In this document: positions 1-39,723 of the stretch, piece by piece
Numbering within the stretch: the stretch's first letter is position 1
Layout: each line of letters starts with the position of its first letter
Origin: a virus
Virus record (IMG/VR): IMGVR_UViG_3300031215_000027
Location: 1-39,723 of that record
DNA: 39,723 nucleotides
Reading direction: 5' to 3' (one strand)
Notes under the pieces: model-generated
Databases searched by the model: none
Told to the model about the DNA's origin: nothing
The model's input: the letters and a program-made list of their open reading frames with translations, nothing else
Position numbers and translations under genes: made by a program

Positions 1-275
1 TGGGTAACATTTAGTATGTGATCTGAATAAACGCTGTCCCACTTAGCTACCTCGTGCTCGTTTACTTGAAGCCACTCTCCGTCAACTAAACCTTGGCGAA
101 TGTTTTTTAAAGAAAAGCTATTCATCTTATTCTTTTTGCTGACTAGAAAAACAAGGTCTTTACTTCTAGTGTTTTCTGTAAGTAAAAATATGGCACCGTT
201 TTTATGCTTGATGTAATTGTCTACCCTATCTCTTGCTGATTTTTCTTCAGTTATATTTTCGTTAGCTTTTTTCAT
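1..275 (-). CDS. Unknown protein, cut by left edge
   Basis: The reading frame starts at an ATG at 273-275 and stays open to the first base of the window, giving 91 codons of an incomplete protein that begins MKKANENITEEKSARDRVDN. The visible part is hydrophilic and mixed-charge, with a strand-rich stretch (GAIFLLTEN, DLVFLVSKK). I recognise no family. It lies 3 bp after the stop of the exonuclease gene on the same strand, so it is probably the next gene of that leftward operon. Its function is unknown. Confidence 0.6.
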   Translation of the reverse strand, partial: MKKANENITEEKSARDRVDNYIKHKNGAIFLLTENTRSKDLVFLVSKKNKMNSFSLKNIRQGLVDGEWLQVNEHEVAKWDSVYSDHILNVT

Positions 276-278
276 GGA

Positions 279-1178
279 TTAAATATTATCTAAAAATTTA
301 TGTAGTGCTTTGTTCCATCTGGCATCATCTAAAGCGTTGTGTTCGTTGGTTTGTTTCGGGTAACCATCAAATTCTTTTATTTGCACTACGTTAATGTTTC
401 CGTGATTTTTAATTAATTCACTTTGTTTTTCGTCTAATATTTGCTTCAAATCCCGACAATACCACGGAAAGCCTTTCGGCAAATCAATCATCTTTCCAAA
501 AATCCAACAGAAAACAACCCAATCGTAGTCCGCGTAGTAAGCGTAGAATTCTGGCTTATCCCAAATCTCATTTTTATTTTCAGAATAATTTCTAGTAAAT
601 GAAACTATCTCCTCAGCTATTTCATTATTGGTTTTGCCGTATTTGTTGATGAGTGCTTTAAAGTTTTTGTAGGTAAAATCATTTCCGCAAACAGGAATAC
701 AATCTTTAGATACATTAAATAGAAATTGTCTTTCATAAGAGTCAAAAACTTCATTAGATTCTTTTAAAATAAGTTCATCAAAAATTGGCTTCAATACATT
801 TCCCCGAATCCAGTAGACTTTCTTTTGATTTGGAAGGCAACCTATTCTTGCGCCAACTTTATTATCAGGTTCTAGTTGATACCTATTCCAAGCTTCTTTA
901 AGATTAAAGTCTTTGGATATTTCGTAGTATTCTCGTCCGTCTTCCGCAACAATTCCAATAGAAATTAAATCAATTGTCGGCTTGGTGTTTGCATAATGAA
1001 TACCTAAAAATCTTCTTCGTTGTGGGCCTTCAATAAATTCGGTATCTAAGTAGTACTTCATCTTAGTTTCTTTTGTTTGATATGTTATGTAACAGGAATG
1101 ACAAAAAAATAAATCACTCTCACCTAATCGAATGCCACCCTCTGAGTCAATAGTATTTTCGCAGTAGTGGCATTGCAT
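279..1178 (-). CDS. Zinc-ribbon plus DEDD-type 3'-5' exonuclease
   Basis: The 299 aa protein has two parts. Residues 1-39 carry a CxxC...CxxC pair (CHYC, CHSC) typical of a small zinc ribbon. Residues 40-299 look like a DEDD-family 3'-5' exo(ribo)nuclease: YLDTEFIEG supplies the first acidic pair, YADYDWVVF the middle Asp region, and EHNALDDARWN the final His/Asp. Phage and bacterial relatives that I recall usually begin at the MKYYLDTEF methionine, here residue 40 (start near 1061). The zinc ribbon is therefore either a real fusion or a start called too far upstream; the conserved cysteines favour real coding. Such enzymes trim nucleic acid 3' ends; the substrate here is unknown. It lies 8 bp downstream of the KTSC gene. 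Confidence 0.75.
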   Translation of the reverse strand: MQCHYCENTIDSEGGIRLGESDLFFCHSCYITYQTKETKMKYYLDTEFIEGPQRRRFLGIHYANTKPTIDLISIGIVAEDGREYYEISKDFNLKEAWNRYQLEPDNKVGARIGCLPNQKKVYWIRGNVLKPIFDELILKESNEVFDSYERQFLFNVSKDCIPVCGNDFTYKNFKALINKYGKTNNEIAEEIVSFTRNYSENKNEIWDKPEFYAYYADYDWVVFCWIFGKMIDLPKGFPWYCRDLKQILDEKQSELIKNHGNINVVQIKEFDGYPKQTNEHNALDDARWNKALHKFLDNI

Positions 1179-1186
1179 TAATTTAT

Positions 1187-1426
1187 CTATTTAGTATTCA
1201 CCGCCTTGCCTTCAACCGCTTTTCGAACGTTGGCGTGGTAATATTTACCAACGCTTTCTGACGCCATCAATTCAGCATGAGTTTCTTTCTTTACCGGGTT
1301 GTAAGAATATACCTTCTCTCCATTTTTGAATTTGACATACAAAGTTTCTGAAGGACCGTCATAAGCAATCTCCTTTATCTGGGAACTCTTTACTGACTTG
1401 AATATTAGTTTAGGTGTTGTCTCCAT
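1187..1426 (-). CDS. KTSC domain protein
   Basis: This 79 aa protein matches the KTSC pattern: SSQIKEIAYDGPSETLYVKF followed by a GxxYxYxxV-like strand and an ASESVGKYYHANVRK end. KTSC proteins are small beta-rich proteins common in phages and mobile DNA, sometimes fused to nucleic-acid enzymes; their biochemical role is not established. Its start overlaps the end of the upstream gene by 17 bp, so the two are probably translationally coupled within a leftward operon with the exonuclease and the adenine methyltransferase. Confidence 0.8.
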   Translation of the reverse strand: METTPKLIFKSVKSSQIKEIAYDGPSETLYVKFKNGEKVYSYNPVKKETHAELMASESVGKYYHANVRKAVEGKAVNTK

Positions 1427-2006
1427 GGTCCAATTGATTTATTTGGCTTGAATTAGATTCGTAATGAAAATTAGGAATGTGTTTTTCGAATTCTATCTTG
1501 TGATCTGTGTCAACTAAAAAAAACTCTTTATCAGAGTTGGAAGAAAAATTCCTGAGCACGTCAATATTTATTTTCAATGCAAGAACAATATTGGATAGCT
1601 CATTATAGCTAGAGTTGTCTTGATGCATTTTAATAAGCTTATCGATGTTTAGAAATATAGCCTGAGTAGTGTTGATTTTGTTTATACTAGGCTCACTCAT
1701 TGGCTGTTTATGAACAAAGCTAGAGCAAAGATTCTCCCATAAGTCCTCTACTGTAATGCTCCTAGAGCTGTTTTCTTTTCCAAAGCCATCATCATACATA
1801 AAATGCCTAATAGACTCCTCAGCTCGTTTGCTATCATTAAATCCAGAGGCCATAACACTTATCATGCAATCCACTAAACTTCCGTTGTTGTACATTGAAC
1901 CCTCTTCTAATCCCAATACCTTAGCTAGTGATTTTGAATGAAGCTCATCATACTTGTATTGAGCTTCCAAAGCATTCATAATCTTAATAAAATTGTGTTT
2001 AGTCAT
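1410..2006 (-). CDS. Phage-type hypothetical protein
   Basis: The protein is 198 aa. The N-terminal ~95 residues (MTKHNFIKIMNALEAQYKYD, MYNNGSLVDCMISVM, FMYDDGFGKE) resemble a helical phage protein of unknown function that I have seen in several prophages. The C-terminal half is charged and looks poorly conserved. It sits 12 bp after the DNA methyltransferase gene and overlaps the KTSC gene. It could be an accessory of the methyltransferase, but only position suggests that. Confidence 0.65.
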   Translation of the reverse strand: MTKHNFIKIMNALEAQYKYDELHSKSLAKVLGLEEGSMYNNGSLVDCMISVMASGFNDSKRAEESIRHFMYDDGFGKENSSRSITVEDLWENLCSSFVHKQPMSEPSINKINTTQAIFLNIDKLIKMHQDNSSYNELSNIVLALKINIDVLRNFSSNSDKEFFLVDTDHKIEFEKHIPNFHYESNSSQINQLDHGDNT

Positions 2007-2018
2007 GCGTCTTTAAAA

Positions 2019-2822
2019 TTAAGTTGTTGCTTCATTAAAGTTGAATTCCTCTAATTTTTGTCTTTTACTTTTTTCTATCCTATCTTGAGCTATATTAAAA
2101 TAGGTTTCGTCCTTTTCAATACCTATTCCGTTTCGATTTAGATTATTACAAGCTATCATAGTTGTTCCGCTTCCCATCGTAAAATCTAAAACCGTTTCGC
2201 CTTCGTTGGTATAAGTTTTTATCAAATACTCCATTAATAAAACAGGTTTTTGTGTTGGGTGTAGGTTTGGTGTTTGTACATTGGAATATTTATGAATAGA
2301 TTTAGGGTAAAACAAACCGCCATTACCTTCGTGGATATAATCTTTTTTTTCCCCAGTATTACCTAAAGTTCCTTTACTTCTATCTGTATTACTTCTTTGT
2401 ATTTTTTTTCCTGTAAAAACTCCATCGCTATGCATTATTGGGTTAAATGAAGGCAGTTTTTTATAAAATATAATTATATCCTCGTGCCATTTCATAAACA
2501 TTTTTTTTGCATTCATTACGTTTGTTGGTCGTGTTTTTTCCCATACTAAACACTGTCTGTACATTTTTGGGTTACTCATAATTAAAGCACTAGTAAAAGG
2601 TTGTGAAGCAAACAAAACTATTGCTCCATTAGGTTTTATAATTCTATTCAACTGCTCCCACATAGGCTGAAAAGGAATAACAGAATCCCACTTGCATTGA
2701 GTCGTACCGTATGGTGGGTCTGTAATTATAGCATCAATACTATTATCTTCAATGGTTGACATTACTTCTAAACAGTCTCCTAATCTTAAATCTATAGTGC
2801 TATTAAGTTTTTCGTCTTGCAT
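2019..2822 (-). CDS. DNA adenine-type (N6/N4) methyltransferase
   Basis: The 267 aa protein carries the catalytic motif IV DPPY at residues 35-38 ahead of the AdoMet-binding motif DFTMGSGTT at 213-221. That order is typical of beta-class amino-methyltransferases, and DPPY favours adenine-N6. A target-recognition region lies between them, and HPTQKPVLLMEYLIKTYT is the usual motif X-like stretch before motif I. No restriction endonuclease is adjacent, so it is probably an orphan phage enzyme that masks DNA from host restriction. It is the first gene after a clear promoter box at 2867-2874, and leads an apparent operon with the three downstream genes. The recognition site cannot be read from sequence. 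Confidence 0.9.
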   Translation of the reverse strand: MQDEKLNSTIDLRLGDCLEVMSTIEDNSIDAIITDPPYGTTQCKWDSVIPFQPMWEQLNRIIKPNGAIVLFASQPFTSALIMSNPKMYRQCLVWEKTRPTNVMNAKKMFMKWHEDIIIFYKKLPSFNPIMHSDGVFTGKKIQRSNTDRSKGTLGNTGEKKDYIHEGNGGLFYPKSIHKYSNVQTPNLHPTQKPVLLMEYLIKTYTNEGETVLDFTMGSGTTMIACNNLNRNGIGIEKDETYFNIAQDRIEKSKRQKLEEFNFNEATT

Positions 2823-2862
2823 TCCTTAAGTTATGTGTTTCCGTTTGATTAAGTATAAATCC

Positions 2863-2880
2863 AATACAAATTTAGTATAA
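2863..2880 (-). promoter_or_regulatory. Late-type promoter box (TATACTAAATTTG)
   Basis: On the minus strand this reads TTATACTAAATTTGTATT and contains TAAATTTG, a match to the Bacteroidota -7 element TAnnTTTG. It lies about 45 bp upstream of the methyltransferase start. The same 18 bp occur with one change at 34601-34618 before the ejection-protein operon, which suggests a shared activator or sigma factor. Confidence 0.6.
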
Positions 2881-2905
2881 GTTTTTAAAAATACAGTATC
2901 AAAAC

Positions 2906-3352
2906 CTACTTTTTATTATCCGTCACATACTTAGGAGCTTTTAAACTGTAAAATTTATTGACATACCTCGGATTTAAAATAAACCATCTAGAGTCTAAAG
3001 TAGCTACCAAATATCCCAATTCCATAAATTTTCTAATAGCCTCACAAAATACTGGCCTACTACATATCTCACCATACTCATTAGAAACTAAATGAACACA
3101 CCCACTATTGAATACATTGTCACTTCGCTTTACTCTAGAAATAATCGCCACCATCAACTTAACCTCACTACCACTGCACTCTAACACCAATCCCTCCATC
3201 AAAAGATTACTCATTCCAAACTTACCAGCATTGCTACTATACTTGTAACGCCACTTAATACCATCATACACCCTATGCCTTTTATCCAGAAAATAATTCT
3301 CTATCATATCCATGCATTTTTTTTTCATAATCCAAATATTATACGTAAGCAA
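2906..3352 (-). CDS. RepL-like winged-helix replication protein (probable)
   Basis: The protein is 148 aa from the first ATG; better starts may be Met9, Met14 or Met16 (MIENYFLDKRHR). The core GSEVKLMVAIISRV, RPVFCEAIRKFMELGYLV and WFILNPRYVNKFYS fits a winged helix and especially the end of RepL-type plasmid initiators, where a beta-wing reads (W/Y)xINPxY. RepL proteins open the plasmid origin. The DNA just upstream holds two 25 bp direct repeats, as expected of iterons. It is transcribed leftwards, away from the gene-free region. An alternative is a phage winged-helix regulator; the call is by pattern, not by search. Confidence 0.5.
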   Translation of the reverse strand: MLTYNIWIMKKKCMDMIENYFLDKRHRVYDGIKWRYKYSSNAGKFGMSNLLMEGLVLECSGSEVKLMVAIISRVKRSDNVFNSGCVHLVSNEYGEICSRPVFCEAIRKFMELGYLVATLDSRWFILNPRYVNKFYSLKAPKYVTDNKK

Positions 3353-3362
3353 AATCAGTTCC

Positions 3363-3429
3363 TAGATGTAAATTAAATTGACAGTTAGTGCATTTCAATA
3401 TTCATAAGTGTAAAATAAATTGACAGTTA
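3363..3429. repeat. Two iteron-like direct repeats beside rep-like gene
   Basis: Copies at 3363-3387 and 3405-3429 share 22 of 25 bases, with common core AAATTGACAGTTA, and start 42 bp apart (four helical turns). A weaker third version follows near 3443-3462. Same-phase direct repeats immediately upstream of an initiator gene are the usual layout of plasmid iterons or autorepression sites. Confidence 0.5.
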
Positions 3430-3840
3430 TGACTTTGGTTAACTGACTGTAAATCAATTAATCACAATCTTTTTACTGGGCTGAGAAGCATTTCAATATA
3501 TATTAGTACTATGAAGAGCCTGGTTTTATGCGTTTCTTATCCCCGTACAAAGAAAATATAAATATGTTACACTACCAAAATTTGTGTATAAAGTGCTTAT
3601 ACGGTAAAGTTGTGGGGATGGAATACTATATATGGCGAGTCGGGCGCGTGAAGGAAAACGGGAATATTTGACCCACGGGGCCTGATCCTACTATTGAAAA
3701 TTGTGAGATTTTCAGCTTTTTTAGGCTAAACTATTTTTGAAATCGTGGCCATAACTCATTCTTAATCTCCATAGGGTAACACATTAAACCTTGTGAACCC
3801 CTACTAACGCTAGGAAAACATAAACTTTAAACCTAATTTT

Positions 3841-3858
3841 CCCGACATTATCCCGACA
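3841..3858 (+). repeat. CCCGACA pair, 11 bp spacing (third copy)
   Basis: CCCGACA occurs at 3841-3847 and 3852-3858. The same pair with the same 11 bp pitch flanks the putative attP at 13210-13227 and 13405-13422. It is probably a binding site for the same protein, perhaps integrase or an accessory factor, but lies far from the integrase here. Confidence 0.4.
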
Positions 3859-3907
3859 ATATCAAAACCCCTGGTTAACCGTCGAGATCTCGCCAACGAA
3901 TAAATAA

Positions 3908-3969
3908 GGACCTAAACCAAGTTTGAAAAACTCTTGAAGGTCGAAAGTTTACACGCTTTCACGAGGTCC
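3908..3969 (+). ncRNA. Possible compact RNA fold (weak)
   Basis: A 6 bp closing stem GGACCT (3908-3913) / AGGTCC (3964-3969) encloses a small AAAC/GTTT hairpin and a TCGAAAG...CTTT-CA-CGA hairpin, giving a three-way-junction shape. There is no terminator T-run and no recognised family. Such folds arise by chance, so this is only a candidate for an origin-linked RNA. Confidence 0.2.
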
Positions 3970-4369
3970 GGCCATCGGTTCAAACCCTCAACCCTTCCCC
4001 TCCTTCACCTTAAAATTATTTCACCCCTTATATCTTAATATTTATATCATTATTATATTTTCATTTAATTTTATAAAAATAACCCCTCGTTAACCCCTAT
4101 AAACAGTACGTTATAAGAAAAACTTATAATTTAACTCTAAAAATGTGCAAAATTCCAATGAGTTATACTATTGTTATACCATTTATAGTGTGTACATTTG
4201 TCCACATGATAGAAAGAACCCTTTGTTTATAGGGTATGAGGTCCAGTAAGTTCATTGACATATTTATTTAATTCTGAGTTAGGGCGGTCTTAAGCTGTGA
4301 TGTACTACGATACATTAATAAAACGGTTATAGGCTTAGACTTATAAGGAATTAGATAAGACTTAATACA

Positions 4370-4403
4370 AGCTTACATGACGTGGTGAACATTCATGTAA
4401 GTT
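4370..4403 (+). promoter_or_regulatory. Leader hairpin A before 4430 gene
   Basis: CTTACATGA (4372-4380) pairs with TCATGTAAG (4393-4401) around a 12 nt loop CGTGGTGAACAT. It is followed by GTTCCTAAC and an A-rich leader to the ATG at 4430. There is no T-run, so it is not an intrinsic terminator. Stem and loop match hairpin C at 6749-6778, with compensatory stem changes. Confidence 0.55.
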
Positions 4404-4429
4404 CCTAACTTTTAAATACATTAAACACT

Positions 4430-4675
4430 ATGAAAAGAGGCCCAAACGCATCAAATAAGAATTTTATTAAAACTCCTTCAGGATATACCCACACACCAAC
4501 GGGCGCAACTCTTGAAATATACCTAAGCAAAGGAGAGGAGGACGATCAAAGAGAGATATTAAAGCATAATTTATACTATGTTTTAGACTTTGACGGAAAT
4601 AAGATTTCGTGCGATTATGAAGACTATGAGCAAGGCAAACACGCAATTTTGGATCATTACGAAATTGAGGAGTAA
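4430..4675 (+). CDS. Small hypothetical protein
   Basis: This 81 aa acidic protein (SGYTHTPTGATLEIYLSKGE, YVLDFDGNKISCDYEDYEQG) has no recognised family. It is the first gene rightwards of the origin-like region and follows leader hairpin A by 28 bp. Its codon use is slightly more GC-rich than that of the late genes, as in the next few genes, which suggests that this block shares an origin. Confidence 0.65.
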   Translation: MKRGPNASNKNFIKTPSGYTHTPTGATLEIYLSKGEEDDQREILKHNLYYVLDFDGNKISCDYEDYEQGKHAILDHYEIEE

Positions 4676-4722
4676 AAGAAAACCAACGGGAAACAATAAC
4701 AACCATTTTAAAACTTAAACAC

Positions 4723-5199
4723 ATGAATTATTTCAAGGACTGCAAAAAATTAGACGAAGCCAAAACACTATTTAGAAAGCTGTGTTTAAAGCTTCACCCG
4801 GACACGGGAGGAACAAACAAAGACTTTATTTATATGTTTAATCAGTTCAAGAGCTTCAGACCATTAGAAGGATTTGAGGAACCTTTCAACGCTGAAAAAT
4901 TCTATAATAACGAGGTCAAAGCATTTGATATTTTGGACGATGTGAAGGTAAGCTTTGTTGGTTCCTTCATATGGTTAGAAGACAATGAAAAAGGAGCCAC
5001 ATACAGACAGAAGGATGTAATTAGTTCAATGACGATTCAAGGCAAGAATAAAGCCCGCTTTGCTAGACTAAAGAAAGTTTGGTATTTCTCCCCTGAAGGC
5101 TACAAGCAAAAGGCAAAAAGTGGAAAGAGTTTGGCCCAAATAAAAAGCAAGTACGGAAGTAAAGAATACGCGACCAAAGGCAAACAGTTAGTTTCTTAA
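4723..5199 (+). CDS. J-domain (DnaJ-like) protein
   Basis: The 158 aa protein starts with a short J-domain: helix II DEAKTLFRKLCLKL is followed directly by the HPD signature at residues 25-27 (LHPDTGGT) and a third helix KDFIYMFNQF. The remaining ~115 residues (WLEDNEKGATYRQKD, KVWYFSPEGYKQKAKSGKS) are a separate, unrecognised domain with a basic end. J-domains activate DnaK ATPase; on plasmids and ICEs such proteins may recruit host DnaK to replication or transfer complexes. The specific role here is inferred only. Confidence 0.75.
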   Translation: MNYFKDCKKLDEAKTLFRKLCLKLHPDTGGTNKDFIYMFNQFKSFRPLEGFEEPFNAEKFYNNEVKAFDILDDVKVSFVGSFIWLEDNEKGATYRQKDVISSMTIQGKNKARFARLKKVWYFSPEGYKQKAKSGKSLAQIKSKYGSKEYATKGKQLVS

Positions 5200-5221
5200 A
5201 TACATAAACCCCAAAAAAAAA

Positions 5222-5249
5222 GCTGTGATTTATTGGTTTAGATCACGGC
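5222..5249 (+). promoter_or_regulatory. Leader hairpin B before 5275 gene
   Basis: GCTGTGAT (5222-5229) pairs with ATCACGGC (5242-5249), including one G-U pair, around a 12 nt loop. The tail AACTAATTTTAAAACCC then leads to the ATG. The loop length and tail resemble the other leader hairpins at 4370, 6749 and 7311, though the loop sequence differs. Confidence 0.4.
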
Positions 5250-5274
5250 AACTAATTTTAAAACCCTTTTCACA

Positions 5275-5532
5275 ATGTCAAATCTAATGAGCACTAAACG
5301 CAATGTTTACACTTTGAAATTTAATAGCAGTCCAGAACTTTATTTTTTCTCAAGTGACGAACAGTTGAACGAAATTTTAAGGCTTCCGAACACTAAACAC
5401 GGAATCGAAAAAATTAAAGTTTACAACAATAAGGACCGATTTATAAGGGTATCAAAAACCGACTTTCAAAACTGGTTTAGCTACAACACGGAAGCAATGG
5501 AGATACTAAGAAACATTAATTTTTTAAAATAA
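5275..5532 (+). CDS. Small hypothetical protein
   Basis: An 85 aa protein of unknown function. It alternates strands and helices (NVYTLKFNSSPELYFFSSDEQ, RFIRVSKTDFQNWFSYNTEAMEILRNINF). The start at 5275 is favoured because it follows leader hairpin B. It ends 7 bp before the next gene, so the two are probably cotranscribed. Confidence 0.6.
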   Translation: MSNLMSTKRNVYTLKFNSSPELYFFSSDEQLNEILRLPNTKHGIEKIKVYNNKDRFIRVSKTDFQNWFSYNTEAMEILRNINFLK

Positions 5533-5539
5533 AGTAATT

Positions 5540-5803
5540 ATGATTTATCTAAAAAAATCAAACGTTCAAGAGATTGACAAACACATCAAAGACGCTTTTA
5601 AATCCAAGATAATTGAGGGCAAATTATTTGCCCTTTTAAAATTAGTTGAGACAAAAGGCGAGCCAATGCAGGCAGAGGACAACGAATATTTAAACGGCCT
5701 TAAAGTACTGGAATATAAAAAAGACTTTTATATAGGATTTAAAAAGCAGGAATTTTTAAATGGATCCTTCAAGCTTAACACAGTAGCACTAAAAACCACT
5801 TAA
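5540..5803 (+). CDS. Small hypothetical protein
   Basis: An 87 aa protein with no recognised family. It is lysine-rich and mostly alpha/beta, with no membrane segment or signal peptide. It sits between the 5275 gene and the DUF3560 gene on the same strand. Its stop codon overlaps the A-rich leader TAACAACAATTCAAA that precedes the next ATG. Confidence 0.6.
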   Translation: MIYLKKSNVQEIDKHIKDAFKSKIIEGKLFALLKLVETKGEPMQAEDNEYLNGLKVLEYKKDFYIGFKKQEFLNGSFKLNTVALKTT

Positions 5804-5825
5804 CAACAATTCAAAATTTAATACC

Positions 5826-6737
5826 ATGGAAAATTTAAACAGTTACAAAAAATTTGCGCCTAATGTATTTGTCGCAAAATGCCACGAACAAAACGAGAAA
5901 GGCGAAACGGTAATTATTACAACCAAATACGGGCAGGAGCACGAAAACGAAATACACAATTATTTAGGCAAAACGGCTGATGATTTTTATTTGTATTCAA
6001 TAACCAGGTGCGACGGGTTCAACAGTCAAGAGAGAGCCAAAAAGAAAGCAGAGAAGCTTATCGGCTACGCGTCAAACGCTGAGAAGCGAAGCAATGAAGC
6101 ATATGACACGAGAGCTACAAAGCACGAAAGAGATTTTTTAAGCCTTGGAGAGCCTATAAAGGTGGGACACCACAGCGAAAAAAGACACCGTAAACTCTTT
6201 GAGAAGTACGACAACAAAATGAGAAAGAGCATAGAAGAAAGAGACAAGGCAGAAAATTACAAGAGCCGCGCGGAATACTGGGAAGCTAAAGCCAGTAAAA
6301 TTAATTTGTCTATGCCTGAAAGCTTGGAGTTTTACGAGTTCAAACTAGAGGAGGCAATCAAGAATCACAAATTTTTAAAGGACAACCCAAGCGAGAGGCG
6401 CCACGGTTACAGCCTGACATATGCGAACAAGACAGTGAAGGAAACCCGTAATAATTTAAATCTAGCGGTTAGGCTCTGGGGTTCTGATGAAGTTATAAAA
6501 CAAATCGCAGACGAGAAAAAAGAGAAGGCAGAAGCCGAAGCAGGGAAAAGCAAGAAAAAAACGGATATAGTTTTAAAATACGGTGGGTTTTTCGCCTTCA
6601 ATACCGATCAATTTAAAAGTGGTTATGCTAAAATTTTAGAAGCTGGCCACGTTGAAGATGGGGAAAAAGTAAGCCATTTAAAACATGGCCTATATATTCC
6701 ATCTAAAAATGTAGACGCATTTTTAAAAGAACTATAA
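5826..6737 (+). CDS. DUF3560 domain protein
   Basis: The 303 aa protein contains the DUF3560 signature around residues 70-150: RAKKKAEKLIGYASNAEKRSNEAYD, then LGEPIKVGHHSEKRHRKLFEKYDNKM. The family is typical of plasmids and integrative elements and has no firmly known activity. A long helical, charged linker (about 150-250) is followed by a separate C-terminal segment, YGGFFAFNTDQFKSGYAKILEAG. It is soluble, with no membrane segment. Its presence supports a plasmid or ICE ancestry for 4430-9600. Confidence 0.8.
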   Translation: MENLNSYKKFAPNVFVAKCHEQNEKGETVIITTKYGQEHENEIHNYLGKTADDFYLYSITRCDGFNSQERAKKKAEKLIGYASNAEKRSNEAYDTRATKHERDFLSLGEPIKVGHHSEKRHRKLFEKYDNKMRKSIEERDKAENYKSRAEYWEAKASKINLSMPESLEFYEFKLEEAIKNHKFLKDNPSERRHGYSLTYANKTVKETRNNLNLAVRLWGSDEVIKQIADEKKEKAEAEAGKSKKKTDIVLKYGGFFAFNTDQFKSGYAKILEAGHVEDGEKVSHLKHGLYIPSKNVDAFLKEL

Positions 6738-6748
6738 ATTAACAACAG

Positions 6749-6778
6749 CCTGCAGGACGTAGAGAATATTCCTGCAGG
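6749..6778 (+). promoter_or_regulatory. Leader hairpin C before 6827 gene
   Basis: CCTGCAGGA (6749-6757) pairs with TCCTGCAGG (6770-6778) around the 12 nt loop CGTAGAGAATAT, followed by GTATCTAAC. Compared with hairpin A, stem pairs 2, 4 and 7 differ by compensatory changes on both strands, and 9 of 12 loop bases are the same. This argues for a selected structure. Confidence 0.55.
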
Positions 6779-6826
6779 TATCTAACAACAATTCAAACCA
6801 GATCCACGGATCACAAACCCCAAGAC

Positions 6827-7285
6827 ATGAAGACAATTAAAACAGAATTAACGCCAGATCAGATTTATAATAAGCTTTACGAGCTAACATCTAAGCACGT
6901 TAAAAATTACATTGAAGACCTAACAACGCACGACAAAAGGTCAATTAACAAATATCCAGGCACCCCATTTATACATATTGCAAGGGAACACGGAACAAGT
7001 CTAACGCGTTTATTTATTTCAGAAGTTTACCCAAAAGAAGGGGAGAAAGTTAGATATATGTTTAATGCTCATGCAGACCGAAAAGAGCTATTAAAATCAA
7101 GTTTTCAATGTTTAGAATTTTACCTAGAAAACAGCCCGAAAAGCATCTACTATTTTAACGGTCAAATCTTCAAAAAAATAACAGCAAGCCAAGCGATAGA
7201 AATCCACAAAAGGTATGCGGATAATCTAATTAGCAAATGGGAGGAGGAAGAAAGCCTTCACGAATTAGAAGGGCAAAACTATTAA
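6827..7285 (+). CDS. Hypothetical protein
   Basis: A 152 aa protein of unknown family. The N-terminal half is helical and basic (LTSKHVKNYIEDLTTHDKRSINKYPG). The middle looks like strands (FIHIAREHGTSLTRLFISEV), and the end is a charged helix. It has no cysteine clusters or membrane segments. It has its own leader with hairpin C, so expression may be set separately from DUF3560. Confidence 0.6.
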   Translation: MKTIKTELTPDQIYNKLYELTSKHVKNYIEDLTTHDKRSINKYPGTPFIHIAREHGTSLTRLFISEVYPKEGEKVRYMFNAHADRKELLKSSFQCLEFYLENSPKSIYYFNGQIFKKITASQAIEIHKRYADNLISKWEEEESLHELEGQNY

Positions 7286-7310
7286 TTGCGCTACACGAAA
7301 TTTTAAAAAG

Positions 7311-7336
7311 CTTCAAGCCATTGGTTTGGCTTGTAG
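7311..7336 (+). promoter_or_regulatory. Leader hairpin D before 7364 gene
   Basis: CTTCAAGCCA (7311-7320) pairs with TGGCTTGTAG (7327-7336), with one mismatch, around a 6 nt loop. It is followed by CATCTAACTAATTCAAACC, nearly the same tail as after hairpin C. The shorter loop makes membership in the A/C family less certain. Confidence 0.4.
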
Positions 7337-7363
7337 CATCTAACTAATTCAAACCCCCCAAAC

Positions 7364-7819
7364 ATGGAAACACACGAATACGACGCATTGCCAGAGGAAG
7401 TAAAAACCATTTTAAGTGCCTTTGATGATAACCAGGACCTTTACAAAGAATGTGTAAAGATTGAAACCAAGTTAGCCGGTATAAATTACCAGTGCGACTA
7501 TGGTTTAGCCGGTATAATTTACGACGTCAAACCCCTCATCAAAAAAGCTAAATTCTTTGAGGTTGACGGATATTGGAAGGACGACAAAACAAGCTTCAGA
7601 GACGCTTTATTTTCTGTAGATGTTCCAAATATCGACGCTGAAAAAATCAGCGATACGACCCAAATAAATGGGGTAAATGACGAGGATATATCTTACTATG
7701 GCCTTGACGAATCAGAGATTAAAAGACTAATAGAAGAGGGAGCCAAGAACGATCAACTGGATTTTGTGATCACTGCTTACAAGCCTTTTTTTCCACAACT
7801 AAAAACCGAGAAATTATGA
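7364..7819 (+). CDS. Plasmid/phage-type hypothetical protein
   Basis: This 151 aa acidic protein begins LPEEVKTILSAFDDNQDLYKEC, followed by YQCDYGLAGIIYDVKPL, a pattern seen in small accessory proteins of Bacteroidota mobile elements whose function is unknown. It overlaps the next gene by 4 bp (ATGA), implying coupled translation. Confidence 0.6.
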   Translation: METHEYDALPEEVKTILSAFDDNQDLYKECVKIETKLAGINYQCDYGLAGIIYDVKPLIKKAKFFEVDGYWKDDKTSFRDALFSVDVPNIDAEKISDTTQINGVNDEDISYYGLDESEIKRLIEEGAKNDQLDFVITAYKPFFPQLKTEKL

Positions 7820-8118
7820 ATACACCAACACAAAGAGTTTTTAAATGTTTAGATAGTGGATATTTATTTCGCTTGCACACGAACGCTCAAACGCATGAGC
7901 CGAGCTTGTTTATAGAACCTTCAGAAAACCCAGAGGCACCAGCCAAAGGAACGGAGGTAAACGGGTGGTATTTATCAATGACAAATGAAGTTGATATAAA
8001 AATCAACGATACGAAAGTTGTAAAAATTCCAGTAGGTTTTTTCTACAATTTAAAAGAGGATGAAATAATAACGCATAAAAAGTTTATTGGATTCGATAAG
8101 CGTTTTAAAAAAGCATAA
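7816..8118 (+). CDS. Small hypothetical protein
   Basis: A 100 aa, largely beta protein (RVFKCLDSGYLFRLHTNAQTH, GWYLSMTNEVDIKINDTKVVKIPVGFFYNL). No family is recognised. Its ATG overlaps the stop of the preceding gene (ATGA), which supports the start. The next gene's likely start lies 14 bp downstream. Confidence 0.6.
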   Translation: MNTPTQRVFKCLDSGYLFRLHTNAQTHEPSLFIEPSENPEAPAKGTEVNGWYLSMTNEVDIKINDTKVVKIPVGFFYNLKEDEIITHKKFIGFDKRFKKA

Positions 8119-8131
8119 AAACCCAGAAATT

Positions 8132-8341
8132 ATGAGTTTAAAAACTTACAGCGATGAAACGCTTATGAGAAGATTACAAAATTACGATGAAAAATACTTT
8201 TTAAACCATTCAAAATCAGTAGAAAAAGTTTCTGATGTATTAGACCTTAAAATGAGGGGTAAAGCGAATGAGATAGCCCAAGAGCTAACAAATAGAGGTG
8301 TATTTTTTTCAGCAGTACATCTAAAAATCAACAATTACTAA
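8132..8341 (+). CDS. Small hypothetical protein
   Basis: A 69 aa protein, MSLKTYSDETLMRRLQNYDE..., mostly helical with a final strand. An upstream in-frame ATG exists at 8087, but it lies inside the preceding gene; the ATG at 8132 follows the A-rich leader typical of this block and is preferred. The family is unknown. Confidence 0.5.
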   Translation: MSLKTYSDETLMRRLQNYDEKYFLNHSKSVEKVSDVLDLKMRGKANEIAQELTNRGVFFSAVHLKINNY

Positions 8342-8353
8342 AAATCAGATCAA

Positions 8354-8536
8354 ATGAAATATAATGCAATAGCTTTTAATGGAAGAAAGCAAGAAGCCTA
8401 TTCAACAGATAAAAATTACTCGCAAAAAATAGATGAATTTATTTTAGAAAATGAAAATAAAGGATTTAGAGTCATTGTTGATGCTTTACAAAATGGCAGG
8501 GTAATAAGAAATGCTTACAGCACAAAAAATCAATAA
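8354..8536 (+). CDS. Small hypothetical protein
   Basis: A 60 aa protein with pattern YNAIAFNGRKQEAY...GFRVIVDALQNGRVIRNAYS, two strand pairs around a helix. No family is recognised. It follows the 8132 gene by 12 bp on the same strand and ends just before a hairpin-rich stretch. Confidence 0.5.
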   Translation: MKYNAIAFNGRKQEAYSTDKNYSQKIDEFILENENKGFRVIVDALQNGRVIRNAYSTKNQ

Positions 8537-8544
8537 TTACTAGA

Positions 8545-8603
8545 AACCGTTAGAGCGGTTATAAAAAGGTGTTAAGCTCTAAGCGTGGAGGGTTCGCCCT
8601 CCA
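8545..8603 (+). promoter_or_regulatory. Leader with alternative hairpins and UUCG loop
   Basis: AACCGT (8545-8550) can pair with GCGGTT (8555-8560). Alternatively TTAGAGC (8550-8556) can pair with GCTCTAA (8576-8582); the two are mutually exclusive. A stable hairpin TGGAGGG-TTCG-CCCTCCA follows at 8586-8603. There is no T-run. It lies upstream of the ATG at 8631 and may be a regulatory leader. Confidence 0.4.
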
Positions 8604-8630
8604 GTCACATTAATTTAAAAAGCACGGGAA

Positions 8631-8816
8631 ATGCACAAAAAATTTAACAAAAAACTTATGGAAAACTTATTTCATAAACCAAGACGTTACATGGGTAAAA
8701 AGACCCCAGAGAACGACAATTTAGGAAACCTGATGCAAGACTATAATTTCAGTATTGCAATACAGGAGAATAGTTCACAGGTCAAGATTCAAGGCTTTAT
8801 TTTATGGATCAACTAA
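8631..8816 (+). CDS. Small basic hypothetical protein
   Basis: A 61 aa lysine-rich protein (MHKKFNKKLMENLFHKPRRYMGKK) with a beta-strand end (SSQVKIQGFILWIN). Met10 or Met21 are alternative starts. The family is unknown. It follows the structured leader at 8545-8603. Confidence 0.4.
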   Translation: MHKKFNKKLMENLFHKPRRYMGKKTPENDNLGNLMQDYNFSIAIQENSSQVKIQGFILWIN

Positions 8817-8840
8817 TTTTTAAATCAAAAACAATAAACT

Positions 8841-9146
8841 ATGAAAACCGCAATTTTAAATCCAATAGGAATAAAAACCCAGATACAGGACGCATTAACT
8901 GAAGCAAGCGCAAAGCAAAACAAAAACGTTTCTTTAAAGATTCAATTTGTAAAAGATAACATTGATAATATTGAAAAGATAAACGGTAAAAAAGTTTACA
9001 ATCCAATAGCTGATGAAGAGTATATAAATTACAACCTTCAAAAATGCCCGAAAATGTTTATTAAATCATTATTAGAAACTAAAAAAAGAAAATATTACTA
9101 TCCTATTCAATATGCAAATATTAAACTTAAAAACAATAACCAATGA
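8841..9146 (+). CDS. Small hypothetical protein
   Basis: A 101 aa basic protein with no recognised domain (KIQFVKDNIDNIEKINGKKVYNP near the middle). It overlaps the RadC-like gene by 4 bp (ATGA), so the two are probably translated together. That pairing is the only clue to its role. Confidence 0.55.
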   Translation: MKTAILNPIGIKTQIQDALTEASAKQNKNVSLKIQFVKDNIDNIEKINGKKVYNPIADEEYINYNLQKCPKMFIKSLLETKKRKYYYPIQYANIKLKNNNQ

Positions 9147-9595
9147 AAACTTACAAAAAACAAATCAGCCAATATTCACTGAAGAAGAACAAAACCGATA
9201 TTAATTCTATCAAAATAACGTGCAGCAAAGATGCTCAGAAATATGCAAGGCAATTTTATTTTGATGATATAGATATTTTTGAGAGCTTTTTTGTTCTAAT
9301 GCTCAATAATGCCAACAATACTATCGGTTACGTGAAAATAAGTCAAGGAGGTATCACGGGAACCATGGTTGATGTAAGAATAGTGGCGAAATATTGCGTT
9401 GATTCATTGGCTGTATCTTGTATTTTGGTCCATAATCACCCTAGCGGTATAATGAAGCCAAGTCAATCAGACAAGGATATGACTAGCAAATTGAAAAACG
9501 GCTTAAAATTATTAGACGTTCAGGTACTTGATCACATAATTTTGTCACCAGAGGAAAACGAATATTTCAGCTTTGGCGATGAAAATTTAATGTAA
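9143..9595 (+). CDS. RadC-like JAMM/MPN domain protein
   Basis: The 150 aa protein is a stand-alone RadC/JAB domain. The metal site is visible as E47 (FESFFVLMLNN), HNHPSG with His97 and His99, and Asp110 in PSQSDKDM. Full-length RadC is ~220 aa with an N-terminal helix-hairpin-helix region; this shorter form is common on plasmids, ICEs and prophages. RadC's historic link to DNA repair is doubtful and its substrate is unknown. Start and overlap with the upstream gene are consistent with one operon. Confidence 0.88.
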   Translation: MKTYKKQISQYSLKKNKTDINSIKITCSKDAQKYARQFYFDDIDIFESFFVLMLNNANNTIGYVKISQGGITGTMVDVRIVAKYCVDSLAVSCILVHNHPSGIMKPSQSDKDMTSKLKNGLKLLDVQVLDHIILSPEENEYFSFGDENLM

Positions 9596-9627
9596 AACTA
9601 TATATTTAATAATCAAAACTAGAAACG

Positions 9628-9708
9628 ATGAAACCAGAAACTAAAAAAGATGCACTATATTGGAGCATTATTATAATGCTAGGAGCCGCAGTAATAATTT
9701 TGTTATAA
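9628..9708 (+). CDS. Tiny single-pass membrane peptide
   Basis: A 26 aa frame, MKPETKKDALYWSIIIMLGAAVIILL, has a charged N-terminus and one hydrophobic segment reaching the C-terminus. It sits 32 bp after the RadC-like gene and 12 bp before the XRE gene, filling the gap neatly. It could be a holin-like, toxin-like or leader peptide; sequence alone cannot decide. Confidence 0.4.
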   Translation: MKPETKKDALYWSIIIMLGAAVIILL

Positions 9709-9720
9709 AAAAAAAGGTAA

Positions 9721-9969
9721 ATGTCAGAAACAGAATATTTGGAAATAAAAGAAAATGATACGGATTTAGTTCAAAAAGTAGCTGCTCTTATAAGAACAAG
9801 GCGCGAAGAACTAGGAATGGGTCAAGTCCTTCTCTCACAATTAAGTGGAGTAGAAAGAGGAAATATAAGTAGGCTAGAAAGAGGTAAGCGCCCAGGGCTT
9901 ACATTTTTAATCGTAGTAAAATTATTCACTGCTTTGAAAATTGACTTTGCTGAGATTGACAATTTGTAA
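9721..9969 (+). CDS. XRE-family helix-turn-helix regulator
   Basis: The 82 aa protein is a single HTH_3/Xre domain: IRTRREELGMGQVLLSQLSGVERGNISRLERGKRPGLTFLIVVKLFTALKID. It has no effector domain. It is the last gene of the rightward block and ends before a strong bidirectional terminator. It may regulate this block or the divergent lysogeny genes. Confidence 0.85.
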   Translation: MSETEYLEIKENDTDLVQKVAALIRTRREELGMGQVLLSQLSGVERGNISRLERGKRPGLTFLIVVKLFTALKIDFAEIDNL

Positions 9970-9985
9970 AGTAAAAAAATCTATT

Positions 9986-10023
9986 AAAAAAGGTCCTCCG
10001 ATTATTCGGCAGGACCTTTTTTT
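9986..10023. terminator. Bidirectional intrinsic terminator
   Basis: AAAAAAGGTCCT (ending 9997) pairs with AGGACCTTTTTT (10011-10022), with an inner CCG/CGG pair, flanked by A and T runs on both sides. It serves the convergent XRE gene (plus) and the 10002-10409 gene (minus). The stop codon of the latter lies in the loop. Confidence 0.85.
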
Positions 10024-10409
10024 ATGTCTAATAATTTCTTGAGCATGCCTTCGATTCGGTCCAGCTGTTCAGGAATAACAGATATTTTATTGAAATCGAT
10101 CAATGCAGGAGGAATTTCGGTTTTCGGCAATGCAATATTCAATAAATTTGCTTGAGATTGAAGATCACCGCCAGTCAAGAGCACCGGCAACTGTCCAAAT
10201 TTTAGAAAATTCATATTTACGTGCGGAAAAGTGTTGACGATACGCTCCTTTATTCCACGACTTAGGCTATTCCTACCCTTTAAAACATGAGGTATTGTTG
10301 ATGGTGAATTGTACTCTAGCTTTACGTTAAAACTGTTTGGATTGTAGTCGAGTGCGTTTAAAACCTCTTCCAAAATTTGTGCGTCTGTTAATCCCGATTC
10401 TTTTTTCAT
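10002..10409 (-). CDS. Repressor-like HTH protein
   Basis: The 135 aa protein has an N-terminal fold that reads like a lambda-repressor-type HTH: EVLNALDYNPNSFNVKLEY, SPSTIPHVLKGRNSLSRGIKERIVNTFPHVNMNFLKFGQLPVLL, matching the '...G...ls..l...I...fP.vn..WL..GeGpml' phrase of phage repressors. The C-terminus is a coiled-coil-like tail (PEQLDRIEGMLKKLLDIKKG), probably for oligomerisation. It lies downstream of the integrase in the lysogeny block. It is not an S24 protein, so it differs from the main CI-like repressor at 13.4 kb. Confidence 0.6.
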   Translation of the reverse strand: MKKESGLTDAQILEEVLNALDYNPNSFNVKLEYNSPSTIPHVLKGRNSLSRGIKERIVNTFPHVNMNFLKFGQLPVLLTGGDLQSQANLLNIALPKTEIPPALIDFNKISVIPEQLDRIEGMLKKLLDIKKGPAE

Positions 10410-10414
10410 TATTT

Positions 10415-10594
10415 TTATTGTTTTAGTGTTCCTACTTGTTTAACATCGACTAAAGGATTAGAAGCATAACCTTCTTCTATATCTTCAAGTTTATCGTAAA
10501 ACTTGTTGTTTCCATCTTCATAAAAAGCTTGCCAGCCTATAAGATCGTATTCGACTTGATCTATTATAGTATCATAAAATTTATTTTTATTCAT
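10415..10594 (-). CDS. Small acidic protein
   Basis: A 59 aa frame, MNKNKFYDTIIDQVEYDLIG..., is acidic and contains aromatic residues (GWQAFYEDGNNKFYDKLEDIEEGY). It sits 18 bp after the integrase stop and 5 bp before the repressor-like gene, in the same direction, so it is probably part of the integrase transcript. An excisionase-like role is possible, but no HTH is visible. Confidence 0.5.
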   Translation of the reverse strand: MNKNKFYDTIIDQVEYDLIGWQAFYEDGNNKFYDKLEDIEEGYASNPLVDVKQVGTLKQ

Positions 10595-10612
10595 AATTTC
10601 TATTGTTTAGAT

Positions 10613-11899
10613 TTATTCATATTTAGTATTCCAATATTTTTTAAGCTCATCCGCTGACTCAGTTTTTGTTTTTTTAATGTAGTGGAGCATCATATCTTCT
10701 TTAGCCCATCCACAAATATTCATGAGATCTCTATTGGAAATATGCCCGAATAAATTAGAAGCAAAACTTCGGCGACAAATATGAGAACTTACAAGCTTAT
10801 ATTTTTTATGAAGACCATAAACTTTTCGTTTTTCCTTGGTTTTTTCATCGACTACAATTACACCGCCTTTAATTTGCTGGTCGATTTCTGCAAGCATACA
10901 AATCACCTTGATTTGCTCGTTAAAATGTTTGTCGCTGGTTTTAACGGGGAGATTGCCATGTCTTTTTTTAATTACCTTCCTGACTTGGGGATGAAGCGGA
11001 ATTGTCACCCATGCGCCTGTTTTTTGAGTTTTGATTCTAATATAATCACCATCAATGTTGCTAATGTCCAGATTTTTATTGAAATCGCTGATACGAAGCC
11101 CTGTCCATAGCCCAATAATAGCATTATCTCTGATGTTATCGAGACTCAGATCATTGCTTAGGTCTAAATCGTACACAGAATCAATTTCCTTCTCATTTAA
11201 ATATGGGTGATCGATTTCTTCTTGGTCCTTTTCGACAAAAACTCTATCCTGATAGGTAGGATCTGTTTTTATTCCTTCGGTTTTAGCTCTTGAGATAAAG
11301 AATTTAGCTCTTGCTATCTGTCTCTTGGTCGTGTTCGAAGCATAATCCTTGCTAGTCATGAATGTGGTAAATTGATCGAGTATTTCATTGCTTACATCTT
11401 GGATTTTATACGCCTTTTGACCCTCAAAGGATTTCCAGATCTTCAAAAAGGATTGATATTGCATTATAACACGCTTGGAAAGCATTTTATTTTTATCAGT
11501 TTTCCATTTGGGAGCCTTATTTTCTATCCACCAAAGGGCAAAATCAGAATAATACACGTAATGTTTCTCAATTGAAAGACGTTTCTCTTGCTTAGGTCGG
11601 TTGAAATATGAACTCACAGCGTTATTTAGCCAATTCTTATCTATTATATCGCCCATCATAAAAGAATCGTTGTACGCCTCTAAAATGCCTATCTTAAGCT
11701 TTTCGAATTTAGCCTGTTTTTTTACTCTATCTGAAATTGAAGATAAGTTTTTGTAATTGGATTTTTTGCTATCCCATTGCGAAGGATCAACGCTTAAATT
11801 AGTTGAGCACGTAATATCGAAGCTCCTGCCATTAATAAATCGAATATATAACGTTGAAGGATTTTTAGTGCCTTTTACGATTAGTTTTATTGTTGCCAT
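10613..11899 (-). CDS. int: Tyrosine recombinase / phage integrase
   Basis: The 428 aa protein has the three-part layout of Bacteroidota integrases: an N-terminal beta-rich arm-binding domain (1-90), a SAM-like core-binding domain (about 115-215), and a catalytic domain with Arg269 (GLWTGLRISDF), Lys293 (TQKTG), His373 and Arg376 (SSHICRRSFA), Trp398 in the second His/Trp position (CGWAKEDM) and nucleophile Tyr407 (LHYIKK). All catalytic residues are present, so it should be active. The probable attP lies 1.4 kb upstream at 13.3 kb. It fits site-specific integration of the phage into a tRNA gene. Confidence 0.93.
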   Translation of the reverse strand: MATIKLIVKGTKNPSTLYIRFINGRSFDITCSTNLSVDPSQWDSKKSNYKNLSSISDRVKKQAKFEKLKIGILEAYNDSFMMGDIIDKNWLNNAVSSYFNRPKQEKRLSIEKHYVYYSDFALWWIENKAPKWKTDKNKMLSKRVIMQYQSFLKIWKSFEGQKAYKIQDVSNEILDQFTTFMTSKDYASNTTKRQIARAKFFISRAKTEGIKTDPTYQDRVFVEKDQEEIDHPYLNEKEIDSVYDLDLSNDLSLDNIRDNAIIGLWTGLRISDFNKNLDISNIDGDYIRIKTQKTGAWVTIPLHPQVRKVIKKRHGNLPVKTSDKHFNEQIKVICMLAEIDQQIKGGVIVVDEKTKEKRKVYGLHKKYKLVSSHICRRSFASNLFGHISNRDLMNICGWAKEDMMLHYIKKTKTESADELKKYWNTKYE

Positions 11900-11937
11900 T
11901 TCCCGAATGATTTAATAATTATTACTTTCCCTTAAAA

Positions 11938-12114
11938 CTATTTAGACCTCATTCTCCAGAGGTTAATAGCATTATTCAATCGCTTTTGCTTGTCTGTTTT
12001 TTCTTCAATCTGTCTGGTTTCTACACCGTCAACTTTTCTAATTAGATTGCCGTTTTCATCATTGTAAACTTCACTAATTTTGTGGCTGTTTTTTTCTAAA
12101 TCTTCTATTTTCAT
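11938..12114 (-). CDS. Small hypothetical protein
   Basis: A 58 aa frame, MKIEDLEKNSHKISEVYNDENG..., ends NNAINLWRMRSK. Its ATG shares one base with the upstream stop (TAATG), a coupling arrangement that supports it as real. It ends 39 bp before the integrase start. No family is recognised. Confidence 0.5.
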   Translation of the reverse strand: MKIEDLEKNSHKISEVYNDENGNLIRKVDGVETRQIEEKTDKQKRLNNAINLWRMRSK

Positions 12115-12344
12115 TATCCAAAATATTTTCTAGCATCTGCTTCATTATCGTAAATTCTCATGCCCCAATTACTGTATTCACCAGAACTGGTTCCATATTT
12201 ATTTATTGCTAAATTTGGGTTTTTAGCCATATACTGATTCATGGAATCTTCAAAGTCTTTAGCTAAATATTCGCCAACTTTTCCAGCAGTACTACTTTGT
12301 CCTGTTGCTTTAAAACCCTCTTGCCACAATTCTATTTTTTTCAT
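12114..12344 (-). CDS. Small hypothetical protein
   Basis: A 76 aa protein (MKKIELWQEGFKATGQSSTAG, LAKDFEDSMNQYM, NWGMRIYDNEADARKYFG). It has the look of an accessory protein with an amphipathic helix and no membrane segment. It is one of five small minus-strand genes between repressor and integrase, with short spacing throughout, so probably one transcript. Its function is unknown. Confidence 0.6.
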   Translation of the reverse strand: MKKIELWQEGFKATGQSSTAGKVGEYLAKDFEDSMNQYMAKNPNLAINKYGTSSGEYSNWGMRIYDNEADARKYFG

Positions 12345-12353
12345 CCTGTTTAT

Positions 12354-12650
12354 TTATTTGAGTTTTAAAAAATTATCAGCGTCTTTAATCCCATTTGCTA
12401 ATGCTTCCAAAAAGGATTTTTGTTCCTGCAAGTACCATTCACTGTTCAATAGCTCAGAATCTTTCCATAATTCGCCATCTTGACATTCACCACTTTCTGC
12501 AAATGCAATATCATTATCACTTGGTAATTGATGAAGAGCATAGCACCAATATCCATTTTCATGAATAATTTGAACCAATATCTTTTTTTCTATTAATTCA
12601 AGTTGTTGAACAATTAGTCTTTTTGCTGATTCTATTTCTTGTTTTTTCAT
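12354..12650 (-). CDS. Small hypothetical protein
   Basis: A 98 aa acidic protein with an N-terminal helix (KKQEIESAKRLIVQQLELIEKKI) and a WCYALHQLPSDNDIAFAESGEC middle. No domain is recognised. It is 9 bp upstream of the 12114 gene. It shares the lysogeny-side operon, so it may be expressed in the prophage state. Confidence 0.6.
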   Translation of the reverse strand: MKKQEIESAKRLIVQQLELIEKKILVQIIHENGYWCYALHQLPSDNDIAFAESGECQDGELWKDSELLNSEWYLQEQKSFLEALANGIKDADNFLKLK

Positions 12651-12674
12651 GGCTTTAAATTCAGTTATTAGTTT

Positions 12675-12980
12675 CTAAAAAATAGATAGTTGATCCTTAA
12701 TTCTTTGCTCTTCTGGGATTTGATTTTTCGCCAATTCAAAAAAAGACTCTCCATCAGCTCTCTTTAAATTCATATCAACTTTCCCTAAAATAATGACCTT
12801 GTAAACTTCTTTATGAAATGTATCAATTGCTCTGATTAAATCATTAATATTCAAAATTTCATATTCTCTAGAAAAATGCCAATAGTAATATTTACCTTGG
12901 TATTCTTTGATGAGTTTAGTTCTAAACATAATACGGTCAATTGTTCTAATTGTATCTACTTCTGGATAAATGGGTGTCAT
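12675..12980 (-). CDS. Small hypothetical protein
   Basis: A 101 aa protein (DTIRTIDRIMFRTKLIKEYQGKYYYWHFSREYEI...). It mixes strands and helices and has a YYYWHF aromatic patch. No family is recognised. It is spaced 24 bp from the next gene and 6 bp from the preceding one, in the same operon. Confidence 0.6.
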   Translation of the reverse strand: MTPIYPEVDTIRTIDRIMFRTKLIKEYQGKYYYWHFSREYEILNINDLIRAIDTFHKEVYKVIILGKVDMNLKRADGESFFELAKNQIPEEQRIKDQLSIF

Positions 12981-12986
12981 GATTTT

Positions 12987-13217
12987 TTAGGTTTTAACGG
13001 GTTTAGGTAAATATTCCTTTGCTATATATGTCATAGAAATTTCACTACAAACATCATCGTCTGGCATATTCCCAACAGCTATTATTTCACGGAATCTTAA
13101 GCCTCTAATAGTTCTATAACTTTCATACAGAAAGCCGTCTTCTATCCAAAAATGATCGTGATTGTGAGATTTTGTTATCATAATTAAAGGTTCTAGTTGT
13201 TTATTGTTTCCCGACAT
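12987..13217 (-). CDS. Small hypothetical protein
   Basis: A 76 aa protein, first gene of the leftward lysogeny-side operon. Its ATG overlaps one of the CCCGACA repeats that flank attP; Met13 (MITKSHNHDHFW) is an alternative start. It contains an HNHDHFW cluster but no known metal motif. A promoter box TACTTTTG lies about 40 bp upstream. Confidence 0.55.
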   Translation of the reverse strand: MSGNNKQLEPLIMITKSHNHDHFWIEDGFLYESYRTIRGLRFREIIAVGNMPDDDVCSEISMTYIAKEYLPKPVKT

Positions 13218-13227
13218 ATTCCCGACA
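13210..13227 (+). repeat. Left putative arm-type sites of attP
   Basis: CCCGACA occurs twice, at 13210-13216 and 13221-13227, with an 11 bp pitch. It lies about 100 bp to one side of the tRNA-like core and mirrors a like pair on the other side, which is the layout of integrase arm sites. Confidence 0.45.
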
Positions 13228-13256
13228 CGTTGACCGTGTATTTATATCTAATACAA

Positions 13257-13264
13257 CAAAAGTA
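13257..13264 (-). promoter_or_regulatory. -7 box TACTTTTG for leftward operon
   Basis: On the minus strand TACTTTTG fits TAnnTTTG and lies about 40 bp upstream of the 13217 start. It equals the box of the divergent early promoter at 14155-14162. Confidence 0.5.
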
Positions 13265-13324
13265 GGGATAATAATTGTATAAATCTGTATTTGGTATAAA
13301 AATAAATATAAGTACGGTATAAAT

Positions 13325-13386
13325 GGCGAATCCCTCCGCGGTCACATAAGTACTATTTAAACCCCTGATAACACAGGGGTTTTTTG
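13325..13386 (+). other. attP: Probable attP core: tRNA 3' end plus terminator hairpin
   Basis: Bases 13327-13346 read CGAATCCCTCCGCGGTCACA, which fits the 3' part of a tRNA: T-loop CGAAT, T-stem CCCTC, a seven-base acceptor strand CGCGGTC, discriminator A, then CA. The upstream part of a tRNA is missing. A terminator hairpin, AAACCCCTG / CAGGGGTTT (13359-13367 and 13374-13382) with a T-run, follows, as after many host tRNA genes. Phages that integrate into tRNA genes carry such a 3' end as attP. Its place inside the element, not at an end, suggests the unintegrated form. Confidence 0.55.
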
Positions 13387-13404
13387 ATTTTTATATCTAA
13401 AATT

Positions 13405-13422
13405 CCCGACATCTTCCCAACA
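13405..13422 (+). repeat. Right putative arm-type sites of attP
   Basis: CCCGACA (13405-13411) and CCCAACA (13416-13422) repeat with the same 11 bp pitch as the pair at 13210. They lie on the other side of the tRNA-like core, next to the end of the repressor gene. Confidence 0.45.
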
Positions 13423-13424
13423 AA

Positions 13425-14078
13425 TTATCTTCTCCTGGATCTCTTCATTCCAATCACATTAAATAAGGCAACCACATCATCAAGATTCACAGTGTAGTCT
13501 TCATATAAATTATTTAGACTTTGAAGAGTTACTTCTCCACTCTCTATGTTATGATCCGTAATTCTTTTCACAACTATTCGAAGCTCTTTATGGGCGATCA
13601 CAAAATCCCAAGCGTTTATATGTAGTTTGTTCTGCCAATGGTGATTCTGTATTTCTCTGCATAATAGGATATCCTTATCCAAAATAGCCTCTGAAGGATT
13701 TGAATTATTCATACTATCTCCTTCAACTTCAAAACAAAAATAATTCCCCTTATATTCTTTATCCACTTCCCACGGTATTTTTGGCAATTCATCTATGTAT
13801 TCGGCATCTCCCCATCCATTAAGAAAACCTGCTTGAACTCTGCTACCAATTAAAGGAACCATTTTTACTAATTCATAGTCCTTTAAACTTGCCTTTGAAT
13901 TGTTATTTTCAAAGGCTTCCTTGTACATGTTGTCAAGTATTTTACTTTTTGTTTTAGGAATTACACCTCCTTTTTCATAACTGATTACAGTGATTTTTGA
14001 CACTCCAAGATTTTGAGCAAACTCAGTCTGAGTTTGTTTTAACGCTTTTCTGATTTCTTTTACTTGTTTATTGTCCAT
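13425..14078 (-). CDS. CI-like repressor with S24 (LexA-type) peptidase
   Basis: The 217 aa protein has an N-terminal HTH (residues 1-50: IRKALKQTQTEFAQNLGVSKITVISYEKG) and a C-terminal S24 peptidase. The likely self-cleavage site is Ala83-Gly84 (RVQAGFLNG), the nucleophile Ser122 (EVEGDSMN) and the general base Lys171 (RIVVKRI). All parts for RecA-stimulated autocleavage are present, so this is the probable lysogeny repressor, inducible by DNA damage. It is divergent from the early operon across a region with a matching inverted repeat. It ends beside the putative attP. Confidence 0.92.
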   Translation of the reverse strand: MDNKQVKEIRKALKQTQTEFAQNLGVSKITVISYEKGGVIPKTKSKILDNMYKEAFENNNSKASLKDYELVKMVPLIGSRVQAGFLNGWGDAEYIDELPKIPWEVDKEYKGNYFCFEVEGDSMNNSNPSEAILDKDILLCREIQNHHWQNKLHINAWDFVIAHKELRIVVKRITDHNIESGEVTLQSLNNLYEDYTVNLDDVVALFNVIGMKRSRRR

Positions 14079-14105
14079 AATTTAGATTCATTTTAAATAG
14101 GATAA

Positions 14106-14161
14106 AAAAGTATTATATATTACTTTTACATATAAAAAAGGTAAAATAATATACTACTTTT
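14106..14161. promoter_or_regulatory. Putative repressor operators
   Basis: A perfect inverted repeat AAAAGTA-(8 nt)-TACTTTT lies at 14106-14127. A second, imperfect site follows, with half-sites near AAAAGGTA (14136-14143) and TACTTTT (14155-14161). They fill the divergent gap between repressor and early genes, as lambda-type operators do. Confidence 0.6.
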
Positions 14162-14162
14162 G
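14155..14162 (+). promoter_or_regulatory. Early rightward promoter -7 box
   Basis: TACTTTTG matches TAnnTTTG and lies about 70 bp upstream of the first early gene. Its bases overlap the second operator half-site, so repressor binding would block it directly. Confidence 0.55.
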
Positions 14163-14231
14163 ACGCATTCTTATATGAACTTATATACAATATTATAAAT
14201 GTAGTGTAAAATTTAATTAATACAAGCAAAT

Positions 14232-14495
14232 ATGAAAACAATATTAATTTTTAAGGATTCGATAGACATAAATATTGACTCTTGTTTTACATCTTTTAAC
14301 GTATTAAATCCTCTTAATAATACAATCGGATTAATCGATTTCATACTTGTGCCAATCTTTCTTATATGCCTTGCATACACGGCTGTATCTATGTTTAAGC
14401 TTTACTGTTTATTACGTAAATCTCCAAAGAAGCAGAGTAAATGGATTCAAGAGAGATTCCCAGAAGAGGAAAAAGAAAAAAATAATAATCAATAA
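14232..14495 (+). CDS. Small single-pass membrane protein
   Basis: An 87 aa protein with one clear membrane segment around residues 36-58 (LIDFILVPIFLICLAYTAVSMF) and a charged cytoplasmic-type tail (KSPKKQSKWIQERFPEEEKEKNNNQ). It is the first gene of the early operon after the divergent promoter. Early phage membrane proteins of this size sometimes block superinfection or host processes, but nothing here proves that. Confidence 0.65.
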   Translation: MKTILIFKDSIDINIDSCFTSFNVLNPLNNTIGLIDFILVPIFLICLAYTAVSMFKLYCLLRKSPKKQSKWIQERFPEEEKEKNNNQ

Positions 14496-14506
14496 TTAAT
14501 AAACAA

Positions 14507-16528
14507 ATGGGAAACACGCAAATTCAATTACAATCTTTGCATTTAGTCTATTTTAAGGGCTGCAAGGATTTTAAAATCAATTTTTTAAACGATATCACTA
14601 CAGTTCGTGGTGATAATGGAACACGGAAAAGTACAATATTTGATTCCTTCTCATGGTTATTTTTCGGGAAGGACAGTAATGATGCTAGTGATACAAAATT
14701 CAGCATTAAGACGATCAACTTAGAAACAATGGAAATTATCCAAAGAGTTGACCATAGCGTTGAAGGTGTCTTCCTGATGAATGGTGAAAAAACTACAGTT
14801 AAAAGACAATTACAAGAAAAGTGGACCAAGAAAAAAGGGGCTTTAGAGAAGGTCTATACTGGAAATGTGACTAATTACTATTGGAATGAGGTTCCTCTTT
14901 CCCAAAGAGAATACCAGCACAAAATAAGCCAGTTCATAAGTGAGGATGTTTTTAAGCTTATAACCAACCCTTATTCGTTTAACTCACTACACTGGGAGAG
15001 ACAAAGAGAAATACTTACAGAATTAGTTGGTGGTATTTCTGATCAATCTATCGTAAGAGGTAATGTTGATTTTGCGAATCTACTTTCAAAACTAACCAAT
15101 AAGACATTTGACGAGTACAAGAAGCAAATGAAATTCACGCTTAAACGTCTTAAGGCTGATAAGGACGGGATTCCTTCTCGTATTGATGAGCAATTAAGAG
15201 GTAAGCCAGATGCTTTAGATTTTAAATCTATTGAATCTGAAATTGAGAAAAATCAAAAAACTCTTGATACGATTGATGAAAACATTTCTCAAGTCAATAA
15301 ATCTGCTGACGCTTTACACAAAAAGTATGATGGCTTTAGACAAGAAAAGTCTGACCTTAATTTGAAGAACAGCGATATCTTTTTTCAAGTTCAAAAGAAA
15401 GTACAGGATGATTTGTCAAAACAAGTCAATCCTGCTGATGCTACCATTTTAGAAATAGATGACAATAATCTGAATATTCAAAAATTCCAGAGAGTTATTC
15501 TAAAATTGGAAAACCAAATTGAATCAGACAAAGCTTCGATTAAAACAGTCATTGCGAAAAGAAAGCTCAAATCAAATGAATGGGATGAAGAGAACGCTTC
15601 AGAATTAAAGTTTGAAGATGGTGATTTTGCTTGCCCTACCTGTAAAAGACCTTTAGAGGTCGAAGACCAGGAAACCGAGAGAGAGAAAATGCACTTGGAT
15701 TTCATTAAGGACAAGCAGAACGCTATCGCTTCTATCAATAGAGAGGGTTTAGCTCTTAAGAATCAACAGGAAACTCTTCAAATTGACATAGATCAAACTG
15801 AAAAGAGAATTGTAGATGGCAAAAAAGCCTTGAAAAGCCTTAAAAACACTGCAACAAATCTTCAATCTGAATTAGAAAGACTTCAAAGTAACTCAACCCC
15901 TACTCTAAACAAAGACGAAGAAATTAAAAAGATTATTGATGTTCATGCAGAATACAATAAGAATCTAAAACTAATCGCTAAGCTAGATGAGTCACTATCA
16001 AATCAAAAAGGTGTTGACGTCTCTTCTCATAAGGAAACTAGAAATCAAGTATTACAGAGTATTAGCTACCTTAAAACAAGCCTTAGCCAAAGAGCTAAAA
16101 TAGCCGAAATAGATAATCGTGTTTCAGAGCTAGAAAAAGAGGAGAAAGAAAATTCACAGCTCATTGCTGCAGCTGAAAAAGAACTTGACACTATTCAACA
16201 GTTTGAGGTTGCTAAAATGACACTCACCGAAGGTATAATCAACGACAAGTTTGAGAAAGTAAAATTTAAAATGTTCACTGAATTGGTGGATGGAACAAAG
16301 GTCCCTTCTTGCTTATGCTTATTTGGAGGTGTTCCTTTTCATTCAGTAAACTCAGGAGGACAAATTGAAGCTGGCCTTGATATCATAAATACATTATGTG
16401 ATTATTACAATACTCAGTCCGTGATCTTCATTGATGGCGCTGAAAGCATTACAGAAATACCAAGTACAAAAAGTCAACAAATTCGCCTTCTCGTAGAGAA
16501 AGGCACTAAACCCTTAATAGTAGAATAA
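14507..16528 (+). CDS. SbcC/Rad50-like ATPase with altered Walker A
   Basis: The 673 aa protein has the SMC/Rad50 plan: N-terminal P-loop region (1-60), long coiled coils, a zinc-hook CPTC at 376-379, then a C-terminal signature NSGGQIEAGL (615-624) and Walker B SVIFIDGAES (638-647). It should form a dimer that organises DNA ends for a nuclease and phage recombination, near RecT downstream. Unusually, Walker A reads GDNGTRKS at 35-42, with Arg40 where Gly is nearly invariant; the codon CGG is one base from GGG. No SbcD/Mre11-type nuclease is adjacent. Its last base pairs overlap the next gene. Confidence 0.88.
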   Translation: MGNTQIQLQSLHLVYFKGCKDFKINFLNDITTVRGDNGTRKSTIFDSFSWLFFGKDSNDASDTKFSIKTINLETMEIIQRVDHSVEGVFLMNGEKTTVKRQLQEKWTKKKGALEKVYTGNVTNYYWNEVPLSQREYQHKISQFISEDVFKLITNPYSFNSLHWERQREILTELVGGISDQSIVRGNVDFANLLSKLTNKTFDEYKKQMKFTLKRLKADKDGIPSRIDEQLRGKPDALDFKSIESEIEKNQKTLDTIDENISQVNKSADALHKKYDGFRQEKSDLNLKNSDIFFQVQKKVQDDLSKQVNPADATILEIDDNNLNIQKFQRVILKLENQIESDKASIKTVIAKRKLKSNEWDEENASELKFEDGDFACPTCKRPLEVEDQETEREKMHLDFIKDKQNAIASINREGLALKNQQETLQIDIDQTEKRIVDGKKALKSLKNTATNLQSELERLQSNSTPTLNKDEEIKKIIDVHAEYNKNLKLIAKLDESLSNQKGVDVSSHKETRNQVLQSISYLKTSLSQRAKIAEIDNRVSELEKEEKENSQLIAAAEKELDTIQQFEVAKMTLTEGIINDKFEKVKFKMFTELVDGTKVPSCLCLFGGVPFHSVNSGGQIEAGLDIINTLCDYYNTQSVIFIDGAESITEIPSTKSQQIRLLVEKGTKPLIVE

Positions 16529-16893
16529 TGATGAACGAAATAATTAATGAATTGAGAGATTTCTGTTTTAATGAGTCAAAAAAAGCTGGATGGCACACCA
16601 ATTTGGAAACAGGAGAACTGTTAGACAGGAATAAAGGAGAAATGCTTTGCTTGATTCACAGTGAAATTTCAGAAGCAATGGAAGGTGAACGTAAAAACCT
16701 AATGGACGATCATTTGCCATATAGACCAATGGCAGAAGTGGAGCTTGCTGATGCAGTAATTCGCATCATGGATTATGCAGGTCGATTTAATTATGACATA
16801 GGAGGAGCCGTAATTGATAAGATTGCTTATAACAGATTAAGACCTGATCACAAAATGGAAAATCGATTAAAAGAAACTGGTAAGAAATTTTAA
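16528..16893 (+). CDS. MazG-like NTP pyrophosphohydrolase
   Basis: The 121 aa protein shows an all-alpha NTP-PPase pattern: LIHSEISEAMEGERKN, then MAEVELADAVIRIMDYAGRF, giving the ExxE...ExxD metal ligands. Such enzymes hydrolyse NTPs or dNTPs to NMPs and PPi; in phages they may clean the nucleotide pool or lower (p)ppGpp. It starts on the last base of the SbcC-like gene, so it is coupled in the early operon. Length and motifs are complete. Confidence 0.82.
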   Translation: MMNEIINELRDFCFNESKKAGWHTNLETGELLDRNKGEMLCLIHSEISEAMEGERKNLMDDHLPYRPMAEVELADAVIRIMDYAGRFNYDIGGAVIDKIAYNRLRPDHKMENRLKETGKKF

Positions 16894-16902
16894 TAAGAGA
16901 AT

Positions 16903-17088
16903 ATGACTTACGAAGATTTAATTACAGTAGAAGAAGAAACTAAAAGGTTTCTCAAAAAACTAGATGCAGCGAAAACTCGTATAAAGGATGATAGCTACGC
17001 ATTACTATCAGGAAGCAAAGAAACTGGAGCAGTCAAAAGAGCTGCACTAGACTTAAAAATGGAATTAACAAAAATCACTCAATACTAA
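16903..17088 (+). CDS. Small hypothetical protein
   Basis: A 61 aa helical, charged protein (YEDLITVEEETKRFLKKLDAAKTRIKDD...). It looks like a coiled-coil hairpin with no domain signature. It lies between the MazG-like gene and recT with gaps of under 10 bp, so it belongs to the recombination operon. It could be a partner of one of these proteins. Confidence 0.6.
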   Translation: MTYEDLITVEEETKRFLKKLDAAKTRIKDDSYALLSGSKETGAVKRAALDLKMELTKITQY

Positions 17089-17094
17089 ATAACT

Positions 17095-18042
17095 ATGAAC
17101 ACAGAAACAAAAAAAACAAGTACAGAAATTGTAAAGGCTTCGAAAAAACAGTCTGAAATTACAAATATTGTGCTTAAGAGGGTTGAAGCTTTTCAAAGAT
17201 CTGGAGAGTTAAGACTTCCTAAGAATTACAGCCCTGAAAATGCTTTAAAAGCTGCTCAGCTATTATTGGCGGAACAAAAGGATAGAAATGGTAAATCTGT
17301 TTTAGAGGCTTGTACTCGAACGAGTATTGCAAGTGCTTTGTTAAAAACGGTAGTATGGGGGTTGGCTCCACACAAAGGGCAAGTTTACTACATTCCATAC
17401 GGACCAAAACTAGAATGTAGTATCTCATATACTGGAAATATTGCGATTGCTAAGCGTTATGGTAATTTAAAGAGCATAAAGGCAAATTGCATTATGGAAG
17501 GTGACGACTTCGAATTTGAAATTGATAGCAAAACAGGTTTAAGAAAAATAATTAAGCACTCGCAAACTTTGGAAAGTGTTGGATCTGGGTCTATAAAAGG
17601 AGCTTATGCAATTATTGAATTGAACGACGGAACTTTTGATGTTGAGATTATGAGTTTTTCACAGATAGAAAAGTCTTGGCAACAAGGAGCCACAAAGGGA
17701 GATAGCCCAGCTCATAGAAAGTTTCCTGATCAAATGTCAATAAAAACAGTTTTGAATAGGGCTTGTAAACTTCTCATAAGAACAAGTGATGATCAAGTTT
17801 TATACGAGGATGATGATAATAAAGACTTAGACCGAACCAAAGAGGACGTGAATCAAGAAATTAATGACAATGCCAATCAAAATATTATTGACGTTGATTT
17901 TGAAGAAGAGGAAGAGATAGAATCCACACCTGATCCTACTCAAACAAAAACTCCTCCTAAGACTTCTAAAAAACCAGAACCTAAAGAAGAACCGCAGCCT
18001 AAAGAATCTCCAAAAGCAGGAACTCAAGAAAAAGCATTTTAA
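17095..18042 (+). CDS. recT: RecT-family single-strand annealing protein
   Basis: The 315 aa protein has the RecT core: ENALKAAQLLLAEQ, CTRTSIASALLKTVVWGLAPHKGQVYYIPYG, LECSISYTGNIAIAKRYG and GAYAIIELNDGTFDVEIMSFSQIEKSW. Its C-terminal ~80 residues are acidic, then proline/lysine-rich and probably disordered. RecT anneals complementary strands and drives phage recombination and replication restart. A normal RecE-type exonuclease is missing beside it; instead an MBL-fold enzyme follows 3 bp later. Confidence 0.92.
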   Translation: MNTETKKTSTEIVKASKKQSEITNIVLKRVEAFQRSGELRLPKNYSPENALKAAQLLLAEQKDRNGKSVLEACTRTSIASALLKTVVWGLAPHKGQVYYIPYGPKLECSISYTGNIAIAKRYGNLKSIKANCIMEGDDFEFEIDSKTGLRKIIKHSQTLESVGSGSIKGAYAIIELNDGTFDVEIMSFSQIEKSWQQGATKGDSPAHRKFPDQMSIKTVLNRACKLLIRTSDDQVLYEDDDNKDLDRTKEDVNQEINDNANQNIIDVDFEEEEEIESTPDPTQTKTPPKTSKKPEPKEEPQPKESPKAGTQEKAF

Positions 18043-18045
18043 TCT

Positions 18046-18780
18046 ATGGAACTAAAAGTTATCGGCTCTGGAAGTCAAGGCAATTCCTACATCTTAACTA
18101 ATGATACAAATGTATTGTTAATCGAACTTGGAGTGAATTTCAAACGCATCAAAAAAGCATTAGATTTTAATATATCGAATGTAGAAGGGGCTTTAGTGTC
18201 TCATATACATTCTGATCATGCAAAATCTATCAAAGATGCGGTTGAATGTGGAATTGACGTGTATTCTGGAGCTGAAACTATTGAAGCAACAGGCTTAAAA
18301 AATCATAGGCTAAAACCCATGAAGGCAAAAAAAGCATACATGATTGGATCTTTTAAAGTCATGCCATTTGAATTGCGTCATGATGTTCCCTGCCTTGGAT
18401 TTATAATTAAGCATGAGGACTGCGGTAACGTCGTTTTTATTACAGATACTTATTATTCCCCATTTAGGTTTAAAGACGTAAACCAATGGATTATTGAGGC
18501 TAATTACAGTCAAAGCATACTAGATGGAAAAGATGGCTATGGTAATCAAAATGATTTTCTAAGAAATCGAGTAATGAGCAGCCATTTATCCATTGAAAAT
18601 TGCTCAAGCTTATTAGCTGCAAACGATTTGAGCACTACAAACAATATCGTGCTTACTCACTTATCTGATAGAAATAGTAATGCAGTTGAATTTAAAAAAT
18701 TAATAGAAAATCAAACCGGTAAGACTGTAAATATTGCAGAAACCGGACTAACAATAAATTTTAAAAAACGCCCTTTTTAA
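18046..18780 (+). CDS. MBL-fold metallohydrolase (YycJ/RecT-linked type)
   Basis: The 244 aa protein is a metallo-beta-lactamase fold hydrolase: GSGSQGNSYIL N-terminus, HIHSDH (His53, His55, Asp57, His58), His112 (LRHDVP), Asp134 (FITDTYY) and His205 (LTHLSDRN) complete a two-metal site. Phages often place such a gene beside recT, where it may act as the exonuclease partner producing single strands; that role is inferred. The spacing of 3 bp to recT and the immediate start of the next gene show one operon. Confidence 0.85.
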   Translation: MELKVIGSGSQGNSYILTNDTNVLLIELGVNFKRIKKALDFNISNVEGALVSHIHSDHAKSIKDAVECGIDVYSGAETIEATGLKNHRLKPMKAKKAYMIGSFKVMPFELRHDVPCLGFIIKHEDCGNVVFITDTYYSPFRFKDVNQWIIEANYSQSILDGKDGYGNQNDFLRNRVMSSHLSIENCSSLLAANDLSTTNNIVLTHLSDRNSNAVEFKKLIENQTGKTVNIAETGLTINFKKRPF

Positions 18781-19098
18781 ATGTTACAAATAAAAGCCAG
18801 CGATTTAGTCGAAATCGATGAAGAGTTTATAAATCGAGTTTCCAACCGACTTAAAGAAATTCAAGATAAAAAAGAGATAGAGAATCCTTACTACTCAACA
18901 AATGAAGTAGCCGAGCTTCTAAAAATCACAAGGCTCACAGTAGTTAGATACATAAATTCTTATTTATACCCTAACAAATACCCACTTACACAAAGATTAA
19001 AGGCTGTAAAAGCTGGAAAGTCCTGGTTAATTAGAAAATCAGACTTAGAAATCTACCTTAAAAACCCTAAAAACCCGAGTTATGATGAACAAAAATAG
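18781..19098 (+). CDS. Helix-turn-helix (excisionase/MerR-like) protein
   Basis: The 105 aa protein has a HTH_17-type domain in residues ~38-100: YYSTNEVAELLKITRLTVVRYINSYLYPNKYPLTQRLKAVKAGKSWLIRKSDLEIYL. This class includes excisionases and DNA-binding adaptors. It starts immediately after the MBL stop and overlaps the next gene by 17 bp. It may be the phage excisionase or a replication accessory; context does not decide. Confidence 0.78.
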   Translation: MLQIKASDLVEIDEEFINRVSNRLKEIQDKKEIENPYYSTNEVAELLKITRLTVVRYINSYLYPNKYPLTQRLKAVKAGKSWLIRKSDLEIYLKNPKNPSYDEQK

Positions 19099-19573
19099 AT
19101 TTCACACAACTGGTGAACTGAGTACTGAAATAATTGATAAGCTAGAATTATTAGGATTTAGTAAACTTCCAAATTGCATGAGCAAACCTTACGCACATCT
19201 GAAAAAAACTATAATTGACACAAAGACTAAAACGTTTTGGTGCCTTGACCAAGTTTGTTTTGAAAACTCGGTAGTTACTATAAGTAATCAATTTCAAGAA
19301 ATTATATTAGAATTTAATATTGATGATTTGGTCTTTAATGAAGCAAAAGAGCTGGATTTGTCGAATGAAACTTCATTCAAAAAACCTCATAAAGCTACAG
19401 AAACTCAAGAAATCACTTTACTGGATTACTTTGCGGCTAAAGCCATGCAAGGGGAGCTATCTAATCAAGATGAAAACACTTCGTTTAGAACTTCAGGTGT
19501 ATCTCAAAGAGCTTATCAGATAGCTCGTGAAATGATGGAAATTAGGGGGTTTGGTAAGTATAATGTTAAATAA
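19082..19573 (+). CDS. Phage hypothetical protein
   Basis: The 163 aa protein ends in a phrase frequent in phage proteins, ITLLDYFAAKAMQGELSNQ...AYQIAREMMEIR, whose function is unknown. The N-terminal ~90 residues look like a separate alpha/beta unit (SKPYAHLKKTIIDTKTKTFWCLDQ). It overlaps the preceding HTH gene by 17 bp, so it is translationally coupled. Confidence 0.65.
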   Translation: MMNKNRFHTTGELSTEIIDKLELLGFSKLPNCMSKPYAHLKKTIIDTKTKTFWCLDQVCFENSVVTISNQFQEIILEFNIDDLVFNEAKELDLSNETSFKKPHKATETQEITLLDYFAAKAMQGELSNQDENTSFRTSGVSQRAYQIAREMMEIRGFGKYNVK

Positions 19574-19599
19574 AAAACCATTTTAATTGGACAGCTAGA

Positions 19600-19659
19600 A
19601 TGATAAAACGAGGTAGATGGAAAAAACCATTTAAAGATGCTGGATATAAAATTATTTAA
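19600..19659 (+). CDS. Possible 19-residue peptide
   Basis: A short frame, MIKRGRWKKPFKDAGYKII, lies in the 103 bp gap between two genes and is strongly basic. It may be a micro-ORF; at this length chance is a real alternative. Confidence 0.2.
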   Translation: MIKRGRWKKPFKDAGYKII

Positions 19660-19676
19660 TCGTTAAAAACAAAATT

Positions 19677-19988
19677 ATGAATAAGCAAAAAGTAATTAAA
19701 GAAACGGAAACTAAGCCTGAATTACATGCGGTATTATTTGACGTTATTTTACAAGTTCTCAAAACTTGGGAAAATGAAAAAAGTGGGGACTTTGATGCCA
19801 TGTGGTATTGTTATGAAACTTTGTTAGATGAAATAAGAGAAAAAGGAATTAAAACTACTATTAAAGAATTAAAAAAAGCAATGAAAAAATTAAGAAATCA
19901 GGGAGTTGTAGAATTAAAACCGATTTACGACGATGAATGGAAAATTTGCGGAAGCGGATATTTTCTTTGTCAAAATACAAAAAACTAA
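19677..19988 (+). CDS. Small phage protein, winged-helix-like
   Basis: The 103 aa protein has an N-terminal helix (ELHAVLFDVILQVLKTWENE) and a C-terminal TIKELKKAMKKLRNQGVVELKPIYDDEWKICGSGYFL that looks like a helix-turn-helix with a beta wing. It could bind DNA. No family name is secure. It is part of the early operon. Confidence 0.55.
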   Translation: MNKQKVIKETETKPELHAVLFDVILQVLKTWENEKSGDFDAMWYCYETLLDEIREKGIKTTIKELKKAMKKLRNQGVVELKPIYDDEWKICGSGYFLCQNTKN

Positions 19989-20000
19989 ACCCATGAACCA

Positions 20001-20282
20001 ATGCAATTAACAGGGAAGTGCAAAGAAGATTTTAAGAAATGGTACACAAACTGGATGTTATTATTCCTTAGAAAAAGAGAAATAAAAACTTTTTATCAGC
20101 AATCTATTTTAATGCAATACGGAGAGTATATAGATTTCTTTAATACTTCACAATACGAGGGGAAACCTTTATTTGATTACGTATTTAATATTAGGTATGA
20201 CCTAAAAATAGAATCTCAAACTCATAATGACTTAGTGAGAATAAGTATACAAAAAGCAAATGAACTTTATAATCTAAAATAA
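20001..20282 (+). CDS. Small hypothetical protein
   Basis: A 93 aa protein (CKEDFKKWYTNWMLLFLRKREIKTFYQQ...) with aromatic and basic helices; no family is recognised. It lies 2 bp before the SSB-like gene, so the two are coupled in the early operon. Confidence 0.6.
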   Translation: MQLTGKCKEDFKKWYTNWMLLFLRKREIKTFYQQSILMQYGEYIDFFNTSQYEGKPLFDYVFNIRYDLKIESQTHNDLVRISIQKANELYNLK

Positions 20283-20284
20283 CT

Positions 20285-20662
20285 ATGGAAATAAAAGGAA
20301 CATTAAAAGTAGTAGGCGAGACGAAATCGTATGGCAGAAATGATTTTCAGAAACGTGAAATCGTAGTTACTACCGATGAAAAATTTCCCCAAGACATTTT
20401 GGTAGAATTCGTTAAGGATAAATGCCAAATCTTAGACAATTATGCTGAAGGTCAAGAAGTTCTTGTTGGCATTAATTTACGTGGGAGAGAGTGGGAAAGT
20501 CCTCAGGGAGAGGTTAAGTATTTCAACAGCATTGTTGGCTGGAGGATAGGATTACAGGAAGGCGAACAAAAACCTACGCCACAGCCCTATAAAGAGCCAG
20601 AGTACCCTAACGAACCTGATTTACCAATAGATGATGAAGAGGAAGATGAAATTCCCTTTTAA
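20285..20662 (+). CDS. DUF3127 OB-fold, SSB-like protein
   Basis: The 125 aa protein matches DUF3127: EIKGTLKVVGETKSYGRNDFQKREIVVTTDEKFPQDILVEFVKDKCQILDNY and GRNWESP-like strands (GREWESPQGEVKYFNSIVGWRI). Its C-terminus, DDEEEDEIPF, copies the acidic tip of bacterial SSB, which recruits repair proteins. In Bacteroidota phages this family probably serves as the single-strand binding protein; it sits in the RecT operon, in line with that role. Confidence 0.85.
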   Translation: MEIKGTLKVVGETKSYGRNDFQKREIVVTTDEKFPQDILVEFVKDKCQILDNYAEGQEVLVGINLRGREWESPQGEVKYFNSIVGWRIGLQEGEQKPTPQPYKEPEYPNEPDLPIDDEEEDEIPF

Positions 20663-20692
20663 AATGGTGTAACAATAGTATAATTAAACTAA

Positions 20693-20700
20693 TAATTTTG
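20693..20700 (+). promoter_or_regulatory. -7 box TAATTTTG
   Basis: TAATTTTG fits TAnnTTTG and lies 13 bp before the ATG at 20714. It may give an extra transcript for the small gene and the structured region behind it. Confidence 0.35.
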
Positions 20701-20713
20701 AAAAGGCAATGAG

Positions 20714-20911
20714 ATGGATTATAAATGGAAAGAAGACCCTTTTTTTATGATAGTACCACATCTTTCGATTCCTAATGTGCATTTTGTGTTTAGGAAGCTA
20801 AGCCCTACGGCATATTTAGAGATAGAATTTGAAATTAAAAATCGATTGATATACCCTGATAGCAGGTTAACGGATTCTGAAAATGAATTTATTTCAAAAA
20901 ATTTGATTTAA
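20714..20911 (+). CDS. Small hypothetical protein
   Basis: A 65 aa protein (MDYKWKEDPFFMIVPHLSIPNVHFVFRKLSPTAYLEIEFEIKNRL) of unknown function. It is the last gene before a 377 bp gene-free stretch with a terminator. Confidence 0.5.
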   Translation: MDYKWKEDPFFMIVPHLSIPNVHFVFRKLSPTAYLEIEFEIKNRLIYPDSRLTDSENEFISKNLI

Positions 20912-21288
20912 TTATTATACTAAAGTTATACTATATTATATTTTATTTATATATTTGACACGGGAAGAAATTAACATAAAATATTTATCAGGGATAAAAC
21001 CCGAATAATTGCCCGTACTCTCCTCTTGATTTCTTCCCAGATTCAAAAAAAGTACGGGCTTTTTTGATTTTGAATATTAACGGAACCTCGCAATACTAGG
21101 TTTATTATTCCTAGTAAAATAACATAGGTTTTAAAAAATATAGCATGAAAATTAAAGTAGTAATGAAGAGGGAAAAGTAGAACCAAGTTTTCTTGTTTCT
21201 ACAACTAAGGCTACATAAAGACCTTTAATCAACTCCAAGAACAACTTAGAGTTTTATACAGAAATAAGTATAATAAAATATCAGCATA
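20912..21288 (+). promoter_or_regulatory. Structured intergenic leader before replication initiator
   Basis: No solid gene is present here. GGGAAGAAAT (20962-20971) is complementary to ATTTCTTCCC (21029-21038), which lies in the loop of the terminator below, so the pairings interleave or compete. A hairpin ACTAGG/CCTAGT follows at 21095-21115. A minimal frame at 21145-21180 (MKIKVVMKREK) could be a leader peptide. It resembles an attenuation region for the downstream gene. Confidence 0.35.
21011..21065 (+). terminator. Intrinsic terminator
   Basis: GCCCGTACT (21011-21019) pairs with AGTACGGGC (21051-21059), followed by six T. The loop is long (31 nt). It would end or attenuate the early operon before the replication genes. 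Confidence 0.7.
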
Positions 21289-22149
21289 ATGAGCAAAGGA
21301 TGGATAAAGCTTCACAGAAACCTAATTGATTGGGAATGGTATGATGATATAAATGCTAGAGTATTATTAATACATCTTCTCCTTTCAGTCAATTACGAGG
21401 ATAAAAAATGGAAGGGAAATTTAGTCGAAAAAGGAACAATGGTTCTTAGCTGGAGCACACTTTCTTCAGGTTGTGGCCTTTCAGTTAAGAAATGTAGGAC
21501 TGCTATGAGTAAACTAGAAGATACCGGTGAAGTGACAAGGTTAGCGACAAGCAAATTTCAGGTGGTAAGGCTAGTAAAATGGGATAAACTACAACAAATA
21601 GATGAGGCAGAGGGCAAGCCAGTAGACAAGCAAACGGACAAGCTGAGGGCAGACAAAGGGCAGGCTGAGGGCAGACAAAGGGCAACAACTAAAGAAACTA
21701 ATAAACTAAAGAATATAAGAAGTAAAGAAACTAAGAATATTCTTTTATCCGAAGTAAAAACTTCGGACTTAGTGGATTTAGAGATTACATATTTTGAAAT
21801 AGCAAAAGCGTTTAAAGAATTATTTATTAAAAATATTTCAGAAAACGGAGGTTCAAATCAAAACCAAAAAAATGCTAAGTACAAAAATTACACAGACCCA
21901 ATCCGATTGATGATGGAGAAGGATGGAGTGACCAGAGATCAAATAATAAAAGTTTGGAAATTCTTAGGCAGCCAAGAAGGAGATTTTTGGAAATCTAATA
22001 TTCTATCAACCCAAAAATTAAGAGAAAAATTTTCACAATTAATAATAAAAGCGAATCAAAATGAAAACAGGGATAACAGCAAAAAGTTCGGAAATCAATC
22101 AAGTGTCAAAGGAACGTTCAGCATTATTGATTCGCTCGTTAGCGACTAA
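21289..22149 (+). CDS. DnaD-like phage replication initiator
   Basis: The 286 aa protein begins with a winged-helix replisome-organiser domain: GWIKLHRNLIDWEWYDDINARVLLIHLLLSVNYEDKKWKG, LSSGCGLSVKKCRTAMSKLEDTGEVTR. A lysine/glutamine-rich linker follows, then a helical C-terminal part (DPIRLMMEKDGVTRDQIIKVWKFLGSQEGDFWKSNILS) like the DnaD-type tail. Such proteins bind the phage origin and recruit a helicase loader. It follows the structured leader and overlaps the probable loader gene. Confidence 0.78.
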   Translation: MSKGWIKLHRNLIDWEWYDDINARVLLIHLLLSVNYEDKKWKGNLVEKGTMVLSWSTLSSGCGLSVKKCRTAMSKLEDTGEVTRLATSKFQVVRLVKWDKLQQIDEAEGKPVDKQTDKLRADKGQAEGRQRATTKETNKLKNIRSKETKNILLSEVKTSDLVDLEITYFEIAKAFKELFIKNISENGGSNQNQKNAKYKNYTDPIRLMMEKDGVTRDQIIKVWKFLGSQEGDFWKSNILSTQKLREKFSQLIIKANQNENRDNSKKFGNQSSVKGTFSIIDSLVSD

Positions 22150-22849
22150 TGATTTTGATTGTTTTTTAGAAATGGAAAGAAGCACTACAGTTGCAGAAGC
22201 TATTTCAGGAAGTTCTTTAAAAAGCCTTACCAAATCAATTAGCAGAAGAGATGTTATTAAATCAATTTCATTTCTTATAAATCGCTTTAATGAAAACTTC
22301 AATGCTAGTGGAAAGTTTACTGATATGCAAATCGCAACAGTATCAATGGATTTATTCGACATATTCCAATTTGAATCTCTTGAAGACGTGATGTTGATGT
22401 TCAAATACGCTAGACAAGGAAAAATTGGAGACGGAAAGGATTTTAAGCTTGATAGCCAGACGATATTTCATAAATGGGTGCCAGAATACCTTGAGCTTAA
22501 AGCAAACGAAAGAGAGCTATCCCACAATAAGAAAAAAGGGGAATTGTCGGGAATGGCAAACTTCAATTGGGATAAAGAAAACCTAGACAAGTTTGAAGTT
22601 TCTGAAAAAAAACAGTTGGCTGGGAAAAACTTTGGAAGCCGGGTGAAAGAAATATTCACTACTGAACACCTCGACAAACCAAAACTAGATCAAGTTCTTA
22701 AGCCTGATTTTTACGAAAGAGCCAAAGCTGATGTTGTAAATCACAGTACTGAAAACTTACAAGTTTATCTAAATGCTGAAAAGAAATCGATTGTACCAAA
22801 TAAATCGATGATTAAAATTGTTGAAACAGAATTGAAGTCGAGGGTATGA
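22061..22849 (+). CDS. Putative helicase-loader-like replication protein
   Basis: The 262 aa protein from the first ATG overlaps the initiator by 89 bp; Met38 (start 22172) would avoid this. The middle region (SISFLINRFNENFNASGKFTDMQIATVSMDLFDIFQFESLEDVMLMFKYARQGKIGDGKDFKLDSQTIF split here by helices) is all-alpha and resembles a phage protein that typically follows DnaD-like initiators; I think of it as loader-like, without a firm family. No ATPase motif is present, so it is not a DnaC-type loader. Confidence 0.55.
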   Translation: MKTGITAKSSEINQVSKERSALLIRSLATNDFDCFLEMERSTTVAEAISGSSLKSLTKSISRRDVIKSISFLINRFNENFNASGKFTDMQIATVSMDLFDIFQFESLEDVMLMFKYARQGKIGDGKDFKLDSQTIFHKWVPEYLELKANERELSHNKKKGELSGMANFNWDKENLDKFEVSEKKQLAGKNFGSRVKEIFTTEHLDKPKLDQVLKPDFYERAKADVVNHSTENLQVYLNAEKKSIVPNKSMIKIVETELKSRV

Positions 22850-22932
22850 AAAAAATTAAAAAACTGTTTAAAATATTATATAAAGAATTACAAAAATGGG
22901 GAGAGGCTGCTGCCTGGGCTAAAAGAAATTAA
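22846..22932 (+). CDS. Micro-protein, 28 residues
   Basis: The frame MKKIKKLFKILYKELQKWGEAAAWAKRN overlaps the preceding stop (ATGA) and ends 11 bp before the methyltransferase. It is a basic amphipathic helix. The coupling geometry suggests that it is translated; its role is unknown. Confidence 0.45.
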   Translation: MKKIKKLFKILYKELQKWGEAAAWAKRN

Positions 22933-22943
22933 AGCAAATAATT

Positions 22944-23534
22944 ATGAATCAAGGTAGTTTATTTTCTGGTATTGGAGGATTTGATTTAGCATCTGAATGG
23001 ATGGGATGGAACAACTCTTTTCATTGCGAATGGAACGAATTTGGACAACGCATATTAAAATATTACTGGCCTAAAGCTATATCTTATGAAGACATCACAA
23101 AAACAGATTTCACTATTTGGCGAGGAAAAATTGACGTCCTCACAGGAGGATTCCCTTGTCAACCATACAGCCATGCAGGGAAAAGACTTGGTAAAGACGA
23201 TGATAGACACCTCTGGCCAGAAATGCTTAGAGCAATTCGGGAGATTGCCCCTGAGTACGTTGTGGCGGAGAACGTTCTTGGAATCGTTAGTTGGAATGAC
23301 GGACTGGTATTCAACGAAGTGCAAGCTGACTTGGAAGCTAAAGGGTACGAAGTACAACCGTGTGTACTTCCAGCTGCAGGTGTCGGCGCTCCCCACAGAA
23401 GAGATAGAGTCTGGTTTATTGCCCACCGTTCAAACTCAGGGATTAAAAGTATTCGAGAATCGAAGAAGCAAGGCAATAGAATTGAAAATACTCCCAACGC
23501 CAACATCATCAGGCGAGGAAGGCTACAAGACTAG
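22944..23534 (+). CDS. Cytosine-5 DNA methyltransferase, N-terminal part, ends at amber
   Basis: The 196 aa frame holds motif I (SLFSGIGGFDLASEW), catalytic PCQ with Cys72 (GGFPCQPYS), ENV at 109-111 and motif VIII HRRDRVW at 151-157. It therefore has the AdoMet and catalytic half of a C5 methyltransferase. It stops at TAG (23532-23534), but the same frame runs on without another stop to 23901 and there encodes the missing C-terminal motif X. A single amber codon, a sequencing error or readthrough could explain this. From 23086 on the same DNA is also read in a second frame (23086-23814). Confidence 0.85.
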   Translation: MNQGSLFSGIGGFDLASEWMGWNNSFHCEWNEFGQRILKYYWPKAISYEDITKTDFTIWRGKIDVLTGGFPCQPYSHAGKRLGKDDDRHLWPEMLRAIREIAPEYVVAENVLGIVSWNDGLVFNEVQADLEAKGYEVQPCVLPAAGVGAPHRRDRVWFIAHRSNSGIKSIRESKKQGNRIENTPNANIIRRGRLQD

Positions 23535-23814
23535 GGAAAAAAGACAAGGTCACAAGAAAGCAATGAGTTATCTGGAGGCGAACATCGAATACAAGATGTT
23601 GCCTACACCAGCAGCTTCAAATTACAAGGGAGCAAGCAGTACCGAAGCGTTAAAAGCAAGGGGCAGACTGAAAGAAAAGGCAGACAATTTAGCGGATCAG
23701 TTCCATCAAAGTGGCAAGACTTCCCAACTCAATCCCCTATTTGTAGCGGAAATGATGAGCTTTCCAGTAGACTGGACGGAATTACCTTTCCTAAATGGAG
23801 AAACGAAAGCATAA
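23086..23814 (+). CDS. Protein in +1 frame overlapping the methyltransferase
   Basis: This 242 aa frame begins inside the methyltransferase gene and has no stop for 729 bp. It is not random: WYSTKCKLTWK (74-84), YFQLQVSALPTEEIESGLLPT, repeated L(L)PTPxA phrases (111, 136, 172) and LNPLFVAEMMSFPVDWTELP (215-234) are phrases I recall from a recurrent phage family found next to or fused with cytosine methyltransferases. It probably helps target recognition or binds the enzyme; the function is not established. The start at 23086 is the first ATG of the frame and is followed by SLFG...TSSQED, also part of the remembered pattern. Confidence 0.7.
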   Translation: MKTSQKQISLFGEEKLTSSQEDSLVNHTAMQGKDLVKTMIDTSGQKCLEQFGRLPLSTLWRRTFLESLVGMTDWYSTKCKLTWKLKGTKYNRVYFQLQVSALPTEEIESGLLPTVQTQGLKVFENRRSKAIELKILPTPTSSGEEGYKTREKRQGHKKAMSYLEANIEYKMLPTPAASNYKGASSTEALKARGRLKEKADNLADQFHQSGKTSQLNPLFVAEMMSFPVDWTELPFLNGETKA

Positions 23815-23903
23815 AAGGATTTGGAAATGCAATAGTTCCTGAGGTTGCTTTGCAGATTTTTAAGGCAATCATGGAAACTAGAAATTCACTTAAAACTGAA
23901 TAA
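23535..23903 (+). pseudogene. C-terminal half of cytosine methyltransferase, same frame after the amber
   Basis: In the frame of the gene at 22944, the region after the TAG reads without stops to TAA at 23901-23903. It includes FPTQSPICSGNDEL, FPKWRNESIKGFGNAIVPEVALQIFKAI, which is the usual end of phage C5 methyltransferases with motif X (GNAIVPE). The whole frame 22944-23903 would give about 319 residues, the normal size. It is thus either a recently broken gene or one read through at the amber codon. Confidence 0.7.
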
Positions 23904-23961
23904 ACCAAAAAAGGGAAGGGGAAAACTTTATAGAGTACTCAAAAATATTAAAATTACAATT

Positions 23962-24219
23962 ATGTTAGAAAATCACACAAAACTTGAAAAAGACATTAAG
24001 GCTGACAAGACTCTTCGCGTAAGCTTAGACAAAAATCTTCAAGAATTGAAAGAACTTCCTAGTTCAAGAGAAAGAAGTTTATCAATTACAAAATTACAAG
24101 AAGCTATTATGTGGCTTGGTATGGACTTAAAAAGATTAAATGAACCTAATCCTTATCCAGACAGTTATAAGCCTGAGAACGCTAAAATAGCACCAACAGC
24201 AGACGGATTAAAATTGTAG
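23962..24219 (+). CDS. Acb2/Tad1-like anti-defence protein
   Basis: The 85 aa protein from the ATG at 23962 (an upstream ATG at 23845 lies in the methyltransferase tail) has two helices, with signature SRERSLSITKLQEAIMWLGMDLKRLNE and the tail PNPYPDSYKPENAKIAPTADGLKL. I recall this signature from proteins named Acb2/Tad1-domain, small sponges that bind the cyclic nucleotide messengers of CBASS and gcADPR of Thoeris. If right, it would disarm host signalling defence. It stands alone after the methyltransferase locus. The assignment is by pattern only. Confidence 0.6.
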   Translation: MLENHTKLEKDIKADKTLRVSLDKNLQELKELPSSRERSLSITKLQEAIMWLGMDLKRLNEPNPYPDSYKPENAKIAPTADGLKL

Positions 24220-24224
24220 TAAAA

Positions 24225-24274
24225 TGTGAGCATGGGCTTATCCTGTTTAAAAAGGTTTTAGCCCATAGCACACA
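24225..24274 (+). promoter_or_regulatory. Hairpin leader before 24303 gene
   Basis: ATGGGCT (24232-24238) pairs with AGCCCAT (24260-24266), with outer TGTG/CACA pairing across small bulges, around a 21 nt loop. No T-run follows. It lies 29 bp before the ATG. Confidence 0.4.
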
Positions 24275-24302
24275 AAAAATAATCAATAAATAAAATCAAC
24301 AA

Positions 24303-24446
24303 ATGACCAAGCAACAGATTATAAATTATATCGATAAAAACTTTAAGCCACTAGCAATAGGCTTTATAGTGGCAATGATTTTAAGTTTTTTATCTGACTT
24401 AATAGAAAACATTGTACTAAAAATAGCATTGATTATTGCAGGCTAA
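24303..24446 (+). CDS. Small membrane protein
   Basis: A 47 aa frame (MTKQQIINYIDKNFKPLAIGFIVAMILSFLSDLIENIVLKIALIIAG) with an N-terminal helix and two hydrophobic stretches. It could be a holin or membrane accessory; no lysin is visible next to it. It has its own hairpin leader. Confidence 0.5.
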   Translation: MTKQQIINYIDKNFKPLAIGFIVAMILSFLSDLIENIVLKIALIIAG

Positions 24447-24464
24447 AATATAGAAACTAAACCC

Positions 24465-24490
24465 ACAGAGGGAAACTCATTTCCCCCTGT
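24465..24490 (+). promoter_or_regulatory. Hairpin leader before 24504 gene
   Basis: ACAGAGGGAAA (24465-24475) pairs with TTTCCCCCTGT (24480-24490) at 10 of 11 positions around a CTCA loop. It sits 13 bp before the ATG at 24504, close enough to affect translation. Confidence 0.4.
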
Positions 24491-24503
24491 TAGAACTAAA
24501 ATC

Positions 24504-24872
24504 ATGACAGAAAAACTACAACTTATCAAAACTCTTCTATTGCAAGGAGAGATGCTTGATGATATAAGAATAAAAGCTAAGACTTCTTGGAGAATGATTT
24601 ATAGAGTTATTGAAGAACACGGAATGCAAGAGTTTCGTCAAGAGGTAACAAGAAGGCACAAAAGCAAAAGTTCAAAGATGTTAAAAGCTCCTAGCATTGC
24701 TAAAAAAACAAATACAAGTATAAATAGACTAAACCGACAATTGCTGGGCAACCAAGTAAAAAAACAATCTATACTTGATGAGAAAGTGCAGGCGCTTAAT
24801 TATAAAAATTGTAGCGATTATATCTCACAGCATGGAGCCGCAAGTTTTAAGGCTAATATTTTAGGGAAGTGA
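24504..24872 (+). CDS. HTH-like regulator, last early gene
   Basis: The 122 aa basic protein starts with a helical region like a homeodomain-type HTH (LIKTLLLQGEMLDDIRIKAKTSWRMIYRVIEEHG), followed by a basic linker and KVQALNYKNCSDYISQHGAASFKANILG, again HTH-like. It is the last rightward gene and ends 5 bp before the convergent late gene, so it could be a late activator. This is inference from position. Confidence 0.55.
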   Translation: MTEKLQLIKTLLLQGEMLDDIRIKAKTSWRMIYRVIEEHGMQEFRQEVTRRHKSKSSKMLKAPSIAKKTNTSINRLNRQLLGNQVKKQSILDEKVQALNYKNCSDYISQHGAASFKANILGK

Positions 24873-24877
24873 TTAAG

Positions 24878-27800
24878 TTATTTATCTTTTTTAATCTTAT
24901 CCATAAGCTTGTATGTTTCTTTATTTTTTTGTTTTACCAGAACATTAAAATCAGTAACGTTGTATAGGTAGTTTAACTTTATTTTCCTTTTACTTTCTTT
25001 ATCTCTGTAATTTAAATCGATTTTTTCTAATTTACTAATTGCGCTTATGTCTGTTATTTTCTTTAAAGGAGTTTGAATGCCAGCCATAATAAACTCAACA
25101 TCTTCTGTAGAAAATGCGCTCTGTTTCAAAGCTTTAAAAATATCAGCTTCATTTACTCCGAGTTTTCTAGCTCCTTTTACTGCTATAATCATGCTTTCTG
25201 ATAACTCTTTATTAGCTTTAGAATACTCTTCGATAGACTCTTTCATTCCAGAATCATCTAATCTACTAGTAGATTTAAAAGCATTAGTAATATCATCTTT
25301 TTTCTTATCAAACTTATCCTTATTCCTATACCCTAGAGAGGTTGTGCCTGCTATGTAATTTAAAGTTGTAAATCTAAAACCTAAAAGCCTCATAAGAGCA
25401 TCACTGTTTTTATACTCTTTACCGTAGGAAGTGAATTTATCTCCAAAGAAACTAGGTTGTACATCATTTGCTCTTGCAAATTCTGTAATGTTACCATAGA
25501 ATCCAGGACCTGCATTTTTCATATAGTGCTGACCTACTTTATCAGGGTCGTTAAATATTCCGTCAATTAAATTTTCACCTTCATATATTTCTCTATCAAA
25601 AACATCTCTATTAAAAAATAATTCATTCATAGTTTTAAAACTTATATCAAAACCTAAGTATGGAGATAGTGTTTCTTTAAGAGCCTCATTAATGTTGTCT
25701 TGAATATCTCTGCCTTCTCTATCGTCAAATAAAGTCCTAAGTGGTTTTAAATAAACTTCCGCAGGAAATAAAGCAGTTGCATCCATAAATATAGGTTGGC
25801 CAAACTTATCTTTCCCGGCATAAATAAGCTTACTGTTTGTTTGGTAGAACGGAAGCATATCTCTTACTTTATCATCATCATCATCATCAAATCCCATCAT
25901 ATTTTTAGATAATTCCGCTAAAGCTAAGTGCGAAGCATTTGCTATTAAAAAACCTGCAGCCTGCTTAGCCACCATACTAGATCTTCCTGCTTTTACATCT
26001 TCTTTCATATACTTAAATGTATTAGCAGAAGTCATTACGGCTAGATAAGGAAACGAAACAAAAGTACCTATAAGTGGAAATCTCCTTAATCTTTTAATGT
26101 TTTTTGGCAACATACTGTAAGTAGGAAATGTATCTATTATTCGCTGTGCTGCTTTTGCCTCAGCTTCCAAAGTAGTCATGCCAGACTTCTCATACCTTCC
26201 TTTATAAGTGTAATATCCAATTACTTTGTAAAAATCATCACCAAGAGCATAGACTTTTTTAATAGCATTAAAAACCCTTTTACCAGCTCCTTGATTTGAT
26301 ATCCTCTCTATGTCGTTTGTGAAATCATTTATAGTTTCCATAACTTCTTGAGAAATGGCGCCATCTCCTAATATACCAAGCTTGTAAAGTTTATCGGTTT
26401 CAGATTTAAGCTCTTTTCTGCTTTTTTTAGTACCCCAAGCCATGCTCATGGCATCCTTAATTTTTTTAGGATCAGAAGCGAAAAAGAATCCAGCATTTAA
26501 AGCTAAAATACTTCCACTTATAAAGTTAAGCATAGTGGTCATTGGACTTAAGGCTGTTTTACCAAGTTTTGTAAAGGCTGCAAAAGCTACCCATGCCTTA
26601 TAAAAGTCTTCATTAATTGTAGATAAGGGTTGTAAGTCTTGTATTGAATTATACAATTCTTTAGAAACGTAAAGTCCACTTAATCCACTCCAAGCTTCTC
26701 CATCAGGCGTAAGCTTTGTAAATCCAGCTTGTGCATCATAAGTTCCTAATCCAGATTCTAAAAGTTCAATCCTCATTTTATTTTGATATTCAGTAGAGGC
26801 TATATAATTACTAATCTTAAATACAGTAGAAGCATAATTAAGTAATGGGTCATTTGATTCTCCAAGCAATTCTCTAAAAGCTTTGGGTATTTCCTTTTTC
26901 TTCTTATAAAAAGGAGCTTTCTTTTCTCCTTCCGCAGAAGCTAAAACTAAATCTTTTTTTGTCTTAAGAGATTCTAAGTATTCAAAAACTCGCTTACGAG
27001 CATCTTTTTCCGTAATATTTGAACCAAATAAATCAGAGCTTTCATCCATAAGGAACTGAACAGCGTTATCTATACGTCTATTACCTTCTTTGTTGACATT
27101 TTTACTTGTAAGTCTCTCTAAGTAGTCAGTATTTTTAAAAGCGTCATAGGAGCGATACAAATACTGTCCTTTATTAGACTCAATAGTTTCTTGAAGTGTT
27201 TCAACTCTATTTATGGCATCACTAATTGAAGAGTAAGCTGCTGAATCTTTATCAAGTCCTTCCAGTTTTTCTTTAAAACCATTTTTTTGCTCTTCTAATT
27301 TTTCTTGTAAATTAGTAGAGAGCTTATCTACACGACTTCTTAACTGATCAATTTTATCTATTTGATTTTTATTAAGAAAAGAAATATCTACACCTTCCAC
27401 CCCAAGCAGGTAGTCGTTTAAAGCTAAAGCTCTTTCCTTAAATCCTTTGCTGTTTTTACTTTTTGAAGTACTCCCAAGTATTTCATTAATTTCACCTAGC
27501 TCGTGTTCCAAAGCATTAGTGACCGAACTCATCTCTCTACCTAAAGACCTTACAATATTTCCTATTTTTTTTGAAGTTCCAGCGTTAGTTTTAAAACTTT
27601 GATTCCAAAAACGTCTTGTTCTTTGCTGTACTTCATTTAAAATTTTGACTGGCCCACCCTTACCTAAAGAAGAGTCTCTTTTACTGCTGTTCTTAGAACC
27701 AATGCCCATAGCTTGAGCTTCGCTATTTTCTTGCAAACTTTCACGTGCTTTGAAGCTTTCTGAGCTTTGTGAAATCGCCTGCTTAATAGTGTCCGTAGTA

Positions 27801-30800
27801 ATTTCTCTTTTCTCTTTTCTAGTAAGAGACTTGTACCAATCTGTAGATTTAATGTAATTAAGACCTTCCTCTAGGGCTAAAGCTGCTTTCTTTCCTGCTT
27901 TGTATGCTGCTTTTACTACCTGTATAGCTTTTATTGCAATAGCAACAGGAAGATTTATTACAAGAGTACCATCACCAAAGTCTTTTAATTGCTTTTCGGC
28001 ATCCTCTAGTCCTTTGAGAAAAGCGTCATCACTATTACCTTCTTGAATAGTATCATCTACGTCTTGGTCTTGCGCTCCTTCACGTTCTTGAATGCTTGTA
28101 TTGCTGCCTTCTGATTCTCCGTCAATTGATCTTTGCCTATCGATTTCAAATTGGGCTTTTTCTTCTGTGGTTCCGAATTGTTCTTCATAATATTGTACTT
28201 TTTGGGCATATGTAAGCTCTTCTAAGAAAGAGTCTTCTGCCATTTGTGATTCAACTAAGGATAATTCCTCTTGAGATAAAGAACCTAAAAAACTAGACAA
28301 TTCCTGTTCGTCTTGGTTTGCATCAATTTGCTCTTGTAAAGATACAATTTGGCTTTGTATGTCAGAAATACTTTGATTTTCAAGCAATATTTGAATAATA
28401 GCGTCACGAACTACTGTTTGATCAAGACCTAAATTTGAATTATCTGTAATTTGTTCCGAAGCTCTCTCAACGCTAGGAAGTTTAGATTTCTTTTTAAATC
28501 CAGAAGCCCATTTTAATTCATTTTTAGAAGCTCCTGTTTCTTTAGAAGCGGAATCCAAATCAATATTACCTCCATTGGCAAAATATTCTAAAGCTGCTTC
28601 GTATTCATTTGTTGGCGTGTAACTGTCAATAGCCTCAAAAGTTCTCTTTTTATTAGCTTCGTTTATTTGATTGTCTGTTTTTTGTCCAACCGCTTCGTTT
28701 TCAATTCTAGAGTAGTTAGCGTTTTTAGCTAATGTCTTTTTGCCTGTTTTCTTGCTAGTCTTTTCGTAAAATTTAGAAATAGATCTTCCGTCTTTTGCGC
28801 TCTTGATGCTTACAACATTACCGCCTGAGTCCATTTCCACGTCAAAATCGCCTTTTACGCCTTTGGGTGAAACTCTTTTTGTGGTTGTTGGCTTTGGAGC
28901 TTTCTTTTTAGGCTCTACGACTGAATCTTTCTCTAATACATCTTCTTGGTTGGCATCTTCTTCTTCTTCTTCGGTGTTGATTTCTTCATCATTGGCTTCT
29001 TGGCTACTTTTTTCATTTGATTCTTCATTGTTTTCTGGGTTTTGATTTGATTTATTATTTAAAGCTGTTATTTTATCTCTAGCATCTTGACTTATTTTAT
29101 TTCTAGCCTCTCTAGTTATAACTTTTAAACCTCTTTTTTTAACATCGTCTTTTACTTCTTTATTTATTCTTTTTTCTATTACTTCTATTTTATTAAGTAT
29201 ATCATCTCTTTCTATTCCACTCGCTGTTTCATTAAATTTTTCTGTTAACCTTATAACTTCTTTATCTTTATCTAATTTATTTATTTGTTCTGTTTTTATG
29301 CCATCTAAAGAAATAGTACTGTCTAATTCTTCTTGTTTTTCTTTATTAATTTTTTCAATCTCAGATTGAGTATTAGATAATTGAGCTTTGACTGGTTTTT
29401 TAGGGTCTGTATTATCAGCTTCTTGTCTTTCAAAAATAGATATAGCACGTTCAGTAATCTCTTGATCGGTTATTTGGAAGTCCTTAACCCCGTCAGCTTC
29501 GTACTCAGCTATTATCTCGTTTTGAGCTTCATCTTTTAGCCTTAGTGATTCTTCCTCTGTTAGAAGGTCTAAAAAGCTCTCCTTTTTTTCATCGACAACT
29601 ATTTGCTTACCTTCTAATGTTTCATTTCTGTCTTTTTCCAAAACATTAAATTCATCCAAAAGGTCTTTTAGTATTTCAGTTCTCTGTTCCTGAGATAAAG
29701 CTTTGTCTTCATTAATTAATTTTGCCTCTGCCTGAAGTAAAGCTTGATTTTTGGTAATGCCATTAACTTTATTGTAGACTGCTTGGCTCAAATTTGAAGT
29801 GGAGCTTCTGGCTTTATTAATTAATTTATCATTACTAGCATTAGCCTCTTTTATTTTACCCTCTAAAATGTTTCTTGTGGATTGATTTCCTGCGTTATTA
29901 AATGCCTTCTGAAGCTTAATAACTTTCAAATAGCCGTTCTTTATTTCTTCAATTTGACTCTTAGGCATGAAAGGCTTAATCAATTCTCCTGTTATTTTGC
30001 CACCACCAATAATCAAAGGACTGCTTGCAAGAGTCGAGAATGTAGTTTTATCCAGATTGTCTGTCAGTAAAACATCTTTTTTATCTAAAGCAAATCTGTC
30101 TAATAAGTTTTGAGAAAAAGTTGTGGCGTTTTCGGTAAGAACTTCTACACCGTTGTCTTTAAAAAATTGCTTAGTAAATCCTAAAGCTCCTTTGTTCAGT
30201 AATGCTCTATTGGCACTAGAACTAACGGATCGTCTTAGTATTCGAGAAGTAGGTAGTGCGCCAAAAACACTCTCAGCAGCACCGTAACCAAAGGGTATTG
30301 ATATCTCTTGTAATAAAGAATAATTTGCAGGATTAATACCTGATTCTTCAGACTTCATTTCTGAAAACTTACTACCTCCTGTTGATATTCCAAGAGCTGT
30401 TATACCTGCGGTAGCTGAAAAGGGATTCATTATAGCTGCTAAGATTGGACCCTGTGTAGCGGTTTCCTGAGCCATAAAATAACCAACGTCTTGAAGTCCT
30501 GTTATATTATCGTATTCCATTCTAGGACGAAAGTTTTGTGCAACTTCTTGAGTCATTTTTTTAGTCTCCTCAGCAGACATAGCCATTTCATCAGACGCTA
30601 TTTGATCGGATTCGTTACCTGTAATAGCTGCCTTTATGTTTAAGGCGTAAGCAAATGCTCCTTGAGATCCAGCAACTACCAAATCTCCTATTGACATGGC
30701 TATCTGAGCCTTCATGTTATCCACAAAGCCGTAATTACGTTTTATCAAATCTATAGCCTCGGTAGTTTCTATTTTTTTATCTTGGTTTTGTTCCAACTTT

Positions 30801-31876
30801 TCTTCAAACTTTTTATACTTATCATCAAGAGTAGTGACAATCTGACTTCTTAATTCAAAGTTTTGTGCATACCTTTCGTTAAAACCTTCAGGCAATTCCT
30901 TACCTTCTTCGTTCATTCTCCTAATAAAATCTTCATTGGAATTTACTCTACTAGCTGCCCTTGTTAATTTCTCAAAATCAATTTCAAGATCAATCACGGC
31001 AGCTTTTTCTTCCATTTCAACTGTTTTATAGTTGAATACTTGGTTGACGTTTAGTTCTTCCCTTTCTTTTTCAGGAAGAGATCCAATATAATCTATAGTT
31101 CTTCTTTCCTTAAGCGCATCCGTTTCGTCTTTAATGGTAATTTCCTTTATGGCAGCATCTAGGTTTTCGGGAGTTTGCTCTTTATCTTGTTCCTCTAAAA
31201 ATTTAATAGCCTTCTCTTGTTTTCTTTCCTTGTAAGATGAGAATTTAATATCTGGACCTAATCCAAGAGTAGCGACTGCTCCAATTTTACTTAAAACATT
31301 TACAGCTCCTTGTGTAAATTTTTCAAAAGTAGAACCTTCTAGTTTTTCTTGAGCATCCCTTTCTATTTGTTGTGCATCTTCAGGTCTTACAGACGTAGCT
31401 CTTTCATAATTAGCTATGTTAGTAAAGGTTGTATCTCTTTCCGCTAAATTATCTTGAAGCTGATTTAATATGGCTTGCTTATAATCAAGGTCTGATACTC
31501 TTTCCTCTGGTGTAGGTTTTGGATTTTGGGTATTAGGTTCGGAAGTAGCCAATGAACCATCCTGAGTCGGAGGTATTGGGAGGTTTTGTTCCATATCCGA
31601 AGCAAGATCTGGACCAATAAAACCTTCTTTTTTTTTTATTTGGTCTTCTAATTCAAAAGTCTTGTCTACAACTAGCTGAGCAAAACGATCACCGTATTTT
31701 TTTTCAAGAACTGATTCTATCTCAAAAGTACCATTAGGTGTTTTATATACATTTTCATTTATTAAAGAAAAAGTATTAGCATTTACTAAAGAGTCAAATT
31801 TAGTTCCGTATTTTTCCTTTAAATCTCTTTCGGAAACAATTTTACCATTAGGTGTTTTGTACTTAGGATCTGGCAT
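24878..31876 (-). CDS. Giant virion/ejection protein, 2332 aa
   Basis: The protein starts with two tandem copies of a ~38-residue module (YKTPNG...KYG..F..LV...F.L at 6-39 and 44-77, exactly 38 apart). Long helical, glutamate/lysine-rich regions follow. The C-terminal third has hydrophobic stretches (LGKTALSPMTTMLNFISGSI, about residue 1780; FLIANASHLALAELSKNMMG, about 1990) and a run of six Asp, resembling large polyvalent phage proteins. It is the last gene of an order small, medium, giant that copies T7 gp14, gp15 and gp16, so it is probably the main ejection protein, entering the cell ahead of DNA. I see no lysozyme or transglycosylase motif. Confidence 0.7.
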   Translation of the reverse strand: MPDPKYKTPNGKIVSERDLKEKYGTKFDSLVNANTFSLINENVYKTPNGTFEIESVLEKKYGDRFAQLVVDKTFELEDQIKKKEGFIGPDLASDMEQNLPIPPTQDGSLATSEPNTQNPKPTPEERVSDLDYKQAILNQLQDNLAERDTTFTNIANYERATSVRPEDAQQIERDAQEKLEGSTFEKFTQGAVNVLSKIGAVATLGLGPDIKFSSYKERKQEKAIKFLEEQDKEQTPENLDAAIKEITIKDETDALKERRTIDYIGSLPEKEREELNVNQVFNYKTVEMEEKAAVIDLEIDFEKLTRAASRVNSNEDFIRRMNEEGKELPEGFNERYAQNFELRSQIVTTLDDKYKKFEEKLEQNQDKKIETTEAIDLIKRNYGFVDNMKAQIAMSIGDLVVAGSQGAFAYALNIKAAITGNESDQIASDEMAMSAEETKKMTQEVAQNFRPRMEYDNITGLQDVGYFMAQETATQGPILAAIMNPFSATAGITALGISTGGSKFSEMKSEESGINPANYSLLQEISIPFGYGAAESVFGALPTSRILRRSVSSSANRALLNKGALGFTKQFFKDNGVEVLTENATTFSQNLLDRFALDKKDVLLTDNLDKTTFSTLASSPLIIGGGKITGELIKPFMPKSQIEEIKNGYLKVIKLQKAFNNAGNQSTRNILEGKIKEANASNDKLINKARSSTSNLSQAVYNKVNGITKNQALLQAEAKLINEDKALSQEQRTEILKDLLDEFNVLEKDRNETLEGKQIVVDEKKESFLDLLTEEESLRLKDEAQNEIIAEYEADGVKDFQITDQEITERAISIFERQEADNTDPKKPVKAQLSNTQSEIEKINKEKQEELDSTISLDGIKTEQINKLDKDKEVIRLTEKFNETASGIERDDILNKIEVIEKRINKEVKDDVKKRGLKVITREARNKISQDARDKITALNNKSNQNPENNEESNEKSSQEANDEEINTEEEEEDANQEDVLEKDSVVEPKKKAPKPTTTKRVSPKGVKGDFDVEMDSGGNVVSIKSAKDGRSISKFYEKTSKKTGKKTLAKNANYSRIENEAVGQKTDNQINEANKKRTFEAIDSYTPTNEYEAALEYFANGGNIDLDSASKETGASKNELKWASGFKKKSKLPSVERASEQITDNSNLGLDQTVVRDAIIQILLENQSISDIQSQIVSLQEQIDANQDEQELSSFLGSLSQEELSLVESQMAEDSFLEELTYAQKVQYYEEQFGTTEEKAQFEIDRQRSIDGESEGSNTSIQEREGAQDQDVDDTIQEGNSDDAFLKGLEDAEKQLKDFGDGTLVINLPVAIAIKAIQVVKAAYKAGKKAALALEEGLNYIKSTDWYKSLTRKEKREITTDTIKQAISQSSESFKARESLQENSEAQAMGIGSKNSSKRDSSLGKGGPVKILNEVQQRTRRFWNQSFKTNAGTSKKIGNIVRSLGREMSSVTNALEHELGEINEILGSTSKSKNSKGFKERALALNDYLLGVEGVDISFLNKNQIDKIDQLRSRVDKLSTNLQEKLEEQKNGFKEKLEGLDKDSAAYSSISDAINRVETLQETIESNKGQYLYRSYDAFKNTDYLERLTSKNVNKEGNRRIDNAVQFLMDESSDLFGSNITEKDARKRVFEYLESLKTKKDLVLASAEGEKKAPFYKKKKEIPKAFRELLGESNDPLLNYASTVFKISNYIASTEYQNKMRIELLESGLGTYDAQAGFTKLTPDGEAWSGLSGLYVSKELYNSIQDLQPLSTINEDFYKAWVAFAAFTKLGKTALSPMTTMLNFISGSILALNAGFFFASDPKKIKDAMSMAWGTKKSRKELKSETDKLYKLGILGDGAISQEVMETINDFTNDIERISNQGAGKRVFNAIKKVYALGDDFYKVIGYYTYKGRYEKSGMTTLEAEAKAAQRIIDTFPTYSMLPKNIKRLRRFPLIGTFVSFPYLAVMTSANTFKYMKEDVKAGRSSMVAKQAAGFLIANASHLALAELSKNMMGFDDDDDDKVRDMLPFYQTNSKLIYAGKDKFGQPIFMDATALFPAEVYLKPLRTLFDDREGRDIQDNINEALKETLSPYLGFDISFKTMNELFFNRDVFDREIYEGENLIDGIFNDPDKVGQHYMKNAGPGFYGNITEFARANDVQPSFFGDKFTSYGKEYKNSDALMRLLGFRFTTLNYIAGTTSLGYRNKDKFDKKKDDITNAFKSTSRLDDSGMKESIEEYSKANKELSESMIIAVKGARKLGVNEADIFKALKQSAFSTEDVEFIMAGIQTPLKKITDISAISKLEKIDLNYRDKESKRKIKLNYLYNVTDFNVLVKQKNKETYKLMDKIKKDK

Positions 31877-31880
31877 ATTT

Positions 31881-33404
31881 TTAATTTATTGGAACTCCGT
31901 ATTCGTCTACTTTAGTCTCTTCTTCCTCTAGTCGTCCATCTGGAAATATTCTCTTCTCTAATTCTTCTATGCCGCCAAAATAACTAGCGACCTCAGATTT
32001 ATCTTCTATAGGTACCGTAACTATTTTTCTCTTATTTTGAGCACCAGTAGAAATTCTGTCAAGTTGTAAGTTGAACTTTTCAATTTCAGCATCTATCTTT
32101 TTAGTAGTAGTTTCATTATCGTCAGGATTCTTCTCTTCTTCTAAAGTCTTTATTATTTTTTCGAGTCCACTTATTTCTTCACGTTTAAAAGCAGAACTCT
32201 TCACATCTTGATAAGAAATATCAATGACCAAATTATCATCAATGTCGTAAGTTGAATTTTTTACCGTAGCATTTGTGATAACGTTATCGCCATCACGAAC
32301 TGCATCAAGAACAACTCCTGATCCTGTAAAACCAACACTGTAAGCTCCTGGAGCAAAATTTGTACTTCCCCAAACCGCTTTAGAAGGTGTTACTGCCTCA
32401 GTAAATTTTACAGTACTTCCACCTTCTCCTGAAAGTCTTGCTTCTTTAGCTGCGGAAGTTCTGCCCGAATTATCTATTGTGTTTTCCTTTCTAGTGTCAC
32501 TTCTTAAATTTACGTCTTTAATAAAAGCGTTTTTTACTTTTAGCAAGTCATCTTCGGTTGCTTCTTTTATAGATATTCCTGATTCCACAAAAGCACTTAT
32601 AGCATAAGCACTGAACTTACCTTCACCGTCAACGGTAAACATTCTGTCCGCGGCTAATGTTACGAATTCTTTTTTTATGCCTTCTGTTTCTTCTGTTCCA
32701 AAACCACCTTCGGTAATTTTTTTATCTGCCATTATTCCTGCGTCTCCAGCTATAGTTTTGGCAACTTTTTCAAAGTCATATCTTTTAACGGGAGCAAAAC
32801 TTGTTTGTCCGCTTTGGTATTGATCCATTGACACAACGTCTAAAACATTGTCGTTATCTATATCAGTAAAAGCACCAACTGGTCTAAATTGATCATCTAG
32901 CCCAAGCTTAATACCTTCCCATCCATTTTGATAACGCTTTTCATATTCGACATCTCTCCAAACATCACCTTTTTCAACAGCTGCTAAGTAAGCATTATAT
33001 TCCTGCGTTCCTCTTTCTGTAAAAGACTTTAATCTTTCAGGAAGCTGCTGTAAACTATCCAATCCTAGTTTAGCTTTAATGTAAGCTTCGCTAGAAGGAT
33101 CTGAACTTTCAAGAGTTTGTAATAAAGGTAAGTATTGATCTGTTGCTTTTGCAAGCAACCTGGCGTTCGCTTCGTTCAAAGATGAAGAACCGGTATCGTA
33201 ATTATTTAAAGGCTTAATGTTTTTGTCGTAGAAATCTCGTTTAGCTTTCTTTGCAGATTCATCACGTTGAAATTGCATCTGATCATTAATACGATCTTCC
33301 TGTCTTCGATTAGCCGCGTCATTGTTCCAGAATTGTATATCACGAGAAAGCCCTTGAGTTGGCTGTAAGTTCTGGAATGCTGCGTAATTACCTTTCTTTG
33401 CCAT
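31881..33404 (-). CDS. Probable internal virion protein, 507 aa
   Basis: This protein is mostly helical at the N-terminus (NRRQEDRINDQMQFQRDESAKKAKRDFYDKN), with a beta-rich middle (GAYSVGFTGSGVVLDAVRDGDNVITNATVKNSTYDI) and a glutamate-rich end. It lies 4 bp upstream of the giant protein and matches the place of T7 gp15. A promoter box lies just upstream. The family is not known to me. Confidence 0.6.
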   Translation of the reverse strand: MAKKGNYAAFQNLQPTQGLSRDIQFWNNDAANRRQEDRINDQMQFQRDESAKKAKRDFYDKNIKPLNNYDTGSSSLNEANARLLAKATDQYLPLLQTLESSDPSSEAYIKAKLGLDSLQQLPERLKSFTERGTQEYNAYLAAVEKGDVWRDVEYEKRYQNGWEGIKLGLDDQFRPVGAFTDIDNDNVLDVVSMDQYQSGQTSFAPVKRYDFEKVAKTIAGDAGIMADKKITEGGFGTEETEGIKKEFVTLAADRMFTVDGEGKFSAYAISAFVESGISIKEATEDDLLKVKNAFIKDVNLRSDTRKENTIDNSGRTSAAKEARLSGEGGSTVKFTEAVTPSKAVWGSTNFAPGAYSVGFTGSGVVLDAVRDGDNVITNATVKNSTYDIDDNLVIDISYQDVKSSAFKREEISGLEKIIKTLEEEKNPDDNETTTKKIDAEIEKFNLQLDRISTGAQNKRKIVTVPIEDKSEVASYFGGIEELEKRIFPDGRLEEEETKVDEYGVPIN

Positions 33405-33432
33405 TTTCTATAATAAAAATCTATAATAAATA

Positions 33433-33440
33433 CAAATTTA
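33433..33440 (-). promoter_or_regulatory. Late-type promoter box TAAATTTG
   Basis: On the minus strand TAAATTTGTATT matches the boxes at 2867 and 34605. It lies about 30 bp upstream of the 33404 start, so the two largest ejection genes may have their own transcript. Confidence 0.5.
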
Positions 33441-33515
33441 ATAGAAAAATAGTATCATAATAATTATATCTAGTATAATTTAAAGAAAATAATTTATTAT
33501 ACGGGTGTTGTATGT

Positions 33516-33803
33516 TTAATTCACTCTAACTCGCACGTCAACATCTCTTTGACCTCGATTCATTTTAACAAGCTTATTGTCATAAAAGTAGTAGAACATA
33601 ACGTTTTGAGCGCTGGCTCCGTAAAAAACTCTGTAAATAGTCCATCCACTATCCATAGAAACAAGCTCTTCATACTTAGCCTCATTAATAAATTCATTTA
33701 CACTCATGCCAGTCCATATCTGTGGAGCTTTTATAGAAACACATGAGCTAAAAAGCATTAAAGTTAAAGATAAAACAACCAATTTTTGTAGTAAAGTTTT
33801 CAT
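33516..33803 (-). CDS. Phage-encoded lipoprotein
   Basis: The 95 aa precursor has a signal peptide (MKTLLQKLVVLSLTLMLFSSC) with lipobox LFSSC and lipidated Cys21. The mature part (GMSVNEFINEAKYEELVSMDSGWTIYRVFYG...FYYFYDNKLVKMNRGQ) resembles the BamE/SmpA-like small lipoprotein fold. It would sit in an inner or outer membrane. It lies among virion genes, which makes it a candidate for superinfection exclusion or a lysis accessory; this is inferred. Confidence 0.7.
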   Translation of the reverse strand: MKTLLQKLVVLSLTLMLFSSCVSIKAPQIWTGMSVNEFINEAKYEELVSMDSGWTIYRVFYGASAQNVMFYYFYDNKLVKMNRGQRDVDVRVRVN

Positions 33804-33850
33804 AGTTCCCGACGTTTTTAGTTTTTACGCTAAGTTAAGTTAAAAATAAA

Positions 33851-34576
33851 TTACACTCCAAATTGTTTAGGAGCAGCATCATCGTATAGTCTTCGTTCCT
33901 CTTGTTGTCTAAAAAAGTCAGCTAAAGAATTGCTTCCTACCGTACCCATTCCAGGCATCATTGAACCCATTGGAGCCATCATAGGAGCCATTATTGCTCT
34001 AGGTTGTTGATTTAACGTACCAACACCAACACTTTGAGTCTGCGGAGTTTCACCACCTCCAATTGTTCCAGTAAAACCAGAACCTATTAAGCCAGCACTA
34101 TTAAAAGCACCGCTTATACCAGATTGTATATTTTGTTGTCCTACCGACATGAGTTGCCCTATTCCTGCTAAGTCCTGATTATCTCTATTTTCTTGAATTC
34201 CTTGAATTCTTCCCTCATCTCCTGCAATTGCAAAATTACGTCTCATGACTTGGTCGTCTACATCTAATTGATTTACTCTTGCAGCTTGGTTACTTGAAGC
34301 TTGTATTCTTGGCAACGCTCCAAAAACACCTCTTATCCCAGATCCTCTTGCGGCCTCTGTTAAATTTGCAGTAGCTTGACTTGCATCTTCTCTCCTTAGA
34401 TTAGAACCTAATAAAGAGATTGGCATATCGCTGTAAACATTTTCAAGGTCTTGTCTTTCAAAATCGTTTAAGGCAGAATTGGCTTCCCTTTCTTGTCTCA
34501 TTCCTTGAGCTACTTGCAAGCCTGAACCTACTAAAGCGGCTCCACCCATTATTAAAGCACCCGTTGCTACTGCCAT
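33851..34576 (-). CDS. Small internal virion (gp14-like) protein
   Basis: The 241 aa protein starts with a glycine/alanine-rich hydrophobic helix (MAVATGALIMGGAALVGSGLQVAQG), then a charged helical part and a low-complexity methionine/glycine/proline tail (IMAPMMAPMGSMMPGMG). Internal virion proteins of podoviruses often have such an N-terminus and form a pore in the envelope during ejection. It is the first gene of the left late block, after a strong late-type promoter box. Confidence 0.6.
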   Translation of the reverse strand: MAVATGALIMGGAALVGSGLQVAQGMRQEREANSALNDFERQDLENVYSDMPISLLGSNLRREDASQATANLTEAARGSGIRGVFGALPRIQASSNQAARVNQLDVDDQVMRRNFAIAGDEGRIQGIQENRDNQDLAGIGQLMSVGQQNIQSGISGAFNSAGLIGSGFTGTIGGGETPQTQSVGVGTLNQQPRAIMAPMMAPMGSMMPGMGTVGSNSLADFFRQQEERRLYDDAAPKQFGV

Positions 34577-34600
34577 TTTAATTAGTTTAAAATTATACCT

Positions 34601-34618
34601 AATGCAAATTTAGTATAA
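34601..34618 (-). promoter_or_regulatory. Late-type promoter box (TATACTAAATTTG)
   Basis: On the minus strand it reads TTATACTAAATTTGCATT, one base different from the box at 2863-2880. It lies about 28 bp upstream of the 34576 start. Confidence 0.6.
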
Positions 34619-34783
34619 TAAAAATAGAATTAAACACTGGTTTATATATAAAAAAGATATATTTTTGAATCCGACACTACTGATTTAAATTTTAGAACAT
34701 GAAAAAATTACAAGACATTACTAAATTTTAAAGTTTCCTCCTACACTTATTACGGCTATAAATAAAAAGTAGAATATCAAAAA

Positions 34784-34791
34784 TAAATTTG
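34784..34791 (+). promoter_or_regulatory. -7 box TAAATTTG for antirepressor genes
   Basis: TAAATTTG fits TAnnTTTG and continues TATG like the late boxes. A transcript from here would have a leader of about 160 nt containing the stem-loop at 34864-34928. Confidence 0.45.
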
Positions 34792-34863
34792 TATGTTTGC
34801 TTTGCGAAGTCTATTAAACTTGGGTAATTCTCAAGAAACATTTTAAAATTAGTAACTACTTAG

Positions 34864-34928
34864 GCGTAGTTCTCTCGATTCTATTACTCCGGTTTTAGTG
34901 GATTTCGCAATTTCAGAGAGAGCTACGC
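34864..34928 (+). promoter_or_regulatory. Long stem-loop in antirepressor leader
   Basis: A 13 bp stem, GCGTAGTTCTCTC (34864-34876) with GAGAGAGCTACGC (34916-34928), is complete except for one G-U pair. The loop is 39 nt. No T-run follows directly, so it is probably regulatory, not a terminator. Confidence 0.45.
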
Positions 34929-34960
34929 TCTTTTATTTATTAATTTTAAATTCATTCCTA

Positions 34961-35275
34961 ATGCGAAATTCAGGAAAAAGTCAAGCTCCGACAAAAAACG
35001 AGCAACCCTTCAACGTGGTAGACCACCACACAAAAAACTTTTACAAAACTATTGAAGACTTCTATGAGCTTGGTAATGCAAGTGATTTCACAGGAGCTAA
35101 CAATGATTTATTAAACTCCTATCTCGAAAAAGATACGGAAGAAAAAGGCTATTGCCCTAAAGACATTCAAAACCTTGTCTTCATGGTTACATTTCAAAAC
35201 CAATTTCTCACAGCCTTAAAAGAGAATTGGGAACTTTACAAAACATTTACTAACACTAAAACCGAGAACTTATGA
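34961..35275 (+). CDS. Small protein of antirepressor cassette
   Basis: The 104 aa protein (MRNSGKSQAPTKNEQPFNVV..., VFMVTFQNQFLTALKENWELYKTF) has no known family. An in-frame ATG at 34898 lies in the leader stem-loop, so the ATG at 34961 is favoured. It overlaps the Rha gene by 4 bp (ATGA) and is thus its coupled partner. Confidence 0.5.
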   Translation: MRNSGKSQAPTKNEQPFNVVDHHTKNFYKTIEDFYELGNASDFTGANNDLLNSYLEKDTEEKGYCPKDIQNLVFMVTFQNQFLTALKENWELYKTFTNTKTENL

Positions 35276-35886
35276 TTGAGTTAGAAAACAACAGTGGAAA
35301 AATGACAAGTTTAGAAATTGCTGAGCTTTCAGGAAAAAGACACGGAGATGTACTTCGAGCAATAGAAAAAATGCAGATATCTTGGTTTAAAGTAGCACAA
35401 CGTAATTTTTCGTTATCCTCTTATATCAATGAAAACAATAGGGCAATGCCAATGTATTCACTTTCAAAAACGGAAACTTTATACATTGCTACCAAATTTA
35501 ACGACGAAGCAAGAGCAAGGTTAATTATTAGATGGGAAGCTTTAGAAATTGAAAAGCAAAAGCCACTATCTCAAATAGATTTAATCATACAATCTGCACA
35601 ACGATTAAAAGCGATTGAGGAAAAGGAAATCGAACAAGATAAACGTATTCGATTATTAGAAGCAAAATCGGTAACAATTCCTGAATATTTTACAATTGCA
35701 GGGTATGGTACTTTAAACGGTGTTAGTGTTAATATCAAGTTGGCAAGTAGATTAGGGCGTGAAGCTTCTAAAATATGCAAGGATAAAAACCTATTAACAG
35801 ATACAACCCCCGATCCAAGATTTGGTAAAGTAAAAATGTACCCAAAAATAGTGCTAGACCAAGTATTTAATACCGTGCCTTTGTAG
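35272..35886 (+). CDS. Rha-family antirepressor
   Basis: The 204 aa protein has an N-terminal Rha domain (MTSLEIAELSGKRHGDVLRAIEKM, AMPMYSLSKTETLYIATKFNDEARARLIIRWEALE) and a C-terminal HTH-like part (IPEYFTIAGYGTLNGVSVNIKLASRLGREASKICKDKNLL...KMYPKIVLDQVF). Phage antirepressors of this kind bind the CI repressor or operators to trigger lysis. It is placed on the plus strand between two minus-strand late blocks. A terminator follows. Confidence 0.82.
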   Translation: MIELENNSGKMTSLEIAELSGKRHGDVLRAIEKMQISWFKVAQRNFSLSSYINENNRAMPMYSLSKTETLYIATKFNDEARARLIIRWEALEIEKQKPLSQIDLIIQSAQRLKAIEEKEIEQDKRIRLLEAKSVTIPEYFTIAGYGTLNGVSVNIKLASRLGREASKICKDKNLLTDTTPDPRFGKVKMYPKIVLDQVFNTVPL

Positions 35887-35901
35887 GTAAATAATTATAT
35901 T

Positions 35902-35933
35902 AAAAAGCCTCAAGTTAATCCTTGAGGCTTTTT
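35902..35933 (+). terminator. Intrinsic terminator of antirepressor genes
   Basis: AAAAAGCCTCAAG (35902-35914) pairs fully with CTTGAGGCTTTTT (35921-35933) around a 6 nt loop, followed by T's. Confidence 0.85.
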
Positions 35934-36046
35934 TTATTGAGACAAAACTAGAGAGTAATTTAAATAAAAGTCTATATTTGTATTGAAAGTCATAATATCT
36001 TAATCATTCATTTTTGATTGTTATATGCTAGCTCTAATTAGTATAA

Positions 36047-36078
36047 AAAAAGCCCCTAACTCAAAATAGGGGCTTTTT
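36047..36078. terminator. Bidirectional terminator of right late block
   Basis: AAAAAGCCCCTA (36047-36058) pairs with TAGGGGCTTTTT (36067-36078) around an 8 nt loop. A and T runs on both sides make it work in both directions; it mainly ends the tail genes. Confidence 0.85.
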
Positions 36079-36102
36079 CATTTAAACAAACAACAAACAA
36101 AC

Positions 36103-36516
36103 TTAAAGCGTTTTTACCATTTCGCACGTATCTTGACTTCCCACAATAAAACCGCAATCTTCAAAGCGATTCTTTAATGAAGGATTTTTAAGGCTTGTAA
36201 ATAAAAAGGTTTTACCCATTCCTTTACAAACTTCCGAAATTGTATTTATTAAAAGATTTAGAGATTCCTTTCTTAATTCTCTGTCTTTAATATCAAAATT
36301 AGCTACAATATATTCAACCATGGCCCCCTTGGGAACAGTCGTGTTTATAATAAATCCAGCACATATTTCTTTATCACCGTCTTGTATAATTACACCTTGA
36401 AGCTCACCGTTAACCTGTGGCAAGTAGTCAAGACCTGGAGGGGGAAATCTGCTGTCTTTCCACCACTTTACAAGAGTAGGATAGTTTTCATTTTTTAATA
36501 GTCTAGCTTGTATCAT
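36103..36516 (-). CDS. GNAT-like acetyltransferase fold protein
   Basis: The 137 aa protein looks like a GNAT fold: LVKWWKDSRFPPPGLDYLPQVNGELQGVIIQDGDKEICAGFIINTT, then MVEYIVANFDIKDRELRKESLNLLINTISEVCKGMGKTFLFTS and a C-terminal FEDCGFIVGS. Such proteins recur beside tail genes in marine and Bacteroidota phages; a substrate is not known and it may be structural. Its start overlaps the preceding tail gene by 4 bp. Confidence 0.65.
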   Translation of the reverse strand: MIQARLLKNENYPTLVKWWKDSRFPPPGLDYLPQVNGELQGVIIQDGDKEICAGFIINTTVPKGAMVEYIVANFDIKDRELRKESLNLLINTISEVCKGMGKTFLFTSLKNPSLKNRFEDCGFIVGSQDTCEMVKTL

Positions 36517-37244
36517 ACGCCTGTTTTTATTGCATTAGTACTAATTGCAAAAAGCTCAGCTTGACCAGTAGATTCCAATTCAAGAGTCACTTCCATGTAG
36601 TAACCGTTTATTTCGGCTCCTTCAATTCTTGAAACCTTTTTTATAAAGCAAAAAGATCCTTGTTGTAGAGTTAAGTCTTCTGCAATAGAATTTAAGGTTA
36701 TGGTAGTTTTTGTGTGACTATTAATAATTCCTATAAATTCAGATTGATTATTAACTACTTGAAATAAAGCATCACCATTGTTTGTGTTATCCGGTACCTT
36801 ACTTACTGTTATAATCAAATTATTTACAGTATTAATATTCCCTATACCTTGCGTATCACCTCCTTGGGTAATTTCTGTAGACTCTTCTTGTCTTAGAAAA
36901 GCAAACTCCTTACTTCCTTGAGTCACAAATTCTGAGGTCCTAACCGTAGTTTTAACAAAGTTAGTTTCTATTTTAGATTTCCACTTTGCATCACCTTCTA
37001 AAATTAAGTTCTTAAAAATCTTATCGCTATCAGGAACATCATTAAATACCGTCTTTATTCTTGCGGTAAATTGCTGACCATAGAAATTACATTTAACATC
37101 ATTATCCTTGTCATTATGTAAATATAGCTGACCATTTTTTAAGGTGAAAAACCTGTTATTTAAGCTTGTAATTCCCCCAGGAGTAAACGGAGATTCCCCC
37201 GTCCATCCTTTGTTTTTTTCAGAAAAATTTAATGTCTGTGCCAT
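36513..37244 (-). CDS. Tail-associated protein, muzzle/stabilisation type
   Basis: The 243 aa, beta-rich protein has the phrase NKGWTGESPFTPGGITSLNNRFFTLKNGQLYLHN...NFYGQQFTARIKTVFNDVPDSDKIFKNLILEGDAKW split across strands. I recall like phrases (GWTSF, FYTFKNGxLYxHN, FYGxQ) from tail-end proteins of Bacteroidota podoviruses, such as the crAss-like muzzle protein. Starting 1 bp from the large tail protein's stop, it probably forms part of the same complex; in relatives the two may be one chain. Confidence 0.55.
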   Translation of the reverse strand: MAQTLNFSEKNKGWTGESPFTPGGITSLNNRFFTLKNGQLYLHNDKDNDVKCNFYGQQFTARIKTVFNDVPDSDKIFKNLILEGDAKWKSKIETNFVKTTVRTSEFVTQGSKEFAFLRQEESTEITQGGDTQGIGNINTVNNLIITVSKVPDNTNNGDALFQVVNNQSEFIGIINSHTKTTITLNSIAEDLTLQQGSFCFIKKVSRIEGAEINGYYMEVTLELESTGQAELFAISTNAIKTGV

Positions 37245-37245
37245 T

Positions 37246-39723
37246 TTAGTTATTTGTAGGGCATATGCCTGTAAAATTCCATGCTGTACCTCCTATTGGG
37301 CCTGTAACAATAAGTTTTACTGTAGTTGGTGATGCTGTTGTTTTGTTAAACGTTAAGACTCCTTCTCCATCAGTAGGTTCTGTTGTTCCATTAGCAATAT
37401 CAGATTGCTGTATATTTATGTTCCTAGTTTCTCCAGTGTCTTCAAAAGTAGTTCCGTTATAAGAATATACTGGTAAATTATTTTTATCTCCTAGAAGCCC
37501 TGAATATCTAGAAGGATTTCCTTCAATAAAATCACCCACATATTTAGAATCTGCCATTATAACACCGTCATATTCAAGCTGAAATCTATCAGGAACATCG
37601 AATGCGTTATAGCTTATACCTGTGCTGCCTGTGCCAGTACCTAGAACAATTATAGCTTCGTAAATACCTACATTTCCGCTTGCATTAATTCCATTCTGAC
37701 AACTTACCCCAATTGAGATATCGACTGTAGCAATATTACTTTCGTTAAATCCATCACTAAGCTTGTAAGTAAAGCTGTCTTCAAAATTATTACTGTCGTC
37801 ATGAGTATAATTTATTGTTTTATTAGTAAGTAAAGCAATACTACCAAAACTAGGCTGACTTACAATTATTACAGTTAAAGGAAGAGAATTTGGATTTATG
37901 TCGTTTGATAAAACATTTATATTTTTTAAATCCCCTTTGTTAATATCTAACGAATCATCAACTGCTGTAGGAGGATTTGTAGTAATGTTTATAATAACTT
38001 TAGCGTTCTCGCTTTGAATTACACCATTTGATAATCTGTAAAAGAAAACGTCAGATTGAAGAGTGGTTCCAGTATGTGTGTATTTTATTGTATTATTATT
38101 ATTTAATTCTACATTACCGAATTGCGGTTGAGACATAATTAAAACCTCAATACTTGAAGATTGAACTCCTGTATCATTGTCAAGAACATCTAAATCGCTT
38201 ACAGACCTAGCAAGCTTGTCAAAAATATCATTTATGGCAATTAATGGTGGATTCTTATCTTGATAATCCCATATAAGATATAGGTCCTGAGTTCTATTTT
38301 CACGGTTAAAATCAAAACTTATTTGATTTATAAAGCTGTTAATCGAAACTTGTGTTTGTGTTGTTTCGGGAAATGTTGCATCAGCTAAAATATCATTTAT
38401 GTTAGATTCATTATACCCTTGGGAGCTTATCAAATAGCCAAGTCTATTCTCTCTGTTAGCGTGAAAAATGCCAGTAGTACTAGAATCTTTAAAGGATTGA
38501 ATATTTACAGACCTTCCTCTTTCTGGAAACCTTGAATTACCTTCTAATCCTTCTTGAACTTCAAATTTGCTAACAAGAAATTCTTCAAACAAGTGATCTT
38601 CACTAAAGAAAGATCCAGCCCCCCATTTATATCTATTTATAATTGTCGTGCCTATATCGCTTTGGTCGGCTAAAACTATACTTATTACTTTCATTGGAAT
38701 ACCAAGAGGGCATACATTAGTAACTTGAATTGTTGCCGTATCGCTTACTGGTGTAATTGTAACCTGAATTGTATTTTTACTTAAATCGGTTCTAGGAATT
38801 TCCAAACTAGAGGACTCTGTTACGGCATTATCGCTGTAAATAACTCCGTCGTAAACAGCAGAAACATTAACTTCTCCATTAGTTACCTCAGTATTTAGGA
38901 CTGTTTCTCCCAAAAGAAAATTTATGTTTAGTACAAATGTGAATGCTTCAGTGATTGTTTTTTGAATAACATTTCCACAAAAAGCATTAAGATTTTCAGA
39001 TATTTCATCTTCTATACTAATCACGTACTTTTTAAAATAAGCATCATACCCCCCTATCTTTCTGGAAGTAGGATTTTCTATAAAAAGATTTCTAAAATGA
39101 GAAGACATTCCGTAATTAATTTCAGTAACCCCATCTGCGGATAGCCTCATTGGAACTCCCCTTCTAGCATTTATCCAATTTACTCTATCTCCGTCCACCG
39201 CTAAGCTTTCTGGATTTTTACCTATTCCGTTATTTCCTGCGTATGGAATATATTTTCCAAGTATTTCAGGTATTGTTGCTAATACACCTTGGCCGTTAGC
39301 CATTGACAATAAGTCCTTTCCAAAGAGGACGTAGCCAGTTTTTTCTTCTTGAAGCACCAAAAGGTTGCCTTCTCTAGATAAAGTCCTCTGTATGCTTCCG
39401 TGCTGCTTATCTATCTCTTTAAAATTAGCATTACTTAGGTTAAATTCATTTAATCCGTTTATATTGGTGCTTTCTATGTAAGGTTTTCCGTAAGTGTGAT
39501 CCGCAAATCTTCTTATCTCTCGATACTCTTCTACACTAGTTGATGAAGGCCTTGTATCAATGCTTAAATAATTCGTGTTGAATTCATCTCTTATTCTAAA
39601 GCTTTCAATACCGTTTCCTTGCGTGTAACAATTAAAAAAGTCCATCTCAACTATTGCTGGGCTATCTGTAGAAAAATCTTGATCTTGAACGTTACCTTTA
39701 TGTTGGCCGTCTACCACATCAAA
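37246..39723 (-). CDS. Large tail protein with Ig-like (Big_9) repeats, cut by right edge
   Basis: The frame remains open to the right edge (it codes FDVVDGQHKGNV... there), so the N-terminus is missing; a GTG at 39715-39717 is not the real start. Over 820 residues are seen. The first ~480 are beta-rich and like a podovirus tail tube/stabilisation protein (LAVDGDRVNWINARRGVPMRLS). Around residues 500-670 two tandem Big_9/cadherin-like domains follow (VLDNDTG...P.FG.VEL..NNTIKYTH; PPTAVDDSLDINKGD..NVLSNDINP). These often bind sugars or surfaces, so a host-adhesion role is likely. Confidence 0.65.
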   Translation of the reverse strand, partial: FDVVDGQHKGNVQDQDFSTDSPAIVEMDFFNCYTQGNGIESFRIRDEFNTNYLSIDTRPSSTSVEEYREIRRFADHTYGKPYIESTNINGLNEFNLSNANFKEIDKQHGSIQRTLSREGNLLVLQEEKTGYVLFGKDLLSMANGQGVLATIPEILGKYIPYAGNNGIGKNPESLAVDGDRVNWINARRGVPMRLSADGVTEINYGMSSHFRNLFIENPTSRKIGGYDAYFKKYVISIEDEISENLNAFCGNVIQKTITEAFTFVLNINFLLGETVLNTEVTNGEVNVSAVYDGVIYSDNAVTESSSLEIPRTDLSKNTIQVTITPVSDTATIQVTNVCPLGIPMKVISIVLADQSDIGTTIINRYKWGAGSFFSEDHLFEEFLVSKFEVQEGLEGNSRFPERGRSVNIQSFKDSSTTGIFHANRENRLGYLISSQGYNESNINDILADATFPETTQTQVSINSFINQISFDFNRENRTQDLYLIWDYQDKNPPLIAINDIFDKLARSVSDLDVLDNDTGVQSSSIEVLIMSQPQFGNVELNNNNTIKYTHTGTTLQSDVFFYRLSNGVIQSENAKVIINITTNPPTAVDDSLDINKGDLKNINVLSNDINPNSLPLTVIIVSQPSFGSIALLTNKTINYTHDDSNNFEDSFTYKLSDGFNESNIATVDISIGVSCQNGINASGNVGIYEAIIVLGTGTGSTGISYNAFDVPDRFQLEYDGVIMADSKYVGDFIEGNPSRYSGLLGDKNNLPVYSYNGTTFEDTGETRNINIQQSDIANGTTEPTDGEGVLTFNKTTASPTTVKLIVTGPIGGTAWNFTGICPTNN

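Follow-up and report, generated by a model that had tools for sequence, protein, structure and literature searches.

Acb2 and Tad1, the described systems closest to the protein discussed here, assemble into hexamers, and most of the members that have been studied belong to proteobacterial and firmicute phages. Acb2 proper binds cyclic di- and trinucleotides and protects phages from CBASS; Tad1 proper binds glycocyclic ADP-ribose. The residue roles that we use for comparison are drawn from the available excerpts of five sources (PMC12657218, PMC12657230, PMC10419184, PMC12043709, and PMC11722364). In these excerpts, binding by T4 Acb2 is disrupted by Y8A (PMC12657218, PMC12657230), its affinity is decreased by T68M (PMC12657230), and Phe82 stacks on the bound bases (PMC12657218); p26 (8h2j) is the Acb2 of phage PaP2 (PMC11722364). 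For Tad1, the excerpt of a review (PMC12043709) describes an N-terminal beta-sheet domain ahead of the hairpin and a pocket that takes in the C-terminal tail of a protomer.

The window, by which we mean the entire 39,723-nucleotide stretch analyzed (IMG/VR virus record IMGVR_UViG_3300031215_000027; 34% G+C), encodes an 85-amino-acid (aa) protein that resembles Acb2 in being a small phage protein with a helical hairpin and a related second helix (compare T4 Vs.4, 7uq2, and p26, 8h2j) but that ends in a 25-residue C-terminal tail seen, by eye, in none of nine classical Acb2-type proteins. This variant is found in many metagenomic phage contigs. The partial sources covered by a literature search contain apparently no description of the tail-bearing clade, nor did the search bring up an assay, of binding or with phage, on a tail-bearing protein; this variety of sponge protein thus seems to be unstudied. 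The features discussed below are collected in Table 1.

Table 1. Positions of the features in the window and in related loci
Feature	Position	Strand	Basis or remark
Gene, 85-aa tail-bearing Acb2/Tad1-hairpin protein	23962..24219 (including stop codon)	+	ORF, PF24729
Helix 1 of hairpin, residues 2-30; conserved K16, R19, D23, Q27	23965..24051	+	AlphaFold2, conservation
PF24729-matched stretch, residues 27-52 (SRE 35-37, T43, W51)	24040..24117	+	Pfam
Helix 2 of hairpin, residues 36-60	24067..24141	+	AlphaFold2
Conserved C-terminal tail, residues 61-85, EPNPYPDSYKPENAKIAPTADGLKL	24142..24216	+	Conservation, 87 distinct proteins
Integrase-like gene	10613-11899	-	phrog_216
Repressor-like gene	13425-14078	-	phrog_4
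Metal-dependent hydrolase	18046-18780	+	phrog_392, E 1.8e-75
Cytosine-5 methyltransferase frame	22944-23903	+	In-frame TAG
242-aa ORF overlapping the methyltransferase	23086-23814	+	phrog_1008 (DNA methyltransferase), E 1.8e-25
2332-aa ORF	24878-31876	-
MRQG members	L164:1828-2118, L138:8190-8492, L143:2048-2335, L147:3732-4031		Tail kept, SRE/T/W lost
MRQG members	L154:2549-2839, L159:2282-2584, L171:5283-5573, L181:9559-9852		Tail kept, SRE/T/W lost
Gundel_1 gp108 (Tad2-like)	L125:6255-6521		Behind tail-bearing sponge
Gundel_1 gp109 (crAss001_48-domain)	L125:6550-7089		Behind tail-bearing sponge

The hairpin and its family

The 85-aa protein matches the Pfam family PF24729 (Acb2/Tad1 hairpin) at an E value of 8.7e-7 and 29.5 bits, above the curated cut-off of 27, and a search of the whole record with this family gives 29.3 bits, likewise above the cut-off, with matches in none of 14 control genomes. 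DUF632, the sole other Pfam row (E 0.02), lies below its own cut-off and was set aside, and the four PHROG matches are all annotated as unknown function. All 33 members of the clade alignment (A4), the window protein included, match PF24729 at E ≤ 0.01. When the clade without L041 is aligned by hhalign to the nine classical Acb2-type proteins, the probability is 96.3% (E 1.5e-9); that set comprises L041 (itself first recovered via the window protein), T4 Vs.4, Mycobacterium phage StellaBean gp101 (annotated as “cyclic nucleotide sequestering protein”), and proteins of Paenibacillus, Gordonia (two), Streptomyces, Mycobacterium, and Lactococcus phages.

The AlphaFold2 model (32 sequences; mean pLDDT, 86.9) consists of two antiparallel helices (residues 2 to 30 and 36 to 60) and a short helix at residues 66 to 69, with no strand; pLDDT is 95 to 98 in the blocks spanning residues 11 to 50 and 51 over the last five residues. 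In the BFVD, the best Foldseek match, and the sole one at E ≤ 0.001, is A0A345BP16 of crAssphage ctcc615 (E 2.6e-5; 47% identity), an “Acb2/Tad1 hairpin domain-containing protein” named by its domain only. Foldseek against the PDB gives 221 matches at E ≤ 10 and none at E ≤ 0.001, with no sponge among the 50 matches listed. By VIA-align, T4 Vs.4 (7uq2) scores a Z of 8.1 (rmsd, 3.8; 67 aligned residues) and ranks 31st, level with helical hairpins that are unrelated to it, and 380 of 382 aligned chains reach a Z of at least 2. Since helical hairpins match so many unrelated chains, the PDB structure searches neither support nor exclude the family.

In total, the earlier call of an Acb2/Tad1 hairpin domain, made in a first-pass annotation from the letters alone, holds up on the Pfam match, the uniform result across A4, the hhalign alignment to classical Acb2, and the modeled hairpin. 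That annotation had named an HMM search, a two-helix fold, and the pocket residues as the points to check: the family hit and the hairpin are both there, but the pocket residues are kept only in part, as the aromatic residue that Acb2 brings to its pocket from the N terminus is absent. Of the two strings that it quoted as a family signature, the first does belong to the hairpin, but the second is the C-terminal tail and lies outside the Pfam match.

Profile comparisons point to Tad1 as the best-matching solved family for the hairpin, in that a clade profile (classical L041 included) finds the Tad1 chains 8kbb (4.6e-7) and 7uav (8e-4; see also 8smd). However, the N-terminal beta-sheet domain described for Tad1 in the excerpt of PMC12043709 is missing from the window protein: SRE is preceded by just 34 residues, which leave no room for such a domain, and the model is strand-free. 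“Acb2 homolog 43” (9ptq) is a weak match (E 0.18 with the single sequence and 0.018 with the clade profile, L041 included); the classical Acb2 profile fits it better (1.2e-8), and the clade match ends before the tail. With respect to Acb2 itself, T43 of the window protein aligns with T68 of T4 Acb2, in the second helix, but the N-terminal motif [YFH][HK]xP (Tyr8 in T4), which is present in all nine classical proteins, is lacking here and is matched by only 1 of the 33 members of A4. Based on these comparisons, we place the 85-aa protein in the hairpin superfamily, yet as neither Acb2 nor Tad1 proper.

Could the frame be spurious, or could its start have been misplaced? Some observations lean toward a chance or nonfunctional frame 3' of the methyltransferase: promoter-like sites between positions 22800 and 24900 number 6 against 5.4 expected, with no convincing promoter signal, and the ATG, inspected by eye, lacks a purine-rich ribosome site directly 5' of it. 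Nevertheless, relatives at 49 to 78% identity are found in dozens of other phage contigs, and the median dN/dS of the sponge gene is 0.23 over 73 locus pairs with unsaturated synonymous change, a median to be read with the pairs being nonindependent and with most of the listed pairs of window and relative being saturated or nearly so in dS. By this measure the relatives are under purifying selection, and identity and dN/dS together establish the frame, which runs from ATG to TAG and contains both quoted strings, as a gene; a chance origin is thereby refuted, and we give it practically no credence. The opposite strand of the same interval contains stops and is not open. The surrounding 12 kb recur at 99.99 to 100% in three IMG/VR contigs (6 kb in one of the three). 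The frame is open 5' of the ATG, with a TTG start at 23845, as would fit a plain Acb2 orthologue that lost its N-terminal pocket residue in annotation, for example through an upstream start. However, when 88 distinct open frames were read up to 60 aa upstream with a pattern that recovers all nine classical controls, the motif appeared in only 3, namely L041 (classical), L074 (an HKVP, in its N-terminal extension), and L125 (the YKP of its tail), and residues 1 to 10 of the tail-clade proteins are not conserved. As far as sequence goes, a missed start is refuted for the clade, and for the window protein we regard it as very improbable.

A tail that defines the clade

The tail follows the pattern NPYPxS[YK]xP...PTADGLKL. 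Among 87 distinct proteins, Y65 has a frequency of 0.99; P64, P66, and S68 each have 0.97; and T79, A80, and L83 each have 0.94. Averaged by segment, the commonest residue has a frequency of 0.88 for residues 35 to 60, 0.71 for 61 to 72, 0.73 for 73 to 85, 0.55 for 11 to 34, and 0.19 for 1 to 10 (87 distinct proteins, L041 included). T43 is kept in 97% and W51 in 100% of the 87 proteins, values that are inflated to the extent that the loci were partly retrieved by the SRE...T...MW motif, as search patterns raise the conservation of residues lying inside them.

The pairing of tail and hairpin is recovered from either end. A scan of IMG/VR with a DNA pattern for the tail only gives 86 stretches; in all 86 the second-helix motif lies within about 30 residues upstream, and in all 86 the protein ends one residue past the pattern (in L168, a stop interrupts the tail). 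Conversely, when residues 11 to 60 of the hairpin served both as query and for ranking, the tail was present in 79 of the best 80 of 117 relatives: a regular expression counts 77, in L290 and L297 the tail is extended by four residues, and L288 is without it. Another count gives 71 of 73 by regular expression, with both misses (L058 and L077) tail-bearing by eye, and the exceptions in the alignment are, by eye, variant tail ends apart from the tail-less L041. The tail-only and hairpin-only searches thus agree in making the tail a defining part of the clade, and no tail apart from the clade was found in IMG/VR at the sensitivity of the pattern.

Among 74 distinct tail-pattern proteins, SRE...T...MW is kept in 52 (by regular expression), MRQG takes the place of MWLG in 8, and 14 are of other types. 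The eight MRQG proteins, read from re-chosen better starts and then rescanned against Pfam, have also lost SRE and T and match no Pfam sponge family at E ≤ 1, and they share with the window protein the tail and the helix-1 residues. The model of one of them, L164, is a hairpin (pLDDT, 80.0; helices 3 to 36 and 44 to 72), from an alignment that includes window-type proteins. That this branch keeps the tail without SRE, T, or W implies that the family can do without its hallmark motif in the hairpin, and the tail signature finds members that Pfam misses.

Scans of IMG/VR recovered 40 loci with the single sequence (peptides from hairpin and tail) and 154 relatives with a profile (hairpin peptides, ranked by whole protein), of which 80 were kept. 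In GTDB genomes, ten contigs carry a relative: eight are Bacteroidota titled, one is Nitrospirae, and one is from a Lachnospiraceae metagenome-assembled genome (MAG). No relative was found in plasmids at E ≤ 0.01. With regard to the putative flavobacterial host of the first-pass annotation, the nearest relative in a named phage is that of Tenacibaculum phage Gundel_1 (two records, 74% identity). Bacteroides phage BK735P4 (61%), crAss-like cr111_1 (58%; two records), and crAssphage ctcc615 (50% by tblastn, across residues 8 to 85 of the window protein) come next, and all four phages match over 80% of the protein. With this clade, relatives of Acb2 and Tad1 occur in one phage each of Tenacibaculum and Bacteroides as well as in crAss-like phages.

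What the tail may do

We posit that the 85-aa protein is probably a phage counter-defense sponge of the Acb2/Tad1-hairpin superfamily in which the tail serves in a pocket role. In this model, several hairpins would assemble, in the manner of the Acb2 and Tad1 hexamers, and the sponge would bind, rather than destroy, a nucleotide alarm signal from a host CBASS, Thoeris, or related system; with the bound signal withheld, the effector would not be switched on. The tail and its near-invariant Pro-Tyr-Pro would extend to a neighboring subunit and supply both a base-stacking aromatic and a lid for the pocket, doing the work of the N-terminal Tyr8 of T4 Acb2 and of the part of the Tad1 pocket that is built from a C-terminal tail. 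Given Phe82 and Y8A of T4 Acb2 and the tail pocket of Tad1, the most economical reading is that Y65 and its tail neighbors would replace the missing N-terminal aromatic. Within the tail there is also an aromatic-x-Pro that is reminiscent of the Acb2 N-terminal motif (SYKP in the window and SYDP or SYNP in others), with Lys replacing that Tyr in about half of the proteins. The residues that the clade singles out are Y65, T43, and the TADGLK end.

Which signal would be bound? Among the ten bacterial MAGs with a relative, whose completeness is unstated and in which phage contigs may be misbinned, a CD-NTase (SMODS) was found in none and a ThsB-type TIR in three, so that the target is not singled out.

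An alternative is that the hairpin derives from a sponge and serves only as an oligomerizing scaffold, with the tail being a short linear motif that binds a partner protein of phage or host, for example one acting in transcription, replication, or packaging. The constraint on the tail is what such a binding motif would show, the eight MRQG proteins keep it without SRE, T, or W, and the genomic context of the gene is mixed. Against this stand the retention of SRE...T...MW in 52 of the 74 proteins, the near invariance of T43 and W51, and a variable genomic location that is unlike that of a conserved structural or replication part; we consider such a function rather unlikely. The same MRQG branch, in which the tail outlives SRE, T, and W, also invites a bolder form of the sponge proposal, namely, that specificity would lie in the tail and not in the hairpin. 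We speculate that the clade might represent a third sponge architecture, in which a subunit-swapped Pro-Tyr-Pro/TADGLKL tail would grip the ligand and allow the capture of signals outside the range of the known Acb2 and Tad1 proteins; this is a tentative idea, to which we would give perhaps one chance in a few. The named members of the tail family come from Bacteroidota and crAss-like phages. Because Panoptes and other guard systems can be alerted to a phage by its sponge (in the excerpt of PMC12657218), any new specificity would be testable both ways.

Genomic neighborhood

The window's matches to an integrase and a repressor agree with the first-pass reading of a temperate phage. On the plus strand, the order is SbcC-like, RecT, metal-dependent hydrolase, SSB-like DUF3127, DnaD-like helicase loader, cytosine methyltransferase, and the sponge gene, and the 3' side holds a 47-aa ORF, a 122-aa ORF, and convergent opposite-strand genes, including one for a virion structural protein. 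Anti-Pycsar enzymes have a metallo-beta-lactamase fold, and the hydrolase directly after RecT may be metallo-beta-lactamase-like in fold as well.

The proposal that the sponge and the adjacent methyltransferase form a small anti-defense island is not supported: relatives of the window's own enzyme, which are what the search covered (tblastn, E ≤ 1e-5), occur at only 3 of 106 loci, all of them copies of the same phage, and the methyltransferase frame is interrupted by an in-frame TAG (23532-23534) that is present in three near-identical IMG/VR contigs. Past this TAG the frame stays open for 122 codons, with a GNAIVP motif near the end. Recoding of TAG is unlikely, as 6 of the 48 listed ORFs, counting the methyltransferase, end in TAG, and no tRNA turned up. 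The methyltransferase also shares its stretch with a 242-aa ORF in a different frame, and the two overlapping frames both look coding.

In the window, cr111_1, and Gundel_1, the sponge gene lies near genes of replication, recombination, or nucleotide metabolism, and in metagenomic loci it lies near amidase, DnaB, or uncharacterized genes; such varied contexts are what an accessory gene would show. Directly 3' of the sponge gene, Gundel_1 has a Tad2-like gene (PF11195, E 1.5e-26), which places two predicted sponges side by side; a gene with a crAss001_48 domain comes next. The idea of Tad2 as a general partner was rejected, as it occurs in only 1 of 50 records (Gundel_1), a set in which the window's phage was represented by its copy L002. 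The crAss001_48 domain (PF21825) is absent from the window and is present in 7 of the 50 records at E ≤ 0.001, 6 of them above its cut-off; in five of these six (L014, L016, L037, L059, and L125) it is no more than about 650 bases away from the sponge gene, with two of the five sharing the same sponge sequence. This proximity is suggestive only of a partnership, and crAss001_48, a small protein domain, may mark another counter-defense gene. Elsewhere in the window, a single 2332-aa ORF on the minus strand takes up about 18% of the record.
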